DNA of 64,000 bases from Acidobacteriota bacterium (GTDB lineage Bacteria; Acidobacteriota; Terriglobia; Acidiferrales; UBA7541). Positions within the stretch are counted from its first letter, which is position 1; each line of letters starts with the position of its first letter. The notes beneath the pieces were generated by a model. The model did not search any database, was not told where the DNA came from, and worked only from the letters and a program-made list of their open reading frames with translations. The translations under genes and the position numbers were made by a program. Shown here in pieces: positions 1 through 64,000 of this stretch. Location: positions 62,001 to 126,000 of the forward strand of contig JAFDVY010000001.1 of the NCBI GenBank assembly GCA_018268785.1, in the 5' to 3' direction.

Positions 1-697
1 CTTTATCTTTTGGATCGGTGTAGCTTCCGCCGTTCGTGTTATCAGGCTCATTCCACACATCCCATGCCAGAATTCTCTCGTCACGCCCGAATTTTCCCAC
101 CACGCCGCGCACGTACGCCTCAAGCCGTGGATACTCAGCTCGATCTTCCAGCGCCTTCGCTCCCGGGCTCTGCAGCCAGCGCGAATTGTGCACACCCGGA
201 CGCGGCGGAGCTTGTGGCCCCAGCTTGGGATCCGGGTCCCACACGGAGTCGAACAGCACCAACATCGGCCGAATACGGTGTTTCGCGCAAATCGCAAGAA
301 ATTTATCCAGCCGCTTTGAAAATCCCGCCGCGTCCTGCCTCCACAGCAGATCGTGCAGGAACACGCGCATCGTGTTCAGGCCGATTGATTCCGCCCATCC
401 CAGTTCCAGGTCAATTCGCTTCGGATCGAATGTTTCCGCCTGCCACATCTCCAATTCGTTCGACGCCGTCGCTGGAGTGTAGTTGCTCCCCACCAGCCAC
501 GGCTGCTTCGCATACCACTCATGCGCCTTCTCCGCTGACCATCGGGGAATCTTTTCACTCTTTTGTGGCACAGCTATTCTTGCTTGTCCCGGTCGCCTTT
601 CCGGGGGCCGTGCGCTCTTTTCTGCAACGGCGCAAACGCCGCATGCAAATAGCAACATTGTCGCAATTCCAGCCGCAATTCTGCGCACGCTTCGCAT
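1..697 (-). CDS. Exported glycoside hydrolase (cellulase-like), C-terminus outside window
   Basis: The minus-strand frame is open from an ATG at 697 to the left edge, so 232 codons are visible and the C-terminus is missing. A GGAGGAAG ribosome site sits just upstream and an in-frame TAA at about 720 rules out a longer start. The N-terminus is a signal peptide (MRSVRRIAAGIATMLLFACG). The rest resembles TIM-barrel glycosidases of the GH5/cellulase type: WLVGSNYTPA, GLNTMRVFLHDLLW, and near the edge AWDVWNEPDN, whose Glu would be the acid/base. The substrate cannot be read from this part. It is divergent from the aldo/keto reductase. Confidence 0.85.
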   Translation of the reverse strand, partial: MRSVRRIAAGIATMLLFACGVCAVAEKSARPPERRPGQARIAVPQKSEKIPRWSAEKAHEWYAKQPWLVGSNYTPATASNELEMWQAETFDPKRIDLELGWAESIGLNTMRVFLHDLLWRQDAAGFSKRLDKFLAICAKHRIRPMLVLFDSVWDPDPKLGPQAPPRPGVHNSRWLQSPGAKALEDRAEYPRLEAYVRGVVGKFGRDERILAWDVWNEPDNTNGGSYTDPKDK

Positions 698-801
698 CGT
701 CTTCCTCCGCACTCTCGGTTATATCACTACTCGCTCCAGCCATTCGCGTCGCTGCCTTATACTGAGTTGCTCTCAAATCGCGCGAGGAGAACTTTCGCAC
801 C

Positions 802-1773
802 ATGAAACTGCGCCGCTTTGGCCGAACCGGCTGGCAAGTCAGCGAAATTGGATACGGCATGTGGGGAATGGCCGGCTGGACTGGTTCGGAAGACGCCGAA
901 TCGCTCGCCGCGCTGCAGCGCTCCATTGATCTCGGTTGTAATTTCTTTGACACCGCGTGGGCCTACGGCGACGGCCACAGCGAAGAACTCCTTGGCAAAA
1001 CGCTCCGCGCGAATCCATCAAAAAAACTCTACGTCGCCACAAAAGTTCCGCCGAAAAATCGCCGCTGGCCCGCGCTGAAGGAATTTTCACTCGACGATTG
1101 TTACCCGCCCGACTACGTTTTCGAATACGTGGATAAGAGCCTCAAGAATCTCGGCACGGCTTCGCTCGACCTAATTCAATACCACACGTGGATGGATTCC
1201 TGGCTCGACGACCCGCGCACGCAATCAACAATCGAAAGACTTCGCGCCTCAGGAAAAGTCCGCGCCGTGGGCATCAGCCAGAATCGCTGGGAACCCGAAA
1301 ATGGAATTCGCGCAGTGAAATCTGGCCTGATTGACGCTGTACAGGTCATCTACAACATCTTCGATCAAAATCCCGAAGACGAACTTTTCCCCGCCTGTGG
1401 CAAGCACGATGTCGCCGTGATTGCACGCTGCCCCTTCGACGAAGGCGGCCTGACAGGAACTCTTACAGCCGACACAAAATGGCCTGCCGGAGATTGGCGC
1501 AACGGCTATTTCAACCCGGAAAATTTGAAAGCGACAGTCGAACGTGCAGAAAAACTGAAATCGCTCGTTCCAAGCGGCTCATCGCTACCCGAAATGTCTC
1601 TGCGTTTTATCTTGAACAATCCGGATGTTGCCACCATCATTCCCGGTATGCGCAAGATTCGAAACGTCGAATCCAATCTCGCCGCAAGCGACAAAGGTCC
1701 GCTCACTGCCGACCTTCACGCAAAACTCCGTCCCCACCGCTGGGTCCGCCGCCCCACCCACTGGTCACAATAG
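802..1773 (+). CDS. Aldo/keto reductase
   Basis: A 323-residue cytoplasmic NAD(P)H-dependent oxidoreductase of the aldo/keto reductase superfamily. The N-terminus MKLRRFGRTGWQVSEIGYG is typical. The catalytic tetrad is visible as FFDTAWAYGDG (Asp and Tyr), VATKVPPK (Lys) and DLIQYHTW (His), and GISQNRWEP and IIPGMRKIRNVESN match the cofactor-binding C-terminal half. Length is normal for the family. A GAGGAG site precedes the ATG. The substrate is unknown. The gene stands alone, divergent from the glycosidase, so a sugar or aldehyde role is only a guess. Confidence 0.9.
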   Translation: MKLRRFGRTGWQVSEIGYGMWGMAGWTGSEDAESLAALQRSIDLGCNFFDTAWAYGDGHSEELLGKTLRANPSKKLYVATKVPPKNRRWPALKEFSLDDCYPPDYVFEYVDKSLKNLGTASLDLIQYHTWMDSWLDDPRTQSTIERLRASGKVRAVGISQNRWEPENGIRAVKSGLIDAVQVIYNIFDQNPEDELFPACGKHDVAVIARCPFDEGGLTGTLTADTKWPAGDWRNGYFNPENLKATVERAEKLKSLVPSGSSLPEMSLRFILNNPDVATIIPGMRKIRNVESNLAASDKGPLTADLHAKLRPHRWVRRPTHWSQ

Positions 1774-1784
1774 CTGTCTTAGGT

Positions 1785-1926
1785 GGCATAGGCTTCAGCT
1801 TGTGCTCCGACGACCACGCTCGGAATTTCAAGGCAAGGAGTGATGGCGCAGCGCCCATGCTAACGAGCAAAGGAAACTCCTGCGACTGTTGTTGATAACC
1901 GGCGACCGACTACTCGGGGCTAACTC
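1785..1926 (-). ncRNA. Candidate structured RNA (possible 6S RNA) downstream of zapA
   Basis: This 142-base stretch between aldo/keto reductase and zapA has no ORF but folds well on the minus strand. An inner stem GCA/GGAGU pairs with ACUCC/UGC around a second small hairpin (AUGG-CG / CG-CCAU), and outer arms CCGA and CGGUCGC pair with UCGG and GUGGUCG through several G-U pairs. Two mini-hairpins (CCGAGUAGUCGG and CCGAGC...UCGG) flank it. Position directly after zapA is where 6S RNA lies in many bacteria. No conserved 6S sequence was matched, so this is a structural and positional proposal only. Confidence 0.35.
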
Positions 1927-2217
1927 TCAAGCCGTCTGCTTTAACGCTCGCTCCACTAGCGTCAAGCAACGCTCAGCTTGCTCTTTCAACATCTCTTCCC
2001 GCTCGCCGATTTCTCGCTGCGAAGAATGTAGCTCATCCGCAATCGCCAGCGCCGCCAGCACCGCCACTTTCTGCGTATCCACGGTCCGCGTCGCATCCGC
2101 GATCACATGCATCTTTTCATCCACGTATTTCGCCAGCATCTGTACGTATTTCGCATCCAGGTCCCCCTGAATCGAATACGTCTGCCCGAATATCTCTACT
2201 TTCGTCGGTCCACCCAT
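1927..2217 (-). CDS. zapA: Cell division protein ZapA
   Basis: A 96-residue protein of the ZapA family, which binds and cross-links FtsZ filaments at the division site. The N-terminal KVEIFGQTYSIQGDLDAKYV and the segment ADATRTVDTQKVAVLAALAIADEL match the ZapA globular domain. The rest (SSQREIGEREEMLKEQAERC) is a heptad-like coiled coil, as expected. It is the last gene of the minus-strand translation block, 139 bases after pheT, a common position for zapA. Confidence 0.9.
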   Translation of the reverse strand: MGGPTKVEIFGQTYSIQGDLDAKYVQMLAKYVDEKMHVIADATRTVDTQKVAVLAALAIADELHSSQREIGEREEMLKEQAERCLTLVERALKQTA

Positions 2218-2244
2218 GCGCCTATGTTGCCAGATTTCAAGCGC

Positions 2245-2335
2245 AGGAGTACATCCCCATCACAGAGTCTCCGCGGCCTCTGCGCTCCGGCCTCTGTGCC
2301 CTCTGTGTTATGTTTTGGTTTTGAATTTTGCAGAT
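2245..2335. repeat. Degenerate CACAGAGG-type intergenic repeat
   Basis: The zapA-pheT gap contains several near copies of the unit CCTCTGTG/CTCTGCG (minus strand reads ACACAGAGGGCACAGAGG, then GCAGAGG and GGAGACTCTGTG). Low-complexity CACAGAGG runs like this are known from intergenic DNA of many environmental bacteria. No function is known. It lies inside the probable pheT-zapA transcript. Confidence 0.5.
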
Positions 2336-2356
2336 GAAACAAAGAGCCGCGAGCGC

Positions 2357-4441
2357 TCAATTGGCGCGCAGCGCCGCGCCCAAATTCTTTTCCAGCGCCG
2401 CCACAATCTTTCCCGAATACTCCGCAATCTGCGCATCCGAAAAAGTCGCTTCCCGGCTCTGGAATATCACGCGAATCATCAATGAATATTTTCCAGCCGG
2501 CACATTTTTCCCGCGAAACAAATCCGCCGCCTCGATTGAACTAATCTCCACAATTCCCAGCGACTGAATCGTCTTCGTCACATCCGCGAACTTCACGCCA
2601 TCGGCCAGCAGCAAAGAAAAATCACGCTCCACCGCAGGGAAACGCGGCAGCGGCTCGTACCGCCGCGCGTTTTTCACCCCGTAGTAGGCGCAATAAAACG
2701 GCCCCAGCGCAATTTCCGCCAGAAACACATCTTGCCGGAACTTGTATTTCTCTGCCACGCGCTTCGCCAGCATTCCTGCCGCGCCAAGCTCATTTTCCTT
2801 CAGAAAAATTCTTCCCCGCTTCGCCGCGTTAAGCCACTCAGGCCCGCCGTCCTGCCATCCAATTCCGCCGCTCAAGGTGCCAATCGCGTCCAAGTCGCCC
2901 TTCAAATCAGCAAACGAATAGTCCCGGGCGCCGTCATGCAATCCCTGCGGCCGCACTTCACCTGTCGCGCCAATCGCCAGCACCGGCGTCTCCACCGCCT
3001 CCGCGCCATTCAACGCATACCGCCGCCCGATTTCAAACAGTTTTACATTCCGCTGGCCATGATTCAGATTCCACTCAATCGCTGCGGCCACCGTTACGCT
3101 GCCCGTCGAACGCAGCACGCCCGCTTCTTCCGAAAGCGGGTTCGCCAATTTCGCGGGTGTCACATTCGCTGCGCGAAACAGCTCGTCCCGCTGCGCATCC
3201 ACATGCGGAATCGTCACAATCTCGCGATAGCCCAGCCCCATCAGCCGTTCTCGCAGCCGCGTCTCCGCTTCATACTGCGGCAATCGCGCTGCGCCAGTCC
3301 GCGCCACAGGCAATCGCGCAGGAAACTTGTCCAGCCCGTAAACGCGCGCAATCTCTTCAATTAAATCAATCTCGCGTTCCACTTCTGCTCGCCACGATGG
3401 CTGTGTACATTCCCAAGCGGCCAGCAGCGCACCTTCCTGTCCGCGATTTTGATCCACGCGCACTGGAGCAAATCCCAGCGCGCTCAAGACACGCTCCACT
3501 TCCTTGTCCGGAACGTCCGCGCCCATCACCCGCAAAATCTCAGCCCGAGTCACGGTAATTTTCTTCGCCGCACGCTTTCCCGGATAAACATCCACCACGC
3601 CGCTCAACAATTCGCCGCCAGCTAGCTGCAAGATCAATTCCGCCGCACGCCGAGAAGCCACTTCGGCCATTTCCGGATCAACTCCGCGCCCAAACCGCGT
3701 CGAAGCCTCCGTATGCAATTTCATCGACCGCGCCGCGCGCCGAATCGAAATCGGATCGAAATACGCGCACTCCAGCAAAATATCCTTGGTGGAAAAAGAA
3801 ATTTCAGTGGATGCCCCGCCCATCACGCCGCTGCCAATCGCGCGAGCACCATCTCCATCGCAAACCAGCGGCATCCCCGGATCCATCACGCGCTCGGTTC
3901 CGTCGAGTGTCTGCATTTTCTCGCCCGGCTTTGCCCGGCGCACCACGATGCTCTTGTCGCGCACTTTGCCCAGATCGAACGCATGCATCGGATTTCCCAG
4001 CTCCAGCATCACGTAGTTCGTCACGTCCACCACGTTGCTGATGCTCGTCACACCCGCCGCTTCCAGGCGCTCGCGCAGCCATGCCGGCGACGGTTGAATC
4101 TTCACGCCGCGAATCACTCGCGCCGTATACCGCGCGCACAATTCCGGTGATTCAATCGCCACGCGAACCGCATCGCTGGCTTTTGCCGTTGTGGATTCAA
4201 CCGGCTTCGGAACAATCGGCTTGAGCGGCGTCTTGTAAATCGCGCTCACTTCCCGCGCAATTCCGTACACACTTAAACAATCCGGCCGGTTCGAGGTCAC
4301 TTCCGCGTCAACCACTCCCCCCAGAACGCCCTTTTCCACGCCGCCAATGTTCGTTCCGGACAGCGCAATGCGCGCAGCGATCTCCTCCGCGGACGCCGTC
4401 ACGTCCACAAACTCCTTCAGCCAGTTGTAGACCACCTTCAT
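2357..4441 (-). CDS. pheT: Phenylalanine--tRNA ligase beta subunit, short form
   Basis: The 694-residue beta chain of the (alpha-beta)2 phenylalanyl-tRNA synthetase. The N-terminus MKVVYNWLKEFVDVTASAEE is the B1 domain. The chain passes from SGTNIGGVEKGVLGGVV straight to DAEVTSNRPDCLSVYG, so the roughly 120-residue OB/EMAP-like tRNA-binding domain (B2) seen in E. coli PheT is absent. The B3/B4 domain, B5 (YPGKRAAKKITV onward), the catalytic-like core and the C-terminal ferredoxin-fold domain (RYEPLPRFPAVERDFSLLL) are present. It follows pheS in one operon. Absence of B2 is known in some lineages and does not by itself imply loss of function. Confidence 0.97.
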   Translation of the reverse strand: MKVVYNWLKEFVDVTASAEEIAARIALSGTNIGGVEKGVLGGVVDAEVTSNRPDCLSVYGIAREVSAIYKTPLKPIVPKPVESTTAKASDAVRVAIESPELCARYTARVIRGVKIQPSPAWLRERLEAAGVTSISNVVDVTNYVMLELGNPMHAFDLGKVRDKSIVVRRAKPGEKMQTLDGTERVMDPGMPLVCDGDGARAIGSGVMGGASTEISFSTKDILLECAYFDPISIRRAARSMKLHTEASTRFGRGVDPEMAEVASRRAAELILQLAGGELLSGVVDVYPGKRAAKKITVTRAEILRVMGADVPDKEVERVLSALGFAPVRVDQNRGQEGALLAAWECTQPSWRAEVEREIDLIEEIARVYGLDKFPARLPVARTGAARLPQYEAETRLRERLMGLGYREIVTIPHVDAQRDELFRAANVTPAKLANPLSEEAGVLRSTGSVTVAAAIEWNLNHGQRNVKLFEIGRRYALNGAEAVETPVLAIGATGEVRPQGLHDGARDYSFADLKGDLDAIGTLSGGIGWQDGGPEWLNAAKRGRIFLKENELGAAGMLAKRVAEKYKFRQDVFLAEIALGPFYCAYYGVKNARRYEPLPRFPAVERDFSLLLADGVKFADVTKTIQSLGIVEISSIEAADLFRGKNVPAGKYSLMIRVIFQSREATFSDAQIAEYSGKIVAALEKNLGAALRAN

Positions 4442-4479
4442 CTTATGTTTCCTGCCTCTGAACGCTTTCCCTTTGGAGT

Positions 4480-4502
4480 GCGGCGGCTCGACGCCGCTTT
4501 TT
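4480..4502. repeat. GC-rich palindromic intergenic repeat
   Basis: The pheT-pheS gap carries GCGGCG-GCTCGA-CGCCGC followed on the plus strand by TTTTT. It resembles a terminator read in the plus direction, but no plus-strand gene lies upstream, so it is better read as one of the small palindromic repeats that litter this block. Confidence 0.45.
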
Positions 4503-4531
4503 GTGCGCCGGCAATTCTTAAAGGAACCACC

Positions 4532-5653
4532 TCACGGAAACTGTTTCAAAAACCGCACATCGTTCTGGAAAAACGCCTGAATGTCGTCAATGCCGTACTT
4601 CAGCATCGCCAGCCTGTCGATCCCGATTCCAAACGCAAAACCGCTCACTTTTTTCGGATCGTATCCAACAAATCCGTATACCGCCGGATCCACCATTCCC
4701 GCGCCAAACAACTCAATCCATCCCGCGCCTTTGCATTTCCCGCACGTTCCGGAAGCTGTCGTTCCGCTCCCGCCGCAAAAAACGCAAGACACGTCGAACT
4801 CCACCGACGGCTCCGTAAACGGAAAATAGCTTGGCCGGAACCGCGTCTTCACGTTCGCGCCAAAAAACTGCTTCACAAAATATTCAATCGTTCCGGTGAA
4901 ATCGCAGAAGGTGATATCCGTATCCACGGCCAGACCCTCGACTTGATGAAACGCAAACGAGTGCGTCGCATCCGGATTGTCGCGGCGATACACGCGCCCG
5001 GGCACAATCACGCGCACTGGCGGCTTCTGCTTTTCCATCGTGCGAATCTGCATTGGCGAAGTGTGCGTGCGCAGCAACAACTGTCCGGGCGAGCCTTTCG
5101 GCAAGTCCATGTAAAACGTATCCATGTCATCCCGCACAGGATGATGTTCCGGAATATTCAGCGCTTCGAAGTTGTAATAGGGAGTTTCGATCTCCGGTCC
5201 TTCCACGACCGAAAACCCAATGCTGAAGAAAATGTCTTCAATCTCTTGAAACACCTGCCGGATCAAATGTCGCGACCCCAGCGGCCGCACCACTCCCGGC
5301 AAAGACAAGTCCACGCGGTCCTTCACGTTCTCCCACGCTTCGGTCCCAGCTTTTACTTCAGATTCTAATTGCGCCAGCCGGCCATCTACATATTTCCGAA
5401 GAGCGTTGAATCCCTGCCCGACAACGGCCTTTAACTCGGCGTTCGCCTTCTTCAGCCAATTGTCAGTGATTAGAACAAATATTCCAGATTTGCGTCCCTG
5501 CCACGCGTGGCGCACCGCCTCCCAAGATGCTTCGTCTTGGATCGCCAATACCTCCGTGTCAAAGCGCGCGCGCAATTCTTCGAAAAACGCCGCCACTTGC
5601 TCCGCGCTCTGTACGCCCTGTTCAGCCAGCGTTTTGTCCACAGATGTCGCCAT
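4532..5653 (-). CDS. pheS: Phenylalanine--tRNA ligase alpha subunit
   Basis: The 373-residue catalytic alpha chain that activates phenylalanine and charges tRNA-Phe together with PheT. The coiled-coil N-terminal region (residues 1-90) is followed by the class II core: GSRHLIRQVFQEIEDIFFS, GFSVVEGPEIETPYYNF, THTSPMQIRTM, FAFHQVEGLAVD and the motif 3 region FAFGIGIDRLAMLKYG. A Cys cluster CVFCGG...CGKCKGAGW near residue 275 looks like a zinc knuckle, as in several other bacterial lineages. ATG 5653 with upstream GAGAG is preferred over an in-frame TTG at 5671. Confidence 0.97.
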   Translation of the reverse strand: MATSVDKTLAEQGVQSAEQVAAFFEELRARFDTEVLAIQDEASWEAVRHAWQGRKSGIFVLITDNWLKKANAELKAVVGQGFNALRKYVDGRLAQLESEVKAGTEAWENVKDRVDLSLPGVVRPLGSRHLIRQVFQEIEDIFFSIGFSVVEGPEIETPYYNFEALNIPEHHPVRDDMDTFYMDLPKGSPGQLLLRTHTSPMQIRTMEKQKPPVRVIVPGRVYRRDNPDATHSFAFHQVEGLAVDTDITFCDFTGTIEYFVKQFFGANVKTRFRPSYFPFTEPSVEFDVSCVFCGGSGTTASGTCGKCKGAGWIELFGAGMVDPAVYGFVGYDPKKVSGFAFGIGIDRLAMLKYGIDDIQAFFQNDVRFLKQFP

Positions 5654-5673
5654 CAAGCTCTCACGATACAAGT

Positions 5674-5697
5674 AGGGGCACGATATATCGTGCCCCT
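5674..5697. repeat. Perfect 24-bp palindrome in the rplT-pheS gap
   Basis: AGGGGCACGATA joined directly to its own reverse complement gives a 24-bp perfect palindrome with no loop. It lies 21 bases upstream of the pheS start and would form a hairpin in the rplT-pheS transcript. There is no following U tract on the minus strand, so it is not a standard terminator. It resembles palindromic intergenic repeats of environmental bacteria. Confidence 0.75.
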
Positions 5698-5732
5698 CTT
5701 CAACTTACAACTTATCACTTAGAACTTGCGAC

Positions 5733-6095
5733 TTACTTTTTCGCAGCCGCCGTTTTCGCCTTATCCGCCAGCGCTGCAAATCCCGCAGCATCCTTCACTG
5801 CGATATCAGCCAGCACTTTGCGGTCGAGCTCCACGCCCGCAGCCTTCAATCCGTGAATCAGTTGTCCGTACGTCGTCCCGTTCAACCGGGCCGCCGCGCC
5901 GATACGCTGGATCCACAGCCGGCGATACTCGCGCTTCTTAACACGACGATCTCGCTTCGCATAACGATCCGCGCGATTCGCCGCTTCCTGAGCCGACTGG
6001 TACAGCTTGCTCTTTGTGAGGAAAAATCCTTTGGTCCTCTTGAGGTACTTCTTCCGCCGTGCCCGGCGTTTTGTGCCGCGTTTTACGCGTGCCAT
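5733..6095 (-). CDS. rplT: 50S ribosomal protein L20
   Basis: A 120-residue L20, a 23S rRNA-binding protein needed early in large-subunit assembly. The sequence [19 protein letters not shown] through [20 protein letters not shown] and [17 protein letters not shown] is canonical, followed by an Ala/Lys-rich tail. The frame stays open 72 codons further upstream, but the ATG at 6095 with AAGGAG seven bases away and the conserved MARVKRG fix the start. It lies between rpmI and pheS on the minus strand. Confidence 0.98.
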
Positions 6096-6522
6096 GGGTT
6101 TATCTCCTTGTTTTACGGGTCTCGGTCTCCGCCGTCGTAGTGGCGGGTCTTTAGACCCGTTCTTTATTCTTTGCAGAGACAAACAGGACGTGTTCGCACG
6201 CAAAATCCACGCGCACAACACAACGGGTTTGTCTCTGGTGTGTACTGCTTCGCGTTGCTCAGCTTGAAAGAAGGCCGGAGCCTTTGGGCGTCGCGGCTTT
6301 AGCCGCGACAATAGCGCTGCCCCTTTTTCTTCAAACTCGCAACCGCCCTCATCGGCCGGCAGGCACCCGTGTAGCGCTGCCTGGCTCGATTCACGCTCAT
6401 TATTACTAACAAGCGCCTTGCGGAACCGAAGTCCCGCGTTTTCTCAAATAACCGCAATCCGTTGTAAGGGCCGCTTTCTGAAGCGGACCTCAGCGTCTCG
6501 CGTTCACTCAGAAATTCGTTGC
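6096..6522 (-). other. Long rpmI-rplT spacer with repeats and an inverted repeat
   Basis: These 427 bases hold no gene. Three palindromic repeats lie here: the GGGTCTTTAGACCC element (about 6138-6169), GTCGCGGCTTTAGCCGCGAC (6290-6309) and a CCGCTTTCTGAAGCGG-type element (about 6466-6490). In addition CAGAGACAAAC (6174-6184) is exactly complementary to GTTTGTCTCTG (6227-6237), giving an 11-bp stem with a 42-base loop 80-145 bases before the rplT start. L20 in E. coli binds its own operon mRNA. Whether this stem serves the same end is unknown. Confidence 0.5.
6138..6169. repeat. GTAGTGGCGGGTCTTTAGACCCG repeat, copy 1
   Basis: The palindromic core GGGTCTTTAGACCC is followed by GTTCTTT. The same unit recurs almost unchanged at 6775-6806, and in inverted and slightly different form at 22637-22664. 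All copies are intergenic. Confidence 0.8.
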
Positions 6523-6747
6523 TTACAATCCGTACGGCAACATCTGCATCGTCTTCAGCTTGTCCGCTTTGTTCACCAGCGTCAGCTTTTTCAACTTGCG
6601 CATCCGCTTCGCGGCCTTCGTACCCAATAGGTGCCGCTTGCCGGAGTGCATCCGGATAATTTTTCCGGTACCCGTAATCTTGAACCGTTTTGCCGCTCCG
6701 CGGTGCGTCTTCAGCTTCTTCTTCGGGTTCGACTTATTGCGTGGCAT
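6523..6747 (-). CDS. rpmI: 50S ribosomal protein L35
   Basis: A 74-residue basic protein of the L35 family. MPRNKSNPKKKLKTHRGAAK, RFKITGTGKIIR, GKRHLLGTKAAKRMRKL are the family hallmarks, and it is slightly longer at the C-terminus than the usual 64-66 residues. It stands between infC and rplT, the order seen in most bacteria. Confidence 0.97.
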   Translation of the reverse strand: MPRNKSNPKKKLKTHRGAAKRFKITGTGKIIRMHSGKRHLLGTKAAKRMRKLKKLTLVNKADKLKTMQMLPYGL

Positions 6748-6774
6748 GACTCAAAACTCTCCTGATTCTCTTCT

Positions 6775-6806
6775 GTAGTGGCGGGTCTTTAGACCCGTTC
6801 TTTCTT
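6775..6806. repeat. GTAGTGGCGGGTCTTTAGACCCG repeat, copy 2
   Basis: Same orientation as copy 1, and identical over the palindrome and the GTTCTTT tail. It lies in the infC-rpmI gap, 28 bases upstream of the rpmI start. Confidence 0.8.
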
Positions 6807-6827
6807 TCCGGTTTTTTCTAAATCCCC

Positions 6828-7385
6828 TTACGCCTTCGCCGGCGCGCCTGCGCCCTTCTTGGGAGCCAGCAGCGCCACCAAAACGTTTCCTTCCATCCGG
6901 GGCATCGTCTCGATCTGCCCATGCTCGACGATTTCCCCGAGCAGTCGCGTCATTTTTGCGCGACCCACTTCCTGGTGCGCCATTTCGCGCCCACGATGGA
7001 AAATCATCGCGCGCACTTTGTGGCCTTCTCCCAGGAAGCGGATGATCTGGTTCTTCCGAACCTGATAATCGTGTTCCGCCGTCGCCGGCCGGAACTTCAC
7101 TTCTTTCAGTGCGGAACCCCTGCTGCTTTTCCGCTGTTCGTGAGCCTTCTTATTGGCTTGGTAAAGGTACTTGCCGTAGTCCGTGATTTTGCAAACAGGC
7201 GGATCGGCAGTCGGCGAAATTTCCACCAAATCCAGGCCCTTTTCGCGCGCTATCTTCAGCGCCTCAAACGGCTGCATGACTCCAAGCTGCCCGCCTTCGT
7301 CATCGATTACACGGATTTCGCGAGCCCGAATCCTGTCGTTCACTCGTATCCGGTCGCTCTGTTGCCGGAAATTCCGATCTGCGAT
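6828..7385 (-). CDS. infC: Translation initiation factor IF-3, probable ATC start
   Basis: A 185-residue IF-3, which binds the 30S subunit and rejects non-canonical initiation. The N-domain (RVNDRIRAREIRVIDDEGG, KGLDLVEISPTADPPVCKI) and C-domain (RPATAEHDYQVRKNQIIRF) are complete. No ATG lies near the expected N-terminus. The ORF could run upstream to 7472, but that part is not IF-3-like. An ATC at 7385 lies directly after AAGGGGGAG and gives the usual N-terminal length, 14 residues before the conserved Asn of VNDRIRA. Rare starts (AUU, AUC) are known for infC and underlie autogenous control. A GTG at VND would be the alternative. Confidence 0.93.
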   Translation of the reverse strand: MADRNFRQQSDRIRVNDRIRAREIRVIDDEGGQLGVMQPFEALKIAREKGLDLVEISPTADPPVCKITDYGKYLYQANKKAHEQRKSSRGSALKEVKFRPATAEHDYQVRKNQIIRFLGEGHKVRAMIFHRGREMAHQEVGRAKMTRLLGEIVEHGQIETMPRMEGNVLVALLAPKKGAGAPAKA

Positions 7386-7567
7386 AACTCCCCCTTGCCT
7401 CAACGAAAAGCCGGCACGCCTTTCCTGCCAACAACTTACCGGCAAGTGCCCAGCCCGATTCCACCCCGTCAATCCCCGCCAGGCAGAACTTCACCGCTCA
7501 GGGACAGGCTAAAAAGTATAGCACGCCCCCCGAACCTCCCCACAAGCATCAATTCTGCTCCCCGCGA

Positions 7568-8350
7568 CTATCCGCTCAGCTCCATATCGCCCTTCGGCCC
7601 GTCAATCCTCGCCCGCAGCCGTGCACTCTCTCCGTGCTTTACTTCCACGTCGATCTCCATCAATCCAACTTGCTTCCGTAAATCCTCCGCCTTCGGGCTC
7701 TCCACCCAGAATTTCTTGAGTTCGCATCCTTTCGGTGCGTCCACCGACGGGTGTACGGAATCCGCGCTCCACTCAATGAAGAACGGCAACAGCCCCTCGG
7801 CATCATCTTTCAAATTCAATGTCTTCCACTGAAGCAATTTTCCGTCAGGCCTTTTCCGCGAACCCGGCGTAGGCCCGCTCGCCGCCATACCCGCTCTTTC
7901 CAATTTTACGGCCAGCAAATCCACTCTCCCCGGATGCGCCGCCCAAGTCACCAGCCGCGGCTCTCTCAGTTCGCGCAATTTCAATCGTTCCACCGAACTC
8001 TCCGGCCCCATCATCGCCGCCTGCTTCGGATCCGGCGCAATAATTTCTAAATAGCGCCGCTCGCCCAGCGAAAGCAGAGCATTCTGCGTCCCGCGACCAG
8101 GGTGCACCCCGCCAAATGCCGCCTTTACTCCCGTCCGTGCCTCCACAAACGAAATCCCGCTCTCCAAATCCGCGCACCCCAATAAAATATGATCCAGCAC
8201 CTTCGGTACCATGTCTGCTCCCATTTCGAACCAGCGGCTTCTAACTGACGCACCGCCTCCGGTAGCGTAGCCACTCTTGCCTGCGCTTTTCGATCCCCAC
8301 GTCAGCACCGCTGCCGCCATCCACCCCAAAAACTCCCGCCTGGTATTCAT
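7568..8350 (-). CDS. Tat-exported glyoxalase-like (VOC-fold) protein
   Basis: A protein of 260 residues if the ATG at 8350 is used. That start gives NTRREFLGWMAAAVLTWGS, a twin-arginine signal. Residues about 50-250 read as a glyoxalase-like/VOC domain: KVLDHILLGCADLESGISFVE, GVHPGRGTQNALLSLG, RRYLEIIAPDP, and later HPSVDAPKG. Enzymes and binding proteins share this fold, so the activity is unknown. An upstream ATG at 8374 that overlaps the stop of the M50 protease gene is possible but would bury the Tat signal. It is likely co-transcribed with that gene. Confidence 0.75.
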   Translation of the reverse strand: MNTRREFLGWMAAAVLTWGSKSAGKSGYATGGGASVRSRWFEMGADMVPKVLDHILLGCADLESGISFVEARTGVKAAFGGVHPGRGTQNALLSLGERRYLEIIAPDPKQAAMMGPESSVERLKLRELREPRLVTWAAHPGRVDLLAVKLERAGMAASGPTPGSRKRPDGKLLQWKTLNLKDDAEGLLPFFIEWSADSVHPSVDAPKGCELKKFWVESPKAEDLRKQVGLMEIDVEVKHGESARLRARIDGPKGDMELSG

Positions 8351-8370
8351 AGCTTTTCCGCGCCCAATTC

Positions 8371-9369
8371 TCATCCTCTACTAAAGATAAATCCGTGGCC
8401 CGGCACGAACCGCAACACCGCCCCGAGCAATACCAACACCACTGCAAAATATGCTAGCGTCGCTCGCCCAGGCACCGCCGGAAACTCTTTCTTCGTTAGC
8501 TGATAACCCACGCCACCCGCCACCAACAAATACGACCCTTCCCAAAATAAAATCGCCAGAGCCACACAAAATCCCAAAATCACGCATCGATCTGTTTTGT
8601 TCATAGCTTCGCTCGCTCCCGCGCCGTCCAGCACCCAGACTGGAATCAAATTCAACAGATTCAGCAGTGCTCCCGCCCGTGCCAGTGCGCCCCACAAATC
8701 ATTTCCCGTTTCGCGCCACAAAATCGCGAAGCCTGCGCACGCTAGCCCTCCCGCCAGCGGCCCAGCCAGACTCACCGCTGCTCGCGTTCGCAGCGAAACT
8801 CCCATCGCGTTCCATTGCACGTAAGCGCCAAGTCCAGGCAAAAACACCGGCATTTCCGCACGCAATCCCCGCCTGCGAATATCGATGTAATGCCCCATCT
8901 CATGGATCAAAATCATCACCGCGAATCCCAGCCCAAACTTCCAGCCAAACAGCGCGAAATCCACCCATAAGAATGCAACGAAACTGAAAAGAAATTTCGC
9001 TTTGAACAATGCGAAGAGCCACTTTGCCTTGGCAAGAAAAATCGCTATCGGCGCCACCGGCCCCAACCACTTTGCCCATTTATGTTTTTGCTTCGGAGGA
9101 GGTGCGTTCTTCGTGCTCAATTCCAATCGGTAGAGATGCGTTCGCACCCACTCCGCTTGCGTCGATTCGTGCGGCAACAGCGTCAGCGCTTTCGTCCAAA
9201 TTTCTTTCGCCGAGGCGAAATCCTCATTCGTTTCGAATTGCTGTGCCCGGTTCGAAAGCACCGCCAGTTCTTCGGAGTGCACCAGCGCATGACACTGCTG
9301 GCAAGCTAGCGCATCCGGTGCCAGCTCGTTTCCGCAACTCAGACATTTCTTTAAAGGGAGATCAGCCAC
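8371..9369 (-). CDS. Zinc-ribbon M50 (site-2) metalloprotease-like membrane protein
   Basis: A 332-residue protein. Residues 9-26 carry a double CxxC zinc ribbon (CLSCGNELAPDALACQQC), followed by a TPR-like helical stretch (QFETNEDFASAKEIWTKAL) and then about six membrane segments. The site-2 protease signature is there: ILIHEMGHYIDI (HExxH-type HEMGH) and NLIPVWVLDG with its Asp. These proteins cut substrates inside the membrane. The target is unknown. Its stop overlaps the longer start option of the VOC gene. Confidence 0.85.
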   Translation of the reverse strand: MADLPLKKCLSCGNELAPDALACQQCHALVHSEELAVLSNRAQQFETNEDFASAKEIWTKALTLLPHESTQAEWVRTHLYRLELSTKNAPPPKQKHKWAKWLGPVAPIAIFLAKAKWLFALFKAKFLFSFVAFLWVDFALFGWKFGLGFAVMILIHEMGHYIDIRRRGLRAEMPVFLPGLGAYVQWNAMGVSLRTRAAVSLAGPLAGGLACAGFAILWRETGNDLWGALARAGALLNLLNLIPVWVLDGAGASEAMNKTDRCVILGFCVALAILFWEGSYLLVAGGVGYQLTKKEFPAVPGRATLAYFAVVLVLLGAVLRFVPGHGFIFSRG

Positions 9370-9396
9370 GATAGGAGCAGGATTGCATAAATTCCA

Positions 9397-10158
9397 TCAA
9401 CCCAGCGGCGCAACAGGCGCTGGAGTACTTGCTTTGAACGGCCCGATGATTTCGATCTTCTGTGCCGCCGTCAGTTTCCACGCGATATTCATGCCCACCA
9501 AAAGAATCACAAGCCCGATAATTCCGCCCGGCTCGTCTCCTAGCTCAAGAAAAGGTGAAGCAAGCCCGGCAAACACCAGTGCCCCAATCAGCCCCCCTAT
9601 GCTCAAATGCTTTTTCGGTTCTGCGCCGCTCGCGCCAGCCTTGTCGGTTTTCCCGTCGCCCGAAGACGCCAGTGAGTCCGCATTTCCCTTGGGCGTCGTC
9701 ACAACAACGTTTTCCGTCGATTTTTTCTCTTTCACGTATTGCGCGATTCCCATCGGAATCGCTGACATCGAAACAGCCGCATACGTGAACGCGATCGCCA
9801 CAATTTGATACCGCCGCCCGCCGATTCCTTTCGACCCTGCTTTGATCGCTTTCCCCACCAGCCATCCAACTGCCAGAGACACATACCCGATAACAATTCC
9901 CGTAACAATACCGAACACCGAATACACAATCAGGCCAGCAATCGCTCCGCCCACTCCAAACAGAATTCCGCGCATGAACGCCGTATGCGTATCCTTCGGC
10001 ATCTGCTGCTTCACCTTGTTGGTGCAATTAGTGCAAGCCAACGCGCCATGCACGCGGTAATACTCGCCCAGAATCGCCTGCTTGCACGCGGGGCAAACTT
10101 CTCCGCTCTCTGAGCTCTTATATTCGGCCGTTCCAAACTGTGGAGGAGTCGTGGACAT
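9397..10158 (-). CDS. Zinc-ribbon membrane protein of unknown function
   Basis: A 253-residue protein starting at ATG 10158. A CPACKQAILGEYY...ACTNCTNK zinc ribbon occupies residues about 22-50, followed by Gly-rich membrane segments (GILFGVGGAIAGLIVYSVFG, IVTGIVIGYVSLAVGWLVG), one more near AIAFTYAAVSMSAIP, a polar linker with Lys/Ser, and two C-terminal segments (IGGLIGALVFAGLA, GGIIGLVILLVGMNIAW). No enzyme motif is visible. It lies 27 bases upstream of the M50 gene and is probably in the same operon. An upstream ATG at 10212 is possible. Confidence 0.75.
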   Translation of the reverse strand: MSTTPPQFGTAEYKSSESGEVCPACKQAILGEYYRVHGALACTNCTNKVKQQMPKDTHTAFMRGILFGVGGAIAGLIVYSVFGIVTGIVIGYVSLAVGWLVGKAIKAGSKGIGGRRYQIVAIAFTYAAVSMSAIPMGIAQYVKEKKSTENVVVTTPKGNADSLASSGDGKTDKAGASGAEPKKHLSIGGLIGALVFAGLASPFLELGDEPGGIIGLVILLVGMNIAWKLTAAQKIEIIGPFKASTPAPVAPLG

Positions 10159-10262
10159 GGCGCGGACGTTAACACAAGTTTCGTTGCTCGAAAAAGAAAA
10201 TCTTCTCGCCACTTCAAATCTCGCGGGGACCGCCTCGGAGTCTGCTATGCTCTCCCCTCCGT

Positions 10263-11300
10263 ATGCCTTCGCTCAAAGAGAGTTTTTCCCCAAACCATTT
10301 CCTCGTGCTTGCCATCGTCTTTTTCTTCTCTTTCACTGTAGCGGCCCAATCCACCGATATTCCTCCGCCCTGGGCCTACACCATGCCCGCCCCTGGCTAC
10401 AAACCTCCAGTCGACTCGGGCGAGCTTCGCCATGTTCCAGATAGCTCCGCCTCATGGACGCTCACCCAGCTCCGCGATCGCTTCTACGCACCGGACTGGC
10501 ATCCCGAAGAGCATCCTGCAATGCCCGAAGTCGTCGCTCGCGGCCGCAAGCCGGACGTTTTAGCCTGCGGTTTCTGCCATCGCGCCGAAGGCACCGGCGG
10601 CCCGGAAAATTCCAACATCGCCGGGCTTCCCGCCACCTACATCGTCCAGCAAATGGCCGCATTCAAATCAGGCATACGCAAAAGTTCGCTGCCTGATCGC
10701 ACTTCGATTAAGTACATGACGGCTACCGCCAAATCCGCCACCGACTCGGAAGTAGCCGAAGCCGCCGCCTATTTCTCCAGCATCAAACCGCGCAAACTCA
10801 TCACCGTCGTGGAGACTGCAGACGTCCCAAAGAATTACGTCGCCGCGTGGGTCTACTCGCCCACACCGGAAGCCGAAACATCGCACGCCACCGAACCGCT
10901 CGGCGGACGCATCCTGGAAATGCCGAAAGATCTCGAGCAATTCGAATCGCGCGATACACACAGCGAATTTATCGCATACGTTCCCGTCGGTAGCGTTGCC
11001 GCTGGAAAAAAACTCGCCACCACCGGCAGTGCCGGAAAAACGCTCCCCTGCGCGCAATGCCACGGTAACGACCTTCGCGGTAGCCAAGCCTCTTCCGGCA
11101 AGAACCATGGGAAGAGTCTTATGGAAAACGTCCCTGGAATCGCGGGCCGCTCTCCCAGCTACCTCTTTCGTCAGCTCTACGATTTCCAGCACGGCACCCG
11201 CACCGGCTCTACCGCCAACCTCATGAAGCCCATCGTCATGAATCTTTCCACCGACGACCTCACCGCCCTCTCCGCCTACGCCGCTTCCCTTGACCCGTAG
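10263..11300 (+). CDS. Exported dihaem cytochrome c
   Basis: A 345-residue periplasmic c-type cytochrome. The signal peptide covers residues about 1-28 (NHFLVLAIVFFFSFTVAA). Two haem-attachment motifs are present, CGFCH near residue 102 and CAQCH near residue 263, in two cytochrome c4/class I-like halves (GTGGPENSNIAGLPATYIVQ and GIAGRSPSYLFRQLYDFQHG). Met ligands are plausible at KYMTAT and NLMKPI. The gene is alone on the plus strand between minus-strand genes, so its redox partner cannot be read from context. Confidence 0.88.
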   Translation: MPSLKESFSPNHFLVLAIVFFFSFTVAAQSTDIPPPWAYTMPAPGYKPPVDSGELRHVPDSSASWTLTQLRDRFYAPDWHPEEHPAMPEVVARGRKPDVLACGFCHRAEGTGGPENSNIAGLPATYIVQQMAAFKSGIRKSSLPDRTSIKYMTATAKSATDSEVAEAAAYFSSIKPRKLITVVETADVPKNYVAAWVYSPTPEAETSHATEPLGGRILEMPKDLEQFESRDTHSEFIAYVPVGSVAAGKKLATTGSAGKTLPCAQCHGNDLRGSQASSGKNHGKSLMENVPGIAGRSPSYLFRQLYDFQHGTRTGSTANLMKPIVMNLSTDDLTALSAYAASLDP

Positions 11301-11316
11301 GCTGCACTCATGCCGC

Positions 11317-11352
11317 AAAAAAACAAAGAGCGCGGCACTTGCCCGCGCTCTT
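11317..11352 (-). terminator. Rho-independent terminator of thrS
   Basis: A perfect 10-bp stem (AAGAGCGCGG with CCGCGCTCTT, 7-base loop) is followed on the minus strand by TTTGTTTTTTT. It sits 28 bases after the thrS stop. The plus side lacks a U tract, so it probably serves thrS only. Confidence 0.9.
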
Positions 11353-11379
11353 CACAATAAATTATGCGAAGTGGTTGGC

Positions 11380-13362
11380 CTACAGCGCTCTCTCGGCAAC
11401 TTCCTTCTGCAGCGCTTCCACCAACTCCGCCAGCGGACGCGGACCCAGATCGCCCTTCGCGCGATGTCGCACGCTCACCGTTCCTGCTTCCGCTTCCTTC
11501 GGCCCGACCACCAGCATGTATGGAATCTTCTGCAATTGCGCATCGCGAATTTTCGCCGGCAGCTTCTCGTTCCGGTCGTCCAGATGCACGCGCAGCCCAT
11601 GATTCTTCAGCGTCTCGTGAATATGCTTCGCGTAATCCGCCACTTTTTCGCTCACCGGGCAAATCTGCACCTGTACTGGAGCCAGCCACAGAGGAAATGC
11701 GCCCGCATAATGCTCGATCAGAATTCCAAAAAAACGTTCGACCGAGCCAAGCAGAGCGCGATGCACCATCAACGGCTGATGTTTCCCGCCGTCTTCGCCC
11801 ACATATTCCAGCTTGAATCGCGCCGGCAGATTGAAATCGAACTGCACCGTCGTCAATTGCCACGGACGGCCGATCGCATCAATCAGCTTCACGTCGATCT
11901 TCGGCCCGTAAAACGCCGCTTCGCCTTCAAATTTCTTGTAAGGAATTTTCAGCCGGTCCATCGTGCTCGCCAGAGCCGCCGTCGCGCGGTGCCAATCCTC
12001 CGGCTTTCCCGCGTAATTTTCTGGATGTTTCGGGTCCCAGTCCGAAAGCTCCACTTCGAATTTGTCGAACCCGAAATTCTTCATCACTGCAAATGCAAAA
12101 TCGATGCACGCTTCCACTTCCGCTTCGATCTGCGACGGCATGCAGAAAATGTGCGCATCGTCCTGAGTAAATCCGCGCACGCGCAGCAATCCATGCAACA
12201 CACCGCTGCGCTCGTAGCGGTAAACCGTTCCCAGTTCCGCCAATCGTACCGGAAGCTCGCGGTAGCTCCGCAGTTTCGATTTGAAAATCAGAATGTGCCC
12301 CGGGCAATTCATCGGTTTCAACTGGTATTCGGCTTTTTCCACTTCGATCGCGCCGAACATGTTGTCCTTGTAAAAGCCTGTGTGCCCGCTCGTGTTCCAC
12401 AAATCCCTCCGCATGATATGCGGCGTATAGACCAGGTCGTACCCGCGCGCCAGCAACTCCTTGCGCAGCCAATCTTCCACAATATTCCGAACCAGCCCGC
12501 CCTTCGGATGCCAGAAAATCAGCCCCGGCCCGGCCTCTTCCTGCACGCTGAACAGATCCAACTCGACCCCAAGCTTGCGATGGTCACGCCGTTTCGCTTC
12601 TTCCAACCGGTGCAAATATTGATCGAGTTCCTTCTGCGTAAAAAACGCCGCCGCATAAATCCGCTGCAGTTGCGCGTTGTTTTCCTGGCCTTTCCAATAA
12701 GCCCCCGCAACGCTCATCAACTTGAACGCTTGAATCCGCTTCGTCGAAGGGATATGCGGCCCGCGGCAAAAATCAATGAATTTTCCAGTGGTATAAAACG
12801 AAACCAGCGGCTCGGTGACTTTCTCTTCCACCAGTTCGCATTTGAAGATCTGATTATTTTTCTTGTAAAGCTCGATCGCTTCGGCTTTCGGCAAATACTT
12901 TCGCTCGTTCGGCAAATCCTGCGCCGCAAGCTCATGCATTTTCTTTTCTATCTTTTCCAGATCTTCCGGAGTGAACGGCTGCTCGCGCAAAAACTCATAG
13001 AAAAACCCATTCTCGACAGGCGGTCCGATTCCTAGCTTCACATTCGGATAAAGTTCCATCACTGCCGCCGCCAGCAAATGCGCCGCCGAGTGGCGAAACA
13101 CATAAAGCGCATCTGGATCCCTGTCCGTCAGGATTTTCAGTTTCAAATCCTGTTCAAGCGGCCTCCGTAAATCGATCAAATAGCCGCCATCCTCAACCGG
13201 ATCGCCAAATCCGGTCAGCGCGCCATTATTGGAATAGGCCTTGGCAACATAAGCCGCATCCGCCAGCCGCGGCGAAATTCCCTTCGCGACATCATAAGCT
13301 GTCGTTCCTTTCGGAACGTCCTTGACGCTGCCATCCGGAAGTGTGATGTGAATCGTTTCCAT
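11380..13362 (-). CDS. thrS: Threonine--tRNA ligase
   Basis: A 660-residue class II synthetase. Domains in order are TGS (residues 1-62, METIHITLPDGSVKDVP), the editing/SAD domain with HSAAHLLAAAV and the Cys/His zinc-like site, the catalytic core with motif 2 (RYERSGVLHGLLRVRGFTQDD), MNCPGHI and motif 3 (HRALLGSVERFFGILIEHY), and the anticodon-binding domain (PVQVQICPVSEKVADYA). ATG 13362 with TTGGAGCTT upstream gives the standard N-terminus, and ten further upstream codons are not conserved. It is separated from infC by four unrelated genes. Confidence 0.97.
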   Translation of the reverse strand: METIHITLPDGSVKDVPKGTTAYDVAKGISPRLADAAYVAKAYSNNGALTGFGDPVEDGGYLIDLRRPLEQDLKLKILTDRDPDALYVFRHSAAHLLAAAVMELYPNVKLGIGPPVENGFFYEFLREQPFTPEDLEKIEKKMHELAAQDLPNERKYLPKAEAIELYKKNNQIFKCELVEEKVTEPLVSFYTTGKFIDFCRGPHIPSTKRIQAFKLMSVAGAYWKGQENNAQLQRIYAAAFFTQKELDQYLHRLEEAKRRDHRKLGVELDLFSVQEEAGPGLIFWHPKGGLVRNIVEDWLRKELLARGYDLVYTPHIMRRDLWNTSGHTGFYKDNMFGAIEVEKAEYQLKPMNCPGHILIFKSKLRSYRELPVRLAELGTVYRYERSGVLHGLLRVRGFTQDDAHIFCMPSQIEAEVEACIDFAFAVMKNFGFDKFEVELSDWDPKHPENYAGKPEDWHRATAALASTMDRLKIPYKKFEGEAAFYGPKIDVKLIDAIGRPWQLTTVQFDFNLPARFKLEYVGEDGGKHQPLMVHRALLGSVERFFGILIEHYAGAFPLWLAPVQVQICPVSEKVADYAKHIHETLKNHGLRVHLDDRNEKLPAKIRDAQLQKIPYMLVVGPKEAEAGTVSVRHRAKGDLGPRPLAELVEALQKEVAERAL

Positions 13363-13437
13363 AAGCTCCAAGCCTGGAAGGTGAACCATCAAGCTTATCG
13401 GCGCAGTAAAACAGAATCAAGCGCACGAGAAGCGTAG

Positions 13438-13830
13438 CTAAATAATTGTGACGTTTGGAAGACCGCCGAAATGCGCATCTCCCGTAATCAACTGAGCGCT
13501 CTCGGCAACGGCCGTCGTGTAAATGATCGCATCAGCCATTGGAACTCGAAACTGGAGACTAACGGCTGCCGCATCGATCGCAACCCTCTCATCTAGGGGA
13601 ACCACTGTGTGCCGTAACGCTTCAGAAAGAAACCAATCTTCGGCAATCTTCAGTTGCCCCGCGAGCAGCTTTTTGCGGACTTCATACAGCACGACGGTAG
13701 GTACGATAAGCGTGTTTTTGGGATTGATCAGATGAGACTCGAACTGGGCTGCTTTTGTATCCGCTGTTAGGTATTCCAGCCAGCCCGACGAATCTATCAG
13801 GATTCGGCTAGTACCGGTCGTTGCGGTCAC
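13438..13830 (-). CDS. VapC-type PIN-domain toxin
   Basis: A probable ribonuclease toxin of 130 residues from a GTG at 13830, which overlaps the antitoxin gene by 23 bases. The PIN acidic residues can be placed: Asp in ILIDSSGWLEYL near residue 10, Glu in VVLYEVRKK, Asp in MADAIIYTTA and Asp in ITGDAHFGGL. The frame remains open upstream, but that part shadows the antitoxin gene. The toxin would cut RNA when the antitoxin is lost. The overlap suggests translational coupling. Confidence 0.85.
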   Translation of the reverse strand: MTATTGTSRILIDSSGWLEYLTADTKAAQFESHLINPKNTLIVPTVVLYEVRKKLLAGQLKIAEDWFLSEALRHTVVPLDERVAIDAAAVSLQFRVPMADAIIYTTAVAESAQLITGDAHFGGLPNVTII

Positions 13831-14020
13831 GGTAGCTGTCTTTCCAATCCAGTCCTTTGGCAATCCCGCGCAAGGACTGGATCGATCGCGGAGCGTGCAA
13901 GCGAATCGAGCCATCCAAGATATACATTTGGAGCTTCTGGCCCGGGGCAAGCTTCAATGTTTCGCGGATCTTCTTCGGGATAACTACCTGAAACTTGGGA
14001 GAGACGGTGACCGTTTCCAT
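13808..14020 (-). CDS. AbrB/SpoVT-family antitoxin
   Basis: A 70-residue protein with a swapped-hairpin AbrB-type DNA-binding N-terminus: METVTVSPKFQVVIPKKIRE, then LKLAPGQKLQMYILDG. The C-terminal tail (SIRLHAPRSIQSLRGIAKG) would wrap and inhibit the PIN toxin. It is the first gene of the pair, with TGGAGCG as ribosome site. It probably represses its own promoter, which overlaps repeated TATCGAT sites. Confidence 0.87.
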   Translation of the reverse strand: METVTVSPKFQVVIPKKIRETLKLAPGQKLQMYILDGSIRLHAPRSIQSLRGIAKGLDWKDSYRDRNDRY

Positions 14021-14040
14021 GGTAACGCTCCAGGCATCGA

Positions 14041-14080
14041 ATTATATCGATATGGAATCGGTATGTCAATAATGTTATCG
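14041..14080 (-). promoter_or_regulatory. Perfect-consensus sigma70 promoter and operator of the toxin-antitoxin pair
   Basis: On the minus strand TTGACA (14069-14064), a 17-base spacer and TATAAT (14046-14041) match the sigma70 consensus at every position. The start point would be near 14034, 14 bases before the antitoxin ATG. TATCGAT occurs in the spacer next to the -10 (about 14046-14052) and again upstream of the -35 (about 14076-14082). The pair is a candidate binding site for the antitoxin. Confidence 0.85.
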
Positions 14081-14155
14081 ATGCCAATTCCGTAAGCACT
14101 GTTTTGATGCGCTAACTCGCGAAATTTTGGAATAATGGATGCCTGGGGAGTCAGA

Positions 14156-15553
14156 ATGAGCCGAATCGTCAAAATACTCTTGTCGATGTGCGCCGCAGTC
14201 TTTGTCTCGCAAGCTGCTGCCCAAGAAACTCAAAAGGTTAAAGGGCCGGATGAGCGCTATAAGGTAGACATTCTCGTGATCGTCGCCCACCCCGACGACG
14301 AAGGCGCGGTAACGCCCTATTTGGCAAAGGCGATTTACGACTTGCATAAAACCGTGGGCGTGGTCTTTGGCACACGCGGCGGGAGCGGCGGAAACGACTA
14401 TCGCCGCGAACACGGTCCGGCGATGGCGGACGTGCGCGAAATCGAAGCTCGCCAAGCCTGCGCCAAACTCGGAATCGACAAAGTCTGGTTCCTCGGCGGA
14501 AAAGACACCGCCTCACAAAACGTCCTGAATTCATTGGCAAATTGGGGACACGGCGCGAGCCTCGAAGAGCTTGTCCGCATTGTCCGGCTCACTCGGCCGG
14601 AAGTCATCATCACCTGGCTGCCAAGTATTTTCATTGGCGAAAATCACGGCGATCACCAAGCCGCCGGCGTCCTCGCCACGGAAGCTTTTGACGCCGCGGC
14701 CGATCCAACCGTTTTTCCCGCTCAACTTGCCGGAGCCTCGAAGCGCCTTGAGCCCTATCTCGAAAATCTCACGCCGTGGCAGCCGAAGAAAATCTATTAC
14801 TTCAGTGACGCGAACAATCAAAAGCAGTTTGCCGGAAAAGGATTCGCCTATTCCGTCCGCGAAATCTCTCCATCCCAGAAAAAACCCTACTGGCTGCTCG
14901 CAATGCGTTCAGCTGAATCACATCTGACGCAATTCCCTGACGATATAAATCGCTGGGCCAATCTCAACGACGAAGAAATCCAAAAAGCAATGAGCGATCC
15001 CAGCAAGCTCTGGTGGTCCGATCCGGAAACCCTCATTTTCGGTAAGTCGGCTGTTGCCGCAAAGCCAACCGACGATGTTTTTGCAGGAATCGATGATTCC
15101 GCTGCCATGCGAATTCAGCCTTCGCCCTTCGACAACGGAAGTCATGCCAACCAACTTCGCGTTGGCGGACCGTGGGCTTTCTACGCCGAGTTTCGCAAGA
15201 AACACCAACTCGATGATCTGCCGGTTGCCGATCCACCCGAAATCATGGTGAAGAGCGGAACCACTCTCATGATTCCTTTGATCGTCGAACATTCCTCAAC
15301 TCGCGCAACAACGGTCAAAATCGATGTCGCGGCGCCGCAAGGCTGGCGCGTCGAGAGCGGAGAGGGCCGTTTTCAACTGCCGCTGGAAAAGATGACCGCT
15401 TTGCAAGTAGACGTTGCAATCCCGTCCATATCACGCGAAGAAGCTGGCGCAGCAAAACCACAGACAATCGCCGTTCGCGCGGAAATCGACGGCAAGCCAA
15501 TTGGCGAGGTCAAACTGAAGGTCGCACTGCAGAACGGCGGCGTTCCGCAGTAG
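14156..15553 (+). CDS. Exported PIG-L (LmbE-type) deacetylase
   Basis: A 465-residue protein from ATG 14156, preferred because GGGGAG lies at good distance (an ATG at 14135 has no site). The signal peptide is residues 1-22 (SRIVKILLSMCAAVFVSQAAA). The PIG-L zinc motif VAHPDDEG is near residue 45 and the second motif GENHGDHQAAG is near 166. These zinc enzymes remove N-acetyl groups from sugars or sugar conjugates. The C-terminal 150 residues (from GTTLMIPLIVEHSS) look like a beta-sandwich of NEW3/bacterial-Ig type. The substrate is unknown. Confidence 0.87.
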   Translation: MSRIVKILLSMCAAVFVSQAAAQETQKVKGPDERYKVDILVIVAHPDDEGAVTPYLAKAIYDLHKTVGVVFGTRGGSGGNDYRREHGPAMADVREIEARQACAKLGIDKVWFLGGKDTASQNVLNSLANWGHGASLEELVRIVRLTRPEVIITWLPSIFIGENHGDHQAAGVLATEAFDAAADPTVFPAQLAGASKRLEPYLENLTPWQPKKIYYFSDANNQKQFAGKGFAYSVREISPSQKKPYWLLAMRSAESHLTQFPDDINRWANLNDEEIQKAMSDPSKLWWSDPETLIFGKSAVAAKPTDDVFAGIDDSAAMRIQPSPFDNGSHANQLRVGGPWAFYAEFRKKHQLDDLPVADPPEIMVKSGTTLMIPLIVEHSSTRATTVKIDVAAPQGWRVESGEGRFQLPLEKMTALQVDVAIPSISREEAGAAKPQTIAVRAEIDGKPIGEVKLKVALQNGGVPQ

Positions 15554-15729
15554 AGATACGGATCTCTTTAGCCGCGCAGCCGAGGTTCCTCAAAATTTCA
15601 TGATACGACCCGGCAACTAGCCGCACTATTTCACAGACATTGACGGGTTCCGTATAGAACGATTTCTCTCCCTCGCATTCCGCGGGGCACGCCGCTCTCC
15701 GAAAAGACAAGCCGCAAACGGAGGTAGTT

Positions 15730-17520
15730 ATGGTGTTTCTGTCCCGTCGTTTTCTGTGTAGATTCCTGTCCGCCTGGGCTTTGATGACGTTCCTATATGT
15801 TCCAGTCCGGTCCCAAGACAAAGCAGAAGAAAATAAAGCAACTGGAAAGATTAAGCTGTCCGTCGAGCAGATTCCGGCCGCGCCGGCGTCTCTGCCCGTG
15901 CTGCGTTTGACAGCCCAAAAGCCGCCAACCGAATTCGTTCAGGAAACCCTGCGCCGTAAGGACCCGAAGTCGGAAAAGCTGGTTCCTCTTGCACAACTGT
16001 CGCACCTCTCAAGCAAGGAAGGAAAACTTCCCGAGGATTTCGTGGGCGCGATGAGCGGAGAACATTTGGCTGGATATGTGAACCTCCGCACGGGGGACGC
16101 TGAGATCTATCCATCTATTGCAGAGAACGGCGCGCCCGCGGAAGAAGAAAGCCGGTTGATAGAGCGCGCAGACACCGTGGCTCGTGAAATGTTCGGCCGC
16201 CAGGACCTCTTGCAAAAGGACGCGACCCACGTCAGCTTCGAGAAGGCGCGCCCGCTTTTTGGGGAGAATGCGGAACGAAGCGAAAACGGTGGTTCCGTGA
16301 AATCCGGAAGCCGTCAGGTTTATCTAACCTATGTAACTCTCCGGCGAAGTGTAAACGATCATTTCGTTTACGGGCCGGGTTCACGCGCGATGGTGGCCAT
16401 CGGTAACGGAGGAACTGTCGAAGGCTTCCTGCGGCGGTGGAAAACCGCGGCCATGAGCGGGAAAGCCACCGAGAGTCGAAGCAAAGAAAAAGTGGCTGAA
16501 GCGATTCGGGCACAATTGTTGCCCATCTCCAGGGCGGCCGATGTGGAAGTGCTCTCCACGGATATAGCGTATTACGACGGCAATCGCGACTATCTCCAGC
16601 CGGTCTATCGCTTTACCGCCAGGATTCACGAACGCACCAGAGGCAAAGACGAAGACAAAGACAGAGACGACAAGAAAAAACACGTGAATGACGATTTTGT
16701 GATCGGCTATGTGCCCATCGGAAAGCCGCTTGAGCCGATTCCGTCTCTGACAAGGCCCCCAGGGACTTTGCCTACTACAGCGAGAAATACCTCCACCTCG
16801 GCAAAGCCGGGCGATCCCACTGTGGGGCGCTACGTGGTTCGAAACGACGACCCCAATTGGGTTGCAAACGCCAACGAGTTCATGGCGGGTCTGGACACCT
16901 TCTTCGGCAATTTCTTTTTCACCAATTCCCAATATTTCTGGGCCGAGCCCTTCGAGTTCAACACCAACGAAGCCAGTTTCATCAACAGCGTGAACATAGC
17001 CGACAACGAAGTGCACGGCGACTGGTGGCTATTCTCTACGCTGAGGAATTGCTGCGATTTGGTTGACATCACTGCGATTCCCGCTTCTGAGGGCTATGGC
17101 GCGGCGAATCACGGCTCATTGGACTATTGGGTCTTACATTCCTGTGAAGTCGTGCCGTCGGCGATCGACGCCCCCTGCCAGTCGGATAGCCGTCCTTGGT
17201 GGACGCCCTGGTTCAACGTCTTTCAAGGGTTGCACACTGTCGTGGGCTACCGAACGATCATGTGGATTGATGATGATGTGACCGGGCCATACGCTGTTTC
17301 GCTGCGCTTCGGCGCCCCAGTGGTGTCTGCATGGTTCAACGCGACGACCAGTGCGGCGGGATATCAGGGCAACCCTACTCTTGGTGCACACTGCGGTCGC
17401 ACACCGCCGATGGGTCGGCCATCCACGGTCAGCGCTTGCGGACGGCAGAACGACTCGGTGTACGACACCTCCGCGTTGCCGCCGGCAAATTGCGTGATCA
17501 ATTTCTGGCAGCCGAACTAG
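15730..17520 (+). CDS. Large exported protein of unknown function (C-terminus DUF6345-like)
   Basis: A 596-residue protein with a signal peptide (residues 1-28) and a clear GGAGGT ribosome site. Residues 40-350 are a mixed alpha/beta region with a charged insert KDEDKDRDDKKKH near 310. The C-terminal 220 residues are rich in Trp and Cys: VHGDWWLFSTLRNCCDLVD, NHGSLDYWVLHSCEVVP and GLHTVVGYRTIMWIDDD. The last two resemble the HG...C...W and GLH...G.R pattern of DUF6345-type proteins, recalled rather than searched. His and Cys spaced this way could be catalytic. No activity is claimed. Confidence 0.7.
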   Translation: MVFLSRRFLCRFLSAWALMTFLYVPVRSQDKAEENKATGKIKLSVEQIPAAPASLPVLRLTAQKPPTEFVQETLRRKDPKSEKLVPLAQLSHLSSKEGKLPEDFVGAMSGEHLAGYVNLRTGDAEIYPSIAENGAPAEEESRLIERADTVAREMFGRQDLLQKDATHVSFEKARPLFGENAERSENGGSVKSGSRQVYLTYVTLRRSVNDHFVYGPGSRAMVAIGNGGTVEGFLRRWKTAAMSGKATESRSKEKVAEAIRAQLLPISRAADVEVLSTDIAYYDGNRDYLQPVYRFTARIHERTRGKDEDKDRDDKKKHVNDDFVIGYVPIGKPLEPIPSLTRPPGTLPTTARNTSTSAKPGDPTVGRYVVRNDDPNWVANANEFMAGLDTFFGNFFFTNSQYFWAEPFEFNTNEASFINSVNIADNEVHGDWWLFSTLRNCCDLVDITAIPASEGYGAANHGSLDYWVLHSCEVVPSAIDAPCQSDSRPWWTPWFNVFQGLHTVVGYRTIMWIDDDVTGPYAVSLRFGAPVVSAWFNATTSAAGYQGNPTLGAHCGRTPPMGRPSTVSACGRQNDSVYDTSALPPANCVINFWQPN

Positions 17521-17553
17521 CGGGCATTTCCTTTAGCTGCCACTCGCTCGATC

Positions 17554-18405
17554 CTACTTTTTGGCGCGGGCGGACTCCATTTGTTCCCAGGCGGCGTCGG
17601 GTAGCATGGCGAGGTCGTTAAATTCACCGGCGCCGCGGAGCCATTGTCCGCCATCAATCACAACACATTCGCCATTGATGTACTCTGCCATGTCGCTGAT
17701 CAAAAACGTCGCCAGGTTCGTCAGCTCTTCGTGGCGACCGAAGCGCTTCATCGGATGCTTGTCGCGCGCATGCTCTTCGAATTGTTTCGAAGGCATCAGC
17801 CGCGACCACGCGCCTTCCGTCGGAAACGGTCCCGGAGCAATCGCATTCAACCGAATGTGGTATTTCGCCCACTCGACGGCGAGCGAAGTGGTCATCGCAA
17901 GAACGCCAGCTTTCGCGCAAGCTGACGGAACGACAAAACCCGATCCGCAATTCGCTGACGCATACGTCGTCACAATATTCAAGACGTTGCCGCCGAGTTT
18001 TTGTTCGATCCATCGTTTGCCGAAAGCTTGCGTGCAATGAAACGAACCGTTCAGCACAATTCCGACCACCGCGTTAAACGCATTGGGACTGAGCGATTCG
18101 GTCCGCGCCATGAAATTTCCAGCCGCGTTGTTGATCAGCGTATCGATGCGGTCAAACTGCTGGTCAGCCGCTGCCGCCGCCGCTTCCACTTCCGCCGCAT
18201 TGCGCACGTCGCAAATGGCGAACGCTGCGGAGCCGCCGTTGCGATGAATCTCGTCGCACACTTCCATCAAGGGTTGTTCGCGGCGGCCTACGACAAAAAC
18301 ACGCGCTCCGAGCTTGGCAAAATGCAGGGCCATGGAACGGCCGAGCCCCGTGCCGCCGCCAGTAAGAAAAATGGCGCGGCCTTTCAGCATGTCCGGTTGA
18401 AACAA
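17554..18405 (-). CDS. SDR oxidoreductase, 2,4-dienoyl-CoA reductase-like
   Basis: A 283-residue Rossmann enzyme. FLTGGGTGLGRSMALHFAK binds NADP(H), and INNAAGNF matches the NNAG motif. The usual YxxxK is replaced by SACAK (GFVVPSACAKAGVLAMT). This fits mammalian and bacterial 2,4-dienoyl-CoA reductases, which use Ser and Lys with a separate Tyr. The TTG start at 18405 follows AAGGGGG at six bases and gives the conserved MFQPDMLKG N-terminus. Two possible roles are beta-oxidation of unsaturated acyl chains, or tailoring in the polyketide cluster upstream. Confidence 0.85.
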   Translation of the reverse strand: MFQPDMLKGRAIFLTGGGTGLGRSMALHFAKLGARVFVVGRREQPLMEVCDEIHRNGGSAAFAICDVRNAAEVEAAAAAADQQFDRIDTLINNAAGNFMARTESLSPNAFNAVVGIVLNGSFHCTQAFGKRWIEQKLGGNVLNIVTTYASANCGSGFVVPSACAKAGVLAMTTSLAVEWAKYHIRLNAIAPGPFPTEGAWSRLMPSKQFEEHARDKHPMKRFGRHEELTNLATFLISDMAEYINGECVVIDGGQWLRGAGEFNDLAMLPDAAWEQMESARAKK

Positions 18406-18476
18406 GGTTCACCCCCTTCGTAACGGCGAAGATTGTTCGGGACGAGGGTAATACAAACGAGCGGGTTTCAAGGATT

Positions 18477-19373
18477 CTAATTTGCCCGCATGTCCGCGGG
18501 GATCGGACGGCCCCTGACTTTTGCATATTCCGCTGCGAATAGATCGCTGGTTGGAAATTCGTCTGTCAGCTCTTTCAATAGTCTTTGCGCTAGCTCGTTC
18601 TGTTTCTCACGGCGTGCCGCGAGTGCAAGCAGTATTTTTGCGAATGGCTTCAGGTAATGGCCCTTATCGGCGGCATCTTGCATTTGCGCCATGCCAAGTT
18701 TCTTGTCGCCGTGAATGTTGCCAAACCAGAGCATGAACCGGGTGCCCGCGTTGAGACTCCCGATAATGTAATTCGCGCTACCAAGCGCAACGTTCGCATC
18801 CAGGGCGTCGGGACGCTGCGCCAGAAGCTGTTTTGCATCCTGGTTCGCTTCCTTGATCAGTTTCAGCGCATCGAGCTGCTTTTTCTCCAGGATCGCGTCG
18901 GCGTTCGATTCCATGCCGGCCGCAATTGTCATGGAAAAAAGCGCCTCCGGATCTTTTGGATGTTGGGCGAGTTTCGCTTTTGCCAGGGAGCGGGCTTTGG
19001 CCAGCGCTTCGCGGAATTTCTTCATGCGTTCGGCGTCCGGTTTCCCTTCAATGCCCTTGAGGAAGCGCTTTTCGTTCAGAAAAAAATCGCTGGTCAGTAC
19101 GCCCTGCCGGTAGAACTCCTCGAAAAGGAAACTTGCCGCAAGAGCAGCCTCAGGGAAAGGTTCCGTTGGGTGCGCGTCGGCCCATTCGGAAAATTTTGCG
19201 CGGGCCTCGGGAAAATGCTGCGTGTAAAGAAACGTAAATCCATCGCTGAGTTCGGGAACTTCCGAAAGACCCGGCGATGCGGCGGGGCGAGCTGGCTCGT
19301 CTTCTATTTGAGCCGCCGTGAAGGCGGCGGGCGCCAGCAACACGAGCGCGGCGAGCCCGAAAAACCCCCGCAT
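18477..19373 (-). CDS. Exported TPR-like protein in the type III PKS operon
   Basis: A 298-residue protein with a signal peptide (MRGFFGLAALVLLAPAAFTA). It consists of helical repeats of TPR type, for example GFTFLYTQHFPEARAKFSEW, FLKGIEGK...FREALAKARSLAKAKLAQ, DALDANVALGSANYIIGS and LLALAARREKQNELAQRLLK. No catalytic motif is seen. The ATG at 19373 overlaps the upstream stop by one base (TGATG), so it is translationally coupled to the methyltransferase gene. A scaffold or envelope role is an inference. Confidence 0.8.
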   Translation of the reverse strand: MRGFFGLAALVLLAPAAFTAAQIEDEPARPAASPGLSEVPELSDGFTFLYTQHFPEARAKFSEWADAHPTEPFPEAALAASFLFEEFYRQGVLTSDFFLNEKRFLKGIEGKPDAERMKKFREALAKARSLAKAKLAQHPKDPEALFSMTIAAGMESNADAILEKKQLDALKLIKEANQDAKQLLAQRPDALDANVALGSANYIIGSLNAGTRFMLWFGNIHGDKKLGMAQMQDAADKGHYLKPFAKILLALAARREKQNELAQRLLKELTDEFPTSDLFAAEYAKVRGRPIPADMRAN

Positions 19374-19945
19374 CAGAAGAGTCCCGGGACGAAACGTGGT
19401 TTCGAGGCCATCGCGGCACGATAGTCTGGGTCGGCAAAAAGCACGCGCTCTTCCGTAGACAAGCGTTGCGTTAGAACAATAATGTGCGCGAGCGACCCGG
19501 CAATTGCAGTGATCCACGCTGTGTGAATGAGCGGCAAGAAAAACATCTCCAGAAAAACCGCCGCATAGTTTGGATGCCGAACGTACCGAAAAGGCCCCGT
19601 CGTGACGACACCAAGTTTTGTGGAGTCCATGATCTGGACGTTCCAGTGTTCACCGAGCGTGCGAATGACCCACCAGCGAATCACATTGGCGATAAGGAAA
19701 AAAACAAAGGAAATCGCGGCGAGGACGGGAATAAACGGGCGGTGAAGAAAAACCACTTCCACGGCAGCTCCGGTGAGGACAAGCGTGTGCAGTAAAACCA
19801 TCCACAAAAACTTCGGGTCGGTGATTTTGGTGCCGCCATCGGCAACGATTTGCTTTTGATGGCTTTTGGAAATTTTCAGCTCGACGATGCGAAGGGCCGC
19901 AACGGCGACGAGCAAAGCGAGAAACGCGATTACGCTTATTGCCAT
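19373..19945 (-). CDS. ICMT-family membrane methyltransferase
   Basis: A 190-residue integral membrane protein starting at ATG 19945, inside the last codons of the PKS gene. Four to five hydrophobic helices surround the isoprenylcysteine carboxyl methyltransferase signature GPFRYVRHPNYAAVFLEM and, near the end, EERVLFADPDYRAAM, which together bind S-adenosylmethionine. In Bacillus (BpsB) and Streptomyces (SrsB) related enzymes sit next to type III PKS genes and methylate alkylpyrones or alkylresorcinols. The coupling here supports the same role. Confidence 0.87.
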   Translation of the reverse strand: MAISVIAFLALLVAVAALRIVELKISKSHQKQIVADGGTKITDPKFLWMVLLHTLVLTGAAVEVVFLHRPFIPVLAAISFVFFLIANVIRWWVIRTLGEHWNVQIMDSTKLGVVTTGPFRYVRHPNYAAVFLEMFFLPLIHTAWITAIAGSLAHIIVLTQRLSTEERVLFADPDYRAAMASKPRFVPGLF

Positions 19946-21018
19946 TGGAGCAAGAGAAATTCCGCGCTGAAGCCCGGTCCGAACGCCCCCGCGAAGGCAA
20001 GGTCGCCAGATTGGAGCGGCCGTTTTTCCAGCCACTCCTGAAGAATAAACAGGATCGTCGCGCTCGAAAGATTGCCGACGTTGCCGAGAATGTCCCACGA
20101 AGGCTGCGTGTCTTCGTGCGTGAGGCCCAGCGCTTGTTCAACATTGGAGAGCAAGCGTGAACCGCCGGGATGCAAAATCCACCCCTTGATTTGTTCCTGA
20201 GTCAGCCCACGGCGCTTGAAAAAACAGTCCACCAGTTCGCGCATGCGCGCGCCGATCATTTCCGGAACGTCCTTGGAGAGAAGAATGTGGAATCCGGAAT
20301 CGCGGAGATCGAAACCCATCGCATCGAGCGAATTGGGAAATGTATAGGTTTCCGAGGAAAGAATCTTCGGCCCCTTGTTCGGTTTGCCCGTAACGATCAC
20401 CGCGGCCGCGCCATCGCCAAATAGAATCGAGGAAATCAGGTTCGCTTGCGAAATATCTTTGCGTTGAAACGTAAGAGAAGGAAGTTCCACGGCAACGATC
20501 AAAACGTTGCGGCCGGGATACGCTTGCAGAAAATCGGACGCCCGCCCCAGGGCCATCGCGCCCGCGGCGCAACCGAGTTCGGTGAACGGCATGCGGCGCA
20601 CGTCCGAACGAAAGCCCAGCATATTGATCATGTGCGCGTCGAGAGATGGAATCATGAACCCCGTGCAGGAAACGGTGATGATGAGGTCTATGTCTTCCGG
20701 CTTCATTCGCGCGCGCTCGAGGCATTTTTGCGTAGCCTCGATGCCCAGCTTGATGGCGTGCTCCATATATTCATTGTTCGTCTTGGAAAGCGGCCGGGGC
20801 TCGACCGTGTATTCAATCGGGAAAATTGCGTGGCGCTTGTGGACGTTGGCGTTGTCCACAATGGACATCATCGCCTCGAGTCGGCGCTCGGGAATATCAA
20901 AGACCTTGCCCATGTAGTACTTCACGTCATCGCGCGTAATGGTATGCGGGGGCACTGCAGTTGCCGTGGCGGCGATGGCGCACGAATGAGCGTAACTTGT
21001 GTTGGAGAGAGGAGTCAC
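19936..21018 (-). CDS. Type III polyketide synthase
   Basis: A 360-residue chalcone/stilbene-synthase-like enzyme that extends a CoA starter with malonyl-CoA and cyclises the chain. The catalytic triad is complete: Cys150 in FTELGCAAGAMAL, His283 in WILHPGGSRLL and Asn316 in GNVGNLSSATILF. GFDLRDSGFHILLSKDVPE and the C-terminal FGPGFSAEFLLL match bacterial alkylpyrone/alkylresorcinol synthases. The apparent start is GTG 21018 without a good ribosome site. It heads an operon with the ICMT-type methyltransferase and TPR protein. The likely product is a long-chain alkylpyrone or resorcinol, by analogy. Confidence 0.95.
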   Translation of the reverse strand: MTPLSNTSYAHSCAIAATATAVPPHTITRDDVKYYMGKVFDIPERRLEAMMSIVDNANVHKRHAIFPIEYTVEPRPLSKTNNEYMEHAIKLGIEATQKCLERARMKPEDIDLIITVSCTGFMIPSLDAHMINMLGFRSDVRRMPFTELGCAAGAMALGRASDFLQAYPGRNVLIVAVELPSLTFQRKDISQANLISSILFGDGAAAVIVTGKPNKGPKILSSETYTFPNSLDAMGFDLRDSGFHILLSKDVPEMIGARMRELVDCFFKRRGLTQEQIKGWILHPGGSRLLSNVEQALGLTHEDTQPSWDILGNVGNLSSATILFILQEWLEKRPLQSGDLAFAGAFGPGFSAEFLLLQWQ

Positions 21019-21213
21019 GTTTCAGTGAGTTCTTTCTGGCGCGGGACTTAAGAATCCCATTGCCTAGGGCCCGTTGTGCTGCCCTGTTTAACGAACAAAA
21101 GTTGTGACCGCCTGCGAGATGACCCCTCGCGTGGGCGACACTTTACCTTAATTTCTCGATTCTTTGCAGCCTGTAATCCCTGCATGGCGACCTGAGGTAA
21201 GCTACTGCGCGCC

Positions 21214-22605
21214 ATGAAAAACAACGCCAATTTCCGTCACAAGCAACAACATCCGCTCGGCATGCTGTTCTCCTTACTATCCCTATTGTTAGGGCTCTGT
21301 GCAACTTTTCCAGCCCAGTTAAGTGCACAAGAAAAGGCGCCGGTTCTGGTCATGGTGTCCGTGGACGGAATGAAGCCGGAATATGTGACCCACGCCGAGG
21401 AGTACGGCGCAAAAGTGCCGAATCTGCGGAAGATGATGGCGGAGGGAATGTACGCCGAAGGCGTACAGGGCGTAATTCCGACGGTGACATATCCGAGCCA
21501 CACGACGCTGATCACGGGCGTCTGGCCGGCGAAGCACGGAATTTTTGCGAACACGCTCTTCGATCCGCTCGATAAGGGGCACCAGGCCTGGTATTGGTAC
21601 GCGGAAGACCTGAAAGTGCCGACGCTCTATGATGCGGCTCGTGATGCGGCGCGGACGACGGCGGCGATCCAGTGGCCGGTAACGGTCGGCGCGAAAGTGA
21701 CTTGGGACATTCCCGAAGTCTGGCGCGCGGGCGATGAGAACGACATAAAGCTGGTGCGGGCAACTTCCACGCCAGGATTGCTGGATGAAGCGGAAAAAGA
21801 AATCGGCGTGTATCGCGGCGGGATTGACACTTCAATTGATGCGGATGAAGTGCGCGTGAAGTATGCGGAATGGATTTTGGAGAAAAAGCGGCCGGCGCTG
21901 CTGCTGCTCCATTTGAGCGCTCTGGACCACACGGAACACGACACGTTTCCGTTTTCGGCGGAAGCGCTGGAAGTGATCGCGAAGCAAGATGCGGCGATTG
22001 GAAGATTGCGCGCCACAGCGGAACGATTGTTTCCGGGGCGCGTGATCTTTTGCGTGGTGAGCGACCACGGGTTCGTGAAAGTAGACAAGCAACTAAGTCT
22101 CGCGTCTGCATTTGTGCAAGCGGGATTGATAACGCTGGACAAAAAAGACAGAGCGACAGAGTGGAAAGCGTTTCCGTGGACGACAGGCGGGTCGTCGGCA
22201 ATTGTGCTGAAAGATCCGAAAGACACAGCGGTCGCGGAACAAGTGCGTGCGCTGCTGAAGAAATTGGCAAGCGATCCCGCGAATGGAATTGACCGGGTGC
22301 TGGAAGCGGACGATTTGCATGAGCGCGGAGGATTTCCGACGGCTTCGTTTCTTGTAGGCCTGAAGCCGGGGTGGAAAAACAACAATTCGCTGACGGCTCC
22401 ATTAGTGGAGCCAGCGAAAGTAAGCGGAACACACGGCGCGCTGAACGATTTGCCGGAGCTGCGGTCCTCTTTTTTTGTAGTCGGACCGGGAGTGCCGCCG
22501 GGAAAGAAATTCGAGTTGATCGATATGCGCGATATCGCGCCAACGCTGGCGAAACTCGCGGGATTGAGGCTGCCGAGCGCGGATGGCAAGGCTCTATTGC
22601 AGTGA
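21214..22605 (+). CDS. Exported nucleotide pyrophosphatase/phosphodiesterase family enzyme
   Basis: A 463-residue alkaline-phosphatase-superfamily protein of the NPP (type I phosphodiesterase) group, with a signal peptide (about residues 12-38). Metal and nucleophile sites are readable: VMVSVDGMKPEYV (Asp), VIPTVTYPSHTTLITG (Thr nucleophile), LSALDHTEHDT (Asp and His), VVSDHGFVKV (Asp-His) and SGTHGALND (His). Such enzymes hydrolyse phosphodiester or pyrophosphate bonds of nucleotides or lipids outside the cytoplasm. It is divergent from the PKS operon. Confidence 0.9.
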   Translation: MKNNANFRHKQQHPLGMLFSLLSLLLGLCATFPAQLSAQEKAPVLVMVSVDGMKPEYVTHAEEYGAKVPNLRKMMAEGMYAEGVQGVIPTVTYPSHTTLITGVWPAKHGIFANTLFDPLDKGHQAWYWYAEDLKVPTLYDAARDAARTTAAIQWPVTVGAKVTWDIPEVWRAGDENDIKLVRATSTPGLLDEAEKEIGVYRGGIDTSIDADEVRVKYAEWILEKKRPALLLLHLSALDHTEHDTFPFSAEALEVIAKQDAAIGRLRATAERLFPGRVIFCVVSDHGFVKVDKQLSLASAFVQAGLITLDKKDRATEWKAFPWTTGGSSAIVLKDPKDTAVAEQVRALLKKLASDPANGIDRVLEADDLHERGGFPTASFLVGLKPGWKNNNSLTAPLVEPAKVSGTHGALNDLPELRSSFFVVGPGVPPGKKFELIDMRDIAPTLAKLAGLRLPSADGKALLQ

Positions 22606-22636
22606 TAAATGACGAGCGAAGAAACGCAAGACTGGG

Positions 22637-22664
22637 GGGCCGGTCTAAAGACCGGCCACTACAA
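22637..22664. repeat. GGTCTTTAGACC repeat, copy 3 (inverted)
   Basis: The palindrome GGGCCGGTCTAAAGACCGGCC is followed by ACTACA. Its reverse complement reads TAGTGGCCGGTCTTTAGACCGGCC and is the same element as copies 1 and 2. It fills most of the gap between the phosphodiesterase and typA stops, and may act as a bidirectional hairpin between the convergent genes. Confidence 0.75.
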
Positions 22665-22667
22665 AAG

Positions 22668-24503
22668 CTAACCGGCGGCTTCTTGGGAGGCGCGGATTTC
22701 TTGCCAGCGGCGGGGGCGCTTGCTGAATTGCAAAACCTTTTTGCGCAAGCGGATGGTTTTGGGCGTGATTTCGACGAATTCGTCGTCGGCGATGAATTCG
22801 ATGGCTTGTTCGAGGCTCAGTTCGCGATGGGGAATGAGGCGAATGGCTTCGTCGGCGCTGGATGAGCGCATGTTGGTGAGCTTCTTTTCGCGCGTGACGT
22901 TGACTTCCATGTCCTGTTCACGGGAATTTTCGCCGATGATCATGCCTTCGTAGACGTCCACAGTGGGACCGACGAAAAGTTCGCCGCGCTCCTGCAAACC
23001 CCAAAGTGCGTAAGCGGTGCTGACGCCGGCACGATCGGCGACCAGTGCGCCCGTGGGACGCAGAGCCATGTCTCCGCCGTAATCGATCCAGCCTTCAAAG
23101 ATGGAGTGAATGAGCGCGGTGCCACGCGTGTCGGTCAGGAGCTGGCTGCGGAGGCCGATGAGGCCGCGCGACGGAATTTTGAATTCGAGGCGGACGCGGC
23201 CGGAACCGTGATTGCTCATCTTGGTCATTTCGCCGCGGCGCGAGCCGAGCGTTTCCATGATGATGCCGATGAAATTATCTGCGACGTCGATGACGACGCG
23301 TTCTTGCGGTTCAAGTTTGCGGCCATTTTCGTTGCGAACGACGATTTCCGGTTTGCCGACCATCAATTCAAAGCCTTCGCGGCGCATAGTTTCGATGAGA
23401 ATGGCGAGTTGGAGTTCGCCGCGGCCGAGGACGCGGAAAGATTCGGGCGTGTCCGTGTCCTCGACGCGTATGCTCACATTGGTGAGCAATTCGCGCTGGA
23501 GGCGATCGCGGAGGTCGCGCGAGGTGAGATAACTGCCTTCGCGTCCGGAGAGCGGGCCGGAGTTGACGGTGAAAATCATGGCGAGCGTCGGCTCGTCAAT
23601 GACGAGCGGCTCAAGGGGCGAAGGATTGTCGAGGTTGATGATGCTTTCGCCGATTTGAATGCCTTCGACGCCGGCGATGGCGACGATGTCGCCTGCGACG
23701 ACTTGCTCGGCTTCGTCGCGTTCGAGGCCGCGGAAGGTGAAGAGCTTGGTGATTTTTGTGGGCTGAATTTTTCCGTCGAGTTTGCTGATGCCGACTTCTT
23801 CCGCGCGATTGAGCGTGCCATTGAATACACGGGCGATGGCGATGCGCCCAAGAAATTCGGAGTAGTCAAGATTCATGACCTGGAGTTGTAGCGTGGCGGC
23901 GGGATCGGCGGGAGGCGCGGGGATTCTGGCGACGATGGTTTCGAAGAGCGGGAGAAGATCCTTGGAGCCGTCGCCGGGAGTTTTGTGAGCGACACCTTCG
24001 CGGGCGTTGGTGTAGATGACGGGGAAGTCGAGCTGGTCTTCGGTGGCGTCGAGATCGATGAAGAGGTCGTAGATTTCGTCGAGGACTTCCTTGGCGCGGG
24101 CGTCGACGCGGTCGATTTTGTTGAGGACGACGACGGGCGGAAGTTTTGCAGCGAGGGCTTTTTGGAGAACATAGCGCGTTTGCGGGAGCGGGCCTTCGCT
24201 GGCGTCCACGAGAAGAACGACACCGTCGACCATGCGGAGCGCGCGTTCGACTTCGCCTCCGAAGTCGGAGTGACCGGGCGTGTCCACGATATTGATTTTG
24301 GTGTCGTGGAAAAAGAGAGCGGTGTTTTTGGCGAGAATGGTGATACCGCGCTCGCGCTCGAGGTCGTTGGAGTCCATGACGCGCTCGACGACTTCCTGAT
24401 TGGCGCGGAAGATGCCGGACTGCTTGAGCATGGCGTCGACGAGAGTGGTTTTGCCGTGGTCGACGTGGGCGATGATGGCGATGTTACGGATATTCTTACT
24501 CAT
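22668..24503 (-). CDS. typA: Ribosome-associated GTPase TypA/BipA
   Basis: A 611-residue translational GTPase that assists 50S assembly and stress adaptation. G-domain motifs are [10 protein letters not shown] (G1), RERGITI (G2), [13 protein letters not shown] (G3) and VLNKIDR (G4). EF-G-like domains II, III and V follow, and then the BipA-specific C-terminal domain ([36 protein letters not shown]). Length is typical. The gene is single and convergent with the phosphodiesterase. Confidence 0.97.
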
Positions 24504-24864
24504 AAGTCTTTTATTTGCCTATAGATACAAAAATAGCTGCTGAAAACAACCAGCAGCCGTGTGAATCTCATTCGTTGGCTGCGCCGTGCCACCCGGAAGA
24601 AAAAGCAGATTCTCCGCTAACAACGTGCGGAGAGAGAAGAAGTTCCTCGCTTCGCTCGGAATGACAACTGGGTGGTGGGCAGCCTGAATTCTCAGGTGCG
24701 GCCGTGCAAGGAATAGTTTACCAGAGAAGGGCGGGAAGGTCAGTAGGAGAGGTCGGCTGGGATTCCCAACCCATTGCGTCACAAACAATGAAATTCCAAC
24801 GAAACTCTGTGCGCATTGAGCGCGCAGTGCGCGGTATGATTTGGGCGAATTTTTGGGAGCGAAC
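24504..24864. other. Gene-free spacer between typA and the CocE hydrolase
   Basis: The 361 bases hold the divergent promoters of typA and the hydrolase, though no hexamer pair is convincing. A hairpin GCTGCTG-AAAACAAC-CAGCAGC lies at about 24536-24558. At 24641-24667 the minus strand reads TTGTCATTCCGAGCGAAGCG followed by AGGAACT, a widespread intergenic repeat of environmental bacteria. Nothing else is seen. Confidence 0.5.
24641..24667 (-). repeat. TGTCATTCCGAGCGAAGCGAGGAA-type repeat
   Basis: The minus strand carries TGTCATTCCGAGCGAAGCG followed by AGGAAC. Elements with this consensus are scattered in intergenic DNA of many unrelated bacteria (recalled, not searched). The function is unknown. 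Only one copy is seen in the window. Confidence 0.6.
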
Positions 24865-26739
24865 ATGAGAATTTTTGGGCGGGTTGTTTTGATTGCGGCG
24901 ATGGTTGTAGGAATTCTTGCGCCCGGGCGAAGCGCGGCGCAGGAGAACAAGCGGCCGGACTTGGCTGAGCTTTTTGAGAAGCGCGAGGTCATGATTCCGG
25001 TACGGGATGGTGTAAAACTGCACACGGAGATTTACACGCCGAAGAATGCGAAAGAGCCGCTGCCGTTTTTGATGGACCGGACGCCGTATGGAGTTTCCGC
25101 GCCGAACAAAGGGATGAGCGGCGAGCTTTACCGCTACCAGAATCTTTGGGCGGATGGCTACATTTTTGTGTTTCAGGATATTCGGGGGCGGTATGGGTCC
25201 GAGGGAAAGTTTGAGATGTTGCACACCTCGCCGGATGCGGGCGATGCGAAAGGCGTGACGGAGAGCTCGGACACGTACGACACGATTGACTGGCTGATCA
25301 AAAATGTGGCGAACAACAACGGACGAGTGGGAATGGACGGGATTTCGTATCCGGGATATTTGGTGACGATGGGGATGGTGAATCCTCATCCAGCGCTGAA
25401 GGCAGTGAGCGAGCAAGCGTGCATGGGGGATACCTGGCTGGGCGACGATTTTTTTCACAATGGCGCGTTCCGGCTGAGCTATGGCTTTGAGTACACGGCG
25501 CTGCTGGAGACTTCGAACGAGAATTTCAGTTTTCCGTTCGACAGTTTCGATTTGTACGATTTCTATTTGCGGATGGGCGCGCTTTCGAACGCGAATGTGA
25601 AATATTTTCACGGAAAGATCCCTACCTGGAATGATTTCGTGCAGCACGCGAGCTACGACGAATTTTGGAAAAGGCATGCGGTAGCCGCAACACTGCACGA
25701 GGCAACGGTGCCGGATTTGAATGTGGCGGGGTGGTGGGATCAGGAAGACATGTTCGGGCCGCTGATGACGTATGCGCGGCTGGAGAAAAGCGACAAGAAG
25801 AATTTTAATTTTTTGGTGGCAGGGCCGTGGAATCACGGCGGGTGGTCGCGCGGGCCGGGAAAATCGCTGGGGCAGATTCCATTTCATAGCGACACGGGCG
25901 TTCATTTTCGGGAAAAAATTGAAGCGCCGTGGTTCGCGTACTGGCTGCATGACAAAGGAACGCTTCCGGTGAAGGAAGCGACGACGTTCCAAACGGGCAG
26001 CGATACCTGGACGTCGTATGATTCCTGGCCGCCGAAGGAAGCGCAGACGAAGAATCTGTATTTTCGCGAAGAGGGAAAGCTTTCGTTTGATGCTCCGACT
26101 GCCAGCGGCACAGATGCAGCGGATAGTTACGTGAGCGATCCGGCGCATCCGGTGCCCTATCGCGCGAGGCCTGTGGACATGACGTATCCGAGCGACCATC
26201 CGGGGAGCTGGTATACCTGGTTGGTGCAGGATCAGCGATTTGTGGACAACCGTCCGGACGTGCTGACGTGGAAGACGGACGTACTGACGGACGATGTGAC
26301 GGTGGCGGGAAATGTAGTTGGAAAATTGTTTGCTTCGACGACAGGAAGCGATGCGGACTGGGTTGTGAAGTTGATCGACGTGTATCCGGAGAAAGTGGAA
26401 GAGGATTGGAAATTGTCCGGATATGAATTGATGATCGCGGAAGAGATTTTCCGCGGGCGGTATCGCAATTCGTTTGAGAAGCCGGAAGCGATTGCACCGA
26501 ATCAAGTTACGCCGTTCACGGTGGATATGCACAGCTCGAATCACGTGTTCAAGAAGGGGCACCGAATTATGGTGCAGGTGCAGAGCACGTGGTTCCCGTT
26601 GTACGACCGGAATCCGCAGAAGTTTGTGCCAAATATCTTCGAAGCGAAGGACGCGGACTACCAGAAGGCGACACAGACGATCTACCGGTCGGCAAAATAT
26701 CCGTCAAGCGTGGCGGTGGATGTGTTGCCGGCGAAGTAA
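24865..26739 (+). CDS. Exported CocE/NonD-family serine hydrolase
   Basis: A 624-residue protein from ATG 24865 (GGGAGC upstream; the in-frame TTG at 24841 is less likely). The signal peptide covers residues 1-24. The Xaa-Pro dipeptidase S15/CocE alpha/beta fold is clear: MIPVRDGVKLHTEIYTP, GYIFVFQDIRGRYGSEG, Ser nucleophile in GMDGISYPGYL, acid in AGWWDQED and His in VAGPWNHGGW. The C-terminal jelly-roll runs from about 400 (TFQTGSDTW). Related enzymes cleave alpha-amino-acid esters, cocaine or glutaryl-cephalosporins. A peptide or ester substrate is likely here. Confidence 0.9.
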   Translation: MRIFGRVVLIAAMVVGILAPGRSAAQENKRPDLAELFEKREVMIPVRDGVKLHTEIYTPKNAKEPLPFLMDRTPYGVSAPNKGMSGELYRYQNLWADGYIFVFQDIRGRYGSEGKFEMLHTSPDAGDAKGVTESSDTYDTIDWLIKNVANNNGRVGMDGISYPGYLVTMGMVNPHPALKAVSEQACMGDTWLGDDFFHNGAFRLSYGFEYTALLETSNENFSFPFDSFDLYDFYLRMGALSNANVKYFHGKIPTWNDFVQHASYDEFWKRHAVAATLHEATVPDLNVAGWWDQEDMFGPLMTYARLEKSDKKNFNFLVAGPWNHGGWSRGPGKSLGQIPFHSDTGVHFREKIEAPWFAYWLHDKGTLPVKEATTFQTGSDTWTSYDSWPPKEAQTKNLYFREEGKLSFDAPTASGTDAADSYVSDPAHPVPYRARPVDMTYPSDHPGSWYTWLVQDQRFVDNRPDVLTWKTDVLTDDVTVAGNVVGKLFASTTGSDADWVVKLIDVYPEKVEEDWKLSGYELMIAEEIFRGRYRNSFEKPEAIAPNQVTPFTVDMHSSNHVFKKGHRIMVQVQSTWFPLYDRNPQKFVPNIFEAKDADYQKATQTIYRSAKYPSSVAVDVLPAK

Positions 26740-26753
26740 GACAAAACCGCAAA

Positions 26754-27680
26754 TTATTTTTTGCGGAGGTAGATGAAGTCGTATTCGACGTTCCAGGTCT
26801 TGCCGCCGTCCGTTGATCCACGGCTGAATTGGCGAACTTTGCCGGGTCCCATGGGAATGAACTGGAGATGGCGTTTCAGTTTAGGGCCGGTTGGTTGCGG
26901 CATTTCATCGGTCCAATAGTCCAGGACGCCGTCTTTGCTCAGTTCGCCGTAAAAAAAGATGTTTCCTCCGGCGTTGTCCACCCAAAACTGCTCCCAGCGT
27001 TTTAGGGCGGAATTGTAGATGTTGTAGCTCTTGCCGGAATAGGGATTGCCGCTGCTTTGCCAATTTTCGAGGATGACGCAATCGCCGAGGGTTTTTTCAA
27101 TGCGGCTCTGACCGGCAGGAATTCCGCCCTGCGTCGTTTCGACGTTCCATTCCCCGACCCAAAAATCGAACTGTCGGTTTTCGGGTGTGTAGGCGCATGG
27201 AGTGAGGTTGCGATTGGTTTGTTCGAGGAGTTTTGCAAATCGCGGGTCAGAACGCAGCGAAGCGAGATACGGATCGGAAGCAAGCTGATCCGGCTTGTTG
27301 TAACCGGCCTTTACGGCCTTGTCGAGGTGTTCAAACGCTTGTTCGTTTTGGTTTCTTTGCGCGTACACAGCGGCCAGCGAATACTCCGCATAGAGCGGAG
27401 GAGCGCCTGCAGCGAGGGCTTTGTTGTAGACGTCAATGGCGCGATCGAGCTGGCCGAGTTCTTGGAGAGAGGCGCCGAGGCGAAACCAGGCGCGAGGAAC
27501 TTCCGGATGAGCCTGTGTGAGTTTTTCGTAGAGCGTGGCGGATTTGGCCCAGTCTTTTGTGTCGTAGGCGACGCTCGCCTCCGCAGAAAGGTCATTCGAA
27601 GGCTGCTGCGCTCCGGCAACAGAGACAAGAATTAACAAGAACGCGAAAAAACACGCCAATTTGGCGATGAGTTTGTTCAT
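26754..27680 (-). CDS. Exported TPR protein with C-terminal DUF1579-like domain
   Basis: A 308-residue protein with a signal peptide (residues 1-24) and three to four TPR units (VAYDTKDWAKSATLYEKLTQ, PRAWFRLGASLQELGQLD, AEYSLAAVYAQRNQNEQAFE). After residue 165 a lipocalin-like region begins (RQFDFWVGEWNVET, ILENWQSSGNPYSGKSYNI, RWEQFWVDNAGGNIFFYG), as in DUF1579-type proteins. A ligand-binding role is possible, but there is no enzyme motif. It is convergent with the CocE gene, 14 bases apart. Confidence 0.8.
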   Translation of the reverse strand: MNKLIAKLACFFAFLLILVSVAGAQQPSNDLSAEASVAYDTKDWAKSATLYEKLTQAHPEVPRAWFRLGASLQELGQLDRAIDVYNKALAAGAPPLYAEYSLAAVYAQRNQNEQAFEHLDKAVKAGYNKPDQLASDPYLASLRSDPRFAKLLEQTNRNLTPCAYTPENRQFDFWVGEWNVETTQGGIPAGQSRIEKTLGDCVILENWQSSGNPYSGKSYNIYNSALKRWEQFWVDNAGGNIFFYGELSKDGVLDYWTDEMPQPTGPKLKRHLQFIPMGPGKVRQFSRGSTDGGKTWNVEYDFIYLRKK

Positions 27681-27757
27681 GGGGAAACTCCGCTCGAGGA
27701 TTTTGCTGCACTTGAGGGCTTAGACGGGAATCGCGGAAAAATGCTCGCAAAAGATTT

Positions 27758-27785
27758 CGGGGAAAGCTCGTGAGAGCTTTCCCCG
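27758..27785 (-). terminator. Terminator-like perfect hairpin after the TonB receptor gene
   Basis: CGGGGAAAGCTC and GAGCTTTCCCCG form a perfect 12-bp stem with a 4-base loop, 34 bases after the receptor stop. On the minus strand it is followed by AAATCTTTT, a weak U tract. Confidence 0.75.
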
Positions 27786-27819
27786 ATGTTGTTTCTGGAC
27801 TAACCGAAAGAAGCGCGAC

Positions 27820-30800
27820 TTAGAAGATGAGCTTCAAGCCAAGTTCCATGTTGCGGCTGCCACCATCGAAGTCGAACTTGTTCAAGAACGCCGGGCCGGA
27901 GTTGACGAAGATATAGCCGGCGTTCAATGGATTGGTGTTGTTGTTCTGATCGATCGAGCCGTTGTTAGTTGGCAAGCCGATACTGAAATTGCGATGGTTG
28001 AAAGTGTTGTAAGTCGAAGCGCGGAATTGCAGTGAGAAGCGCTCCGTGAGCTTCGTCGTTTTGAAGAAGCTCATATTCCAGATATTGATCCCTGGAGTGC
28101 TGATCGTGTTGCGGCCGACGTTGGCACTTGTGCCGACTTCGGCCTGGACAAAGCGAGCAGTGGGATCGATGGCGACGTAGCCGACGACGTTAGCGCCATC
28201 TTCTGCGCCGCACATCCAGGGATGGCCCTTCTTGTTTGGATCTCTTCCGACGACCGTGGTCGCGCCGCCGGGATTTGCGTTGCAAACAGCGTTCACCGCA
28301 GTGCCCGTTCGGCCGACGCCGGCGGCATTGAAGATCGTGCGGTCTCCCGCGCCGTCCCCGTTTGCGTTGGCATCGGAGCCAGAAAGCGCAGTTACGGGCT
28401 GGCCGCTTTCCAGAAGGTAGGTGCCGTTCACTTCCCATCCATGTGCGACGGCTTTGACGAAACCGTTGCTGGTGCTGATGTTCGGGAAGTCGTAGACCCA
28501 GCTCATGGCGAACTTGTGGCTATTGTTGAGAGCAGATAGCCCCTTTTCCGCCGCGAAATCGAAGCCGTCCTGCGAGCGGCGCGGATTCACGCGGCTGCTG
28601 AAGAGTTCGTTCGTAGAGTTGTCAATGTTCTTTGAGAACGTGTAGTTCGTCCGGAAATACAGCCCCTTGGTGAAGCGATGCTGGAAGTCCACCGAAACAC
28701 CATGGTAAGTGTTCCAACCGATCGGCGGGAATGTAGTGACGTTTCCGAAGAAACCATCTCCGGACAGAGGCTGTGGATTGAAGTTAAAGAAGTCCAAGAG
28801 AGTGCTCGCGGGTGCAACAACCGTTGCGGGCACCGCTGAGGCTGTCAAGTAGGTTGGAAGCGCCTTGAGCGGGCCGCCGGCCACGTTTGGATCAAAGGCG
28901 GACTGCGAATTCAGCCGCTGCTGAACAGGCAATTCAAGCCCGCGAGTGCCAACGTAGCGGATCTCGATGCTGGAATTGCGGAAGAGTTCATGCTGGATTC
29001 CAAGGGACCAGGTCATGACCTTGGGAGAGACGTGGTCTGGAATCAAGCTGGAGGTTGCTGCGCGTGCTTCAGCCTGAGTTGCCGGCGGAACATTGTCCTG
29101 GAGCAAACCTCCGCCTGCAAGAAAGCCAGTACCGGTGGCGCACCAGGCTGGTGGAGTGGCTGAAGCGCAAGTAACGGAGGGTTTTTGCTCCGTTTGCAAC
29201 TGCGGAGGCAAGCTGTTGACTGCGAAATTGTTGGGCACAACGTCGTAGGCGATCTGGAAGCCGCCGCGAATGGCCCATTTGCCGTTGCCCCATGGATCGT
29301 ACGCGAAACCGACGTGAGGGCCGATGTTGTTCTTATCGGAGTGCGGCTTGCGGAAGATGAGGCCGAGAGCCGGATCGTTGGAAATGGCGTTCAAAGCCTG
29401 ATCGCCTTCCGCGCGCGGCACGCCGTTATATTCGTAGCGCAAGCCGAGGTTGAGCGTGAGGCGAGGAGTAATCTTCCAATCGTCCTGGACAAACCAGTAG
29501 ATGGAATTGTAGTTGTCCGCGACCGTGCCGGAACCTGCGCCGCGCAGAGCTCCGTTCAATCCGTTGGGAACGAGGTCGTTGATGAAACTGCTGAGATCCT
29601 TGTAATCCCACTCGCCGCGAGCTCTCGGCAGGTTATTTGTGGGAGCGATGTACTTGCGGCCTTCCGCACCGAACTTAAAGGTATGTTTGCCGCGAATGGT
29701 CGTCAGGGCGTCAGAAAGTTGATAGATGTTCTGCGTGTAACCCTGAGGAGCCAGGCTGAAGGGACCAACGTTGCTGCCGAATTCGTCGATTTCGACGTTG
29801 GGGAAGTTGGAAAAATTCGCAGGAACGGTATCGTTTGGTCCATTCAAACGGGAGTAGGAAGCGCGGAAATCATTGATCCAGCGCGGGCTGATGCTCCAGG
29901 CGTCGGTGAAGAGGATCTTGCGGGCATCGTCGGTTTGCGCGCCGGTGAATTGCGCTTGAGGCTGAATGGGATTGACCTGCGGCAGGCGCAGACGATCGTA
30001 GAGGAATCGACCGCGAAGCTGGTGTTTACCCAGGTTTGCGTCGGCGTTAACGGTGAAGTCGTGCTGATTTGAGAAAGAGGGAGCGACGGAGTTGAAGGTG
30101 CCGACTTCGATCGCTTGTCCATTGACGCAAGCAAAGGAAGGCTTAGTGTCCCCAGAACCAGAATTGCAGTGAGCAGCTCCGTTGGAAGTGGGAGCCAGAG
30201 GGAATTGAGTCAAAATAGCGGAGACTGCAGAATTTGGATTCAAAGCCTGCAATTGCGCGAGTCCCGCCGCGGTGGGCATCACTACAGTAGCGCCCGCCGA
30301 TGCGAGGCCTTGGTTTTGAAATTCATACGCGCCGTAGATGAAAATCTTGTCGCGCTTTATGGGACCGCCGAGGCTCGCGCCAAAGCGGTTGTAGTCAAAG
30401 CGATTCTTGATGTCAGGCTGTCCCTTGTTGCCCTGCTTTTCCTGGTTGGTTGCGGCGTCCAAGTCGCGGTTGCGATTGAATTCCCACGCGGCGCCGTGCC
30501 AATTGTTGGTGCCTGATTTTGTGATGATGTTGAAAATACCGCCGGCTGAGTGTCCGTACTCGGCGCTGAACTGGTTGGTGAGCAGCGAGAATTCCGCAAT
30601 GGACTCCTGAATGACGGGCTGCACTGGGCCGTTTACGTCAATGCGGTTGTCGTCGACGCCGTCAATATTGAAACCATTGAAACGAGGACGATTGCCGCCG
30701 ATGGAACCGCCAGAACCGAGAACGCCCCCCTGCTGAGTGGTGGTGCCAGGAACGAAAACCGCAAATTCCTTTACGTCACCGCCAAGAGTGTTTAAAGGAA

Positions 30801-31245
30801 GTTCGTTCACGACGCGACCGGCAAAACTCGTGGTGATTTCGGAGGATTGCGTTTGAACGAGATCTGCACCCGCTTCGACTTCAACAACGGCCGAGACGGA
30901 GCCGAGCTCAAGAACCACCGTCGCCTCAGTTACCTTATTGGAGGAGACGATGATTCCCTTTTGAACTGCTTTCTTGAAGCCGTTTTTCTCGACGGCGATC
31001 GTGTAATTCCCCACAAGCATGTTTGGAAAAACATATGTTCCCGCGCTGGAAGTGCTTGTTTCCTTTGCCACACCGCTGTCTTCGTTCGTGACAGTGACTT
31101 TGGCATCTTCAATGCTGGCCTGGCTACCGTCCATGACAGTCACGCGAAGCGTGCCATCGAGGCTCTGAGCCGAGGCCGTGCTGACGAAAACCATCGCAAA
31201 CAAAGCAAAGGCAGTCATAAGCAGAAAAGAAATCGATCTACGCAT
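27820..31245 (-). CDS. Oar-type TonB-dependent receptor with carboxypeptidase-regulatory domain
   Basis: A 1,141-residue outer-membrane receptor starting at ATG 31245 behind AGGAGGG; 26 in-frame codons upstream are not protein-like. The signal peptide is MRRSISFLLMTAFALFAMVF and following. The CarboxypepD_reg domain spans residues about 28-110 (TLRVTVMDGSQASIEDAKVTV) and the plug about 115-230 (GFNIDGVDDNRIDVNGP). The barrel follows and ends in LGLKLIF, a typical aromatic C-terminus. Such receptors, expanded in Acidobacteriota, import large substrates such as glycans or siderophores. The divergent neighbour is a ToxR-like regulator, which may control it. Confidence 0.92.
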   Translation of the reverse strand: MRRSISFLLMTAFALFAMVFVSTASAQSLDGTLRVTVMDGSQASIEDAKVTVTNEDSGVAKETSTSSAGTYVFPNMLVGNYTIAVEKNGFKKAVQKGIIVSSNKVTEATVVLELGSVSAVVEVEAGADLVQTQSSEITTSFAGRVVNELPLNTLGGDVKEFAVFVPGTTTQQGGVLGSGGSIGGNRPRFNGFNIDGVDDNRIDVNGPVQPVIQESIAEFSLLTNQFSAEYGHSAGGIFNIITKSGTNNWHGAAWEFNRNRDLDAATNQEKQGNKGQPDIKNRFDYNRFGASLGGPIKRDKIFIYGAYEFQNQGLASAGATVVMPTAAGLAQLQALNPNSAVSAILTQFPLAPTSNGAAHCNSGSGDTKPSFACVNGQAIEVGTFNSVAPSFSNQHDFTVNADANLGKHQLRGRFLYDRLRLPQVNPIQPQAQFTGAQTDDARKILFTDAWSISPRWINDFRASYSRLNGPNDTVPANFSNFPNVEIDEFGSNVGPFSLAPQGYTQNIYQLSDALTTIRGKHTFKFGAEGRKYIAPTNNLPRARGEWDYKDLSSFINDLVPNGLNGALRGAGSGTVADNYNSIYWFVQDDWKITPRLTLNLGLRYEYNGVPRAEGDQALNAISNDPALGLIFRKPHSDKNNIGPHVGFAYDPWGNGKWAIRGGFQIAYDVVPNNFAVNSLPPQLQTEQKPSVTCASATPPAWCATGTGFLAGGGLLQDNVPPATQAEARAATSSLIPDHVSPKVMTWSLGIQHELFRNSSIEIRYVGTRGLELPVQQRLNSQSAFDPNVAGGPLKALPTYLTASAVPATVVAPASTLLDFFNFNPQPLSGDGFFGNVTTFPPIGWNTYHGVSVDFQHRFTKGLYFRTNYTFSKNIDNSTNELFSSRVNPRRSQDGFDFAAEKGLSALNNSHKFAMSWVYDFPNISTSNGFVKAVAHGWEVNGTYLLESGQPVTALSGSDANANGDGAGDRTIFNAAGVGRTGTAVNAVCNANPGGATTVVGRDPNKKGHPWMCGAEDGANVVGYVAIDPTARFVQAEVGTSANVGRNTISTPGINIWNMSFFKTTKLTERFSLQFRASTYNTFNHRNFSIGLPTNNGSIDQNNNTNPLNAGYIFVNSGPAFLNKFDFDGGSRNMELGLKLIF

Positions 31246-31673
31246 ATTGCTTACCCTCCTTGACTGATTCCCCCTGTACGGAAATGCGCGACTGAGGACC
31301 TTGAGCTGATGCCAAACGGGCATAGGCGCAGCCGTACAAATTGGTTACGGAAGGGATGGCAGATGAGAGGCCAGTAGGGACAATTTGTCCCTCAAATTCG
31401 CGTTTCGTGAATCTAAGCAAGCAAACCATTCAGAGAACAGACAATGAAGCGGGGTGATATTTATAAATTTATGGAAATCGAACGTTTGGTGAGATTAAAT
31501 TTAGAGCAACCGGTGGCGAGCAACCTGGTGTTTCTACGGTTTTTCAGACCTTCTCCAAACTTTTGTAAGTACAAATATTTTCTTCTATATACAGGAACAA
31601 ACAGGAAGAGATTTTCGTAAGAAAAGCTAAACACTTAGCGGAATGATACGTCTATTCCGATAGGGTGTAGTGA
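31246..31673. promoter_or_regulatory. Divergent regulatory spacer of the TonB receptor and ToxR-like gene
   Basis: The 428 bases are markedly more AT-rich than the surroundings (TTTATAAATTTATGG, TAAATTTAGAG, AAATATTTTC) and hold no gene. GGGACAATTTGTCCC (31377-31391) is a perfect 15-base inverted repeat 132 bases upstream of the receptor start, a plausible operator. No clear -35/-10 pair was chosen. Confidence 0.55.
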
Positions 31674-32270
31674 ATGACCTCGAATCTCTTACCGGTTGCG
31701 GGCCCTTTGATGGAATCAAGTACAAACGCAGAGCTTGTGCAGAGTAATCGATATATTCGATTCGGTTCATTCCACGTTGATCAGCAGCGGCAACAGGTAT
31801 TTCGCAACGGAAGCCGTTTGAAGCTACAGGGCAAGGTATATCAAGTCCTTCTGACTTTGATCGCAAAGCACGGGCAAGTGGTAACCCGAGAGGAATTGAA
31901 ACAGGCGCTTTGGCCGTCGGATACGCATGTTAATTTTGACGCGAATGTAAACACAACGGTGAATAAGCTGCGGCAGATTCTGGGAGATTCGACCGACAGG
32001 CCTGTTTACATCGAAACAATTCCGCGCAAAGGATACAGTTTTATGCCGGAGCCGGAATTTGCGACAGAGCCATTTGTGGCGACGATTTATGTTGAGCCGG
32101 TGAATGTAACCGACATGAACAGCGCGGCTGCCGAAACGAAACAGCCCGAAGAGAATTCGGACCGGTGGATGACGCTGGGGATAATTGCGTTGATTCTTGC
32201 GGGGGTTTTGCTGGGAGCGGGGGTGGCCACGCTCTGGATTTCCCACACTGCATCGCTGATCCGCCACTGA
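31674..32270 (+). CDS. ToxR/CadC-like membrane-anchored winged-helix regulator
   Basis: A 198-residue protein. Residues 25-122 form an OmpR/PhoB-type winged helix (IRFGSFHVDQQRQQVFRNG, KVYQVLLTLIAKHGQVVTRE, LRQILGDSTDRPVYIETIPR, KGYSFM). A single membrane segment follows at about 166-188 (LGIIALILAGVLLGAGVATL), and only a short tail lies outside. There is no receiver domain. The architecture matches CadC/ToxR one-component regulators but lacks a large sensor domain, so a partner may provide sensing. It is divergent from the TonB receptor. Confidence 0.87.
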   Translation: MTSNLLPVAGPLMESSTNAELVQSNRYIRFGSFHVDQQRQQVFRNGSRLKLQGKVYQVLLTLIAKHGQVVTREELKQALWPSDTHVNFDANVNTTVNKLRQILGDSTDRPVYIETIPRKGYSFMPEPEFATEPFVATIYVEPVNVTDMNSAAAETKQPEENSDRWMTLGIIALILAGVLLGAGVATLWISHTASLIRH

Positions 32271-32459
32271 TCCTTCGGTTGCGGGCCGGTCTTTATTCTT
32301 GCAAGAGAGATTCCCGACGAGCGGCCGGCTCCAGGAACAAGCCGGCGACTTGTTTTCCTCCACACGAAAGAACGAAAGCGATTTGCCCTGGACCAAACGG
32401 CGCAGACTCGAATGAGTTTCCGGTCCGTGTCTCCGAAATTTCTCTGATAGAGTGAGGGC

Positions 32460-33227
32460 ATGCTTACAGCCATTACGCGCGCGGTCAGTCCGGCGCTTGC
32501 TGCATGTGAATTGAGTTTTATCGAGCGCGTTCCGATCGATATGGAGAAGGCTCGCAAGCAGCATCAGGCGTACGAAAAGGCCCTCGCCGCACTAGGAGCG
32601 AAGGTGATTTCGCTTCCGGCAGAGACCGAGCTTCCCGATTCGATGTTTGTGGAGGACCCGGCGGTTGTGCTGAGTGAGCTGGCCGTGGTATTTCCGCTGG
32701 GGACGGCGACGCGGCGACGCGAATCGGAATCGCTGGCAACAGCAATTGCGCCGTTTCGAAAGATCGAGTACGTGAAGCTTCCCGGGACCGTGGAAGGCGG
32801 GGACATTCTACGAATCGGCAAGAAGCTGTTTGTGGGATTAACAGCTCGGACGAATGAATGCGGAATCGAACAACTGCGGAAAATCGTCACGCCGTACGGT
32901 TATGAAGCGATTGGTGTTCCGGTGAGTGGATGCCTACATTTGAAATCTGCAGTGACGCATTTGGGAAACAACACGCTTTTGGCAAATCGTAGTTGGTTCG
33001 ACACGACTCCATTTGCGGGACACGAGTGGATTGACGTCGATCCCGGCGAACCGCACGCTGGGAATGCGCTGGCGCTGAGCGGTTCCGTGATTTTTCCAGC
33101 TTCGTTTCCGAAGACGCGAGCGCGAATTGAGGCGAAAGGATATCGAGTGGTGTCGCTGGATATTGCGGAGCTGCAAAAAGCAGAATCTGGGCTTACCTGT
33201 TCCAGCCTGATCTTCGATGCTGGATAA
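32460..33227 (+). CDS. Dimethylarginine dimethylaminohydrolase
   Basis: A 255-residue member of the guanidino-group-modifying superfamily, cytoplasmic. The active site is recognisable: DSMFVEDPAVVL near residue 62 (Glu-Asp), VEGGDILRIG, CLHLKSAVTHLG (His near 160) and TCSSLIFDAG at the C-terminus (nucleophile Cys near 249). DDAH hydrolyses N-omega-methylated arginines to citrulline and methylamines. This sequence fits DDAH better than arginine deiminase, which is much longer. It ends 80 bases before the promoter of the aspartate-kinase operon. No functional link is evident. Confidence 0.9.
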   Translation: MLTAITRAVSPALAACELSFIERVPIDMEKARKQHQAYEKALAALGAKVISLPAETELPDSMFVEDPAVVLSELAVVFPLGTATRRRESESLATAIAPFRKIEYVKLPGTVEGGDILRIGKKLFVGLTARTNECGIEQLRKIVTPYGYEAIGVPVSGCLHLKSAVTHLGNNTLLANRSWFDTTPFAGHEWIDVDPGEPHAGNALALSGSVIFPASFPKTRARIEAKGYRVVSLDIAELQKAESGLTCSSLIFDAG

Positions 33228-33307
33228 GAACTATGGCGGCTCCAGTGCCTGGAGCGGCCGCGTCGGGCCACAGTGTAAGCCAGGCATCGCCCGTACCAAA
33301 TTTTCTT

Positions 33308-33335
33308 TTGACAATGTTCGCGCGTGTGATAGTTT
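33308..33335 (+). promoter_or_regulatory. Sigma70-type promoter of the leader-lysC-asd operon
   Basis: TTGACA at 33308-33313 is a perfect -35. After a 16-base spacer TAGTTT at 33330-33335 could be the -10, preceded by TG (extended -10). The start point would be about 33342, only three bases before the first in-frame ATG of the leader ORF and about 48 bases before the second. Confidence 0.55.
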
Positions 33336-33344
33336 TGGATAGGC

Positions 33345-33461
33345 ATGTTGTCTCTCGCCAACTCGAAGCGCGGCGCGTCGTCCATATCCATGGCGACGAC
33401 CACTATTATTACGACTACGATTACGACTACCGGCGCTTCCGGCGAGGGGAGAAACAGCTAA
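33345..33461 (+). CDS. Threonine/isoleucine-rich leader peptide (thrL-like)
   Basis: A short ORF of 38 codons from ATG 33345, or 23 from the internal ATG 33390, ending at TAA 33459-33461. From 33390 it reads MATTTIITTTITTT then GASGEGRNS: nine Thr and three Ile codons in the twelve codons 33396-33431. E. coli ThrL has the same kind of run before thrA. The ORF is followed by a terminator hairpin and then aspartate kinase and asd. Stalling at Thr or Ile codons would leave GGCGAGGGG (33441-33449) free to pair with the left arm of the terminator. The 33345 ATG may be nearly leaderless, and neither start has a strong ribosome site. Confidence 0.85.
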   Translation: MLSLANSKRGASSISMATTTIITTTITTTGASGEGRNS

Positions 33462-33481
33462 GCAAACTAGCCAAAGTTTCC

Positions 33482-33524
33482 AAACCCACCGCCAGAAGCA
33501 AACCGGCGGTGGGTTTCTTCTTTT
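33482..33524 (+). terminator. Attenuator terminator upstream of aspartate kinase
   Basis: AAACCCACCGCC (33482-33493) pairs perfectly over 12 bp with GGCGGTGGGTTT (33505-33516), with an 11-base loop, followed by CTTCTTTT. It begins 21 bases after the leader stop codon and ends 63 bases before the aspartate kinase start. The segment GGCGAGGGG inside the leader can pair with CCCACCGCC at seven of nine positions and would form the competing antiterminator. Confidence 0.88.
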
Positions 33525-33587
33525 ACCCCCTCCGGAAAAATGAAAGCGGTGCTCCCTGGAAACCACAAACCATAAGGAGCAGTCGTG

Positions 33588-34631
33588 ATGAGTCCGGAGA
33601 ACGTTCAAGAGGAAGCGCAATACGAAGACCAGTGCGGCCGCATGTTCACGGGAACATACGCGGAACTTGCGCTGGAATCGCAGAGCGGTGTAGTGGCGTT
33701 CAAGTTTGGCGGGACGTCGCTGCTCGGGGCGAAGCGCATGTTGCACGCGGCAGGATTGGTGAAGAGCGCGGCGCAAACTGCGCGCGTGGTTGTGGTGGTC
33801 TCAGCCATGAAGGGAGTGACGGATCAGTTGCTCGCCCTGGCGAAGCTGGTGGACTCCGGAAATTTGGCCGATGCAAAGCGCAAAGCGGATGCGCTGCTGC
33901 GCGCGCACTCGGACGTGCTTGCTGAATTGCAGCTCGATGAACTGGATCACCAGCGCGTTTGGAATGACTTGCGATTGCTGGGGCGGGATTTGTTGCATGA
34001 AGTTTCCGCGCCGCCGCGCGTGAGCAGCGAGGCGTTGCATGACTCGCTCGCTTCCTTTGGCGAAAGATTCAGCGCGCGACTCTTTGCTGCGGCCCTGGAT
34101 GCGTGCGACGTTCCGTCGGCGCCTGTGGCTTCCTCGGAATTTGTGCTGACTTGCGATACGTTTCGCGACGCAAAGCCGGACCTGGCAGAGACACGCGAGC
34201 GGGGGCGGGATGTATTGCAACCCCTGTTGGAAAGCGGACTCGTTCCTGTAGTTACAGGATTTGTGGGAGCTACCCGCGACGGCCGCGTGACGACACTCGG
34301 ACGAAACAGCTCGGATTACTCAGGCGCAATCATCGCGCACGTGGTGAATGCAGATGAACTGGTCATCTGGACCGACGTGGATGGAGTCTTCACCGCAAAC
34401 CCCAATGAATCGAGGGAAGCCCGGCTACTGCACCAGTTATCCTACGAGGAAGCCCACGCACTAGCCGCTGCTGGAGCCAAAGTCTTGCATGAGGATGTGT
34501 TACCGCTCGCGGCGGAATCGGAAATGGTGGTGTGGGTGCGCAACACGTTTAATCCGGAATTTCGGGGAACGCGGATTGGGCCGGCAATGAATCGAATGGC
34601 GCAAGAAAATCTCCAACGAGGTGATGCATGA
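33588..34631 (+). CDS. Aspartate kinase lacking ACT domains
   Basis: A 347-residue enzyme catalysing ATP-dependent phosphorylation of aspartate, the first step to Lys, Thr, Met and Ile. The amino-acid-kinase fold is complete: KFGGTS at residues 39-44, VVVVSAMKGVTDQLL, SFGERFSARL, TGFVGATRDGRVTTLGRNSSDYSG and TDVDGVFTANPNE. The chain stops right after VRNTFNPEFRGTRIGP, where two ACT domains normally begin, so allosteric inhibition by end products is not expected. AAGGAG precedes ATG 33588 (GTG 33585 is also possible). It overlaps asd (ATGA). Control probably lies in the leader attenuator. Confidence 0.93.
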   Translation: MSPENVQEEAQYEDQCGRMFTGTYAELALESQSGVVAFKFGGTSLLGAKRMLHAAGLVKSAAQTARVVVVVSAMKGVTDQLLALAKLVDSGNLADAKRKADALLRAHSDVLAELQLDELDHQRVWNDLRLLGRDLLHEVSAPPRVSSEALHDSLASFGERFSARLFAAALDACDVPSAPVASSEFVLTCDTFRDAKPDLAETRERGRDVLQPLLESGLVPVVTGFVGATRDGRVTTLGRNSSDYSGAIIAHVVNADELVIWTDVDGVFTANPNESREARLLHQLSYEEAHALAAAGAKVLHEDVLPLAAESEMVVWVRNTFNPEFRGTRIGPAMNRMAQENLQRGDA

Positions 34632-35761
34632 GCGGCCCCAGCAAGGGATCGGACAAGCGGTTTGAGAGAAAGTTCCGGGCCGGAGTGCTTGGCGCAACTG
34701 GAATGGTCGGGCAGCGGTTCGTCCGCATGCTGGCGAATCATCCGTGGTTTGAGTTGGCGGAACTGGCGGCGTCGGAACGGTCGTCGGGAAAAAAGTACGG
34801 CGATGTGGTGAAGTGGCACCTCGACTCGCCGATTCCGGAAGCCGCGCGCGATCTGCTCGTGAAAGAGCTTGCGCCGAATCTGGATTGTGATTTTGTGTTT
34901 TCGGCGCTGGATTCGAGTGTGGCCGGGCCTGCCGAAGAGGATTTCGCGCGCGCGGGATATCCCGTGCTGAGCAATTCCAAAAATCATCGGATGGATCCAG
35001 ATGTTCCTCTACTCATTCCGGAAGTGAATTCCGCGCATTTGGATGCAATTGCCGTGCAGCAGAAAAATCGGGGCTATGACGGTGGATTCATCGTAACCAA
35101 TCCCAATTGCTCGACGGCAGGATTGGTGCTGGTGCTGAAGCCGCTGGCGGATGCTTTTGGCCTCGAAAAGATTTTTGTGGTGACCATGCAAGCGGTATCC
35201 GGGGCAGGGTATCCGGGCGTGGCTTCGCTCGATATTCTGGGGAACGTCGTGCCGTTCATCAGTGGAGAAGAAGAAAAGATGGAAGAGGAGCCGCAAAAGC
35301 TGCTCGGGAAGTGGGACGGCTCGCGCTTTGTCGAAGCGGGCATGGGCATCAGCGCTCATTGCAATCGTGTGCCGGTGCGCGACGGACACATGGAGTGCGT
35401 TTCGCTCAGTTTGAAAAAGATTGCCAGCATTCACGAAGTGGCGGAAGTCCTGCGGGATTTTGCGGTGGATGACGAGCTAGCTTCCCTTCCGACAGCAGTG
35501 CGCAATCCAGTTGTTGTGGTAGAGGAGGACAACCGGCCGCAGCCTCGGCGCGATGCAGATGCCGGGAACGGAATGGCTGCCGTCGTTGGCCGCATCCGCG
35601 AATGTTCACTGCTGGATGTGAAGCTCACGCTGCTGTCGCACAATCTGGTGCGTGGAGCGGCGGGCGCGGCGGTATTGAATGCCGAACTCCTAGCCGTTCG
35701 CGGCTACCTTCAACATCGCGTTGCAGTTCCGTTACCTGTTGCCGAGCCAATCCCACGCTAG
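34628..35761 (+). CDS. asd: Aspartate-semialdehyde dehydrogenase (archaeal/fungal-type)
   Basis: A 377-residue enzyme reducing aspartyl phosphate to aspartate semialdehyde with NADPH. The NADP fold is at GVLGATGMVGQRFVRML (residues 19-35) and the catalytic Cys in TNPNCSTAGLVL near 158. MQAVSGAGYPG, the substrate His in AHCNRVPVRDGHMEC, and HNLVRGAAGAAVLNAELL at the end follow. The sequence belongs to the archaeal/fungal-like class rather than the E. coli class. It is translationally coupled to aspartate kinase through an ATGA overlap, so both answer to the attenuator. Confidence 0.95.
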   Translation: MSGPSKGSDKRFERKFRAGVLGATGMVGQRFVRMLANHPWFELAELAASERSSGKKYGDVVKWHLDSPIPEAARDLLVKELAPNLDCDFVFSALDSSVAGPAEEDFARAGYPVLSNSKNHRMDPDVPLLIPEVNSAHLDAIAVQQKNRGYDGGFIVTNPNCSTAGLVLVLKPLADAFGLEKIFVVTMQAVSGAGYPGVASLDILGNVVPFISGEEEKMEEEPQKLLGKWDGSRFVEAGMGISAHCNRVPVRDGHMECVSLSLKKIASIHEVAEVLRDFAVDDELASLPTAVRNPVVVVEEDNRPQPRRDADAGNGMAAVVGRIRECSLLDVKLTLLSHNLVRGAAGAAVLNAELLAVRGYLQHRVAVPLPVAEPIPR

Positions 35762-35793
35762 GGGCTTGCGAAATCTGGCAGCTTTCGTGCAGT

Positions 35794-36453
35794 TCAGACA
35801 ATTGTGGCCTGGAAATTAGTTCCCGAAGCATGGTTGGCCAATAGGAGTTTCATTCGATCCATCGAATGTTCCAGACCAATGGAACCGCCGAAGGCAACGA
35901 AGACGGCGAGGACTTGCTTAGTAGCTGGAGTGACCATGGTGCGCTCGGAATCGCTGGTGGCGCTGCCGTGCGGACCGAGTTCGTCCGCGAATAGAGGCAA
36001 GCCTTCGAGATTCAAATCGTATTTTCCGATGCCTTTGTAAGTTTCGCCGGGGCGGCCAGCGCGAAAGGTGATGTCTCCCCTTACTTGCGCGAGATCGTAG
36101 AGACCAATGGGCAAACGACTTTCGACGCTGACGATGTTGATGATGTCCACGACGGCGTGAATTCTCGGCAGGCCCTTACCTGCGATGATGCGGCGAATCA
36201 GTGCTTCGGCTGAACCGCGATAGCGAGCGGGATCTTTGCCGAGAGCTTTGTAACCGGACCGGGTCGCTAGAATCGCGGAAGACTCGAGGATTGCGCGAGG
36301 TGCCTGGAGTGACAGGATTTTCTGTTCACAGAGGCGCAGTTCTTCTTCGATGTCCGCGGAAGTTTCTCTCGCTTCTACCTCGGCGGTCAGGCATCCGAGT
36401 GCAACGCGCGGACAGTCTGCTTTGAGGGAGGGATCAATCGAGACAGTCGTCAT
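35794..36453 (-). CDS. Stand-alone B3/B4-domain protein
   Basis: A 219-residue cytoplasmic protein related to the B3/B4 domain of the PheRS beta subunit. The core is SGYKALGKDPARYRGSAEAL, IHAVVDIINIVSVESRLPIG and LYDLAQVRGDITFRAG, with ADELGPHGSATSDSERTMVT near the C-terminus. In PheRS this domain carries the site that edits Tyr-tRNA-Phe. Free-standing homologues are common and poorly characterised. A trans-editing role is an inference. It is convergent with asd. Confidence 0.85.
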   Translation of the reverse strand: MTTVSIDPSLKADCPRVALGCLTAEVEARETSADIEEELRLCEQKILSLQAPRAILESSAILATRSGYKALGKDPARYRGSAEALIRRIIAGKGLPRIHAVVDIINIVSVESRLPIGLYDLAQVRGDITFRAGRPGETYKGIGKYDLNLEGLPLFADELGPHGSATSDSERTMVTPATKQVLAVFVAFGGSIGLEHSMDRMKLLLANHASGTNFQATIV

Positions 36454-36693
36454 GGCGAAGTCGGGCGCAAGTGGAGTGTACCGGAAAGCGGGGGAAGCAG
36501 TGACAAACGCGAAGCAAGAAGGCCAGGAAAGGTACTAATAGTTATAGAACTATAAATCAGTTCCGGGGACAAGTAACGTTTCCCCGCTTGCCAAACATGG
36601 ATAAAACTCTGCACATCGGTTTCTAATAGCAAATTGAGAGCTCTGCAAGTGGAACAAAATAAAAAGGTTAAGATTGCGGAAAAGGCACGCCTT

Positions 36694-36710
36694 TTGGCTG
36701 GCAACTTGCA
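36694..36710 (+). promoter_or_regulatory. Sigma54-type (-24/-12) promoter of the PEP-CTERM gene
   Basis: TTGGC, seven bases, then TTGCA gives GG and GC exactly ten bases apart, as RpoN requires. Both blocks match the consensus YTGGCACG-N4-TTGCW; mismatches are confined to the middle. The start point would be about 36722, 15 bases before the GGAGGG ribosome site. Sigma54 promoters upstream of PEP-CTERM genes have been described in exosortase-bearing bacteria. Confidence 0.65.
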
Positions 36711-36748
36711 CTACACCTACCGTCCCAATTCGGTTGGAGGGTGTGCGC

Positions 36749-37375
36749 GTGAAATTCTCGAAACTTTTTGTCTTGCTGCTGCTGGTGGGATTGACGGCGT
36801 CGGCAGCGATGGCGGATACGATAGACCCGACTGTGGTCATTCGCCAAGTAGATCCCCCTCCTGTTGCCATCACGAATCCGTTCGGGACAATTCCCGTGTT
36901 TGCTACGGCCAATCAGAACGTGTTTGCATTTCAGAACGATACCGGCCTGACGCTCGTATCCCTGAGCGTGACGCTGTTTGGCTTGAACATGCCGCTTGAT
37001 TTCAGCTTTGGCGAAAATCCCGGCGATGGAATCTTCGCAAACACGCAATTGCACCAAAACGACAACGGCAGTTTTACCCTGATTTTCTCGGGCGTGGACG
37101 CGAATCACACGGGACTTCTTCCAGCTATTTGCAACACGGAGAATAGCAATGAAGATGAAGATGGGAATTGGGATGGGAATTGGGATGAGGATGGTTCGTG
37201 CCCGCAGTGCGTTGGCGGAATCTATTCGCTTGAAATCGACGGTATTCCATCCGGCGCGATTGTAGGTGGAAGCGCCACTGTTTCGGCTCCGGAGCCAGCA
37301 ACGTTACTGCTTTTGTCCGCCGGACTCGTGGGGCTTGCCGGTCTTCGCAAGCGCCGCGCAGCAGTGCAGAACTAA
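36749..37375 (+). CDS. PEP-CTERM sorting-signal exported protein
   Basis: A 208-residue protein from GTG 36749 with GGAGGG eight bases upstream. The signal peptide (KFSKLFVLLLLVGLTASAAMA) is followed by a beta-rich region, an acidic stretch NEDEDGNWDGNWDEDGS near residue 137 that resembles calcium-binding Asp loops, and a CxxC (CPQC). The C-terminus is a full PEP-CTERM signal: APEPATLLLLSAGLVGLAGL followed by RKRRA. Exosortase would cut and transfer it to the cell surface or extracellular matrix. No exosortase lies in the window. Confidence 0.92.
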   Translation: MKFSKLFVLLLLVGLTASAAMADTIDPTVVIRQVDPPPVAITNPFGTIPVFATANQNVFAFQNDTGLTLVSLSVTLFGLNMPLDFSFGENPGDGIFANTQLHQNDNGSFTLIFSGVDANHTGLLPAICNTENSNEDEDGNWDGNWDEDGSCPQCVGGIYSLEIDGIPSGAIVGGSATVSAPEPATLLLLSAGLVGLAGLRKRRAAVQN

Positions 37376-37401
37376 GGGAAATTCAAAAAGATCCAATGGG
37401 A

Positions 37402-37438
37402 TTCGGGCCTTGCGAAAGCAGGGCCCGAACTGTTTTTA
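37402..37438 (+). terminator. Terminator of the PEP-CTERM gene
   Basis: TTCGGGCC pairs with GGCCCGAA around an inner TGCGAAAGCA hairpin, followed by CTGTTTTT. It sits 27 bases after the stop codon. Confidence 0.85.
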
Positions 37439-37458
37439 GGCGCAGTAAAACGCGATTC

Positions 37459-40332
37459 CTACTTTTTCTTCTGAGCAAATTCCTTCAACAAGGTCTGATA
37501 TTCCGGCTTCCCGCGCAAGGGATTGAATTCAGGATCCGCTTCCATATCCTCCGTTGCATAGCCCTTTTGGAGCGCGGAACGAAGAGAATCAAAGGCAGCC
37601 TTCTCATCGTTTCCGATCGTAGCCACAATCGCGGCGATGTAGATGAGATAGACGTCGGAAGAATCTATGGCGCGAGCTCGCTTAATGAAATCCTTGGCCT
37701 GCGCGACGTCGCCCTTTTTCGCGTTATACAACGCCATGTGGCCGAGAGCGCTGGCATCGCGAGGATTCACCTGGAGCTGTTTGTAAGCGAGGCCAATCGC
37801 CCGGTCATAAGTTGTATTGGCTTTGTTCTTGTCGCCAGCCCAGCGGTAGGCATCCGCCAAGTTTCCAACGAAAGTCTCGTCGTTCGGGCTCATCTCGACG
37901 GCTTTTTGGAACATCTGAACGGACTCGGAATAACGCTTCAGGTAAAAGAAGGATGTTCCCAGATTGGAGTAGGTAGCGGAGTAAGGTTGAATCTCCAGCG
38001 CTTTCTGGAACGCCGCAACGCTCTCCTCATAGCGCCCCATGCGGGAGTAAACGGACCCAATGTTGTCATAGCCAGCCGCGTTTTGCGGTTCGAGTTGCGT
38101 AACAAGCTGGAATTGCTTTAGCGCGCCTTCATAATTTCCGTATTCAAAATAAGCTCCGCCGAGCGCACTTTGGTTTGTCCAGTAGTAGGGATTGATTTCA
38201 ATCGCTTTTTGCAGAGCTTTAATCGCTTCCTCCTTCTGGCCGATGGACTGGTATGCAGTCCCCAGGCGGCGATACGCTTCATCGGAATTAGGAGCGAGTT
38301 CGAGGCCGCGTTTCAGTTCGCTGATGGCCTGCGATGTCTGACCAGTTGCGGAATAAGCGGTTCCGAGAGAAAAATGAACTTCGGGCAACTTGTCATTCAG
38401 ACGCGCTGCTTGCTGCGCAGAAGCAACGGCTTTCTCCGACCAGAAACGGTCCTTCTTTTCGCGATACATCAGAAGGCTTGCGTCCGCCAGACCCGTGTAC
38501 GCGAGGGCGAAGCCCGGATCCTGTTTGATTGCCTTATCGAAAAAGTCGAGCGCCGCCTGGATTTGCCTGGGATCTTGCCGGCTGCGAAGAGCGTTTCTGC
38601 CGCGCAGATAGATGTCGTAGGCCGCGACATTCTCCGTCGGGTGAGCAATCGCGGCCGCATTGTTCGGGGCTTTCGATTGCAGGACGTCCGTCAATTTGGC
38701 GTAAATCTGATCTTCGAGAGTGAGCAGATCCCCGCTGACGCCGCTAAATTCCTGACTCCACTGCAAACGATCGTCCACCATGTTTTCCAGGTTTACCGTA
38801 ATGCGAAGTTTCTCTCCCGAACCCTGCACAAGGCCGTGAACGATATAGTTCACGCCAAGGTCTTTCGCGATTCGCGCCAAAGGTGTCTTTTGATCGTTTG
38901 CTTTGGAAGCGGCAGTTGCAGAGGCAATGCGCACGTCCGAAAGCTGGAACAATTTTGCAGAGAGCGCTTCATTGATGCCTTCCGCGACGTAGTTCAACGA
39001 GTTTTCTGAACCCAAAACGCGAAATGGAAGCACGGCTATGAACTTGCCTTCTGAGAGAGGCGGCAATCCTGCTGGGGTTGCGACACCGGTCCCTCTAAAG
39101 ATCAGGTGGCGAGTGGCAGGAATTGCGAAAAAGAGCGAACCGCCGAGAACGACGCCCGCGCCCCCAACCAACAACCATTTGCCGATACCGCCCGGCATCT
39201 GAAAATGAACGCCATGCGGAACCGAGGGGCTGCGGTTTGCATCAATATCCGCAAGGATTTCGCGAGCCGATTGATAGCGAAGCGCTGGGTCGCGTTCAAG
39301 GCAATGCATGACAATACGAGCGACCCATTCCGGCAGATCCGGTTTGACGAGCATGGGATCTTTCGGTTTTTCTTTTACGCGCTGATACATCACCTGCCAG
39401 GTGGATTCACCGGAAAATGGAAGGTCACCCGTGACCATTTCGTAGAAGACAAGGCCGAGAGAGTAAAGATCGCTGCGATGATCGATCTTTCCGCCTTCGA
39501 CTTGCTCTGGAGCCATGTAACGCGGGGTACCGACAAAGGCGCCACTTCGCGTCATACCCATTTTTGCGGTTTCGAAGGAAGTGGCAAGACCGAAATCGGA
39601 AACGTAAACCTGGTCTTCTTTTCCGACGAGCACGTTGTGTGGCTTGAAATCCCGGTGAACGACGCCTTCCGAATGAGCAGCATCAAGCGCTTCACAAAGC
39701 TGCCTCGCGAATCTGAGGCTGCGGTCCAGGGGAAGAGGATGTTCTTTCTTAAGGATGTTGTGGAGATCCTGGCCATCCACAAAAGCCATGGTGATGAACT
39801 TGACGCCGTCCGCTTCGCTCAAATCGTGAATGCGCAGAATGTTTCTGTGAGAAATCCTACTGGCGAGAAGAAGCTCATGTTTGAATCGCTGAATGATCTG
39901 GGGGTCGCTGGCCAGATCAGGCTGCAGGACCTTTAACGCAACAAAGCGATCGAGTTCGCGATCATAGGCTTTGTAGACGCGACCCATGCCGCCTTCACCG
40001 AGCAGCGCCTCGATAACAAAGCGCGGACCGAGCTCTTCGCCTGCCTCGAACAAGCCGCTGCGATTGGAACGACTGCCCGTTGAAGTGCTTCTCGAAGGGG
40101 TGCGGCTTGCAGGAGTGTTGCTCGGTGGAGTTTGCGCTGCCGCTGCCGTCCGGCCAGAAGAAGCAGACTTAGCTGGGCGGCTGGAAGGCGAGGAAGCAAC
40201 GTCACCGATAATCGTCCCGTGGTCGGGAGAATCCATGGTGCGATCGTCCGCACCAGTCGTCAACGGAGCGCCGCAGTGCGAACAGCGGACGGCTGTCGCC
40301 GAGTTTTCGCGATCACAAGATGGGCAATTCAT
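37459..40332 (-). CDS. Transmembrane Ser/Thr protein kinase with zinc ribbon and TPR array
   Basis: A 957-residue protein. It starts with a zinc ribbon (MNCPSCDRE...VRCSHCG, Cys3/6/17/20) and a Ser/Thr/Pro-rich linker (25-95). An active Hanks-type kinase domain (about 105-370) follows: LLGEGGMGRVYKAYD, ALKVLQ, VVHRDFKPHNVLV, VSDFGLA, GTPRYMAPEQ. One membrane helix lies near 390-410. Then comes a TolB/FlgO-like domain (FIAVLPFRVLGSENS) and, from about 570, ten or so TPR units. The cytoplasmic kinase would be coupled to an extracytoplasmic protein-binding array. The ligand and targets are unknown. Confidence 0.93.
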   Translation of the reverse strand: MNCPSCDRENSATAVRCSHCGAPLTTGADDRTMDSPDHGTIIGDVASSPSSRPAKSASSGRTAAAAQTPPSNTPASRTPSRSTSTGSRSNRSGLFEAGEELGPRFVIEALLGEGGMGRVYKAYDRELDRFVALKVLQPDLASDPQIIQRFKHELLLASRISHRNILRIHDLSEADGVKFITMAFVDGQDLHNILKKEHPLPLDRSLRFARQLCEALDAAHSEGVVHRDFKPHNVLVGKEDQVYVSDFGLATSFETAKMGMTRSGAFVGTPRYMAPEQVEGGKIDHRSDLYSLGLVFYEMVTGDLPFSGESTWQVMYQRVKEKPKDPMLVKPDLPEWVARIVMHCLERDPALRYQSAREILADIDANRSPSVPHGVHFQMPGGIGKWLLVGGAGVVLGGSLFFAIPATRHLIFRGTGVATPAGLPPLSEGKFIAVLPFRVLGSENSLNYVAEGINEALSAKLFQLSDVRIASATAASKANDQKTPLARIAKDLGVNYIVHGLVQGSGEKLRITVNLENMVDDRLQWSQEFSGVSGDLLTLEDQIYAKLTDVLQSKAPNNAAAIAHPTENVAAYDIYLRGRNALRSRQDPRQIQAALDFFDKAIKQDPGFALAYTGLADASLLMYREKKDRFWSEKAVASAQQAARLNDKLPEVHFSLGTAYSATGQTSQAISELKRGLELAPNSDEAYRRLGTAYQSIGQKEEAIKALQKAIEINPYYWTNQSALGGAYFEYGNYEGALKQFQLVTQLEPQNAAGYDNIGSVYSRMGRYEESVAAFQKALEIQPYSATYSNLGTSFFYLKRYSESVQMFQKAVEMSPNDETFVGNLADAYRWAGDKNKANTTYDRAIGLAYKQLQVNPRDASALGHMALYNAKKGDVAQAKDFIKRARAIDSSDVYLIYIAAIVATIGNDEKAAFDSLRSALQKGYATEDMEADPEFNPLRGKPEYQTLLKEFAQKKK

Positions 40333-40496
40333 GGCTGAGCACAGTGTGCGGGGGCACCAAACCCGAGATTATCCTGACACAGGTTCCCACGGCCACAAGA
40401 AGATTCTCAGAAAGACACAAGGTCGGGAATGCGGAGATTCGATTGAGATAAATCGGTATATCAGGATGAAAGTGCAAATCCGCGAAGAAAGGGAAA

Positions 40497-40573
40497 TGGT
40501 AGGCCCGTGGGGACTCGAACCCCAGACCTCCACCGTGTCAAGGTGGCGCTCTAACCAACTGAGCTACGGGCCT
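40497..40573 (-). tRNA. tRNA-Val (anticodon GAC)
   Basis: The minus strand folds into a complete cloverleaf: acceptor AGGCCCG/CGGGCCT, U8-A9, D arm GCTC/GAGC, anticodon arm CCACC-TTGACAC-GGTGG with GAC at positions 34-36, variable loop AGGTC, T arm TGGGG-TTCGAGT-CCCCA, discriminator A and an encoded CCA at 40499-40497. It reads GUC and GUU codons for valine. It lies alone between the kinase gene and the sigma54 activator. Confidence 0.97.
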
Positions 40574-40670
40574 AAAGCTCGTAAATTGTAGCATGCACGG
40601 GAATTGAACCCCAGACCCCTGCAAGGACCAAAGTTGAGGCCCTACAAACGCGGGTGTTATCCTGCGAGCG

Positions 40671-42788
40671 ATGGCCGACGCCCCCATAGACCATATCCGG
40701 CGGCAACTGGAAACGCTGCTGGAGGTGAGCGAAACAATTGCTCAGCAGCGAGACTTGCACGCGCTGTTCCATGAGCTTGCGAAGCGACTCCATAGCGTTG
40801 TGGACTTCGATTTTCTTACGCTGATGCTCTACGACGCGGGGAATCAGTCCATTCGCTTGCACGTTTTGGAAACTCGCGAAGGAACCGAGACACCCGCTCA
40901 CACGCAATATCCGCTGGCCGACCATCCCTCCGGAATGGTGTTGGAGACGCAGCAGCCGCTTGTGATTTCGGATGTGCTGACGGACGCCCGTTATCCCAGA
41001 TTTTTGGAACGGTTGCGCGACGTCGGAGTGAGGTCCATCGCGATTTTGCCGCTGACGACGGCGCAGCGCCGGCTGGGCGCGATGGGATTCGGCCGGCTCG
41101 TGGCAGAACGACTGACCGATGCAGAAGTCCAGTTCATGCAGCGCGTTGCAGCCCAGGTTGCCGTGGCTGTGGACAACGCGTTGAACTACGAAGCTTCACA
41201 GGCGTATCAAAAGCAGCTTTCCCAGGAACGGGACCGCTTGCAGGTTCTGCTGGATATCAACAACGTTCTGGTGACAAGCCGCGCATTGCCCGAACTGTTC
41301 AACGGAATTGTGACGACGCTGATGCGCGTGATCCATCACGAATATACGAGTCTTGCGTTGCTCGATCCGGCGACAAACATGTTGAAGATCAAGCCGCTGG
41401 ATTTCGCGGCACCGCAAGCTCCGATTGCGGAAAAGGAATTGAGTGTTGCGCTGGAGAATTCTCCGGCGGGCCTGTGCATCCTGACGGGAAAGCCGGGGGT
41501 ATTTCGCGGCGCCGAGCTGGAACAATTTCCCGCGGAATTGGTCAAGAAACTCAGCGCCGAGGGTCTCGTTTCCGTTTGCTGCGTCCCTCTCGTCAGCAAA
41601 GGAGAAGCGTTTGGTTCCCTGAACCTTGCGAGCAAGAAGCTGGAGACATTCACGCCGCAGGAAGTGGAGCTTCTCGGGCAAGTTGGGTCGCAGGTAGCGA
41701 TTGCCGTGAAAAATGCGCTTGCGTTCAAGGAAATCGACGAGCTAAAAGACAAGCTGGCAGTCGAAAAACTTTATCTCGAGGAGGAAATCAGAAACGAATT
41801 TAATTTCGAGGAGATTATCGGGGAAAGCCCGGCTCTTCGTCGCGCCCTCGGGCAAGTGGAGCTCGCCGCGCCGGCGAACACGACGGTCTTGCTGCGCGGC
41901 GAAACAGGAACCGGGAAAGAATTGTTCGCGCGGGCGATCCACAATTTGAGCCCGCGCCATGATCGTACCTTTGTGAAAGTGAATTGTGCGGCGATTCCTG
42001 CGGGGCTGTTGGAGTCGGAGCTTTTTGGGCATGAGCGAGGGGCGTTTACTGGAGCGGTCACACAGAAAATCGGCAGGTTTGAATTTGCAGACAAAGGAAC
42101 GATATTTCTGGATGAAGTCGGCGACCTGCCGTTGGAGTTGCAACCAAAGCTTTTGCGCGTACTGCAAGAACAAGAATTTGAGCGGTTGGGAAGCAACCGC
42201 ACGCAACGTGTGGACGTTCGTGTGGTGGCCGCCACAAACGCGGATTTAAGCCGGCTCGTCTCCGAGAAAACATTTCGCAGCGATTTGTATTACCGGTTGA
42301 ACGTCTTTCCGATTCAGATCCCTGCATTGCGCGAGCGACGCGAAGATATTCCTCTGCTGGTCCGGTATTTTGTGCAGAAGTTCAGCCAGCGTTTCAACAA
42401 AACGGTGCTTTACGTTCCCGCGGATGCAATGGATGCGTTGACGGAATATTCATGGCCGGGAAATGTGCGGGAGTTGGAAAATTTGCTGGAACGCGCCGTG
42501 CTTTTGTCTCCTGGAAAAGAGTTGCGAATTCCGCTTTCGGAACTGAAATCGAATCTATCCCTTGCGAAGGGGGAAGCCGCAACCGCCAGCTCGAGTGAAA
42601 TTCCGGCCGCATCGCCGGGAGCCCCGGTCGGGACCTTGGAAGAAGCGGAACGCCAGCACATTCTTCGCGCGTTGCGCCAGACGAAATGGCGAATTGCAGG
42701 GCCGCGCGGTGCCGCGGTCATCTTGGGCATGAAAAGAACGACGCTGCAGGCGCGGATGAGAAAACTGGGTATCCGCAGGCCGGTCTAG
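40671..42788 (+). CDS. Sigma54-dependent activator with two GAF domains (FhlA/NorR type)
   Basis: A 705-residue protein. Two GAF sensory domains (about 20-180 and 200-365) precede a full AAA+ enhancer-binding domain: [32 protein letters not shown] (Walker A), [19 protein letters not shown] with the GAFTGA loop that contacts sigma54, [16 protein letters not shown] (Walker B) and [16 protein letters not shown] Fis-type HTH ends the chain ([20 protein letters not shown]). It senses a small molecule through GAF and opens sigma54 promoters. It lies 4 kb from a sigma54-type promoter on the PEP-CTERM gene, a possible but unproven target. Confidence 0.95.
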
Positions 42789-42797
42789 CCGGAAATC

Positions 42798-43754
42798 CTA
42801 TTTCAATTCGTCGTTAAAAAGTTTTGCAAGACGAGCACCTGCAAGCGCAACGCGCTGTTTAGCCACTTTTCCAGCAGTCTTCTTATACGCAGGAGTTAAG
42901 GTAAACGGGCCGCTGCCCGCTTCGACAGGTGTAACGTAAACAAATTGCTTCGCTGTTTGATAGCCCTCGGAGACCCAGATTTGTTCGTCCATTTTGGAAA
43001 CCAGAGAGCGGTCCGCCTTCGGGATTTTGCGGGCAGCTTTCTTGACGGTCTTCAAATCGTTGTTCGTTCCAAGCAAGTCGTCCCAGAAAAAATGGAGCTC
43101 ACATTTTGTACAGGAGAGTTTCACCGTGTTTCCCCCCGCATCGCCTTGAGGCTCCGCACTACTGACACGCGTCGTGGTATGAAGCGGTTGGTGAATGTCG
43201 CCGACGATGTGAATCAGCCAGACGAGATCATAGGATTTCAGGGAGTCAGGGCTGTTTGATGCGAGCGTGGTTCGAAAGACGCCGATACGTTCCTGCGCGT
43301 TCGGGATGGGGATTGCGGGCAAAGCCGTTCCATCGGTAGAAAACGGCGTATCAATGAAGTGCCAGTATTTATGCATCAGAAAGTCGTCGTAACCCGTATT
43401 GCGCGCCGGGTCGGGACTACCGTCAGGCCGGTTGCCGCGATCGCTCCCATCGGATTTGTATGCCTTGTCGCCTTTGATCTTGTCCGGCCAAGTGGCCGCA
43501 AGCATGAAAATCATCAGGTTCTTGTCTTCTTGCGAAGCGTTGGGAACTTCTTTGTCTATCGTTGCCACCCAGTCTGAGTAAGAGGGATTAAGTTTCAAGA
43601 GTGCATCCACACGTTCGCGCGCGTGAGAATTGAGCTGCTTGTAAGCTATGTACGCGACGATCATATGACCGCGGTCATTCCACGCGAAGCAGGGCAGTGC
43701 CGAGGCCAACGTGGCAAACAGGAAGACGAGGACGGACAGGATTCTGCGGTTCAT
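42798..43754 (-). CDS. Exported S1/P1-type nuclease
   Basis: A 318-residue secreted zinc nuclease. After the signal peptide (residues 1-24, ending PCFA) the mature chain begins with Trp (WNDRGHMIVAYIAY), whose amino group binds zinc in this family. Other ligands follow: TWPDKIK, KYWHFIDTPF, WLIHIVGDIHQPLHTTTR and GDAGGNTVKL. S1/P1 nucleases degrade single-stranded DNA and RNA to 5'-mononucleotides, usually at acid pH. Length is slightly above typical. It is convergent with the sigma54 activator. Confidence 0.93.
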   Translation of the reverse strand: MNRRILSVLVFLFATLASALPCFAWNDRGHMIVAYIAYKQLNSHARERVDALLKLNPSYSDWVATIDKEVPNASQEDKNLMIFMLAATWPDKIKGDKAYKSDGSDRGNRPDGSPDPARNTGYDDFLMHKYWHFIDTPFSTDGTALPAIPIPNAQERIGVFRTTLASNSPDSLKSYDLVWLIHIVGDIHQPLHTTTRVSSAEPQGDAGGNTVKLSCTKCELHFFWDDLLGTNNDLKTVKKAARKIPKADRSLVSKMDEQIWVSEGYQTAKQFVYVTPVEAGSGPFTLTPAYKKTAGKVAKQRVALAGARLAKLFNDELK

Positions 43755-43912
43755 TGGTTTGGGCTCTCCTGAGCTGCAAACAGAGATAAGTTAGCAGGAT
43801 TAGAAAACCCTTGCTGAGACGCGGGATTTTTGGAACCAGTTTCGGTCTGGTGGATTCGGCCCGCAGCCGTGTAAACTTTAGGGTTCCAAATCCACGCAAA
43901 GGGCTGTCTGAA

Positions 43913-45112
43913 ATGGCGACAAAAAAAGGAATCATCGGAATTCTCACCGGAGGCGGCGACGTGCCCGGTCTCAACCCGGCAATTCGCGGCGTGACGCTGC
44001 GCGCACTGCACGAAGGCTATGAAGTAATCGGCATCCGCCATGGCTGGGCTGGCTTGGTGGAAATGGTTCGGGATAAGAGCTACGACAATTCCGAAAACTT
44101 TATTCACTTGACGGAAGAGATTGTCGATCGCGCGGGGCGCACCGGCGGGACGTTTCTCCATTCTTCGCGTACGAATCCAGGACGCGTCGGCAAGTCAAAC
44201 GTACCGGCGCATCTCAGGGACAGGTTCAAGGATGAGAAGAATGATCTCACCCCGGAAGTCTTGAAAAATCTTGAATGGCTCGGAGTAGACACACTGGTCC
44301 CCATCGGCGGTGACGACACGCTGAGTTACGGAGTGCGTCTGCACAAGGAAGGATTCAAGGTCATTGGCATTCCAAAGACGATGGACAACGATGTGCCTGG
44401 TACGGATTACTGTATTGGATTCAGCACATGCGTAACGCGAACGATTCAACTCGTGAACAGCCTGCGCACATCGGCGGGTTCCCACGAGCGGTTTATGATT
44501 CTGGAAGTATTTGGCCGGTACGCAGGATTCACTGCGATGCTGCCGACGATGGCTGGAGCTGCGAACCGCTGCGTGATTCCCGAGTACAAATTCAATATCG
44601 AGCAGCTCACGGAACTGCTGGTGCACGACCGCAAGAAGAATCCCAGCCGCTACTCGATTGCGCTCGTATCCGAAGGCGCCATGTATGAAGGCGGAGAGAT
44701 GATGTTTGAAGGGGAAGCCGCAGACGCGTACGGGCACAAGAAGCTTGGAGGCATTGGCGAAGCGGTCGGTGAAAAAGTGAAAGAACTGTCGGCGAAATTC
44801 AATGGCGGGAAAAAGATCGAAGTGATCAGCCAGAAGCTCGGATACCTAGTGCGCTGCGGCGAGCCGGATGCGATCGATTCGATTGCGCCAATGGCATATG
44901 GAAATCTTGCGCTTGATTTGCTGCTAAAAAACATCAGCGGACGGCTCGTTGTGCTGAAGAACGGCCATTACGACAATCTGCCCATGGACGTAGTGACCTC
45001 TACAAAGAAAGTCGTGAACGTGAAAGAGCACTACAACACGAAACGCTTGCGGCCGGAGTATTCGACGTTCGAGAACAAGCCGATGTTTCTCATGGGACCC
45101 GACGGAAAGTAG
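43913..45112 (+). CDS. 6-phosphofructokinase, PPi-type active site
   Basis: A 399-residue glycolytic enzyme starting at ATG 43913; 34 open codons upstream are not conserved. Motifs are GILTGGGDVPGLNPAI, VPIGGDDTLSYG, GIPKTMDNDVPGTDYCIGF and FGRYAGF. The Asp in GGDD (Gly in ATP-PFK GGDG) and the Lys in PKTMDND are the residues that favour pyrophosphate over ATP as phosphoryl donor. The enzyme is therefore probably reversible, though specificity cannot be settled by these residues alone. A strong hairpin follows the gene. Confidence 0.9.
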   Translation: MATKKGIIGILTGGGDVPGLNPAIRGVTLRALHEGYEVIGIRHGWAGLVEMVRDKSYDNSENFIHLTEEIVDRAGRTGGTFLHSSRTNPGRVGKSNVPAHLRDRFKDEKNDLTPEVLKNLEWLGVDTLVPIGGDDTLSYGVRLHKEGFKVIGIPKTMDNDVPGTDYCIGFSTCVTRTIQLVNSLRTSAGSHERFMILEVFGRYAGFTAMLPTMAGAANRCVIPEYKFNIEQLTELLVHDRKKNPSRYSIALVSEGAMYEGGEMMFEGEAADAYGHKKLGGIGEAVGEKVKELSAKFNGGKKIEVISQKLGYLVRCGEPDAIDSIAPMAYGNLALDLLLKNISGRLVVLKNGHYDNLPMDVVTSTKKVVNVKEHYNTKRLRPEYSTFENKPMFLMGPDGK

Positions 45113-45135
45113 TTTGCGAGTAAACAAGGCGTTAC

Positions 45136-45176
45136 GGCTGGCGCAAAGTTAACCACTTTGCGCCAGCCTCCTTCTT
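45136..45176 (+). terminator. Terminator of the phosphofructokinase gene
   Basis: GGCTGGCGCAAAGT and ACTTTGCGCCAGCC form a perfect 14-bp stem with a 5-base loop, 23 bases after the stop. The following TCCTTCTTG is a poor U tract, so efficiency is uncertain. Confidence 0.7.
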
Positions 45177-45355
45177 GACGCATCTTCGCTATTGCTTGAG
45201 GCCTGAAGTAGAGCACAATACAGGCAGAGAGCCGTCCCCGACCGAGGACGAGTGTCCCGGATGGTCTCATCAGCGGTCCCAACCCTAGCTGGAAAACCGC
45301 AAACTGAAACGTATAGCTCCCCGCGTGAATTGCAGCACGCGAGATGGAGGCCGAA

Positions 45356-46897
45356 ATGTCTGACCAAAAACACGCGTGGACCGGCCAAACTGTCGCCGGA
45401 AGATATCTGCTTGGAAAATATTTGGGCGGAACGGACCACGGCAAGGTTTTTTCCACGGAGATTGTGCATGCGCGCGCTGTGCACGTTGCCATCAAACTGA
45501 TTCCAGAATCGAAAATGCAAGGCGCCAACAGGCAGCTCTCCAGATGGCGGGAGTTTGTTGGAATTTCCGGCTCAACTCTGTTGAAAATCCACGACTGCGG
45601 AAGCTGTGAACTGGATGGCCAGACACATCTGTTCGTGGTACAGGAATTTGCGGATGAAGACTTAGGAGACATTCTGCCGGAGAGGGCCTTAAGCGCAGAA
45701 GAAACGCGCGGCATGATTGAGCCCGTAATCGAAACGCTCGCGCTTTTGCACGGCCAGAATCTCGTGCATACACGGCTTCATCCCGGAAATATTCTTGCGA
45801 TCGGCGATCAGATCAAGCTTGCGAACGACTCGATCACGCCGAAGGGGGAATCGTCCGGTCTTACGTCGCCGGTGGAGGGCTTTTCGGCGCCGGAATGGGG
45901 AACGGTCCCTGCGGATCCCGCGACGGATATCTGGTCGCTTGGCGCGACAATAATTACGGCGCTATCTCAGAAGATCCCGGCTTTTGGCGAACACCATGGC
46001 GGACTGCTTTTGCCCGAAGAAGTGAAAGAGCCGTTTGCGAGGATTGCCAGAGAATGTTTGAACAAGGAGCCGGCACAGCGGCCATCTATCGCCAAGGTAC
46101 GGTCGCTGCTGAATGCGCCGATAACCCCAGTAGCGAAAGAAGTTCCCAAGGAAATAGTGAAGGAAGCGGCAAAAGTGCCGCCGAGAATTGAACCGGTTGC
46201 TGCGCCCGTTGCGAAGCCCGCGCCAGCACCGCCTCCGGTCCCCGTGATGCGAGCCCCAGTCGCTTCTGTGTCTCGGGTCCGGCCAACACAAGCGAAAGCG
46301 AAAGAAAAGAAATCGTATGTGCTCCCCATAGCGGTGATTGCGATCGTTGCAGTGCTGTTTCTCGCGATACCAAGGTTGTTTCGCCAACAGTCGGATGCTG
46401 CGACGTCGGTTTCTAAAACCGGTTCAGAGCCCACCTCAAGAGCTTCGACTCCGAAGGCGGCTTCTGGGCCATCGAAGCAAGCGACTGAAAAGGGGTCTCC
46501 GTCCAAGACCGCGCTTACGGAGGCTTCGCAGCCGGTTACTCCCGCTCCCGCCTCCGTTGTTAAGACACTGAACAAACCGTCCCATGACTCCAGCGCGAAG
46601 GGCGATGTGCTTGATCAAGTCTTACCGGACATTTCCGATAAGGCCCGTGCGACGATTCAAGGCAGAGTGCGTCTTGACGTCAAATTAGAAGTAAACCCCA
46701 CCGGAACAGTAGATTCAGCCGAAATTAGCGGGCCGGTGAACAGCAAATATTTTTCCGACCAGGCAATTAAGGCTGCGAAGCGTTGGCAGTTCTCCGCCCC
46801 GGAACTGGACGGACACAGCGTGGCGAGTCGATGGCTGATCCATTTTGAATTCACCCCGACGGCGACGAATGTTCGCCCTGCACAGGTCTCGCCGTAA
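45356..46897 (+). CDS. Pseudokinase-transmembrane-TonB C-terminal fusion protein
   Basis: A 513-residue protein from ATG 45356, five bases after GGAGG. Residues 10-255 have a Ser/Thr-kinase fold, but catalytic residues are gone. The glycine loop reads YLGGTDHGKVF, HRDLKPxN is HTRLHPGN, and DFG is replaced by LANDS; only VAIKLIPE (Lys) and the late APEWG/DIWSLG survive. A Pro/Ala-rich stretch and one membrane helix (VLPIAVIAIVAVLFLAI, near 325) follow. The C-terminus (about 430-505) is a TonB-type domain (GRVRLDVKLEVNPTGTVD, AIKAAKRWQFSAPELDG). It may pass cytoplasmic signals to outer-membrane transport. Confidence 0.88.
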   Translation: MSDQKHAWTGQTVAGRYLLGKYLGGTDHGKVFSTEIVHARAVHVAIKLIPESKMQGANRQLSRWREFVGISGSTLLKIHDCGSCELDGQTHLFVVQEFADEDLGDILPERALSAEETRGMIEPVIETLALLHGQNLVHTRLHPGNILAIGDQIKLANDSITPKGESSGLTSPVEGFSAPEWGTVPADPATDIWSLGATIITALSQKIPAFGEHHGGLLLPEEVKEPFARIARECLNKEPAQRPSIAKVRSLLNAPITPVAKEVPKEIVKEAAKVPPRIEPVAAPVAKPAPAPPPVPVMRAPVASVSRVRPTQAKAKEKKSYVLPIAVIAIVAVLFLAIPRLFRQQSDAATSVSKTGSEPTSRASTPKAASGPSKQATEKGSPSKTALTEASQPVTPAPASVVKTLNKPSHDSSAKGDVLDQVLPDISDKARATIQGRVRLDVKLEVNPTGTVDSAEISGPVNSKYFSDQAIKAAKRWQFSAPELDGHSVASRWLIHFEFTPTATNVRPAQVSP

Positions 46898-47000
46898 CTG
46901 TCCCGAGACTGTTCCTCTGACCAGTAGCTTTCAACAAAACGCACGAGTACGCTTCGCGCATTGGGGAGTGGTGTCTTTCTGGGGAAGAAGAGAGGGTCCG

Positions 47001-47621
47001 ATGTATTGCGAGCATTGCGGATTGCAGATTTTGCCGCAAAAGCCCGTTTGCACGCGCTGCGGCGTAAGTCCAACGTATCACTGGATGCAGTTGACGGCGC
47101 TGCTTTTGCTGTTTCTAGCTTTCGTAAGCAACGCACTAATCGCGTGGTTTGTGTTGCCGCGCATGGCGGCAAGCCATCCAGGGCACAAGTTTTTTCCCGC
47201 CTGGGCGTGGACCGATCGGACTCTTTCCATGTATGGCTGGATACCGCTGGCGATCGCGCTGCTGGCCTGGGATTTTCTGGTTTGGCAAAAGGTAAAGAAG
47301 ACCAAACCAATGCCGAAAATTAAAGGCTGGATCAGCCGGAAGATGTTGACCTTTGTCGTGGCGGCTGGTTTTGCACCGATTCTGCCATGGTGGATTCCGG
47401 CCGGTCAGCCTTCCGACAAGATCATGTCCACCTTTGCGACTCATCCTGGGTTGCCGGCTCTGGTTTCCTGGACCGCCATTCTGGCCGCCTGTGCGCTGCT
47501 CTGTGCCAATGCGGAGACAAGAGACATGTTGCTTGGCCGGGGTAAGACACTGAGCATGGTGAGCCTGGGTTTTATAGTTCTGGTGTTGAGCCTAACGGTA
47601 GTTGGATGGTCTTTGACGTAG
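47001..47621 (+). CDS. Zinc-ribbon membrane protein of unknown function
   Basis: A 206-residue protein from ATG 47001 (GAGGG upstream). A double CxxC zinc ribbon is at residues 3-22 (CEHCGLQILPQKPVCTRCG), followed by four to five membrane segments (LTALLLLFLAFVSNALIAWF, MYGWIPLAIALLAWDFLVW, LTFVVAAGFAPILPWW, WTAILAACALLC, MVSLGFIVLVLSLTVVGW). There is no enzymatic motif. It follows the pseudokinase-TonB gene by 103 bases and may be co-transcribed. The longer in-frame start at 46845 would overlap that gene and is unlikely. Confidence 0.78.
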   Translation: MYCEHCGLQILPQKPVCTRCGVSPTYHWMQLTALLLLFLAFVSNALIAWFVLPRMAASHPGHKFFPAWAWTDRTLSMYGWIPLAIALLAWDFLVWQKVKKTKPMPKIKGWISRKMLTFVVAAGFAPILPWWIPAGQPSDKIMSTFATHPGLPALVSWTAILAACALLCANAETRDMLLGRGKTLSMVSLGFIVLVLSLTVVGWSLT

Positions 47622-47646
47622 GCGACGAGATACAGAATACAAAAGG

Positions 47647-47690
47647 AAAGGGCGGCTGAAGAATGAACCTCAGCCGCCCTTTTTGCTTTA
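47647..47690. terminator. Bidirectional terminator between convergent genes
   Basis: AAAGGGCGGCTGA and TCAGCCGCCCTTT form a perfect 13-bp stem with a 10-base loop. The plus side continues TTTTTGC and the minus side CCTTTTG, so both the zinc-ribbon gene and the convergent small exported gene can terminate here. Confidence 0.88.
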
Positions 47691-47705
47691 ACTTGGATCC
47701 TCTTA

Positions 47706-48251
47706 TCAGGCTCCGACTTCTTTCAAATCGTCCTTTGCTTGCTTTTCCGCATTCTTAGCTTCCGCCTTGGCGTCAGCTTCGGGCTTCAGACGCTTTAGCG
47801 CATCCTGCAGGCTCACCGCTTTATCGCCCACTGGACCCTTGCAGCCGGAAAGATCGGCACTGGTTTGAACGCCTGTAACATCTGCGCGGACACAGTTGAA
47901 ATCAACGCCGACGTTGTGACTCGCGTGCAAAGCTGCGACGCAATCGCTAACGTTTTTAAATACGGAACAGGAGCTGGAAACGTCGCCGTCTTTTGGTAGC
48001 ACGCCGTTCTGCTGCAACAGCGCGGTCAGGCGCTTGTTCTGATCCGCGCTTGGTGCGGCAACATTCGAGGAAGACTTGTCTTTCTTGATCCATTTGATGG
48101 GATTCAGCGAATGAGAACTGCCTGAACTGTTGGAGCTGCTTGCAGCGGCCTGTGTTGCGCCGACTCCTGCTGGACCCTGCGCATTTACCTGCATTGCGCC
48201 GAACGAGCATCCTGTCGCCAGGATCAACACTGCGAAACCTGTTTTTTTCAT
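47706..48251 (-). CDS. Small exported protein of unknown function
   Basis: A 181-residue protein with a signal peptide (MKKTGFAVLILATGCSFGAM; the Cys at 15 lacks a clean lipobox). A Ser/Ala-rich linker (30-55) is followed by a compact domain with four Cys (SSSCSVFKNVSDCVAALHAS, DFNCVRADVTG, DLSGCKGPVG), probably two disulphides. The tail is a charged helix (ADAKAEAKNAEKQAKDDLKE). Not recognised. It has its own promoter region and the shared terminator. Confidence 0.78.
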   Translation of the reverse strand: MKKTGFAVLILATGCSFGAMQVNAQGPAGVGATQAAASSSNSSGSSHSLNPIKWIKKDKSSSNVAAPSADQNKRLTALLQQNGVLPKDGDVSSSCSVFKNVSDCVAALHASHNVGVDFNCVRADVTGVQTSADLSGCKGPVGDKAVSLQDALKRLKPEADAKAEAKNAEKQAKDDLKEVGA

Positions 48252-48431
48252 GGGAACTCCTTTGTTTGAGAGGACCGGGCTTGCCCTCGTTAAGAGTAGG
48301 CCACCGCTCGGCGGATGGTACGAGAGGGGAAGGAAGAGTACTCCCCGAAACGGTTACTTGGTCTTACGGACAGGGCAAATACCATGCGAAGCATTTTCAC
48401 TGTGGTGGCCGGTACGCTATCCTTAAGAACC

Positions 48432-49706
48432 ATGCATGACTTGAGCTATTTTCGAGAAAATTTGGATGTATTTGCCGATATGGCGAAACGGCGCGGCATT
48501 ACGCTCGATCTGGACGGGTTTCGCGCGTTGGACAAAGAACGCCGCGAGTTCATTACAGCCAATGAGCAACGCAAAGCGCAACGGAACAAGGCGAGCGAAG
48601 AAATCGCGCGTCTGAAGAAAGAAAAACAAGACGCAGACGCGATTATCTCGGAGATGAAACAGCTCGGAGATGTGATCAAACAAACCGACGAAAAAGTGGC
48701 CGAGCTGGACGCGCGCCAGCGTGAGTTGCTTCTCACGATTCCCAATCTTCCCCATTCCTCGGTTCCAACGGGAACCAGCGCTGCTGACAATGTGGAAGTG
48801 CGCCGTTGGGGCACGGCGCCAAAGCATGACTTCCAGCCCAAGCCGCATTGGGAAATTGGCGAAAAGACTGGAATTCTGGATTTAGAAAGCGCCACGAAAA
48901 TTACAGGGGCTCGTTTTGCCTTATACAAAAGCTGGGGAGCAAAGCTTGAGCGCGCGATCGCCAATTTCTTCCTGGATGTTCACACTCGCGAGCACGGGTA
49001 TACGGAAATCCTGCCACCTTTTCTTGTGAATACAGCTTCGTTAGTGGGCGCGGGGCAATTGCCCAAGTTCGCAGCGGACCTCTTCAAGATTCAAGACACG
49101 GATTTTTGGCTGACGCCGACCAGCGAAGTGGAACTGCACAATCTTTATCGTGACGAGACAATTGCGGAAGACAAATTGCCGATTCACATCACGGCTTGGA
49201 CAGCTTGTTTTCGCTCCGAGGCTGGCGCTGCTGGAAAAGATACGCGCGGCATCTTGCGTCAGCATCAGTTTCAAAAGGTAGAACTGTTCAAATTCACGCA
49301 TCCTGAAAAAAGCTACGAGGAACACGAAGCGTTGACACGCAATGCCGAAGCGATTTTGCAAAAATTGGGATTGCATTACCGCACCGTGTTGCTCTGTAGC
49401 GGCGACATGGGCTTTGCGTCCTCGAAAACCTACGACATTGAAGTTTGGTTGCCATCGAGCAACGAATTTCGCGAAATTTCGTCTTGCTCGAATTGCGAAG
49501 CGTTCCAGGCGCGGCGCGCGGGCATTCGGTTCAAGCCGAAAAGCGGCGGAAAGAGCGAGTTTGTTCACACGTTGAACGGTTCCGGGCTTGCCGTAGGGCG
49601 CACTTGGATTGCCATTGTTGAGAATTATCAGCAGTCTGACGGGTCGGTGGTGATTCCGGAGGCCCTGCGCCCTTACATGGGAATTGACCGAATTCCGGTA
49701 ATTTGA
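48432..49706 (+). CDS. serS: Serine--tRNA ligase
   Basis: A 424-residue class II synthetase. The N-terminal antiparallel coiled coil that grips the long arm of tRNA-Ser spans residues about 30-105 (EQRKAQRNKASEEIARLKKE). The catalytic core shows motif 2 (TACFRSEAGAAGKDTRGILR), QHQFQKVELFKF and motif 3 (LNGSGLAVGRTWIAIVENYQ). ATG 48432 gives the normal N-terminus MHDLSYFRENLDVF; 39 open codons upstream are not conserved. It also charges tRNA-Sec, relevant because selB is in the window. Confidence 0.97.
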   Translation: MHDLSYFRENLDVFADMAKRRGITLDLDGFRALDKERREFITANEQRKAQRNKASEEIARLKKEKQDADAIISEMKQLGDVIKQTDEKVAELDARQRELLLTIPNLPHSSVPTGTSAADNVEVRRWGTAPKHDFQPKPHWEIGEKTGILDLESATKITGARFALYKSWGAKLERAIANFFLDVHTREHGYTEILPPFLVNTASLVGAGQLPKFAADLFKIQDTDFWLTPTSEVELHNLYRDETIAEDKLPIHITAWTACFRSEAGAAGKDTRGILRQHQFQKVELFKFTHPEKSYEEHEALTRNAEAILQKLGLHYRTVLLCSGDMGFASSKTYDIEVWLPSSNEFREISSCSNCEAFQARRAGIRFKPKSGGKSEFVHTLNGSGLAVGRTWIAIVENYQQSDGSVVIPEALRPYMGIDRIPVI

Positions 49707-49853
49707 AGCCTTTGGCCCTTTGTATTCTTCGGAATTGCCGTAAAATCATTTAACTTGTGTGTTTGTAATTACTTACGAAGCTTTAACGGATCAAATTTCG
49801 CCCGAAACTGTGACCGCGCCGCCTCGCAAGCTATTGAAATTACACATTTTCGT

Positions 49854-49883
49854 TTGACGCACCCTTTTCCCCTTGCATACACT
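49854..49883 (+). promoter_or_regulatory. Sigma70-like promoter upstream of the small YHS-like gene
   Basis: TTGACG (49854-49859), an 18-base spacer and TACACT (49878-49883). The predicted start is about 49890, 44 bases before the ATG. Confidence 0.5.
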
Positions 49884-49933
49884 CGCCTCATCGTCCCATC
49901 GGGGTTATTTCTTAACGGACGAGACCTTAACCA

Positions 49934-50236
49934 ATGGGATTTCTAGCTCGCATCTTACGCTTCGTGTTCTGGACGCTTGTGATCTCCTGGGGCATCTGGC
50001 TGCTCAAACGTCTCTTGGGAGGACAGGCACAGGATGGCCAAGCCGCTCAAGAGCAACATCTGGACTCCAGCACAGCGAGCGGAAAACGCCTGGTGCGCGA
50101 TCCGCAGTGCGGAATGCATGTCGCGGAAGAACTGGCGCTTCCGGTGCGAATGGGAAACGAGATGATTCACTTCTGTTCGCAGGAATGTAGGGATCAATAC
50201 CTCCGGAATACGCAGAAGTTAGCCGCGAACGCTTAG
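49934..50236 (+). CDS. Small membrane-anchored YHS/PP0621-like metal-binding protein
   Basis: A 100-residue protein. An N-terminal membrane helix (LARILRFVFWTLVISWGIWL) is followed by a short linker and a Cys/His module RDPQCGMHVAEE...IHFCSQECRDQY that resembles PP0621 and YHS/TRASH zinc- or copper-binding domains. The role is unknown. Similar proteins occur widely and uncharacterised. It precedes glutamate dehydrogenase by 90 bases. Confidence 0.8.
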   Translation: MGFLARILRFVFWTLVISWGIWLLKRLLGGQAQDGQAAQEQHLDSSTASGKRLVRDPQCGMHVAEELALPVRMGNEMIHFCSQECRDQYLRNTQKLAANA

Positions 50237-50326
50237 AGAGTGCATGCACTAAAAAGTTTTGAGGTGGGCCCAGTAAAGAAGAAGCGATTTGAAAATCTAA
50301 ACTGACAGCGGAAAGGACCGAAGCCG

Positions 50327-51628
50327 ATGGCCACGGTCGCAAAGCCAACAGCTCCTCCCCTCGTACCGCGCATTGCGCCGCGCGAGGATCTCAACCCATT
50401 TCGAATCGCGCAAATCCAGTTCGACATGGCGGCAGAGTTTTTGAAATTGGACCCAGGACTGAGGCAAGTGCTGCGCACCCCGAAGCGCATACTGGAAGTC
50501 TCGCTGCCGACGAAGATGGACAACGGTCAAGTCCGCGTTTTGACTGGTTATCGTGTGCAGCACAACGTTTCTCGCGGCCCGGGCAAGGGCGGCATCCGGT
50601 TTCATCCGAACGTGACGCTGGACGAAGTGAAGGCCCTGGCCGCCTGGATGACGTGGAAGACGGCCGTTGTGAATGTTCCGTTTGGGGGAGCCAAGGCTGG
50701 CGTCATTTGCGACCCCAAGCGCATGTCGAAGAGCGAACTAGAGCGCATGACGCGGCGATTTGCGAGCGAAATTTTGCCCGTGATTGGGCCGGACCAGGAT
50801 ATTCCCGCTCCGGATGTTTATACAGACGCACAGACCATGGCTTGGATCATGGACACCTATTCCATGATGGTTGGCCACACCGTTCCAGGAGTCGTTACCG
50901 GCAAGCCGATTGCCATTGGCGGTTCGCAAGGCCGGGCGGAAGCAACAGCGCGTGGCTTGCTCTACGTTGTGGAAGAAGCATGTAAGCTGAAGAAGATTCC
51001 TCTGCGCGGCGCAACCGTAGCCATTCAGGGATTTGGAAACGCCGGAGCCACTGCGGCCCGTTTACTCGCCGAGAAGAAAGCCAAAATTGTTGCACTAAGC
51101 GACACGCGCGGTGGCGTGACGAATTCACGCGGCATCGATCCGATCAAGGCGATTCGCTATAAGGAACGTTCCGGCACCGTGGTGGGAATGCCCGGCGCTT
51201 CGCGCATTTCCAACGACGATCTGCTCACGATGAAGTGCGACATTTTAGTTCCAGCGGCGCTTGAAAACGTGATTACCCTGAACAATGCGGAAGCGATCAA
51301 GGCGCGCATCGTGGCGGAAGCCGCAAACGGCCCGACCACTCCGCATGCGGACGAGATTCTGGCGCGGCGCGGCATCACCGTGCTCCCGGATATTCTTGCG
51401 AACGCCGGCGGCGTCACGGTCAGCTATTTTGAATGGGTGCAGAATCAGGAAGGTTTGCTCTGGGATTCCGACGAAGTCAATCAGCGGCTGCAACGAATCA
51501 TGGTCCGCGGGTTCAACGAAATGGTGGAGACGATGAAGAAACATCATGTTCCGCCGCGCGCCGGCGCGATGATTCTGGCAGTAGGCCGCGTCGCGGAAGC
51601 CACGCTTGTCCGCGGACTGTTTCCCTGA
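50327..51628 (+). CDS. gdhA: Glutamate dehydrogenase (Glu/Leu/Phe/Val family)
   Basis: A 433-residue NAD(P)-linked enzyme interconverting glutamate and 2-oxoglutarate plus ammonia. Substrate and catalytic residues are in VSRGPGKGGIRFHPNV, VNVPFGGAKAGVICDPK and PAPDVYTDAQTMAWIMDTY. The Rossmann motif is ATVAIQGFGNAGATAARLLA. The C-terminal NAGGVTVSYFEWVQN is typical. Length is normal for the hexameric bacterial/archaeal type. Cofactor preference is not predicted. AAGGACC is a weak ribosome site. Confidence 0.95.
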   Translation: MATVAKPTAPPLVPRIAPREDLNPFRIAQIQFDMAAEFLKLDPGLRQVLRTPKRILEVSLPTKMDNGQVRVLTGYRVQHNVSRGPGKGGIRFHPNVTLDEVKALAAWMTWKTAVVNVPFGGAKAGVICDPKRMSKSELERMTRRFASEILPVIGPDQDIPAPDVYTDAQTMAWIMDTYSMMVGHTVPGVVTGKPIAIGGSQGRAEATARGLLYVVEEACKLKKIPLRGATVAIQGFGNAGATAARLLAEKKAKIVALSDTRGGVTNSRGIDPIKAIRYKERSGTVVGMPGASRISNDDLLTMKCDILVPAALENVITLNNAEAIKARIVAEAANGPTTPHADEILARRGITVLPDILANAGGVTVSYFEWVQNQEGLLWDSDEVNQRLQRIMVRGFNEMVETMKKHHVPPRAGAMILAVGRVAEATLVRGLFP

Positions 51629-51669
51629 TTCCGGCGATTTTTCTTCACGCAGGCACTGAGGTTAGCCGA

Positions 51670-53247
51670 ATGAATCCTGAAAAAGCCGTGCGCCGTTCGC
51701 GCGCTATTCTGCTCGTTTCGTTATTTGTCTTCGGTTCTGGCTCGCAAATCGTTGCGCAAGGGCAAGGAACAAGAAACGCCAAGCACACGGTGCAAAACGG
51801 TGACCGGCAGGGTGAACTTCAACTCGCGGCCGCGCGCAAAAATCCGCTTCAACTTCGCCAATTTCTGAAAAAAATGCCGAAAGGCGCTGATTTGCACTAC
51901 CACTTGAGTGGAGGAGTGTATGCCGAGTCGTTTATTCGCGCCGCGGTGGAAGACGGCCTCTGTGTGGAAACGAAAAAGATGGCATTTACAAAATGCTCCA
52001 CGGCCGATAACGACAAATCCATCGTCCCGGCAGGCGACGCATACAAAAATCAGGCGCTCTACGATCAATTGATCAACGCCTTCTCGATGCGCAGCTTTGT
52101 TCCGTTCGCCAGCGTGTCGGCCCACGACCATTTCTTTGATTCGTTTGCAAAGTTCGGGGGCACGAACGCGTCGCACAAAGCGGAATGGGTCGACGAAGCG
52201 GCGGCGCGCGCCGCCGCGCAGAACGAACAATACATGGAGTTGATGGAAACTCCCGATTTTTCAATTGCTGCAAAAGCCGCAGGGGAAGTTGGGTGGAAAG
52301 ACGACTTCAAAGAACTCCGCGATTCGCTGATGGAACTCGGATTGGGCGAAAACGTCAAAGCCGCAACGAGTCACCTTGATGAAATCGAGAAAAAACGGCG
52401 TGAAATTGAGCATTGCGGCGAAGCAAGCGCTGCGGATGCCTGCAAAGTGGATGTGAGATTCATCTACCAAATCCTGCGCGGATTCCCGAAAGAGATTGTT
52501 TTTGCGCAAACGCTGCTTGGCTTTGAAGTGGCAGCGTCTGATCCCGAGCGTGTGGTTGGATTGAACCTTGTAATGCCCGAAGATGGCTACATTTCCATGC
52601 GCGACTATGCCCTCCAGATGAAGATGGTCAAATACCTGCACGGCGTCTACCCGAATGTCCACATCACTCTGCACGCAGGCGAATTGGCCTACGGACTCGT
52701 GCCGCCGGATGGGTTGTGCTGCCACATTCGACTCGCTGTGGAAGCGGGAGCGGAACGTATCGGTCACGGCGTGGACATCATGTACGAAGACCGCCCCCAC
52801 GAATTGCTCAAAGAAATGGCGGCGAAACACGTGATGACGGAAATCAATCTAACCAGCAACGATCTGATCCTCGGAGTTAGCGGAAAAAATCATCCGTTCC
52901 CTTTGTACCGGATGTTTGGAGTGCCCGTGGCGCTTTCCACCGACGATGAAGGCGTTTCGCGCATTGATCTCACGAATGAATATGTTCGCGCCGTGGAAAC
53001 TTACGATCTAAAGTACTCGGACTTGAAGAAAATAATTCGCACGGGGCTCGAACATGCGTTTTTGCCTGGAAAGAGTTTGTGGGAAAAGCGGGACGAATTC
53101 ACCAAGCCGGGCGTGGAATGTGCCAAAGATGTGCCGGGAAGCGAAAAACAAACAAAAGCCTGCTCTGACTTTCTTAAAGCAAACGAAAAAGCACGACAAC
53201 AATGGGAACTTGAACGCAGATTCCGCAAATTCGAATCTGAATTCTGA
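51670..53247 (+). CDS. Exported adenosine-deaminase-family protein (ADGF-like)
   Basis: A 525-residue protein from ATG 51670 with GAGGT upstream, in-frame codons back to 51433 overlapping gdhA. The signal peptide covers residues about 1-29. Metal and catalytic sites are present: ADLHYHLSGGVY (HxH), NVHITLHAGELAYG (His and Glu), GAERIGHGVDIM (His) and VALSTDDEGVSR (Asp-Asp). An N-terminal extension and large size match secreted ADGF/CECR1-type deaminases. Conversion of adenosine or a related nucleoside to inosine in the periplasm is likely. Confidence 0.9.
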   Translation: MNPEKAVRRSRAILLVSLFVFGSGSQIVAQGQGTRNAKHTVQNGDRQGELQLAAARKNPLQLRQFLKKMPKGADLHYHLSGGVYAESFIRAAVEDGLCVETKKMAFTKCSTADNDKSIVPAGDAYKNQALYDQLINAFSMRSFVPFASVSAHDHFFDSFAKFGGTNASHKAEWVDEAAARAAAQNEQYMELMETPDFSIAAKAAGEVGWKDDFKELRDSLMELGLGENVKAATSHLDEIEKKRREIEHCGEASAADACKVDVRFIYQILRGFPKEIVFAQTLLGFEVAASDPERVVGLNLVMPEDGYISMRDYALQMKMVKYLHGVYPNVHITLHAGELAYGLVPPDGLCCHIRLAVEAGAERIGHGVDIMYEDRPHELLKEMAAKHVMTEINLTSNDLILGVSGKNHPFPLYRMFGVPVALSTDDEGVSRIDLTNEYVRAVETYDLKYSDLKKIIRTGLEHAFLPGKSLWEKRDEFTKPGVECAKDVPGSEKQTKACSDFLKANEKARQQWELERRFRKFESEF

Positions 53248-53361
53248 AATTCTCCGGACTTCTTAAACATCGTTCGACAAAACTTCGCTACTCTCTTCGT
53301 TTTGCGAATCGAAATCACAAAAGTTTTTCTTGCGCCACACCATGCGTGCGCGTAAATTCTG

Positions 53362-53411
53362 AATTGCCGGTACGCTTCCGCGGGTTGCGGAGCGGAACCG
53401 GCAATTTTCTT
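53362..53411 (+). terminator. Long hairpin between the deaminase and thiD genes
   Basis: AATTGCCGGT pairs with ACCGGCAATT (10 bp), continuing after a small internal loop into CGC-TCCGC / GCGGA-GCG, with loop GGGTT, then TTTCTTCC. It could terminate the deaminase transcript or form part of the thiD 5' leader, whose start is 31 bases on. Confidence 0.65.
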
Positions 53412-53436
53412 CCTTAATCGAGGGCAAGAACGCACG

Positions 53437-54315
53437 ATGAGTACGAACGGACATGGAGCGCCTCCGATTTTGCTGACCATCGCCGGATTCGATCCGAGCT
53501 GTGGCGCAGGTACAGTGGCGGATTTGAAGACGTTTGCGGCACATGGTTGCTACGGAGTGGCGGCGATTACGTCCATGACCGTTCAAAACACGCTTGGTGT
53601 GGAAGCCGTACACAATACGCCAGGCGCGGAGCTGCGGGAACAACTCGAAGTACTCGCCAAAGATTGTGAAATTGCGGCTGTAAAAATCGGGATGCTGGGA
53701 AATCGCGGAAATGCGGCGGCCGTGGGCGAATTTCTGGATGCCCACAAGTTCGCGCATGTTGTTCATGACCCAGTGATGAAGTCTTCCTCTGGAACTGAGC
53801 TGCTGGACGCCGGAGGGATAAAATATGTTGCGGCGGAATTGCTAAAACGTTCCAGCGTGATTACGCCGAACATACCGGAAGCGGAAATTTTGACCGGAAT
53901 GGAGATTAAAGACGTTACTGCGATGGAAGCCGCGGCCAGGAAAATCATAGAGATGGGCGCGAAAGCCGTCATCGTCAAGGGCGGTCACATGGAGCGTGCC
54001 GTGGACGTGTTGTTTGACGGAAATGAAATGGTGCAGCTGGGCGGCGACAAGGTTAAAACGGAAAACACGCACGGTACCGGCTGCACCTTTGCTTCCGCGC
54101 TTGCCGCGCAGTTGGCTGCCGGCCGCACTCTCGTCGAAGCAGCCACCCTGGCCAAAGCGTACGTGACAAAAGCGATCGAAAAAGGCTACCCCATCGGCAA
54201 AGGCAGGATTCCGTTAGACCATTTTTATCGTTTAAAGATCGAACCGCTCGCCCGCGGCACGCACGAGCTGCCGAATCACGGCATGCATCCGCCAGCGGAA
54301 CCTGCCGCGCACTAA
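53437..54315 (+). CDS. thiD: Hydroxymethylpyrimidine/phosphomethylpyrimidine kinase
   Basis: A 292-residue ribokinase-fold enzyme of thiamine biosynthesis that phosphorylates HMP and then HMP-P. Motifs are LTIAGFDPSCGAGTVADLKT, VVHDPVMKSSSGTELL, ITPNIPEAEILTG, IVKGGHM and the anion hole with catalytic Asp/Cys region TENTHGTGCTFASALAA. It carries about 20 extra C-terminal residues (ARGTHELPNHGMHPPAEPAA). Some members are pyridoxal kinases, but the pattern fits ThiD. No thi box riboswitch was recognised upstream and no other thi gene is nearby. Confidence 0.93.
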   Translation: MSTNGHGAPPILLTIAGFDPSCGAGTVADLKTFAAHGCYGVAAITSMTVQNTLGVEAVHNTPGAELREQLEVLAKDCEIAAVKIGMLGNRGNAAAVGEFLDAHKFAHVVHDPVMKSSSGTELLDAGGIKYVAAELLKRSSVITPNIPEAEILTGMEIKDVTAMEAAARKIIEMGAKAVIVKGGHMERAVDVLFDGNEMVQLGGDKVKTENTHGTGCTFASALAAQLAAGRTLVEAATLAKAYVTKAIEKGYPIGKGRIPLDHFYRLKIEPLARGTHELPNHGMHPPAEPAAH

Positions 54316-54338
54316 ATTTCGAGCCAGTATTATTCGCT

Positions 54339-55613
54339 CTATCTTTTGTAGACGATTTTGCCTGCAACGATAGTCGCCATTGGCCCGCCCTTGAATGTCC
54401 TGCCGTCAAACGGCGAGTTGCGGGACTTGCTCGGTGAATCCTTCACGTCGTATTTCCATTCTTGTGTCGTTGAAAAAAGTGTGATGTCCGCCGGCTGTCC
54501 CACCGCCAGTTTTCTTTCTTTTCCCAGCACGCGAGCCGGCCCCGTCGTGAACAGCTCCACCAACCTCAGCAACGAAATCTTTCCCGTGTGAACGAGCCGT
54601 TCCAGAGTCAGCCCAATTGCCGTTTCGAAGCCAAGAATCCCAAAGGGCGCCCGGTCAAATTCAACGTCTTTGATTGCTGGTTCATGCGGCGCATGATCCG
54701 TTGCAATCGCATCCACAGCCCCGTCCGCAAGCCCCGCAATCAAAGCCTCACGATCTTCACGCGATGCCAGCGGCGGGTTCATCTTGAAGCGCGAATCGTA
54801 CTGAACGTCCTCATCAATCAGCGTGAAATGGTGCGGCGTGACTTCGCAGGTGACACGCAAGCCGCGCGATTTGGCCCAGCGTACTTGGTCCAGCGACGAT
54901 TTTGCCGAAAGATGCGCTACGTGAAGCCGCCCGCCAGTGAGTTCCGCAATTTGTACATCGCGCGCCACGCAGACGGATTCTGCCGCGCCGGGCATCCCGC
55001 GCAGCCCCAGACGCGTTGATGTAACTCCTTCGCGCATTACGGCGCCCGCGGCGAGCGAAACATCCTCCGAATGTTCAATCACCGGCAAATCGAGCGAATT
55101 GCAGTAGTCCATCACCTGCCGCGCAAGCCGCGCCGTAGCAATCGGCTTTCCATCGTCGCTAACGGCAACAATCCCCGCTTCTTTCATTGCAGCAATTTCA
55201 GCAATTGCTTCGCCCTTGCTTTCCACGCTTGCGGCGCCAATTGGCCAGACGCGCGTTGCCCCGACGGAGCGCGCCTTATCCACGATAAACCGCGTGATGG
55301 ATGCGTTGTCATGAACCGGTTTTGTATTCGGCATGCAACAAACCGCCGTAAATCCGCCCCGTGCTGCCGATTTCGTTCCCGTTTCTATCGTTTCGGAAGA
55401 CTCCTGTCCGGGCTCGCGCAGATGAACGTGCATGTCGATAAATCCAGGAGCGACAATAAGGCCGGAGGCGTCAATAACCTGCACGTCTTTCAGAGAAGAG
55501 AATTTCCCGGGCGTGCCGACTTCCTTGATCACCTCGCCGTCTATTAAAATATCCATCGCGGCATCTGTTTTCGACGCGGGATCAATAACGCGGCCATTTC
55601 GAATCAGCAGCAT
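54339..55613 (-). CDS. pyrC: Dihydroorotase
   Basis: A 424-residue zinc amidohydrolase closing N-carbamoyl-aspartate to dihydroorotate, third step of pyrimidine synthesis. The class I (PyrC/AllB-like) pattern is clear: VAPGFIDMHVHLREPGQES (HxH), the region AARGGFTAVCCMPNTKP with the carbamylated Lys replaced by the class variant, HSEDVSLAAG, HVAHLSAKSS and ATDHAPHEPAIKD (Asp). ATG 55613 follows the pyrB stop by one base, so the genes are translationally coupled. Confidence 0.95.
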   Translation of the reverse strand: MLLIRNGRVIDPASKTDAAMDILIDGEVIKEVGTPGKFSSLKDVQVIDASGLIVAPGFIDMHVHLREPGQESSETIETGTKSAARGGFTAVCCMPNTKPVHDNASITRFIVDKARSVGATRVWPIGAASVESKGEAIAEIAAMKEAGIVAVSDDGKPIATARLARQVMDYCNSLDLPVIEHSEDVSLAAGAVMREGVTSTRLGLRGMPGAAESVCVARDVQIAELTGGRLHVAHLSAKSSLDQVRWAKSRGLRVTCEVTPHHFTLIDEDVQYDSRFKMNPPLASREDREALIAGLADGAVDAIATDHAPHEPAIKDVEFDRAPFGILGFETAIGLTLERLVHTGKISLLRLVELFTTGPARVLGKERKLAVGQPADITLFSTTQEWKYDVKDSPSKSRNSPFDGRTFKGGPMATIVAGKIVYKR

Positions 55614-55614
55614 G

Positions 55615-56631
55615 CTAGGAATCCTTCTTTGCGGGAACTCTGTCCGTCGCGCGGCGATTGTGTTCAACGGGGACTTGCAGAGCCGGATGAGAACCGTCTT
55701 CGGCCGCCCCAGTTACGAGCAGATACAAGATCGCCATGCGCACCGCGACACCGTTGGTCACTTGTTCCAGCACACAGGATTGCGGCCCGTCCGCGACCTC
55801 GGGCGCAATTTCGATTCCCCGGTTCATCGGGCCCGGATGCAGCACAATCGCGTCGGGCTTCGCCCTCTTCAATCGTTCAGCATTCAACTGATACCCAAGG
55901 ATGTAATCATTCGGCGAGATCGAAGGTTCATGCAGCCGCTCTGTTTGCACGCGCAGCATGATGATGACGTCCGCACCTTCCAGCGCTTCCTCAATTCGAT
56001 ACACGCATCGAACCGGCGTTCCAGCAGCAATTTTCTCCAATTCGCGCGGAACCCACATGGAAGGCCCGCACAGCGTGAAGCGGCAGCCGAATTTGCCAAG
56101 CAAATGAATGTTGGAGCGAGCCACTCGGCTGTGCTGCAAATCGCCAAGAATGGTGACGTTCAGGTTGTTGATCGTTCCTTTGCGATCGCGAATTGTGAGC
56201 GCGTCCAGCAATCCCTGCGAAGGATGCTCATGCGTGCCGTCGCCCGCGTTGATCACGGGAATGTCGAGATGCCTCGCAACGTAGTGTGGCGCGCCTGAAG
56301 CGGAATGTCGCATAACCAAACAATCCGGTTTCATCGCATTCAAGTTGAAAGCGGTATCCAGTAAAGTCTCGCCCTTTTTCAGGCTGGACGCTTCTGCCTG
56401 CAGATTCATCGTGTCCGCGCCAAGCCGGGAAGCCGCGGTACCAAAGCTGATTCGCGTTCGAGTGGAATTTTCGAAAAATGCAAGCGCCACGGTCTTCCCA
56501 CGCAAAGTGGCCAATTTTTTTAACGGATGCCGCTGAATTTCCTGAAACGGCTTGCTTTGATCGAGAAGAAAAGTGAGTTCGTCCGCGGAGAGCGGTTCCA
56601 AAGCCAGGAGATCGCGAAAACGGGGCGTCAC
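55615..56631 (-). CDS. pyrB: Aspartate carbamoyltransferase catalytic subunit
   Basis: A 338-residue enzyme making N-carbamoyl-aspartate. The carbamoyl-phosphate site is FENSTRTRISFGTAASRLG, the aspartate site is in MRVQTERLH, and HPGPMNRGIEI near the C-terminus is diagnostic. The reading frame is open further upstream but overlaps pyrR, so GTG 56631 (VTPRFRDLLALEPLS) is taken as start. It leaves a 34-base gap after pyrR. No pyrI regulatory chain is present, so control may come from PyrR. Confidence 0.94.
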   Translation of the reverse strand: MTPRFRDLLALEPLSADELTFLLDQSKPFQEIQRHPLKKLATLRGKTVALAFFENSTRTRISFGTAASRLGADTMNLQAEASSLKKGETLLDTAFNLNAMKPDCLVMRHSASGAPHYVARHLDIPVINAGDGTHEHPSQGLLDALTIRDRKGTINNLNVTILGDLQHSRVARSNIHLLGKFGCRFTLCGPSMWVPRELEKIAAGTPVRCVYRIEEALEGADVIIMLRVQTERLHEPSISPNDYILGYQLNAERLKRAKPDAIVLHPGPMNRGIEIAPEVADGPQSCVLEQVTNGVAVRMAILYLLVTGAAEDGSHPALQVPVEHNRRATDRVPAKKDS

Positions 56632-56665
56632 ATTGCGTCCGGCAAAAACCTCATTTGTAATACCA

Positions 56666-57214
56666 TCATTCCTTGCGGTCCACGAGCATGACGCGTTCCT
56701 CGTTGTCAATTTCGCGGAGCCGCACTTCAACAATTTCCGTGTCGCTCGTCTGAATGTTGCGGCCGACGTACTGTGCCTCAATCGGCATTTCACGGTGGCC
56801 GCGGTCAATCAAAACGCAGAGCGAAACCCGCCGTGGCCGGCCAAGATCGAAAAGCCCGTTCATCGCAGCTCTGATTGTCCGGCCCGTGTAAAGCACATCA
56901 TCCACCAGGACCAGGTCCATGTCATCCACGTCAAACTTGATATCGGAAGACTGCAGAACGGCCTGCGGGGCGACTTTGGAAAGATCGTCGCGATACAGAG
57001 TTATGTCCAGGATACCCACCGGCACATCTACGCCATCAATTCCTCGCATGGCCTGTGCGATGCGCTGAGCCAGAGGCACCCCGCGCCGCCGGATTCCGAT
57101 CAGCGCCAGATGCTTTGTCCCGCCGCTTTTCTCCACAATTTCGTGTGCCACGCGCTGAAGCGTGCGGTCGATTTCCGCCGCAGACATAATCTGACCCTTT
57201 TCAACGATTGGCAT
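56666..57214 (-). CDS. pyrR: PyrR bifunctional pyr regulator / uracil phosphoribosyltransferase
   Basis: A 182-residue PRTase-fold protein that in many bacteria binds pyr mRNA when UMP is high and also makes UMP from uracil and PRPP. The PRPP site is MDLVLVDDVLYTGRTIRAAM, with LALIGIRRRGVPLAQRI upstream and RGHREMPIEAQYVGRN downstream. It heads pyrR-pyrB-pyrC. ATG 57214 lies only about ten bases after an extended -10, so the mRNA may be almost leaderless. Confidence 0.94.
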   Translation of the reverse strand: MPIVEKGQIMSAAEIDRTLQRVAHEIVEKSGGTKHLALIGIRRRGVPLAQRIAQAMRGIDGVDVPVGILDITLYRDDLSKVAPQAVLQSSDIKFDVDDMDLVLVDDVLYTGRTIRAAMNGLFDLGRPRRVSLCVLIDRGHREMPIEAQYVGRNIQTSDTEIVEVRLREIDNEERVMLVDRKE

Positions 57215-57224
57215 ACCGGGTGGG

Positions 57225-57233
57225 ATTTTAGCA
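57225..57233 (-). promoter_or_regulatory. Extended -10 promoter of pyrR
   Basis: The minus strand reads TGCTAAAAT (57233-57225), an extended -10 with no good -35. The transcript would begin near 57218, four bases before the pyrR ATG. Confidence 0.5.
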
Positions 57234-57340
57234 CAGAGCGCCCTCACGCGCGGCTGCGCTGCTATTGCTCACACTTGGATAGGCATTCCATGCACTGCCC
57301 GCATGATAGACTTCGCAGTTCCGTTCGTGGAGAAAATTAC

Positions 57341-59089
57341 ATGAAAAAGCGCGCAACAATAATTCTCGTGACTGCGACCCTGTTGTTTCTCACCAATGCC
57401 GTGGCACAACTGCCCGTCAAGACCGTAACTCCCGCTACCTCGAAAACAACTTCAAGAGCCTCGAGCAGTCCGGCAGGTTCTGCTCATCCGAAGCTCGTCG
57501 TAATGATTGTTGTGGACCAAATGCGCGCAGACTACGTGGACAAATTCCGCGGACAATGGACTTCCGGCCTGAAGCGCTTGGTAGAGCAAGGAGCATGGTT
57601 TCGAGAGGCCGCCTATCCTTACGCCGCGACTGAAACCTGCGTAGGCCATGCGACTATATCCACCGGCGCGCTTCCGGCGACGAGCGGAATCGTTGCAAAT
57701 GCGTGGTGGGATCGCGATTCGCAAAAGACCGTTACTTGCACCGCCGATCCAAACGCGAAAAACTCAGGCTACGGAGGAATTGCGACAAAAGGCGGCGACA
57801 GCGCTTGGCGCCTAAATGTCCCCACCTTCACGGACGAACTTCGATTCCAAAGTGGCGCCGCCACCCGGGTCATCACATTTTCGCTCAAAGCCCGCTCGGC
57901 AATCATGCTCGGTGGGCACAAAGCTGACGCGGCAACTTGGGTGGATGGAGGAGGCTTGGTAACTTCCAGTGTCTACGGGACACTCCCTTTTCTCGATGAG
58001 TACGCAAAGGTTCATCCGATCAAAGGGGACTTCGGAAAAACCTGGACGCTCTCTCTGCCCGAAAGTGGGTACAAGTACGACGAAAAGGCGACCGGAGCCG
58101 TTGCGCCTGGCGGTTGGGACTTGTCTTTTCCTCATCCATTGCGCGGCACAAGCGCAAACAACGAGCCTGACGATACGTTCTATTTTCAATGGAGCACCAG
58201 CCCCTACGCGGACACCTACCTGACGAAGCTCGCGGAAACTGCGATTGACCAGCTTGGCCTGGGCAAGGGCGGAGGAATCGACTATCTGGGCGTCAGTTAT
58301 TCCTCACCCGACTATGTCGGACACGCCTTTGGTCCGCGTAGTTGGGAAATCCAGGACACTTATGTTCGCCTCGACAAGGATTTGGGGGAACTGTTGGCGC
58401 ACCTCGATGCAAGAGTCGGAGCCGGGAATTATGTCGTGGCGTTGAGCGCGGATCATGGCGTCGTGCCCGTTCCGGAAGATATGCAGAAAACAGGTGTCAA
58501 TGCAGGCGTTTTGCATATGCCTGACGTTCAATCAAGAGTTGAAGAGGCATTGAAATCGTTCAATTTCACAGCACCTGCCGTCGCTCAGATTGCCAGTACT
58601 GATTTGTATTTCACCACGGACACTTACGACAAATTGAAAAGCGAGCCTGCCACGATGAAAGCGGTGCTCGATGCAATTCGCAGTGTCCCGGGCGTGGCCA
58701 ATGTTTATAGAGCGGAAGAATTGACGGATCGTCCGGCAACAAGAAGCCTGATTCGCGCCGCTGAATCCGCCAGTTATTTCCCCGGGCGAAGCGGCGATCT
58801 GCTGATCGTTCCGCGGCCTTACTGGCTTGCTACTTCCGGTTCCAGCAACAAGCCCCGCGGCTACGGCACCGGCCACGGCACTCCTTACTACTATGACCAG
58901 CATGTGCCCATCATCTTTATGGGTTGGGGAATTCAGCGCGGCGAATACTTTGGCGCGATAACGCCGGCCGATATTGCTCCCACGCTTGCGTCCCTCTGCG
59001 GAATCACGCTCGGAACTCATGACGGCCGCATATTAAGCGAAGCGCTTACAAAGAAAACTATTCCTGCAAAGACTGCTGCGGCTCAATAG
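57341..59089 (+). CDS. Exported alkaline-phosphatase-superfamily hydrolase (PafA-like)
   Basis: A 582-residue protein starting at ATG 57341 behind GTGGAG; the frame is open far upstream, but that part is antisense to pyrR/pyrB. The signal peptide covers residues 1-22. The superfamily core has VVMIVVDQMRADYVD (Asp), YAATETCVGHATISTG (Thr nucleophile), SYSSPDYVGHAFG (Asp, His), VALSADHGVVPV (Asp-His) and GTGHGTPYYYD (His). The sequence is closest in style to large periplasmic phosphate-insensitive phosphatases of the PafA type. Phosphate-monoester substrates are likely. Confidence 0.9.
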   Translation: MKKRATIILVTATLLFLTNAVAQLPVKTVTPATSKTTSRASSSPAGSAHPKLVVMIVVDQMRADYVDKFRGQWTSGLKRLVEQGAWFREAAYPYAATETCVGHATISTGALPATSGIVANAWWDRDSQKTVTCTADPNAKNSGYGGIATKGGDSAWRLNVPTFTDELRFQSGAATRVITFSLKARSAIMLGGHKADAATWVDGGGLVTSSVYGTLPFLDEYAKVHPIKGDFGKTWTLSLPESGYKYDEKATGAVAPGGWDLSFPHPLRGTSANNEPDDTFYFQWSTSPYADTYLTKLAETAIDQLGLGKGGGIDYLGVSYSSPDYVGHAFGPRSWEIQDTYVRLDKDLGELLAHLDARVGAGNYVVALSADHGVVPVPEDMQKTGVNAGVLHMPDVQSRVEEALKSFNFTAPAVAQIASTDLYFTTDTYDKLKSEPATMKAVLDAIRSVPGVANVYRAEELTDRPATRSLIRAAESASYFPGRSGDLLIVPRPYWLATSGSSNKPRGYGTGHGTPYYYDQHVPIIFMGWGIQRGEYFGAITPADIAPTLASLCGITLGTHDGRILSEALTKKTIPAKTAAAQ

Positions 59090-59145
59090 GATTACGGCGG
59101 CAAAAAACAGCGTGAATGAGCGCTTCGTGATATTCTTTCACCGAA

Positions 59146-60111
59146 GTGAATCCTGCCGACGCCGTACCACGCGGCCAATCTCTGGCCGATGTCGACCTGA
59201 GCGTAAGCGTTGGAACGCTACGCCTGAGAAATCCCATTCTTGCCGCCAGTGGAACCTTCGGCTATGGGCTCGAGTTCGCCCATCTGGTGAATCTCGAAGC
59301 CTTGGGCGGCTTCGTAACAAAGGGTCTCTCTCTTGAGCCGATCGAAGGGGCTCCAGCTCCGCGAGTTTGTGAGACTCCCTCTGGGATGCTCAACGCGATT
59401 GGCCTGCAAAACGTAGGCGTAAAGGCCTTCGTGGCCGAAAAACTCCCGGTACTGCGAAAAATCGATACAGCCGTCGTAGTCAATGTCTTTGGCTACTCCA
59501 TCGAAGACTATATCGAGGTGATCCGGGTCCTCGAGGGCGAGGACGGCATGGCAGCCTATGAACTAAACATCTCTTGCCCCAATGTCAAAAAAGGCGGCAT
59601 ACAGTTCGGCAGCGACCCTAGCCTGGTTGCGGAGGTCGTATCAGCTGCCCGTAAAGTGGCCGTCAAGAGACCCCTTTGGGTTAAGCTCTCGCCCCTCGTT
59701 ACAGACATTAGACTTATCGCCAAGACCGCCGTTGAGGCGGGAGCGGACGCCCTGACGGTGGCAAACACCTATCCAGCAATGGCACTCGATTCTCACTCCG
59801 GGAAGTCGAAGCTGGGCAACAAAACCGGGGGCCTTTCAGGCCCAGCCATTAAACCCATTACTCTCCGTCTGGTCTGGGAAACGTTTCAAGCTGTCAAAGC
59901 ACCAATTATCGGCCTTGGCGGCATAGAATCGGCTTCCGACGTGCTTGAATATCTGTCGGTGGGTGCGACTTCCGTACAGGTAGGAACGGCCAGCTTTACT
60001 GACCCTAAGGCCAGTGAGCACATCGTGAAGGCACTCCCGAAGGCATTTTTTAACGTTAAAGCGTTTACTGTCAATCAGATACGTGGCAAATTTCATGCAG
60101 AAAATCATTGA
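59146..60111 (+). CDS. pyrD: Dihydroorotate dehydrogenase, class 1B catalytic subunit
   Basis: A 321-residue FMN enzyme oxidising dihydroorotate to orotate. ILAASGTFGYGLEF, NAIGLQNVGVKAF, catalytic Cys in ELNISCPNVKKGG, KLSPLVTDI, GGLSGPAIKPITLRLVWE and GLGGIESASDVLEYLSVGA are characteristic of class 1, and the Cys makes it PyrD type 1. Class 1B normally works with the flavin/Fe-S subunit PyrK, which is not adjacent. GTG 59146 is the only sensible start. Confidence 0.94.
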   Translation: MNPADAVPRGQSLADVDLSVSVGTLRLRNPILAASGTFGYGLEFAHLVNLEALGGFVTKGLSLEPIEGAPAPRVCETPSGMLNAIGLQNVGVKAFVAEKLPVLRKIDTAVVVNVFGYSIEDYIEVIRVLEGEDGMAAYELNISCPNVKKGGIQFGSDPSLVAEVVSAARKVAVKRPLWVKLSPLVTDIRLIAKTAVEAGADALTVANTYPAMALDSHSGKSKLGNKTGGLSGPAIKPITLRLVWETFQAVKAPIIGLGGIESASDVLEYLSVGATSVQVGTASFTDPKASEHIVKALPKAFFNVKAFTVNQIRGKFHAENH

Positions 60112-60136
60112 CAAAACACCTGTACGATGCTACACT
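60108..60136 (+). promoter_or_regulatory. Strong sigma70 promoter of the rlpA-like gene
   Basis: TTGACA (60108-60113), a 17-base spacer and TACACT (60131-60136) preceded by TGC, an extended -10. The -35 overlaps the last codons of pyrD. The start would be near 60143, 26 bases before the ATG, and the transcript probably continues into pyrF. Confidence 0.75.
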
Positions 60137-60168
60137 TTTTTGGAAGTTTGTAGCAAAAACACAACACT

Positions 60169-60594
60169 ATGAGACGACCACTCTTCATGATCTGGGCTGC
60201 GGTTCGCTGGGTGCCGCTGATGTTTCTCATCGCCCCTGCTATGGAAGCCCCACTGGTTGCGCACCTGAGCGAGCCAGCCAAGCCGATTAAGACCTGGACC
60301 GGCAACGCCAGTTGGTATGGGCCGGGCTTTGATGGAAAGACGACGGCTAATGGCGAGAAGTTCGATTGCGAAGCTCTTACAGCCGCTCATCCTAACCTGC
60401 CTTTTGGTTCGGTCATCCGGGTCGTAAACCCCCGGAACGGTAAGTTTGAACTAGTACGTATCAATGACCGAGGTCCCTATCAAGAGGGGCGCGAAATTGA
60501 TGTATCCTACCGCGTAGCCCGGAAGATCGGGCTGATTCATTCCGGCGTTAACCAGGTTCGTCTGGAGCTGCTGGAAGTTCCAAAAAAGCGCTGA
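60169..60594 (+). CDS. RlpA-family double-psi beta-barrel protein
   Basis: A 141-residue exported protein of the RlpA family. The N-terminal hydrophobic stretch (MIWAAVRWVPLMFLIAPAM) is a signal peptide or anchor. The barrel has GNASWYGPGFDGKTTANGE, CEALTAAHPNLPFGSVIRVV and VRINDRGPYQEGREIDVSY, including the Asp of the lytic-transglycosylase-like site. There is no SPOR domain. RlpA proteins cut naked glycan strands or act in septation. It sits between pyrD and pyrF. Confidence 0.9.
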   Translation: MRRPLFMIWAAVRWVPLMFLIAPAMEAPLVAHLSEPAKPIKTWTGNASWYGPGFDGKTTANGEKFDCEALTAAHPNLPFGSVIRVVNPRNGKFELVRINDRGPYQEGREIDVSYRVARKIGLIHSGVNQVRLELLEVPKKR

Positions 60595-60623
60595 CCCCGC
60601 GCGATGGTCGGGGTCACAAACAA

Positions 60624-61370
60624 GTGACCTTCGACGCCCATCCAAGAAGCAGCCTGATCGTAGCGCTGGATTTCGATTCGCTATCCTCTGCGATGAAGTT
60701 CGCAAAGCAGGTGGCGGATCTAGTTGGCCTCTTCAAGATAGGCAATCAGCTCTTTACATCCGCTGGCCCCGCTGCGGTCAAGGAAGTCTCGGCCCTCGGT
60801 CCGGGCATATTCCTCGATTTGAAGTTTCACGATATCCCTAACACCGTAGCCGGCGCCGTTCTGTCCGTTGCGGCGATGAGTGGAGTGCAACTCGTCAACG
60901 TTCACGCGTCTGGCGGCGGCACGATGCTCAAAGCCGCTGCGCAAGCGATTAGCGCCGGTGTGCCTCTTGGCATGGACCGCCCGCGTTTGCTCGCTGTCAC
61001 GGTTCTTACCAGCATGGATCACAAGGCCATGCGCGAAGTTGGCCTCAGCGGAACGCCTCAATCCAGCGTTCTGAAATTAGCGAAGCTTGCAAAAGCTTCC
61101 GGTGTGGACGGCGTCGTTGCCTCAGTACAGGAAGCCAAGGCGATTCGCAAGGCGTGCGGCCGTGAATTCCTCATAGTCACTCCCGGCGTTCGTCCGAAAG
61201 AAAACGGAAAATCCGCCGCCAAGAAGGACGACCAATCGCGGACGGCGACTCCGACGGAAGCCATCCGCGCCGGTGCAGACTACATCGTGGTTGGCCGCCC
61301 GATTCTTGCGGCGTCTGATCCGCGCGCAGCCGCGCAGTCTATCGTGGACGAAATCGCAGCTTCTAAATAG
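60624..61370 (+). CDS. pyrF: Orotidine 5'-phosphate decarboxylase
   Basis: A 248-residue TIM-barrel enzyme giving UMP from OMP, last step of the pathway. LIVALDFDSLSSAMKFAKQV, the catalytic Lys-Asp pattern FLDLKFHDIPNTVAGAV, TPGVRP and GADYIVVGRPIL are diagnostic. GTG 60624 is the apparent start, 29 bases after the rlpA-like stop. An extra Lys-rich stretch (KENGKSAAKKDDQSR) lies after TPGVRP, a loop near the phosphate site that is usually shorter. Confidence 0.95.
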   Translation: MTFDAHPRSSLIVALDFDSLSSAMKFAKQVADLVGLFKIGNQLFTSAGPAAVKEVSALGPGIFLDLKFHDIPNTVAGAVLSVAAMSGVQLVNVHASGGGTMLKAAAQAISAGVPLGMDRPRLLAVTVLTSMDHKAMREVGLSGTPQSSVLKLAKLAKASGVDGVVASVQEAKAIRKACGREFLIVTPGVRPKENGKSAAKKDDQSRTATPTEAIRAGADYIVVGRPILAASDPRAAAQSIVDEIAASK

Positions 61371-61423
61371 CTCGTTTGACCTCTCTTTTCCTCCTGCCGT
61401 AGCATCAAAGCTCACACGCAAAA

Positions 61424-63334
61424 ATGGACTCCCCAATAAAGCACATCATTGTCGGCACGGCTGGTCATATCGATCATGGCAAGTCGTCACTCGTACAAGC
61501 ACTGACCGGCACGCATCCAGACCGTCTGGAAGAGGAAAGGCGCAGGGGAATCACAATTGATCTTGGTTTCGCATTTCTGGAAATGCCCGGCGTGCGCTTC
61601 GGGTTCGTAGACGTCCCGGGCCATGAGAAATTCGTAAGTAACATGCTTGCGGGCGCCACAGGCGTTGACCTCGCACTTTTGGTTATTGCTGCCGACGAAG
61701 GCGTGAAGCCGCAGACCCGCGAGCACTTTGAGATTTGCCGCTTACTCGGAATCAAACGCGGCATCGTCGTGCTCACAAAGAGCGACTTGGTGGATGTAGA
61801 TACGCTCGGCCTTGTGAAACTAGAAATTCAGGAATACTTGCGCGGCTCGTTTCTCGAAAATTCTCCAATGCTCGCCGTCAGCGTCAAAACGGGGAACGGA
61901 CTGTCAGAACTGAAAGGCGCGCTAGTGCACGCGGCAAGCAAAGCGCAGGAAAAGGATTCTGGCGGTCTGTTTCGCCTTCCGATAGACCGTTCCTTTTCCA
62001 TCAAGGGATTCGGCACCGTCGTTACTGGCACTCTTTTTTCCGGCAGCGTTGCTCCCGGAGACGAAATAGAACTCTTGCCGGGTGGCGAACGTTTGCGCGT
62101 GCGCGGAGTGCAATCCGGCGGAAAATCCGCGGAAGTTGCCTTCGCAGGCCAGAGAACCGCAATCAATCTTGCTGGAATTGAACACTCAGCGATCAGACGC
62201 GGCATGTCGCTCACTGTGCCAAATCGCTTTCGTCCCTCGGCCCGTGTGGACGTCAAACTGGAACTTCTCTCTTCCTCACCAATTTTGAAGCAAAGGTCCC
62301 GCGTCCATTTTCATTGCGGCACCTTTGAAACAATCGCTGAAGTTCGTCTTCACGAAGGCGAACAGTTGCGAGGCGGAGAAAGTTCCCTGACCCATTTGCG
62401 ATTGCAAGCTCCGATGCTCGTCTTGCCCGGAGACCGTTTCATCATTCGCCAATTTTCGCCCGTCGTCACCATTGGCGGCGGCATGATTCTGGACAATCTT
62501 GCGCGCCGCCCTGCAAAGAAAGATTCAGGTAGGATCGAATTTCTCAAGACGCTCGAATCCGCCGATTCCCGCAAGATTCTTCGCGCAATGGCTCTACGGG
62601 CTCCCTTTGGTCTTAACGAACAGGAGATCGCCGCGCGAACCGCATGGCCCGTGAAGGCAATTCAAGAAGCCGCTCAACTGGAGGAAGCAGAGTCGCACTT
62701 AAAAATCGTGAGCCACTCGCCCCTTTTGCTCGTGGGCCGGGAATCGTTCGCCGAACTTCAGACTAAAGTCATCGCCACTCTCGATGCGTTTCACAAAGCC
62801 AATCCGCTCACCCCGGGCATCGCCCGTGAGGATTTACGAGCAAAAGTCGCTCGTCGCACACGTGCGGAAATATTCCGCGCTGCTCTCGAAGAACTTGCCG
62901 TGCAGAAGAAGCTCGTCCTCGACGGCGAGACGGTAAAACGCGCGGGGGCCGAAGTGACTCTTCAACCTGACGAAAAGCGAGCCTATGATCAGATTGAATC
63001 GGCTTTCGCAAAAGCAGGGCTGGCCGTTCCACCTGTAAAGGACGTTCTCGCCCAGTTGGCCGTGGAACCAAAGCGCGCGGAAAAGCTTTTGCAAATGCTC
63101 CTGCGCGAGAAAAAATTACAGCGAGTCACCATGGAACTGATTTTTCACGCCAATGCTCTTCAGGAAATGCGCCAAAAAGTGGCCCACTTCAAGAAGGCGA
63201 AGAATGAGCGAATCTCGGTGCCTGCCTTCAAAGACCTCACCGGTATTTCCCGCAAGTATGCCATCCCATTACTCGAATATCTTGACCGGGAACGAGTTAC
63301 GCGCCGCGTCGGAGACGAGCGTGTTATACTCTGA
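61424..63334 (+). CDS. selB: Selenocysteine-specific elongation factor SelB
   Basis: A 636-residue GTPase that delivers Sec-tRNA(Sec) to UGA codons marked by a SECIS element. The EF-Tu-like part has [46 protein letters not shown] and VLTKSDLVD. Domains II-III follow ([17 protein letters not shown]). The C-terminal third (from about 395, [20 protein letters not shown]) is the set of winged helices that binds SECIS RNA, ending [20 protein letters not shown]. Its presence implies that the genome encodes selenoproteins. selA, selC and selD are not in the window. Confidence 0.96.
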
Positions 63335-63406
63335 TTTCACCCGTTAGCCCCGCACGTTGGAATAAATCCGGGCGTGGTAGAGTTGAAATCTGGGGCAGGA
63401 GGCATC

Positions 63407-63622
63407 ATGGAATTCCCAATCCACTGGCTTATTATTCTCGTTGTCGTACTGATTCTTTTTGGCGGGCGCAAGATCCCCGAATTGATGCGCGGCCTAGGCG
63501 AAGGCGTGCGCGGTTTTAAAGAAGGCATGTCCGGAAACAATCAAGCGCAATCAACTCCTCCTCCAGCGGCACCGGCGCAGTCTGCATCCACTGAAAAGCC
63601 ACCCGAAGAAAAGAAGTCTTAA
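63407..63622 (+). CDS. tatA: Sec-independent translocase protein TatA/TatE
   Basis: A 71-residue protein from ATG 63407 with AGGAGG upstream. The N-terminal membrane helix ([20 protein letters not shown]) with the FGGRKIPEL hinge and amphipathic helix ([15 protein letters not shown]) define TatA. The tail is Pro/Ala/Ser-rich. It forms the pore for folded twin-arginine substrates such as the VOC protein at 7568-8350. tatB and tatC are not adjacent. Confidence 0.95.
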
Positions 63623-63653
63623 CACGGCTTTCACATAATTCCGAGATTTCGAG

Positions 63654-63684
63654 GGCGCTCATGGAAAAATGAGCGCCTTTTTTG
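63654..63684 (+). terminator. Terminator of tatA
   Basis: GGCGCTCAT pairs with ATGAGCGCC over 9 bp with a 6-base loop, followed by TTTTTTG. It sits 32 bases after the stop codon. Confidence 0.93.
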
Positions 63685-63838
63685 TTTGTGGAGCTAAACC
63701 GAAGCTTAGCCCTGCCAGTCCCTCTCTCCTCATCCCTGTACTTCCGACCAGTAGTCCGCGATAAAACTTTAGCTTCAGACTGGTGTTAATCCAGGTAGCC
63801 CGGTGGACTCAATCAACTTGCGGTCGAGGAGAAGAAAG

Positions 63839-64000
63839 ATGAAATTCAATACGAAGTGGATTGCGGCACCCGTTTTCGCGCTACTGGTCGGCGGTGTGGC
63901 CATGGCGCAGGATCCCGCCTCGAGTGGAACTTCCAATACGCAAAGCGCTCCAGCAGCAAAGCCGGATCCCACGGTTCAGCAGCGCAAGGAAAATCAGCAG
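63839..64000 (+). CDS. Exported protein, N-terminal 54 residues only
   Basis: An open frame from ATG 63839, behind GAGGAG, to the right edge. The first 25 residues are a signal peptide (KWIAAPVFALLVGGVAMAQ), followed by a Ser/Thr/Ala/Gln-rich low-complexity start of the mature protein (DPASSGTSNTQSAPAAKPDP). The function is not readable from this fragment. Confidence 0.8.
   Translation, partial: MKFNTKWIAAPVFALLVGGVAMAQDPASSGTSNTQSAPAAKPDPTVQQRKENQQ

Follow-up and report, generated by a model that had tools for sequence, protein, structure and literature searches.

A predicted threonine-codon attenuator ahead of an ACT-less aspartate kinase gene in the genus of 'Ca. Acidiferrum' (Acidobacteriota)

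Descriptions of amino-acid attenuators come mainly from gammaproteobacteria. The closest described relative in function of the element considered here is E. coli thrL of the thrL-thrABC operon (RF00506, Thr_leader), in which a leader with Thr and Ile codons stands directly ahead of an aspartate kinase gene, and the last segment within the leader ORF can pair with the 5′ arm of the terminator (GGTGCGGGC / GCCCGCACC in E. coli). A survey of Rfam leader motifs suggested that these originated in the gammaproteobacteria (PMC3766115), and another survey notes that a function is known for hardly any of the attenuators that have been predicted in Acidobacteria (PMC2965389). In the Actinobacteria, Cys-rich leader ORFs precede cys operons with no conserved terminators, and no conserved RNA structure was reported before threonine operons (PMC1262725). 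Our literature search, which was incomplete, found no paper on threonine or leader-peptide attenuators in Acidobacteria.

The element described here lies in a 64,000-nt window of the 4.24-Mb genome of a soil bacterium of the Acidobacteriota (GCA_018268785.1, contig JAFDVY010000001.1, positions 62,001-126,000), immediately before genes for aspartate kinase (ak) and aspartate-semialdehyde dehydrogenase (asd), whose products catalyse the two opening steps of the route to threonine, isoleucine, methionine and lysine. On comparative grounds it is very probably a ribosome-mediated transcription attenuator. It resembles thrL in its Thr/Ile-codon leader, in the pairing of the end of that leader with the terminator and in its predicted on/off logic. 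It differs in that it precedes a separate kinase without ACT domains, followed by asd, rather than the fused kinase/homoserine dehydrogenase gene thrA of thrABC, in having almost no 5′ untranslated region, and in the Lys, Met and Ser codons that are added in its relatives.

The leader and the genes downstream

The features of the locus are collected in Table 1. The Thr/Ile mini-ORF picked out in a preliminary description of this DNA is present in the sequence with the codon run and stop assigned to it, and the perfect hairpin that follows, with its U-rich tail (CTTCTTTT), is confirmed by sequence and folding; an automatic terminator scan had missed this hairpin because it accepts only loops of 8 nt or less. 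The same description named aspartate kinase and asd as the downstream genes, an assignment that the Pfam domains of both products uphold. An uninterrupted run of 12 AYN codons (Thr/Ile/Met-type) occurs at a single place in the 4.24-Mb genome when both strands and all frames are searched, and that place is the leader run.

Table 1. Positions of the attenuator features and downstream genes in the 64,000-nt window
Feature	Positions	Strand	Details
Likely promoter	33308-33335	+	TTGACA 33308-33313, 16-nt spacer, TAGTTT 33330-33335; putative function
Leader peptide ORF	33345-33461	+	38 codons, product MLSLANSKRGASSISMATTTIITTTITTTGASGEGRNS, stop TAA 33459-33461
Segment 1 (protector arm)	33351-33373	+	UCUCUCGCC..GAAGCGC; leader codons 3-9; partner segment 2
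Regulatory codon run	33396-33431	+	9 Thr and 3 Ile codons, uninterrupted
Segment 2	33434-33455	+	CGCUUCCGGCGAGGGGAGAAAC; last codons of the leader; partner segment 1 or segment 3
Segment 3	33476-33499	+	GUUUCCAAACCCACCGCCAGAAGC; antiterminator 3′ arm; spans the terminator 5′ arm and reaches into its loop
Intrinsic terminator	33482-33524	+	perfect 12-bp stem 33482-33493/33505-33516, 11-nt loop, U-rich tail 33517-33524
Aspartate kinase without ACT domain (ak)	33585-34631	+	Pfam AA_kinase only
Aspartate-semialdehyde dehydrogenase (asd)	34628-35761	+	Pfam Semialdhyde_dh, Semialdhyde_dhC; overlaps the kinase gene

The preliminary description began the element at 33308, which is the first base of the TTGACA box. 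A TG at 33327-33328 (TGA) ahead of TAGTTT provides an extended −10, and the motif TGnTAnnnT is found in all 30 of the same-genus loci compared below, against 2.9 % of random 75-nt stretches from the same loci, its end lying mostly 6–10 nt 5′ of the leader's first start codon. Because of this placement transcription should begin a few nucleotides before the leader start codon, near 33341-33344 in the window, leaving almost no 5′ untranslated region, and the ribosome would therefore trail RNA polymerase closely. An arginine deiminase / DDAH-like gene (32460-33227, + strand) lies just 5′ of the attenuator.

The likelier start of the kinase gene is the ATG at 33588, which has an AGGAG at 33575-33579. 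By Pfam, ACT domains are absent from the attenuated kinase of the window and from those of nine relatives; a paralogous kinase of the same genome carries ACT_9, ACT_7 and ACT. ACT domains are the carriers of feedback inhibition in aspartate kinases, and since the attenuated enzyme is without this regulatory domain, some of the control by end products has probably passed to the attenuator; allostery may have been lost together with the gain of the attenuator.

A search for homoserine dehydrogenase (PF00742) did not find it in the window's genome, which is 94 % complete, or in 18 others, so that about half of the genus (19 of 36 genomes) gave no hit; a second search, made with one homologue from the genus and covering 25 of these genomes, agreed. 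Threonine synthase was detected in every genome searched. Homoserine dehydrogenase is needed to make threonine from the aspartate kinase pathway, and strains in which it was not detected may either use a different enzyme or take up threonine, in which case lysine and diaminopimelate would be the main products for which they need ak-asd; which of the two holds bears on the purpose of the attenuator. In the loci checked, none of hom, thrC and the paralogous kinase gene had a Thr leader ahead of it.

Conservation and alternative pairings of the leader RNA

The window's genome belongs to the genus of 'Ca. Acidiferrum', and the closest named genomes in which the kinase occurs are metagenome assemblies of Terriglobia/Acidobacteria, one of which is 'Candidatus Acidiferrum typicum'. 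Thirty loci were compared: that of the window and 29 from 35 further genomes of the genus, each of the 29 with a close relative of the short kinase (60–72 % identity) and with upstream sequence present. The comparison with related ak-asd operons to which the preliminary description had pointed bears it out, in that a Thr-rich leader ORF and a hairpin stand ahead of ak in all 30, one of these copies being decayed. The leader frame is open throughout (30/30; the remaining frames are open in 11/30 and 5/30), its product in the relatives is typically MLSIATKRITSKSSMSTTSTTTKKTISASGAWRNS, the leader stop lies 18–24 nt from the stem everywhere except in the decayed copy, and asd follows in 28/28 loci with enough sequence. 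A chance juxtaposition of a simple-sequence Thr/Ile stretch and an unrelated terminator might be entertained because ACG/ACT low-complexity stretches turned up elsewhere in a class-wide codon-pattern search, the pattern of which missed the window's own copy (TAA rather than TAG) and nearly all known members; the retention of one architecture in every same-genus genome in which the operon was found refutes it, and its probability is practically nil.

A covariance model of segments 2–4 matched 35 of the 36 genus genomes, 33 of them at 87 bits or more. The only match in one genome (G020) is weak and of the cysteine type discussed below. The copy in G004 (L033, contig C10, 50.7 bits) is probably decayed: its GAAAC block and U-tract are gone, the stem has an A.C mismatch and the stop is shifted. 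In three genomes (G002, G007 and G019) the Thr attenuator lies directly 5′ of asd and the ACT-less kinase gene is missing. Over 396 Acidobacteriota genomes the model gave a strong match in the window's own genome only; the other 12 matches (27–37 bits) are other leaders or plain terminators, and a wide distribution of the element was rejected. In 20 loci of other families and orders, no convincing Thr leader was found before ACT-type aspartate kinases.

As read from its sequence, the leader RNA is a full four-segment attenuator, in which three mutually exclusive pairings form a protector (1:2), an antiterminator (2:3) and a terminator (3:4). An ORF with end-product codons is followed by a predicted terminator located between it and the first structural gene, and the antiterminator both excludes that terminator and has its 5′ arm where a ribosome at the stop codon would lie. 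Segment 1, which in most relatives is UCCAUCGCCACGAAGCG, nearly duplicates segment 3 (TCCATCGCCACGAAGCGAA vs CCCACCGCCAGAAGCGAA), which is what competition of the two for segment 2 would lead one to expect. Segment 2 has the consensus blocks CGCUUC.GGCG.GUGG.GAAAC and ends 3 nt 5′ of the leader stop codon; segment 3, GUUUC..CCCACCGCC.GAAGCG, starts about 15 nt past that stop, and a stretch of U residues comes after segment 4, GGCGGUGGG. In the conserved antiterminator CGCUUC, GGCG, GGG/GUGG and GAAAC of segment 2 face GUUUC, CCC/CCAC, CGCC and GAAGC of segment 3. The preliminary description had paired GGCGAGGGG (33441-33449) with the left arm of the terminator, CCCACCGCC; the two do pair, though by merely 4+3 bp around a 2×2 mismatch, and the antiterminator it proposed exists in a larger conserved form that extends into the terminator loop. 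Its scheme of two stems was incomplete, the protector stem having been overlooked.

The 2:3 duplex is better in energy than shuffled controls in 30/30 loci and the 1:2 duplex in 27/30 (p ≤ 0.03), segment 1:2 being no better than shuffles in L031, L032 and L033. Segments 1 and 2 also co-vary: the mean energy of their pairing is −24.0 kcal/mol within species and −21.8 kcal/mol when segments are swapped between species, and none of 20,000 permutations was as good, these permutations taking no account of relatedness. In the terminator stem an A-U pair has become G-C by compensatory change in three relatives; that further stem changes are few is unsurprising, because the segment has to pair in two ways. 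Conservation and co-variation of the alternative stems, which the preliminary description had singled out as informative, are thus both seen.

The leader ORF has a promoter-like element and a terminator of its own, and might be taken for an independent small-protein gene with a constitutive terminator, ak-asd being transcribed from a separate promoter. The ends of the peptide are, however, conserved where the RNA pairs, and its middle is Thr-rich and otherwise free in sequence and length; this and the co-variation of segments 1 and 2 argue against a small-protein gene. A sigma-70 scan found no site in 33000-33800, though it missed TTGACA/TAGTTT too, which falls below its threshold. We consider such a gene exceedingly unlikely.

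The stalling and termination logic of the preliminary description is supported by the comparative genomics, through the conserved codon run, the alternative pairings and the operon context. When charged tRNAs are plentiful the ribosome would reach the stop codon and cover segment 2, so that segments 3 and 4 would pair and RNA polymerase would terminate ahead of ak-asd. When charged tRNA-Thr or tRNA-Ile is scarce (in the relatives perhaps those for Lys and Met too), the ribosome would stall on the run and disrupt segment 1; segment 2, once freed, would pair with segment 3, no terminator would form and ak-asd would be transcribed. If the leader is not translated, segment 1 would sequester segment 2 and termination would follow by default.

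Folding calculations in which segment 4 was not yet made gave the 2:3 pairing a median probability of 0.80 with a ribosome footprint on the codon run and of 0.31 with the footprint at the leader stop, and an equilibrium median of 0.87 with no ribosome; for the full-length leader RNA at equilibrium the terminator was favoured in most states. Equilibrium folding alone was rejected as the source of the switch, since 2:3 still forms without a ribosome. The switch must therefore be kinetic, as in known attenuators, and default termination would rely on 1:2 forming first. The footprint calculation backs the mechanism only in part.

Attenuators of such a layout could also act on translation, with stalling unmasking the start site of ak rather than preventing termination, and the minimum free energy structure of the whole leader does fold the region around the ak Shine-Dalgarno sequence. 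The conserved hairpin nevertheless has the make-up of an intrinsic terminator, a stem rich in GC followed by a U-rich tail, and its distance from the ak start varies among the relatives. Both features speak against translational control, which seems very unlikely here.

Codon content of the leader run

The preliminary description saw the leader as specific for threonine and isoleucine. This holds for the 12-codon core in the window, which contains Thr and Ile codons only, and does not hold for the relatives, whose runs are rich in Lys, Met and Ser too. Among the 555 codons of 30 leader runs, Thr accounts for 40 %, Ser 24 %, Ile and Lys 11 % each and Met 6.5 %; no codon for His, Gln, Tyr, Asp or Glu occurs in these 30 runs, and those for Leu, Val and Asn are almost missing. 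Thr is enriched 7.4-fold in the runs (P ~1e-129, for sequences that are not independent).

The same attenuation mechanism could thus sense all of the amino acids derived from aspartate kinase (Thr, Ile, Met and Lys). All four are made via this enzyme, so sensing them would fit control of the common trunk. Lys and Met codons are 2.5-fold and 4.4-fold over background in the 30 runs, and parsimony on the aspartate kinase tree counts 13 Thr-Lys and 6 Thr-Met changes and no Thr-Asn change, even though the codons ACT and ACC, from which a single change leads to Asn, are more numerous than ACG, from which one leads to Lys or Met. Against this, Ser is enriched as well and is not derived from aspartate, Lys (AAG) and Met (ATG) are a single step from ACG, one Met sits in the conserved SSMS, and the alignment of the codon run is gappy and the leader sequences, being related, are not independent. 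Because of the misfit of Ser and the single step from ACG to AAG or ATG, we give sensing of the whole family slightly less than an even chance. A relation of the Lys codons to the loss of homoserine dehydrogenase was considered and set aside: by eye they are slightly commoner without hom, an impression confounded with relatedness. In the Pasteurellales the thrA leader reportedly was predicted, in work of Vitreschak and colleagues from 2004, to respond to Met besides Thr and Ile. That case is said to involve one kinase serving the whole family, encoded by the gammaproteobacterial fused thrA, and not to include Lys.

A scaffold shared with cysteine attenuators

Rfam Thr_leader (RF00506; gathering threshold 55 bits) has no match in the window, and none at E-values up to 10 in 33300-33640; E. 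coli thrL, as a positive control, scores 122.1 bits against the same model. The covariance model built from the acidobacterial attenuator has no match in E. coli, and the window's leader has no Rfam match to T-box, lysine, SAM or other riboswitch families. Membership of Thr_leader, T-box or riboswitch families was ruled out by this lack of matches.

The weak secondary matches of our model in the genus are cysteine leaders with the same terminator core. Within the window's genome, 17 of 18 nt near the ATG are identical between the Thr leader and the Cys leader (GTCTCTCGCCAA[C/G]TCGAA), at an equal distance from that codon, and the two have a common terminator, ACCCACCGCCAGAA...GGTGGGTTT; for either block, none of 2000 shuffles was as similar. 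The Cys attenuators of the genus differ from the Thr one in their codons, which are for Cys, and in the downstream gene, which is for thiosulfate sulfurtransferase, cysD/cysN or tRNA-Cys. Thiosulfate sulfurtransferase and cysD/cysN are the genes preceded by L189-L191, L193-L196, L197-L211, L213 and L214, and in four of these loci (L197, L198, L208 and L210) tRNA-Cys lies downstream of the attenuator and sulfurtransferase gene. At L212/L215, in the window's genome (G000:C241, terminator stem 32993-33022, minus strand), a Cys-codon leader ending in MTSLAKSNVATRLCCRCWGLIRSGEGRLIP stands 45 nt 5′ of a tRNA-Cys gene called by ARAGORN (anticodon GCA), which is possibly controlled by stalling on its own codons. 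As far as we have searched, the Cys attenuators of this genus have not previously been described. They resemble the actinobacterial leaders (PMC1262725) in that a short ORF ahead of a pathway operon contains a run of cognate codons.

Other leaders were noted in other families of the Acidobacteriota. Leaders with runs of five to seven Cys codons and a terminator stand ahead of cysG/cysH or cysH/sulfite reductase genes in L155 and L157-L159, and in L153 a rhodanese-like gene follows a leader with several Cys codons. In another family, L150 (G360:C2:37577-37672, minus strand) has the leader MSHVGQNTVGVLLLIGVSVVLLITPVLAGRT and a terminator before ilvD, and is likely to be a branched-chain amino acid attenuator.

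The scaffold common to the Thr and Cys leaders suggests an exchange of codon cassettes, and a common scaffold with exchanged codons, as the simplest reading, would place the origin of the Thr attenuator inside the phylum. The preliminary description spoke of the same device as in E. coli, arisen by convergence or widely distributed. The two would work alike, and on present evidence they are not homologous, given the lack of an Rfam match and the different scaffold. Convergence is preferred to a wide distribution of thrL, because Thr_leader is not matched and the scaffold matches that of the genus's own cysteine attenuators. From these comparisons, we judge an origin independent of thrL to be probable. 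A fuller account can be offered tentatively, the odds being somewhat against all of its parts holding together: one scaffold of the genus carries an exchangeable codon cassette, and its Thr member arose in the Acidobacteriota independently of thrL, reads all four amino acids derived from aspartate semialdehyde and serves a kinase that has lost its allostery.

The element and its paralogues point to an acidobacterial lineage of attenuators that is conserved through the genus and modular in specificity. They would offer a concrete case in which new specificities arise when codons are exchanged on an RNA scaffold that stays fixed. The attenuator is also paired with a kinase whose regulatory domain has been lost, and this may be a shift of control, open to testing, from the protein to the RNA.
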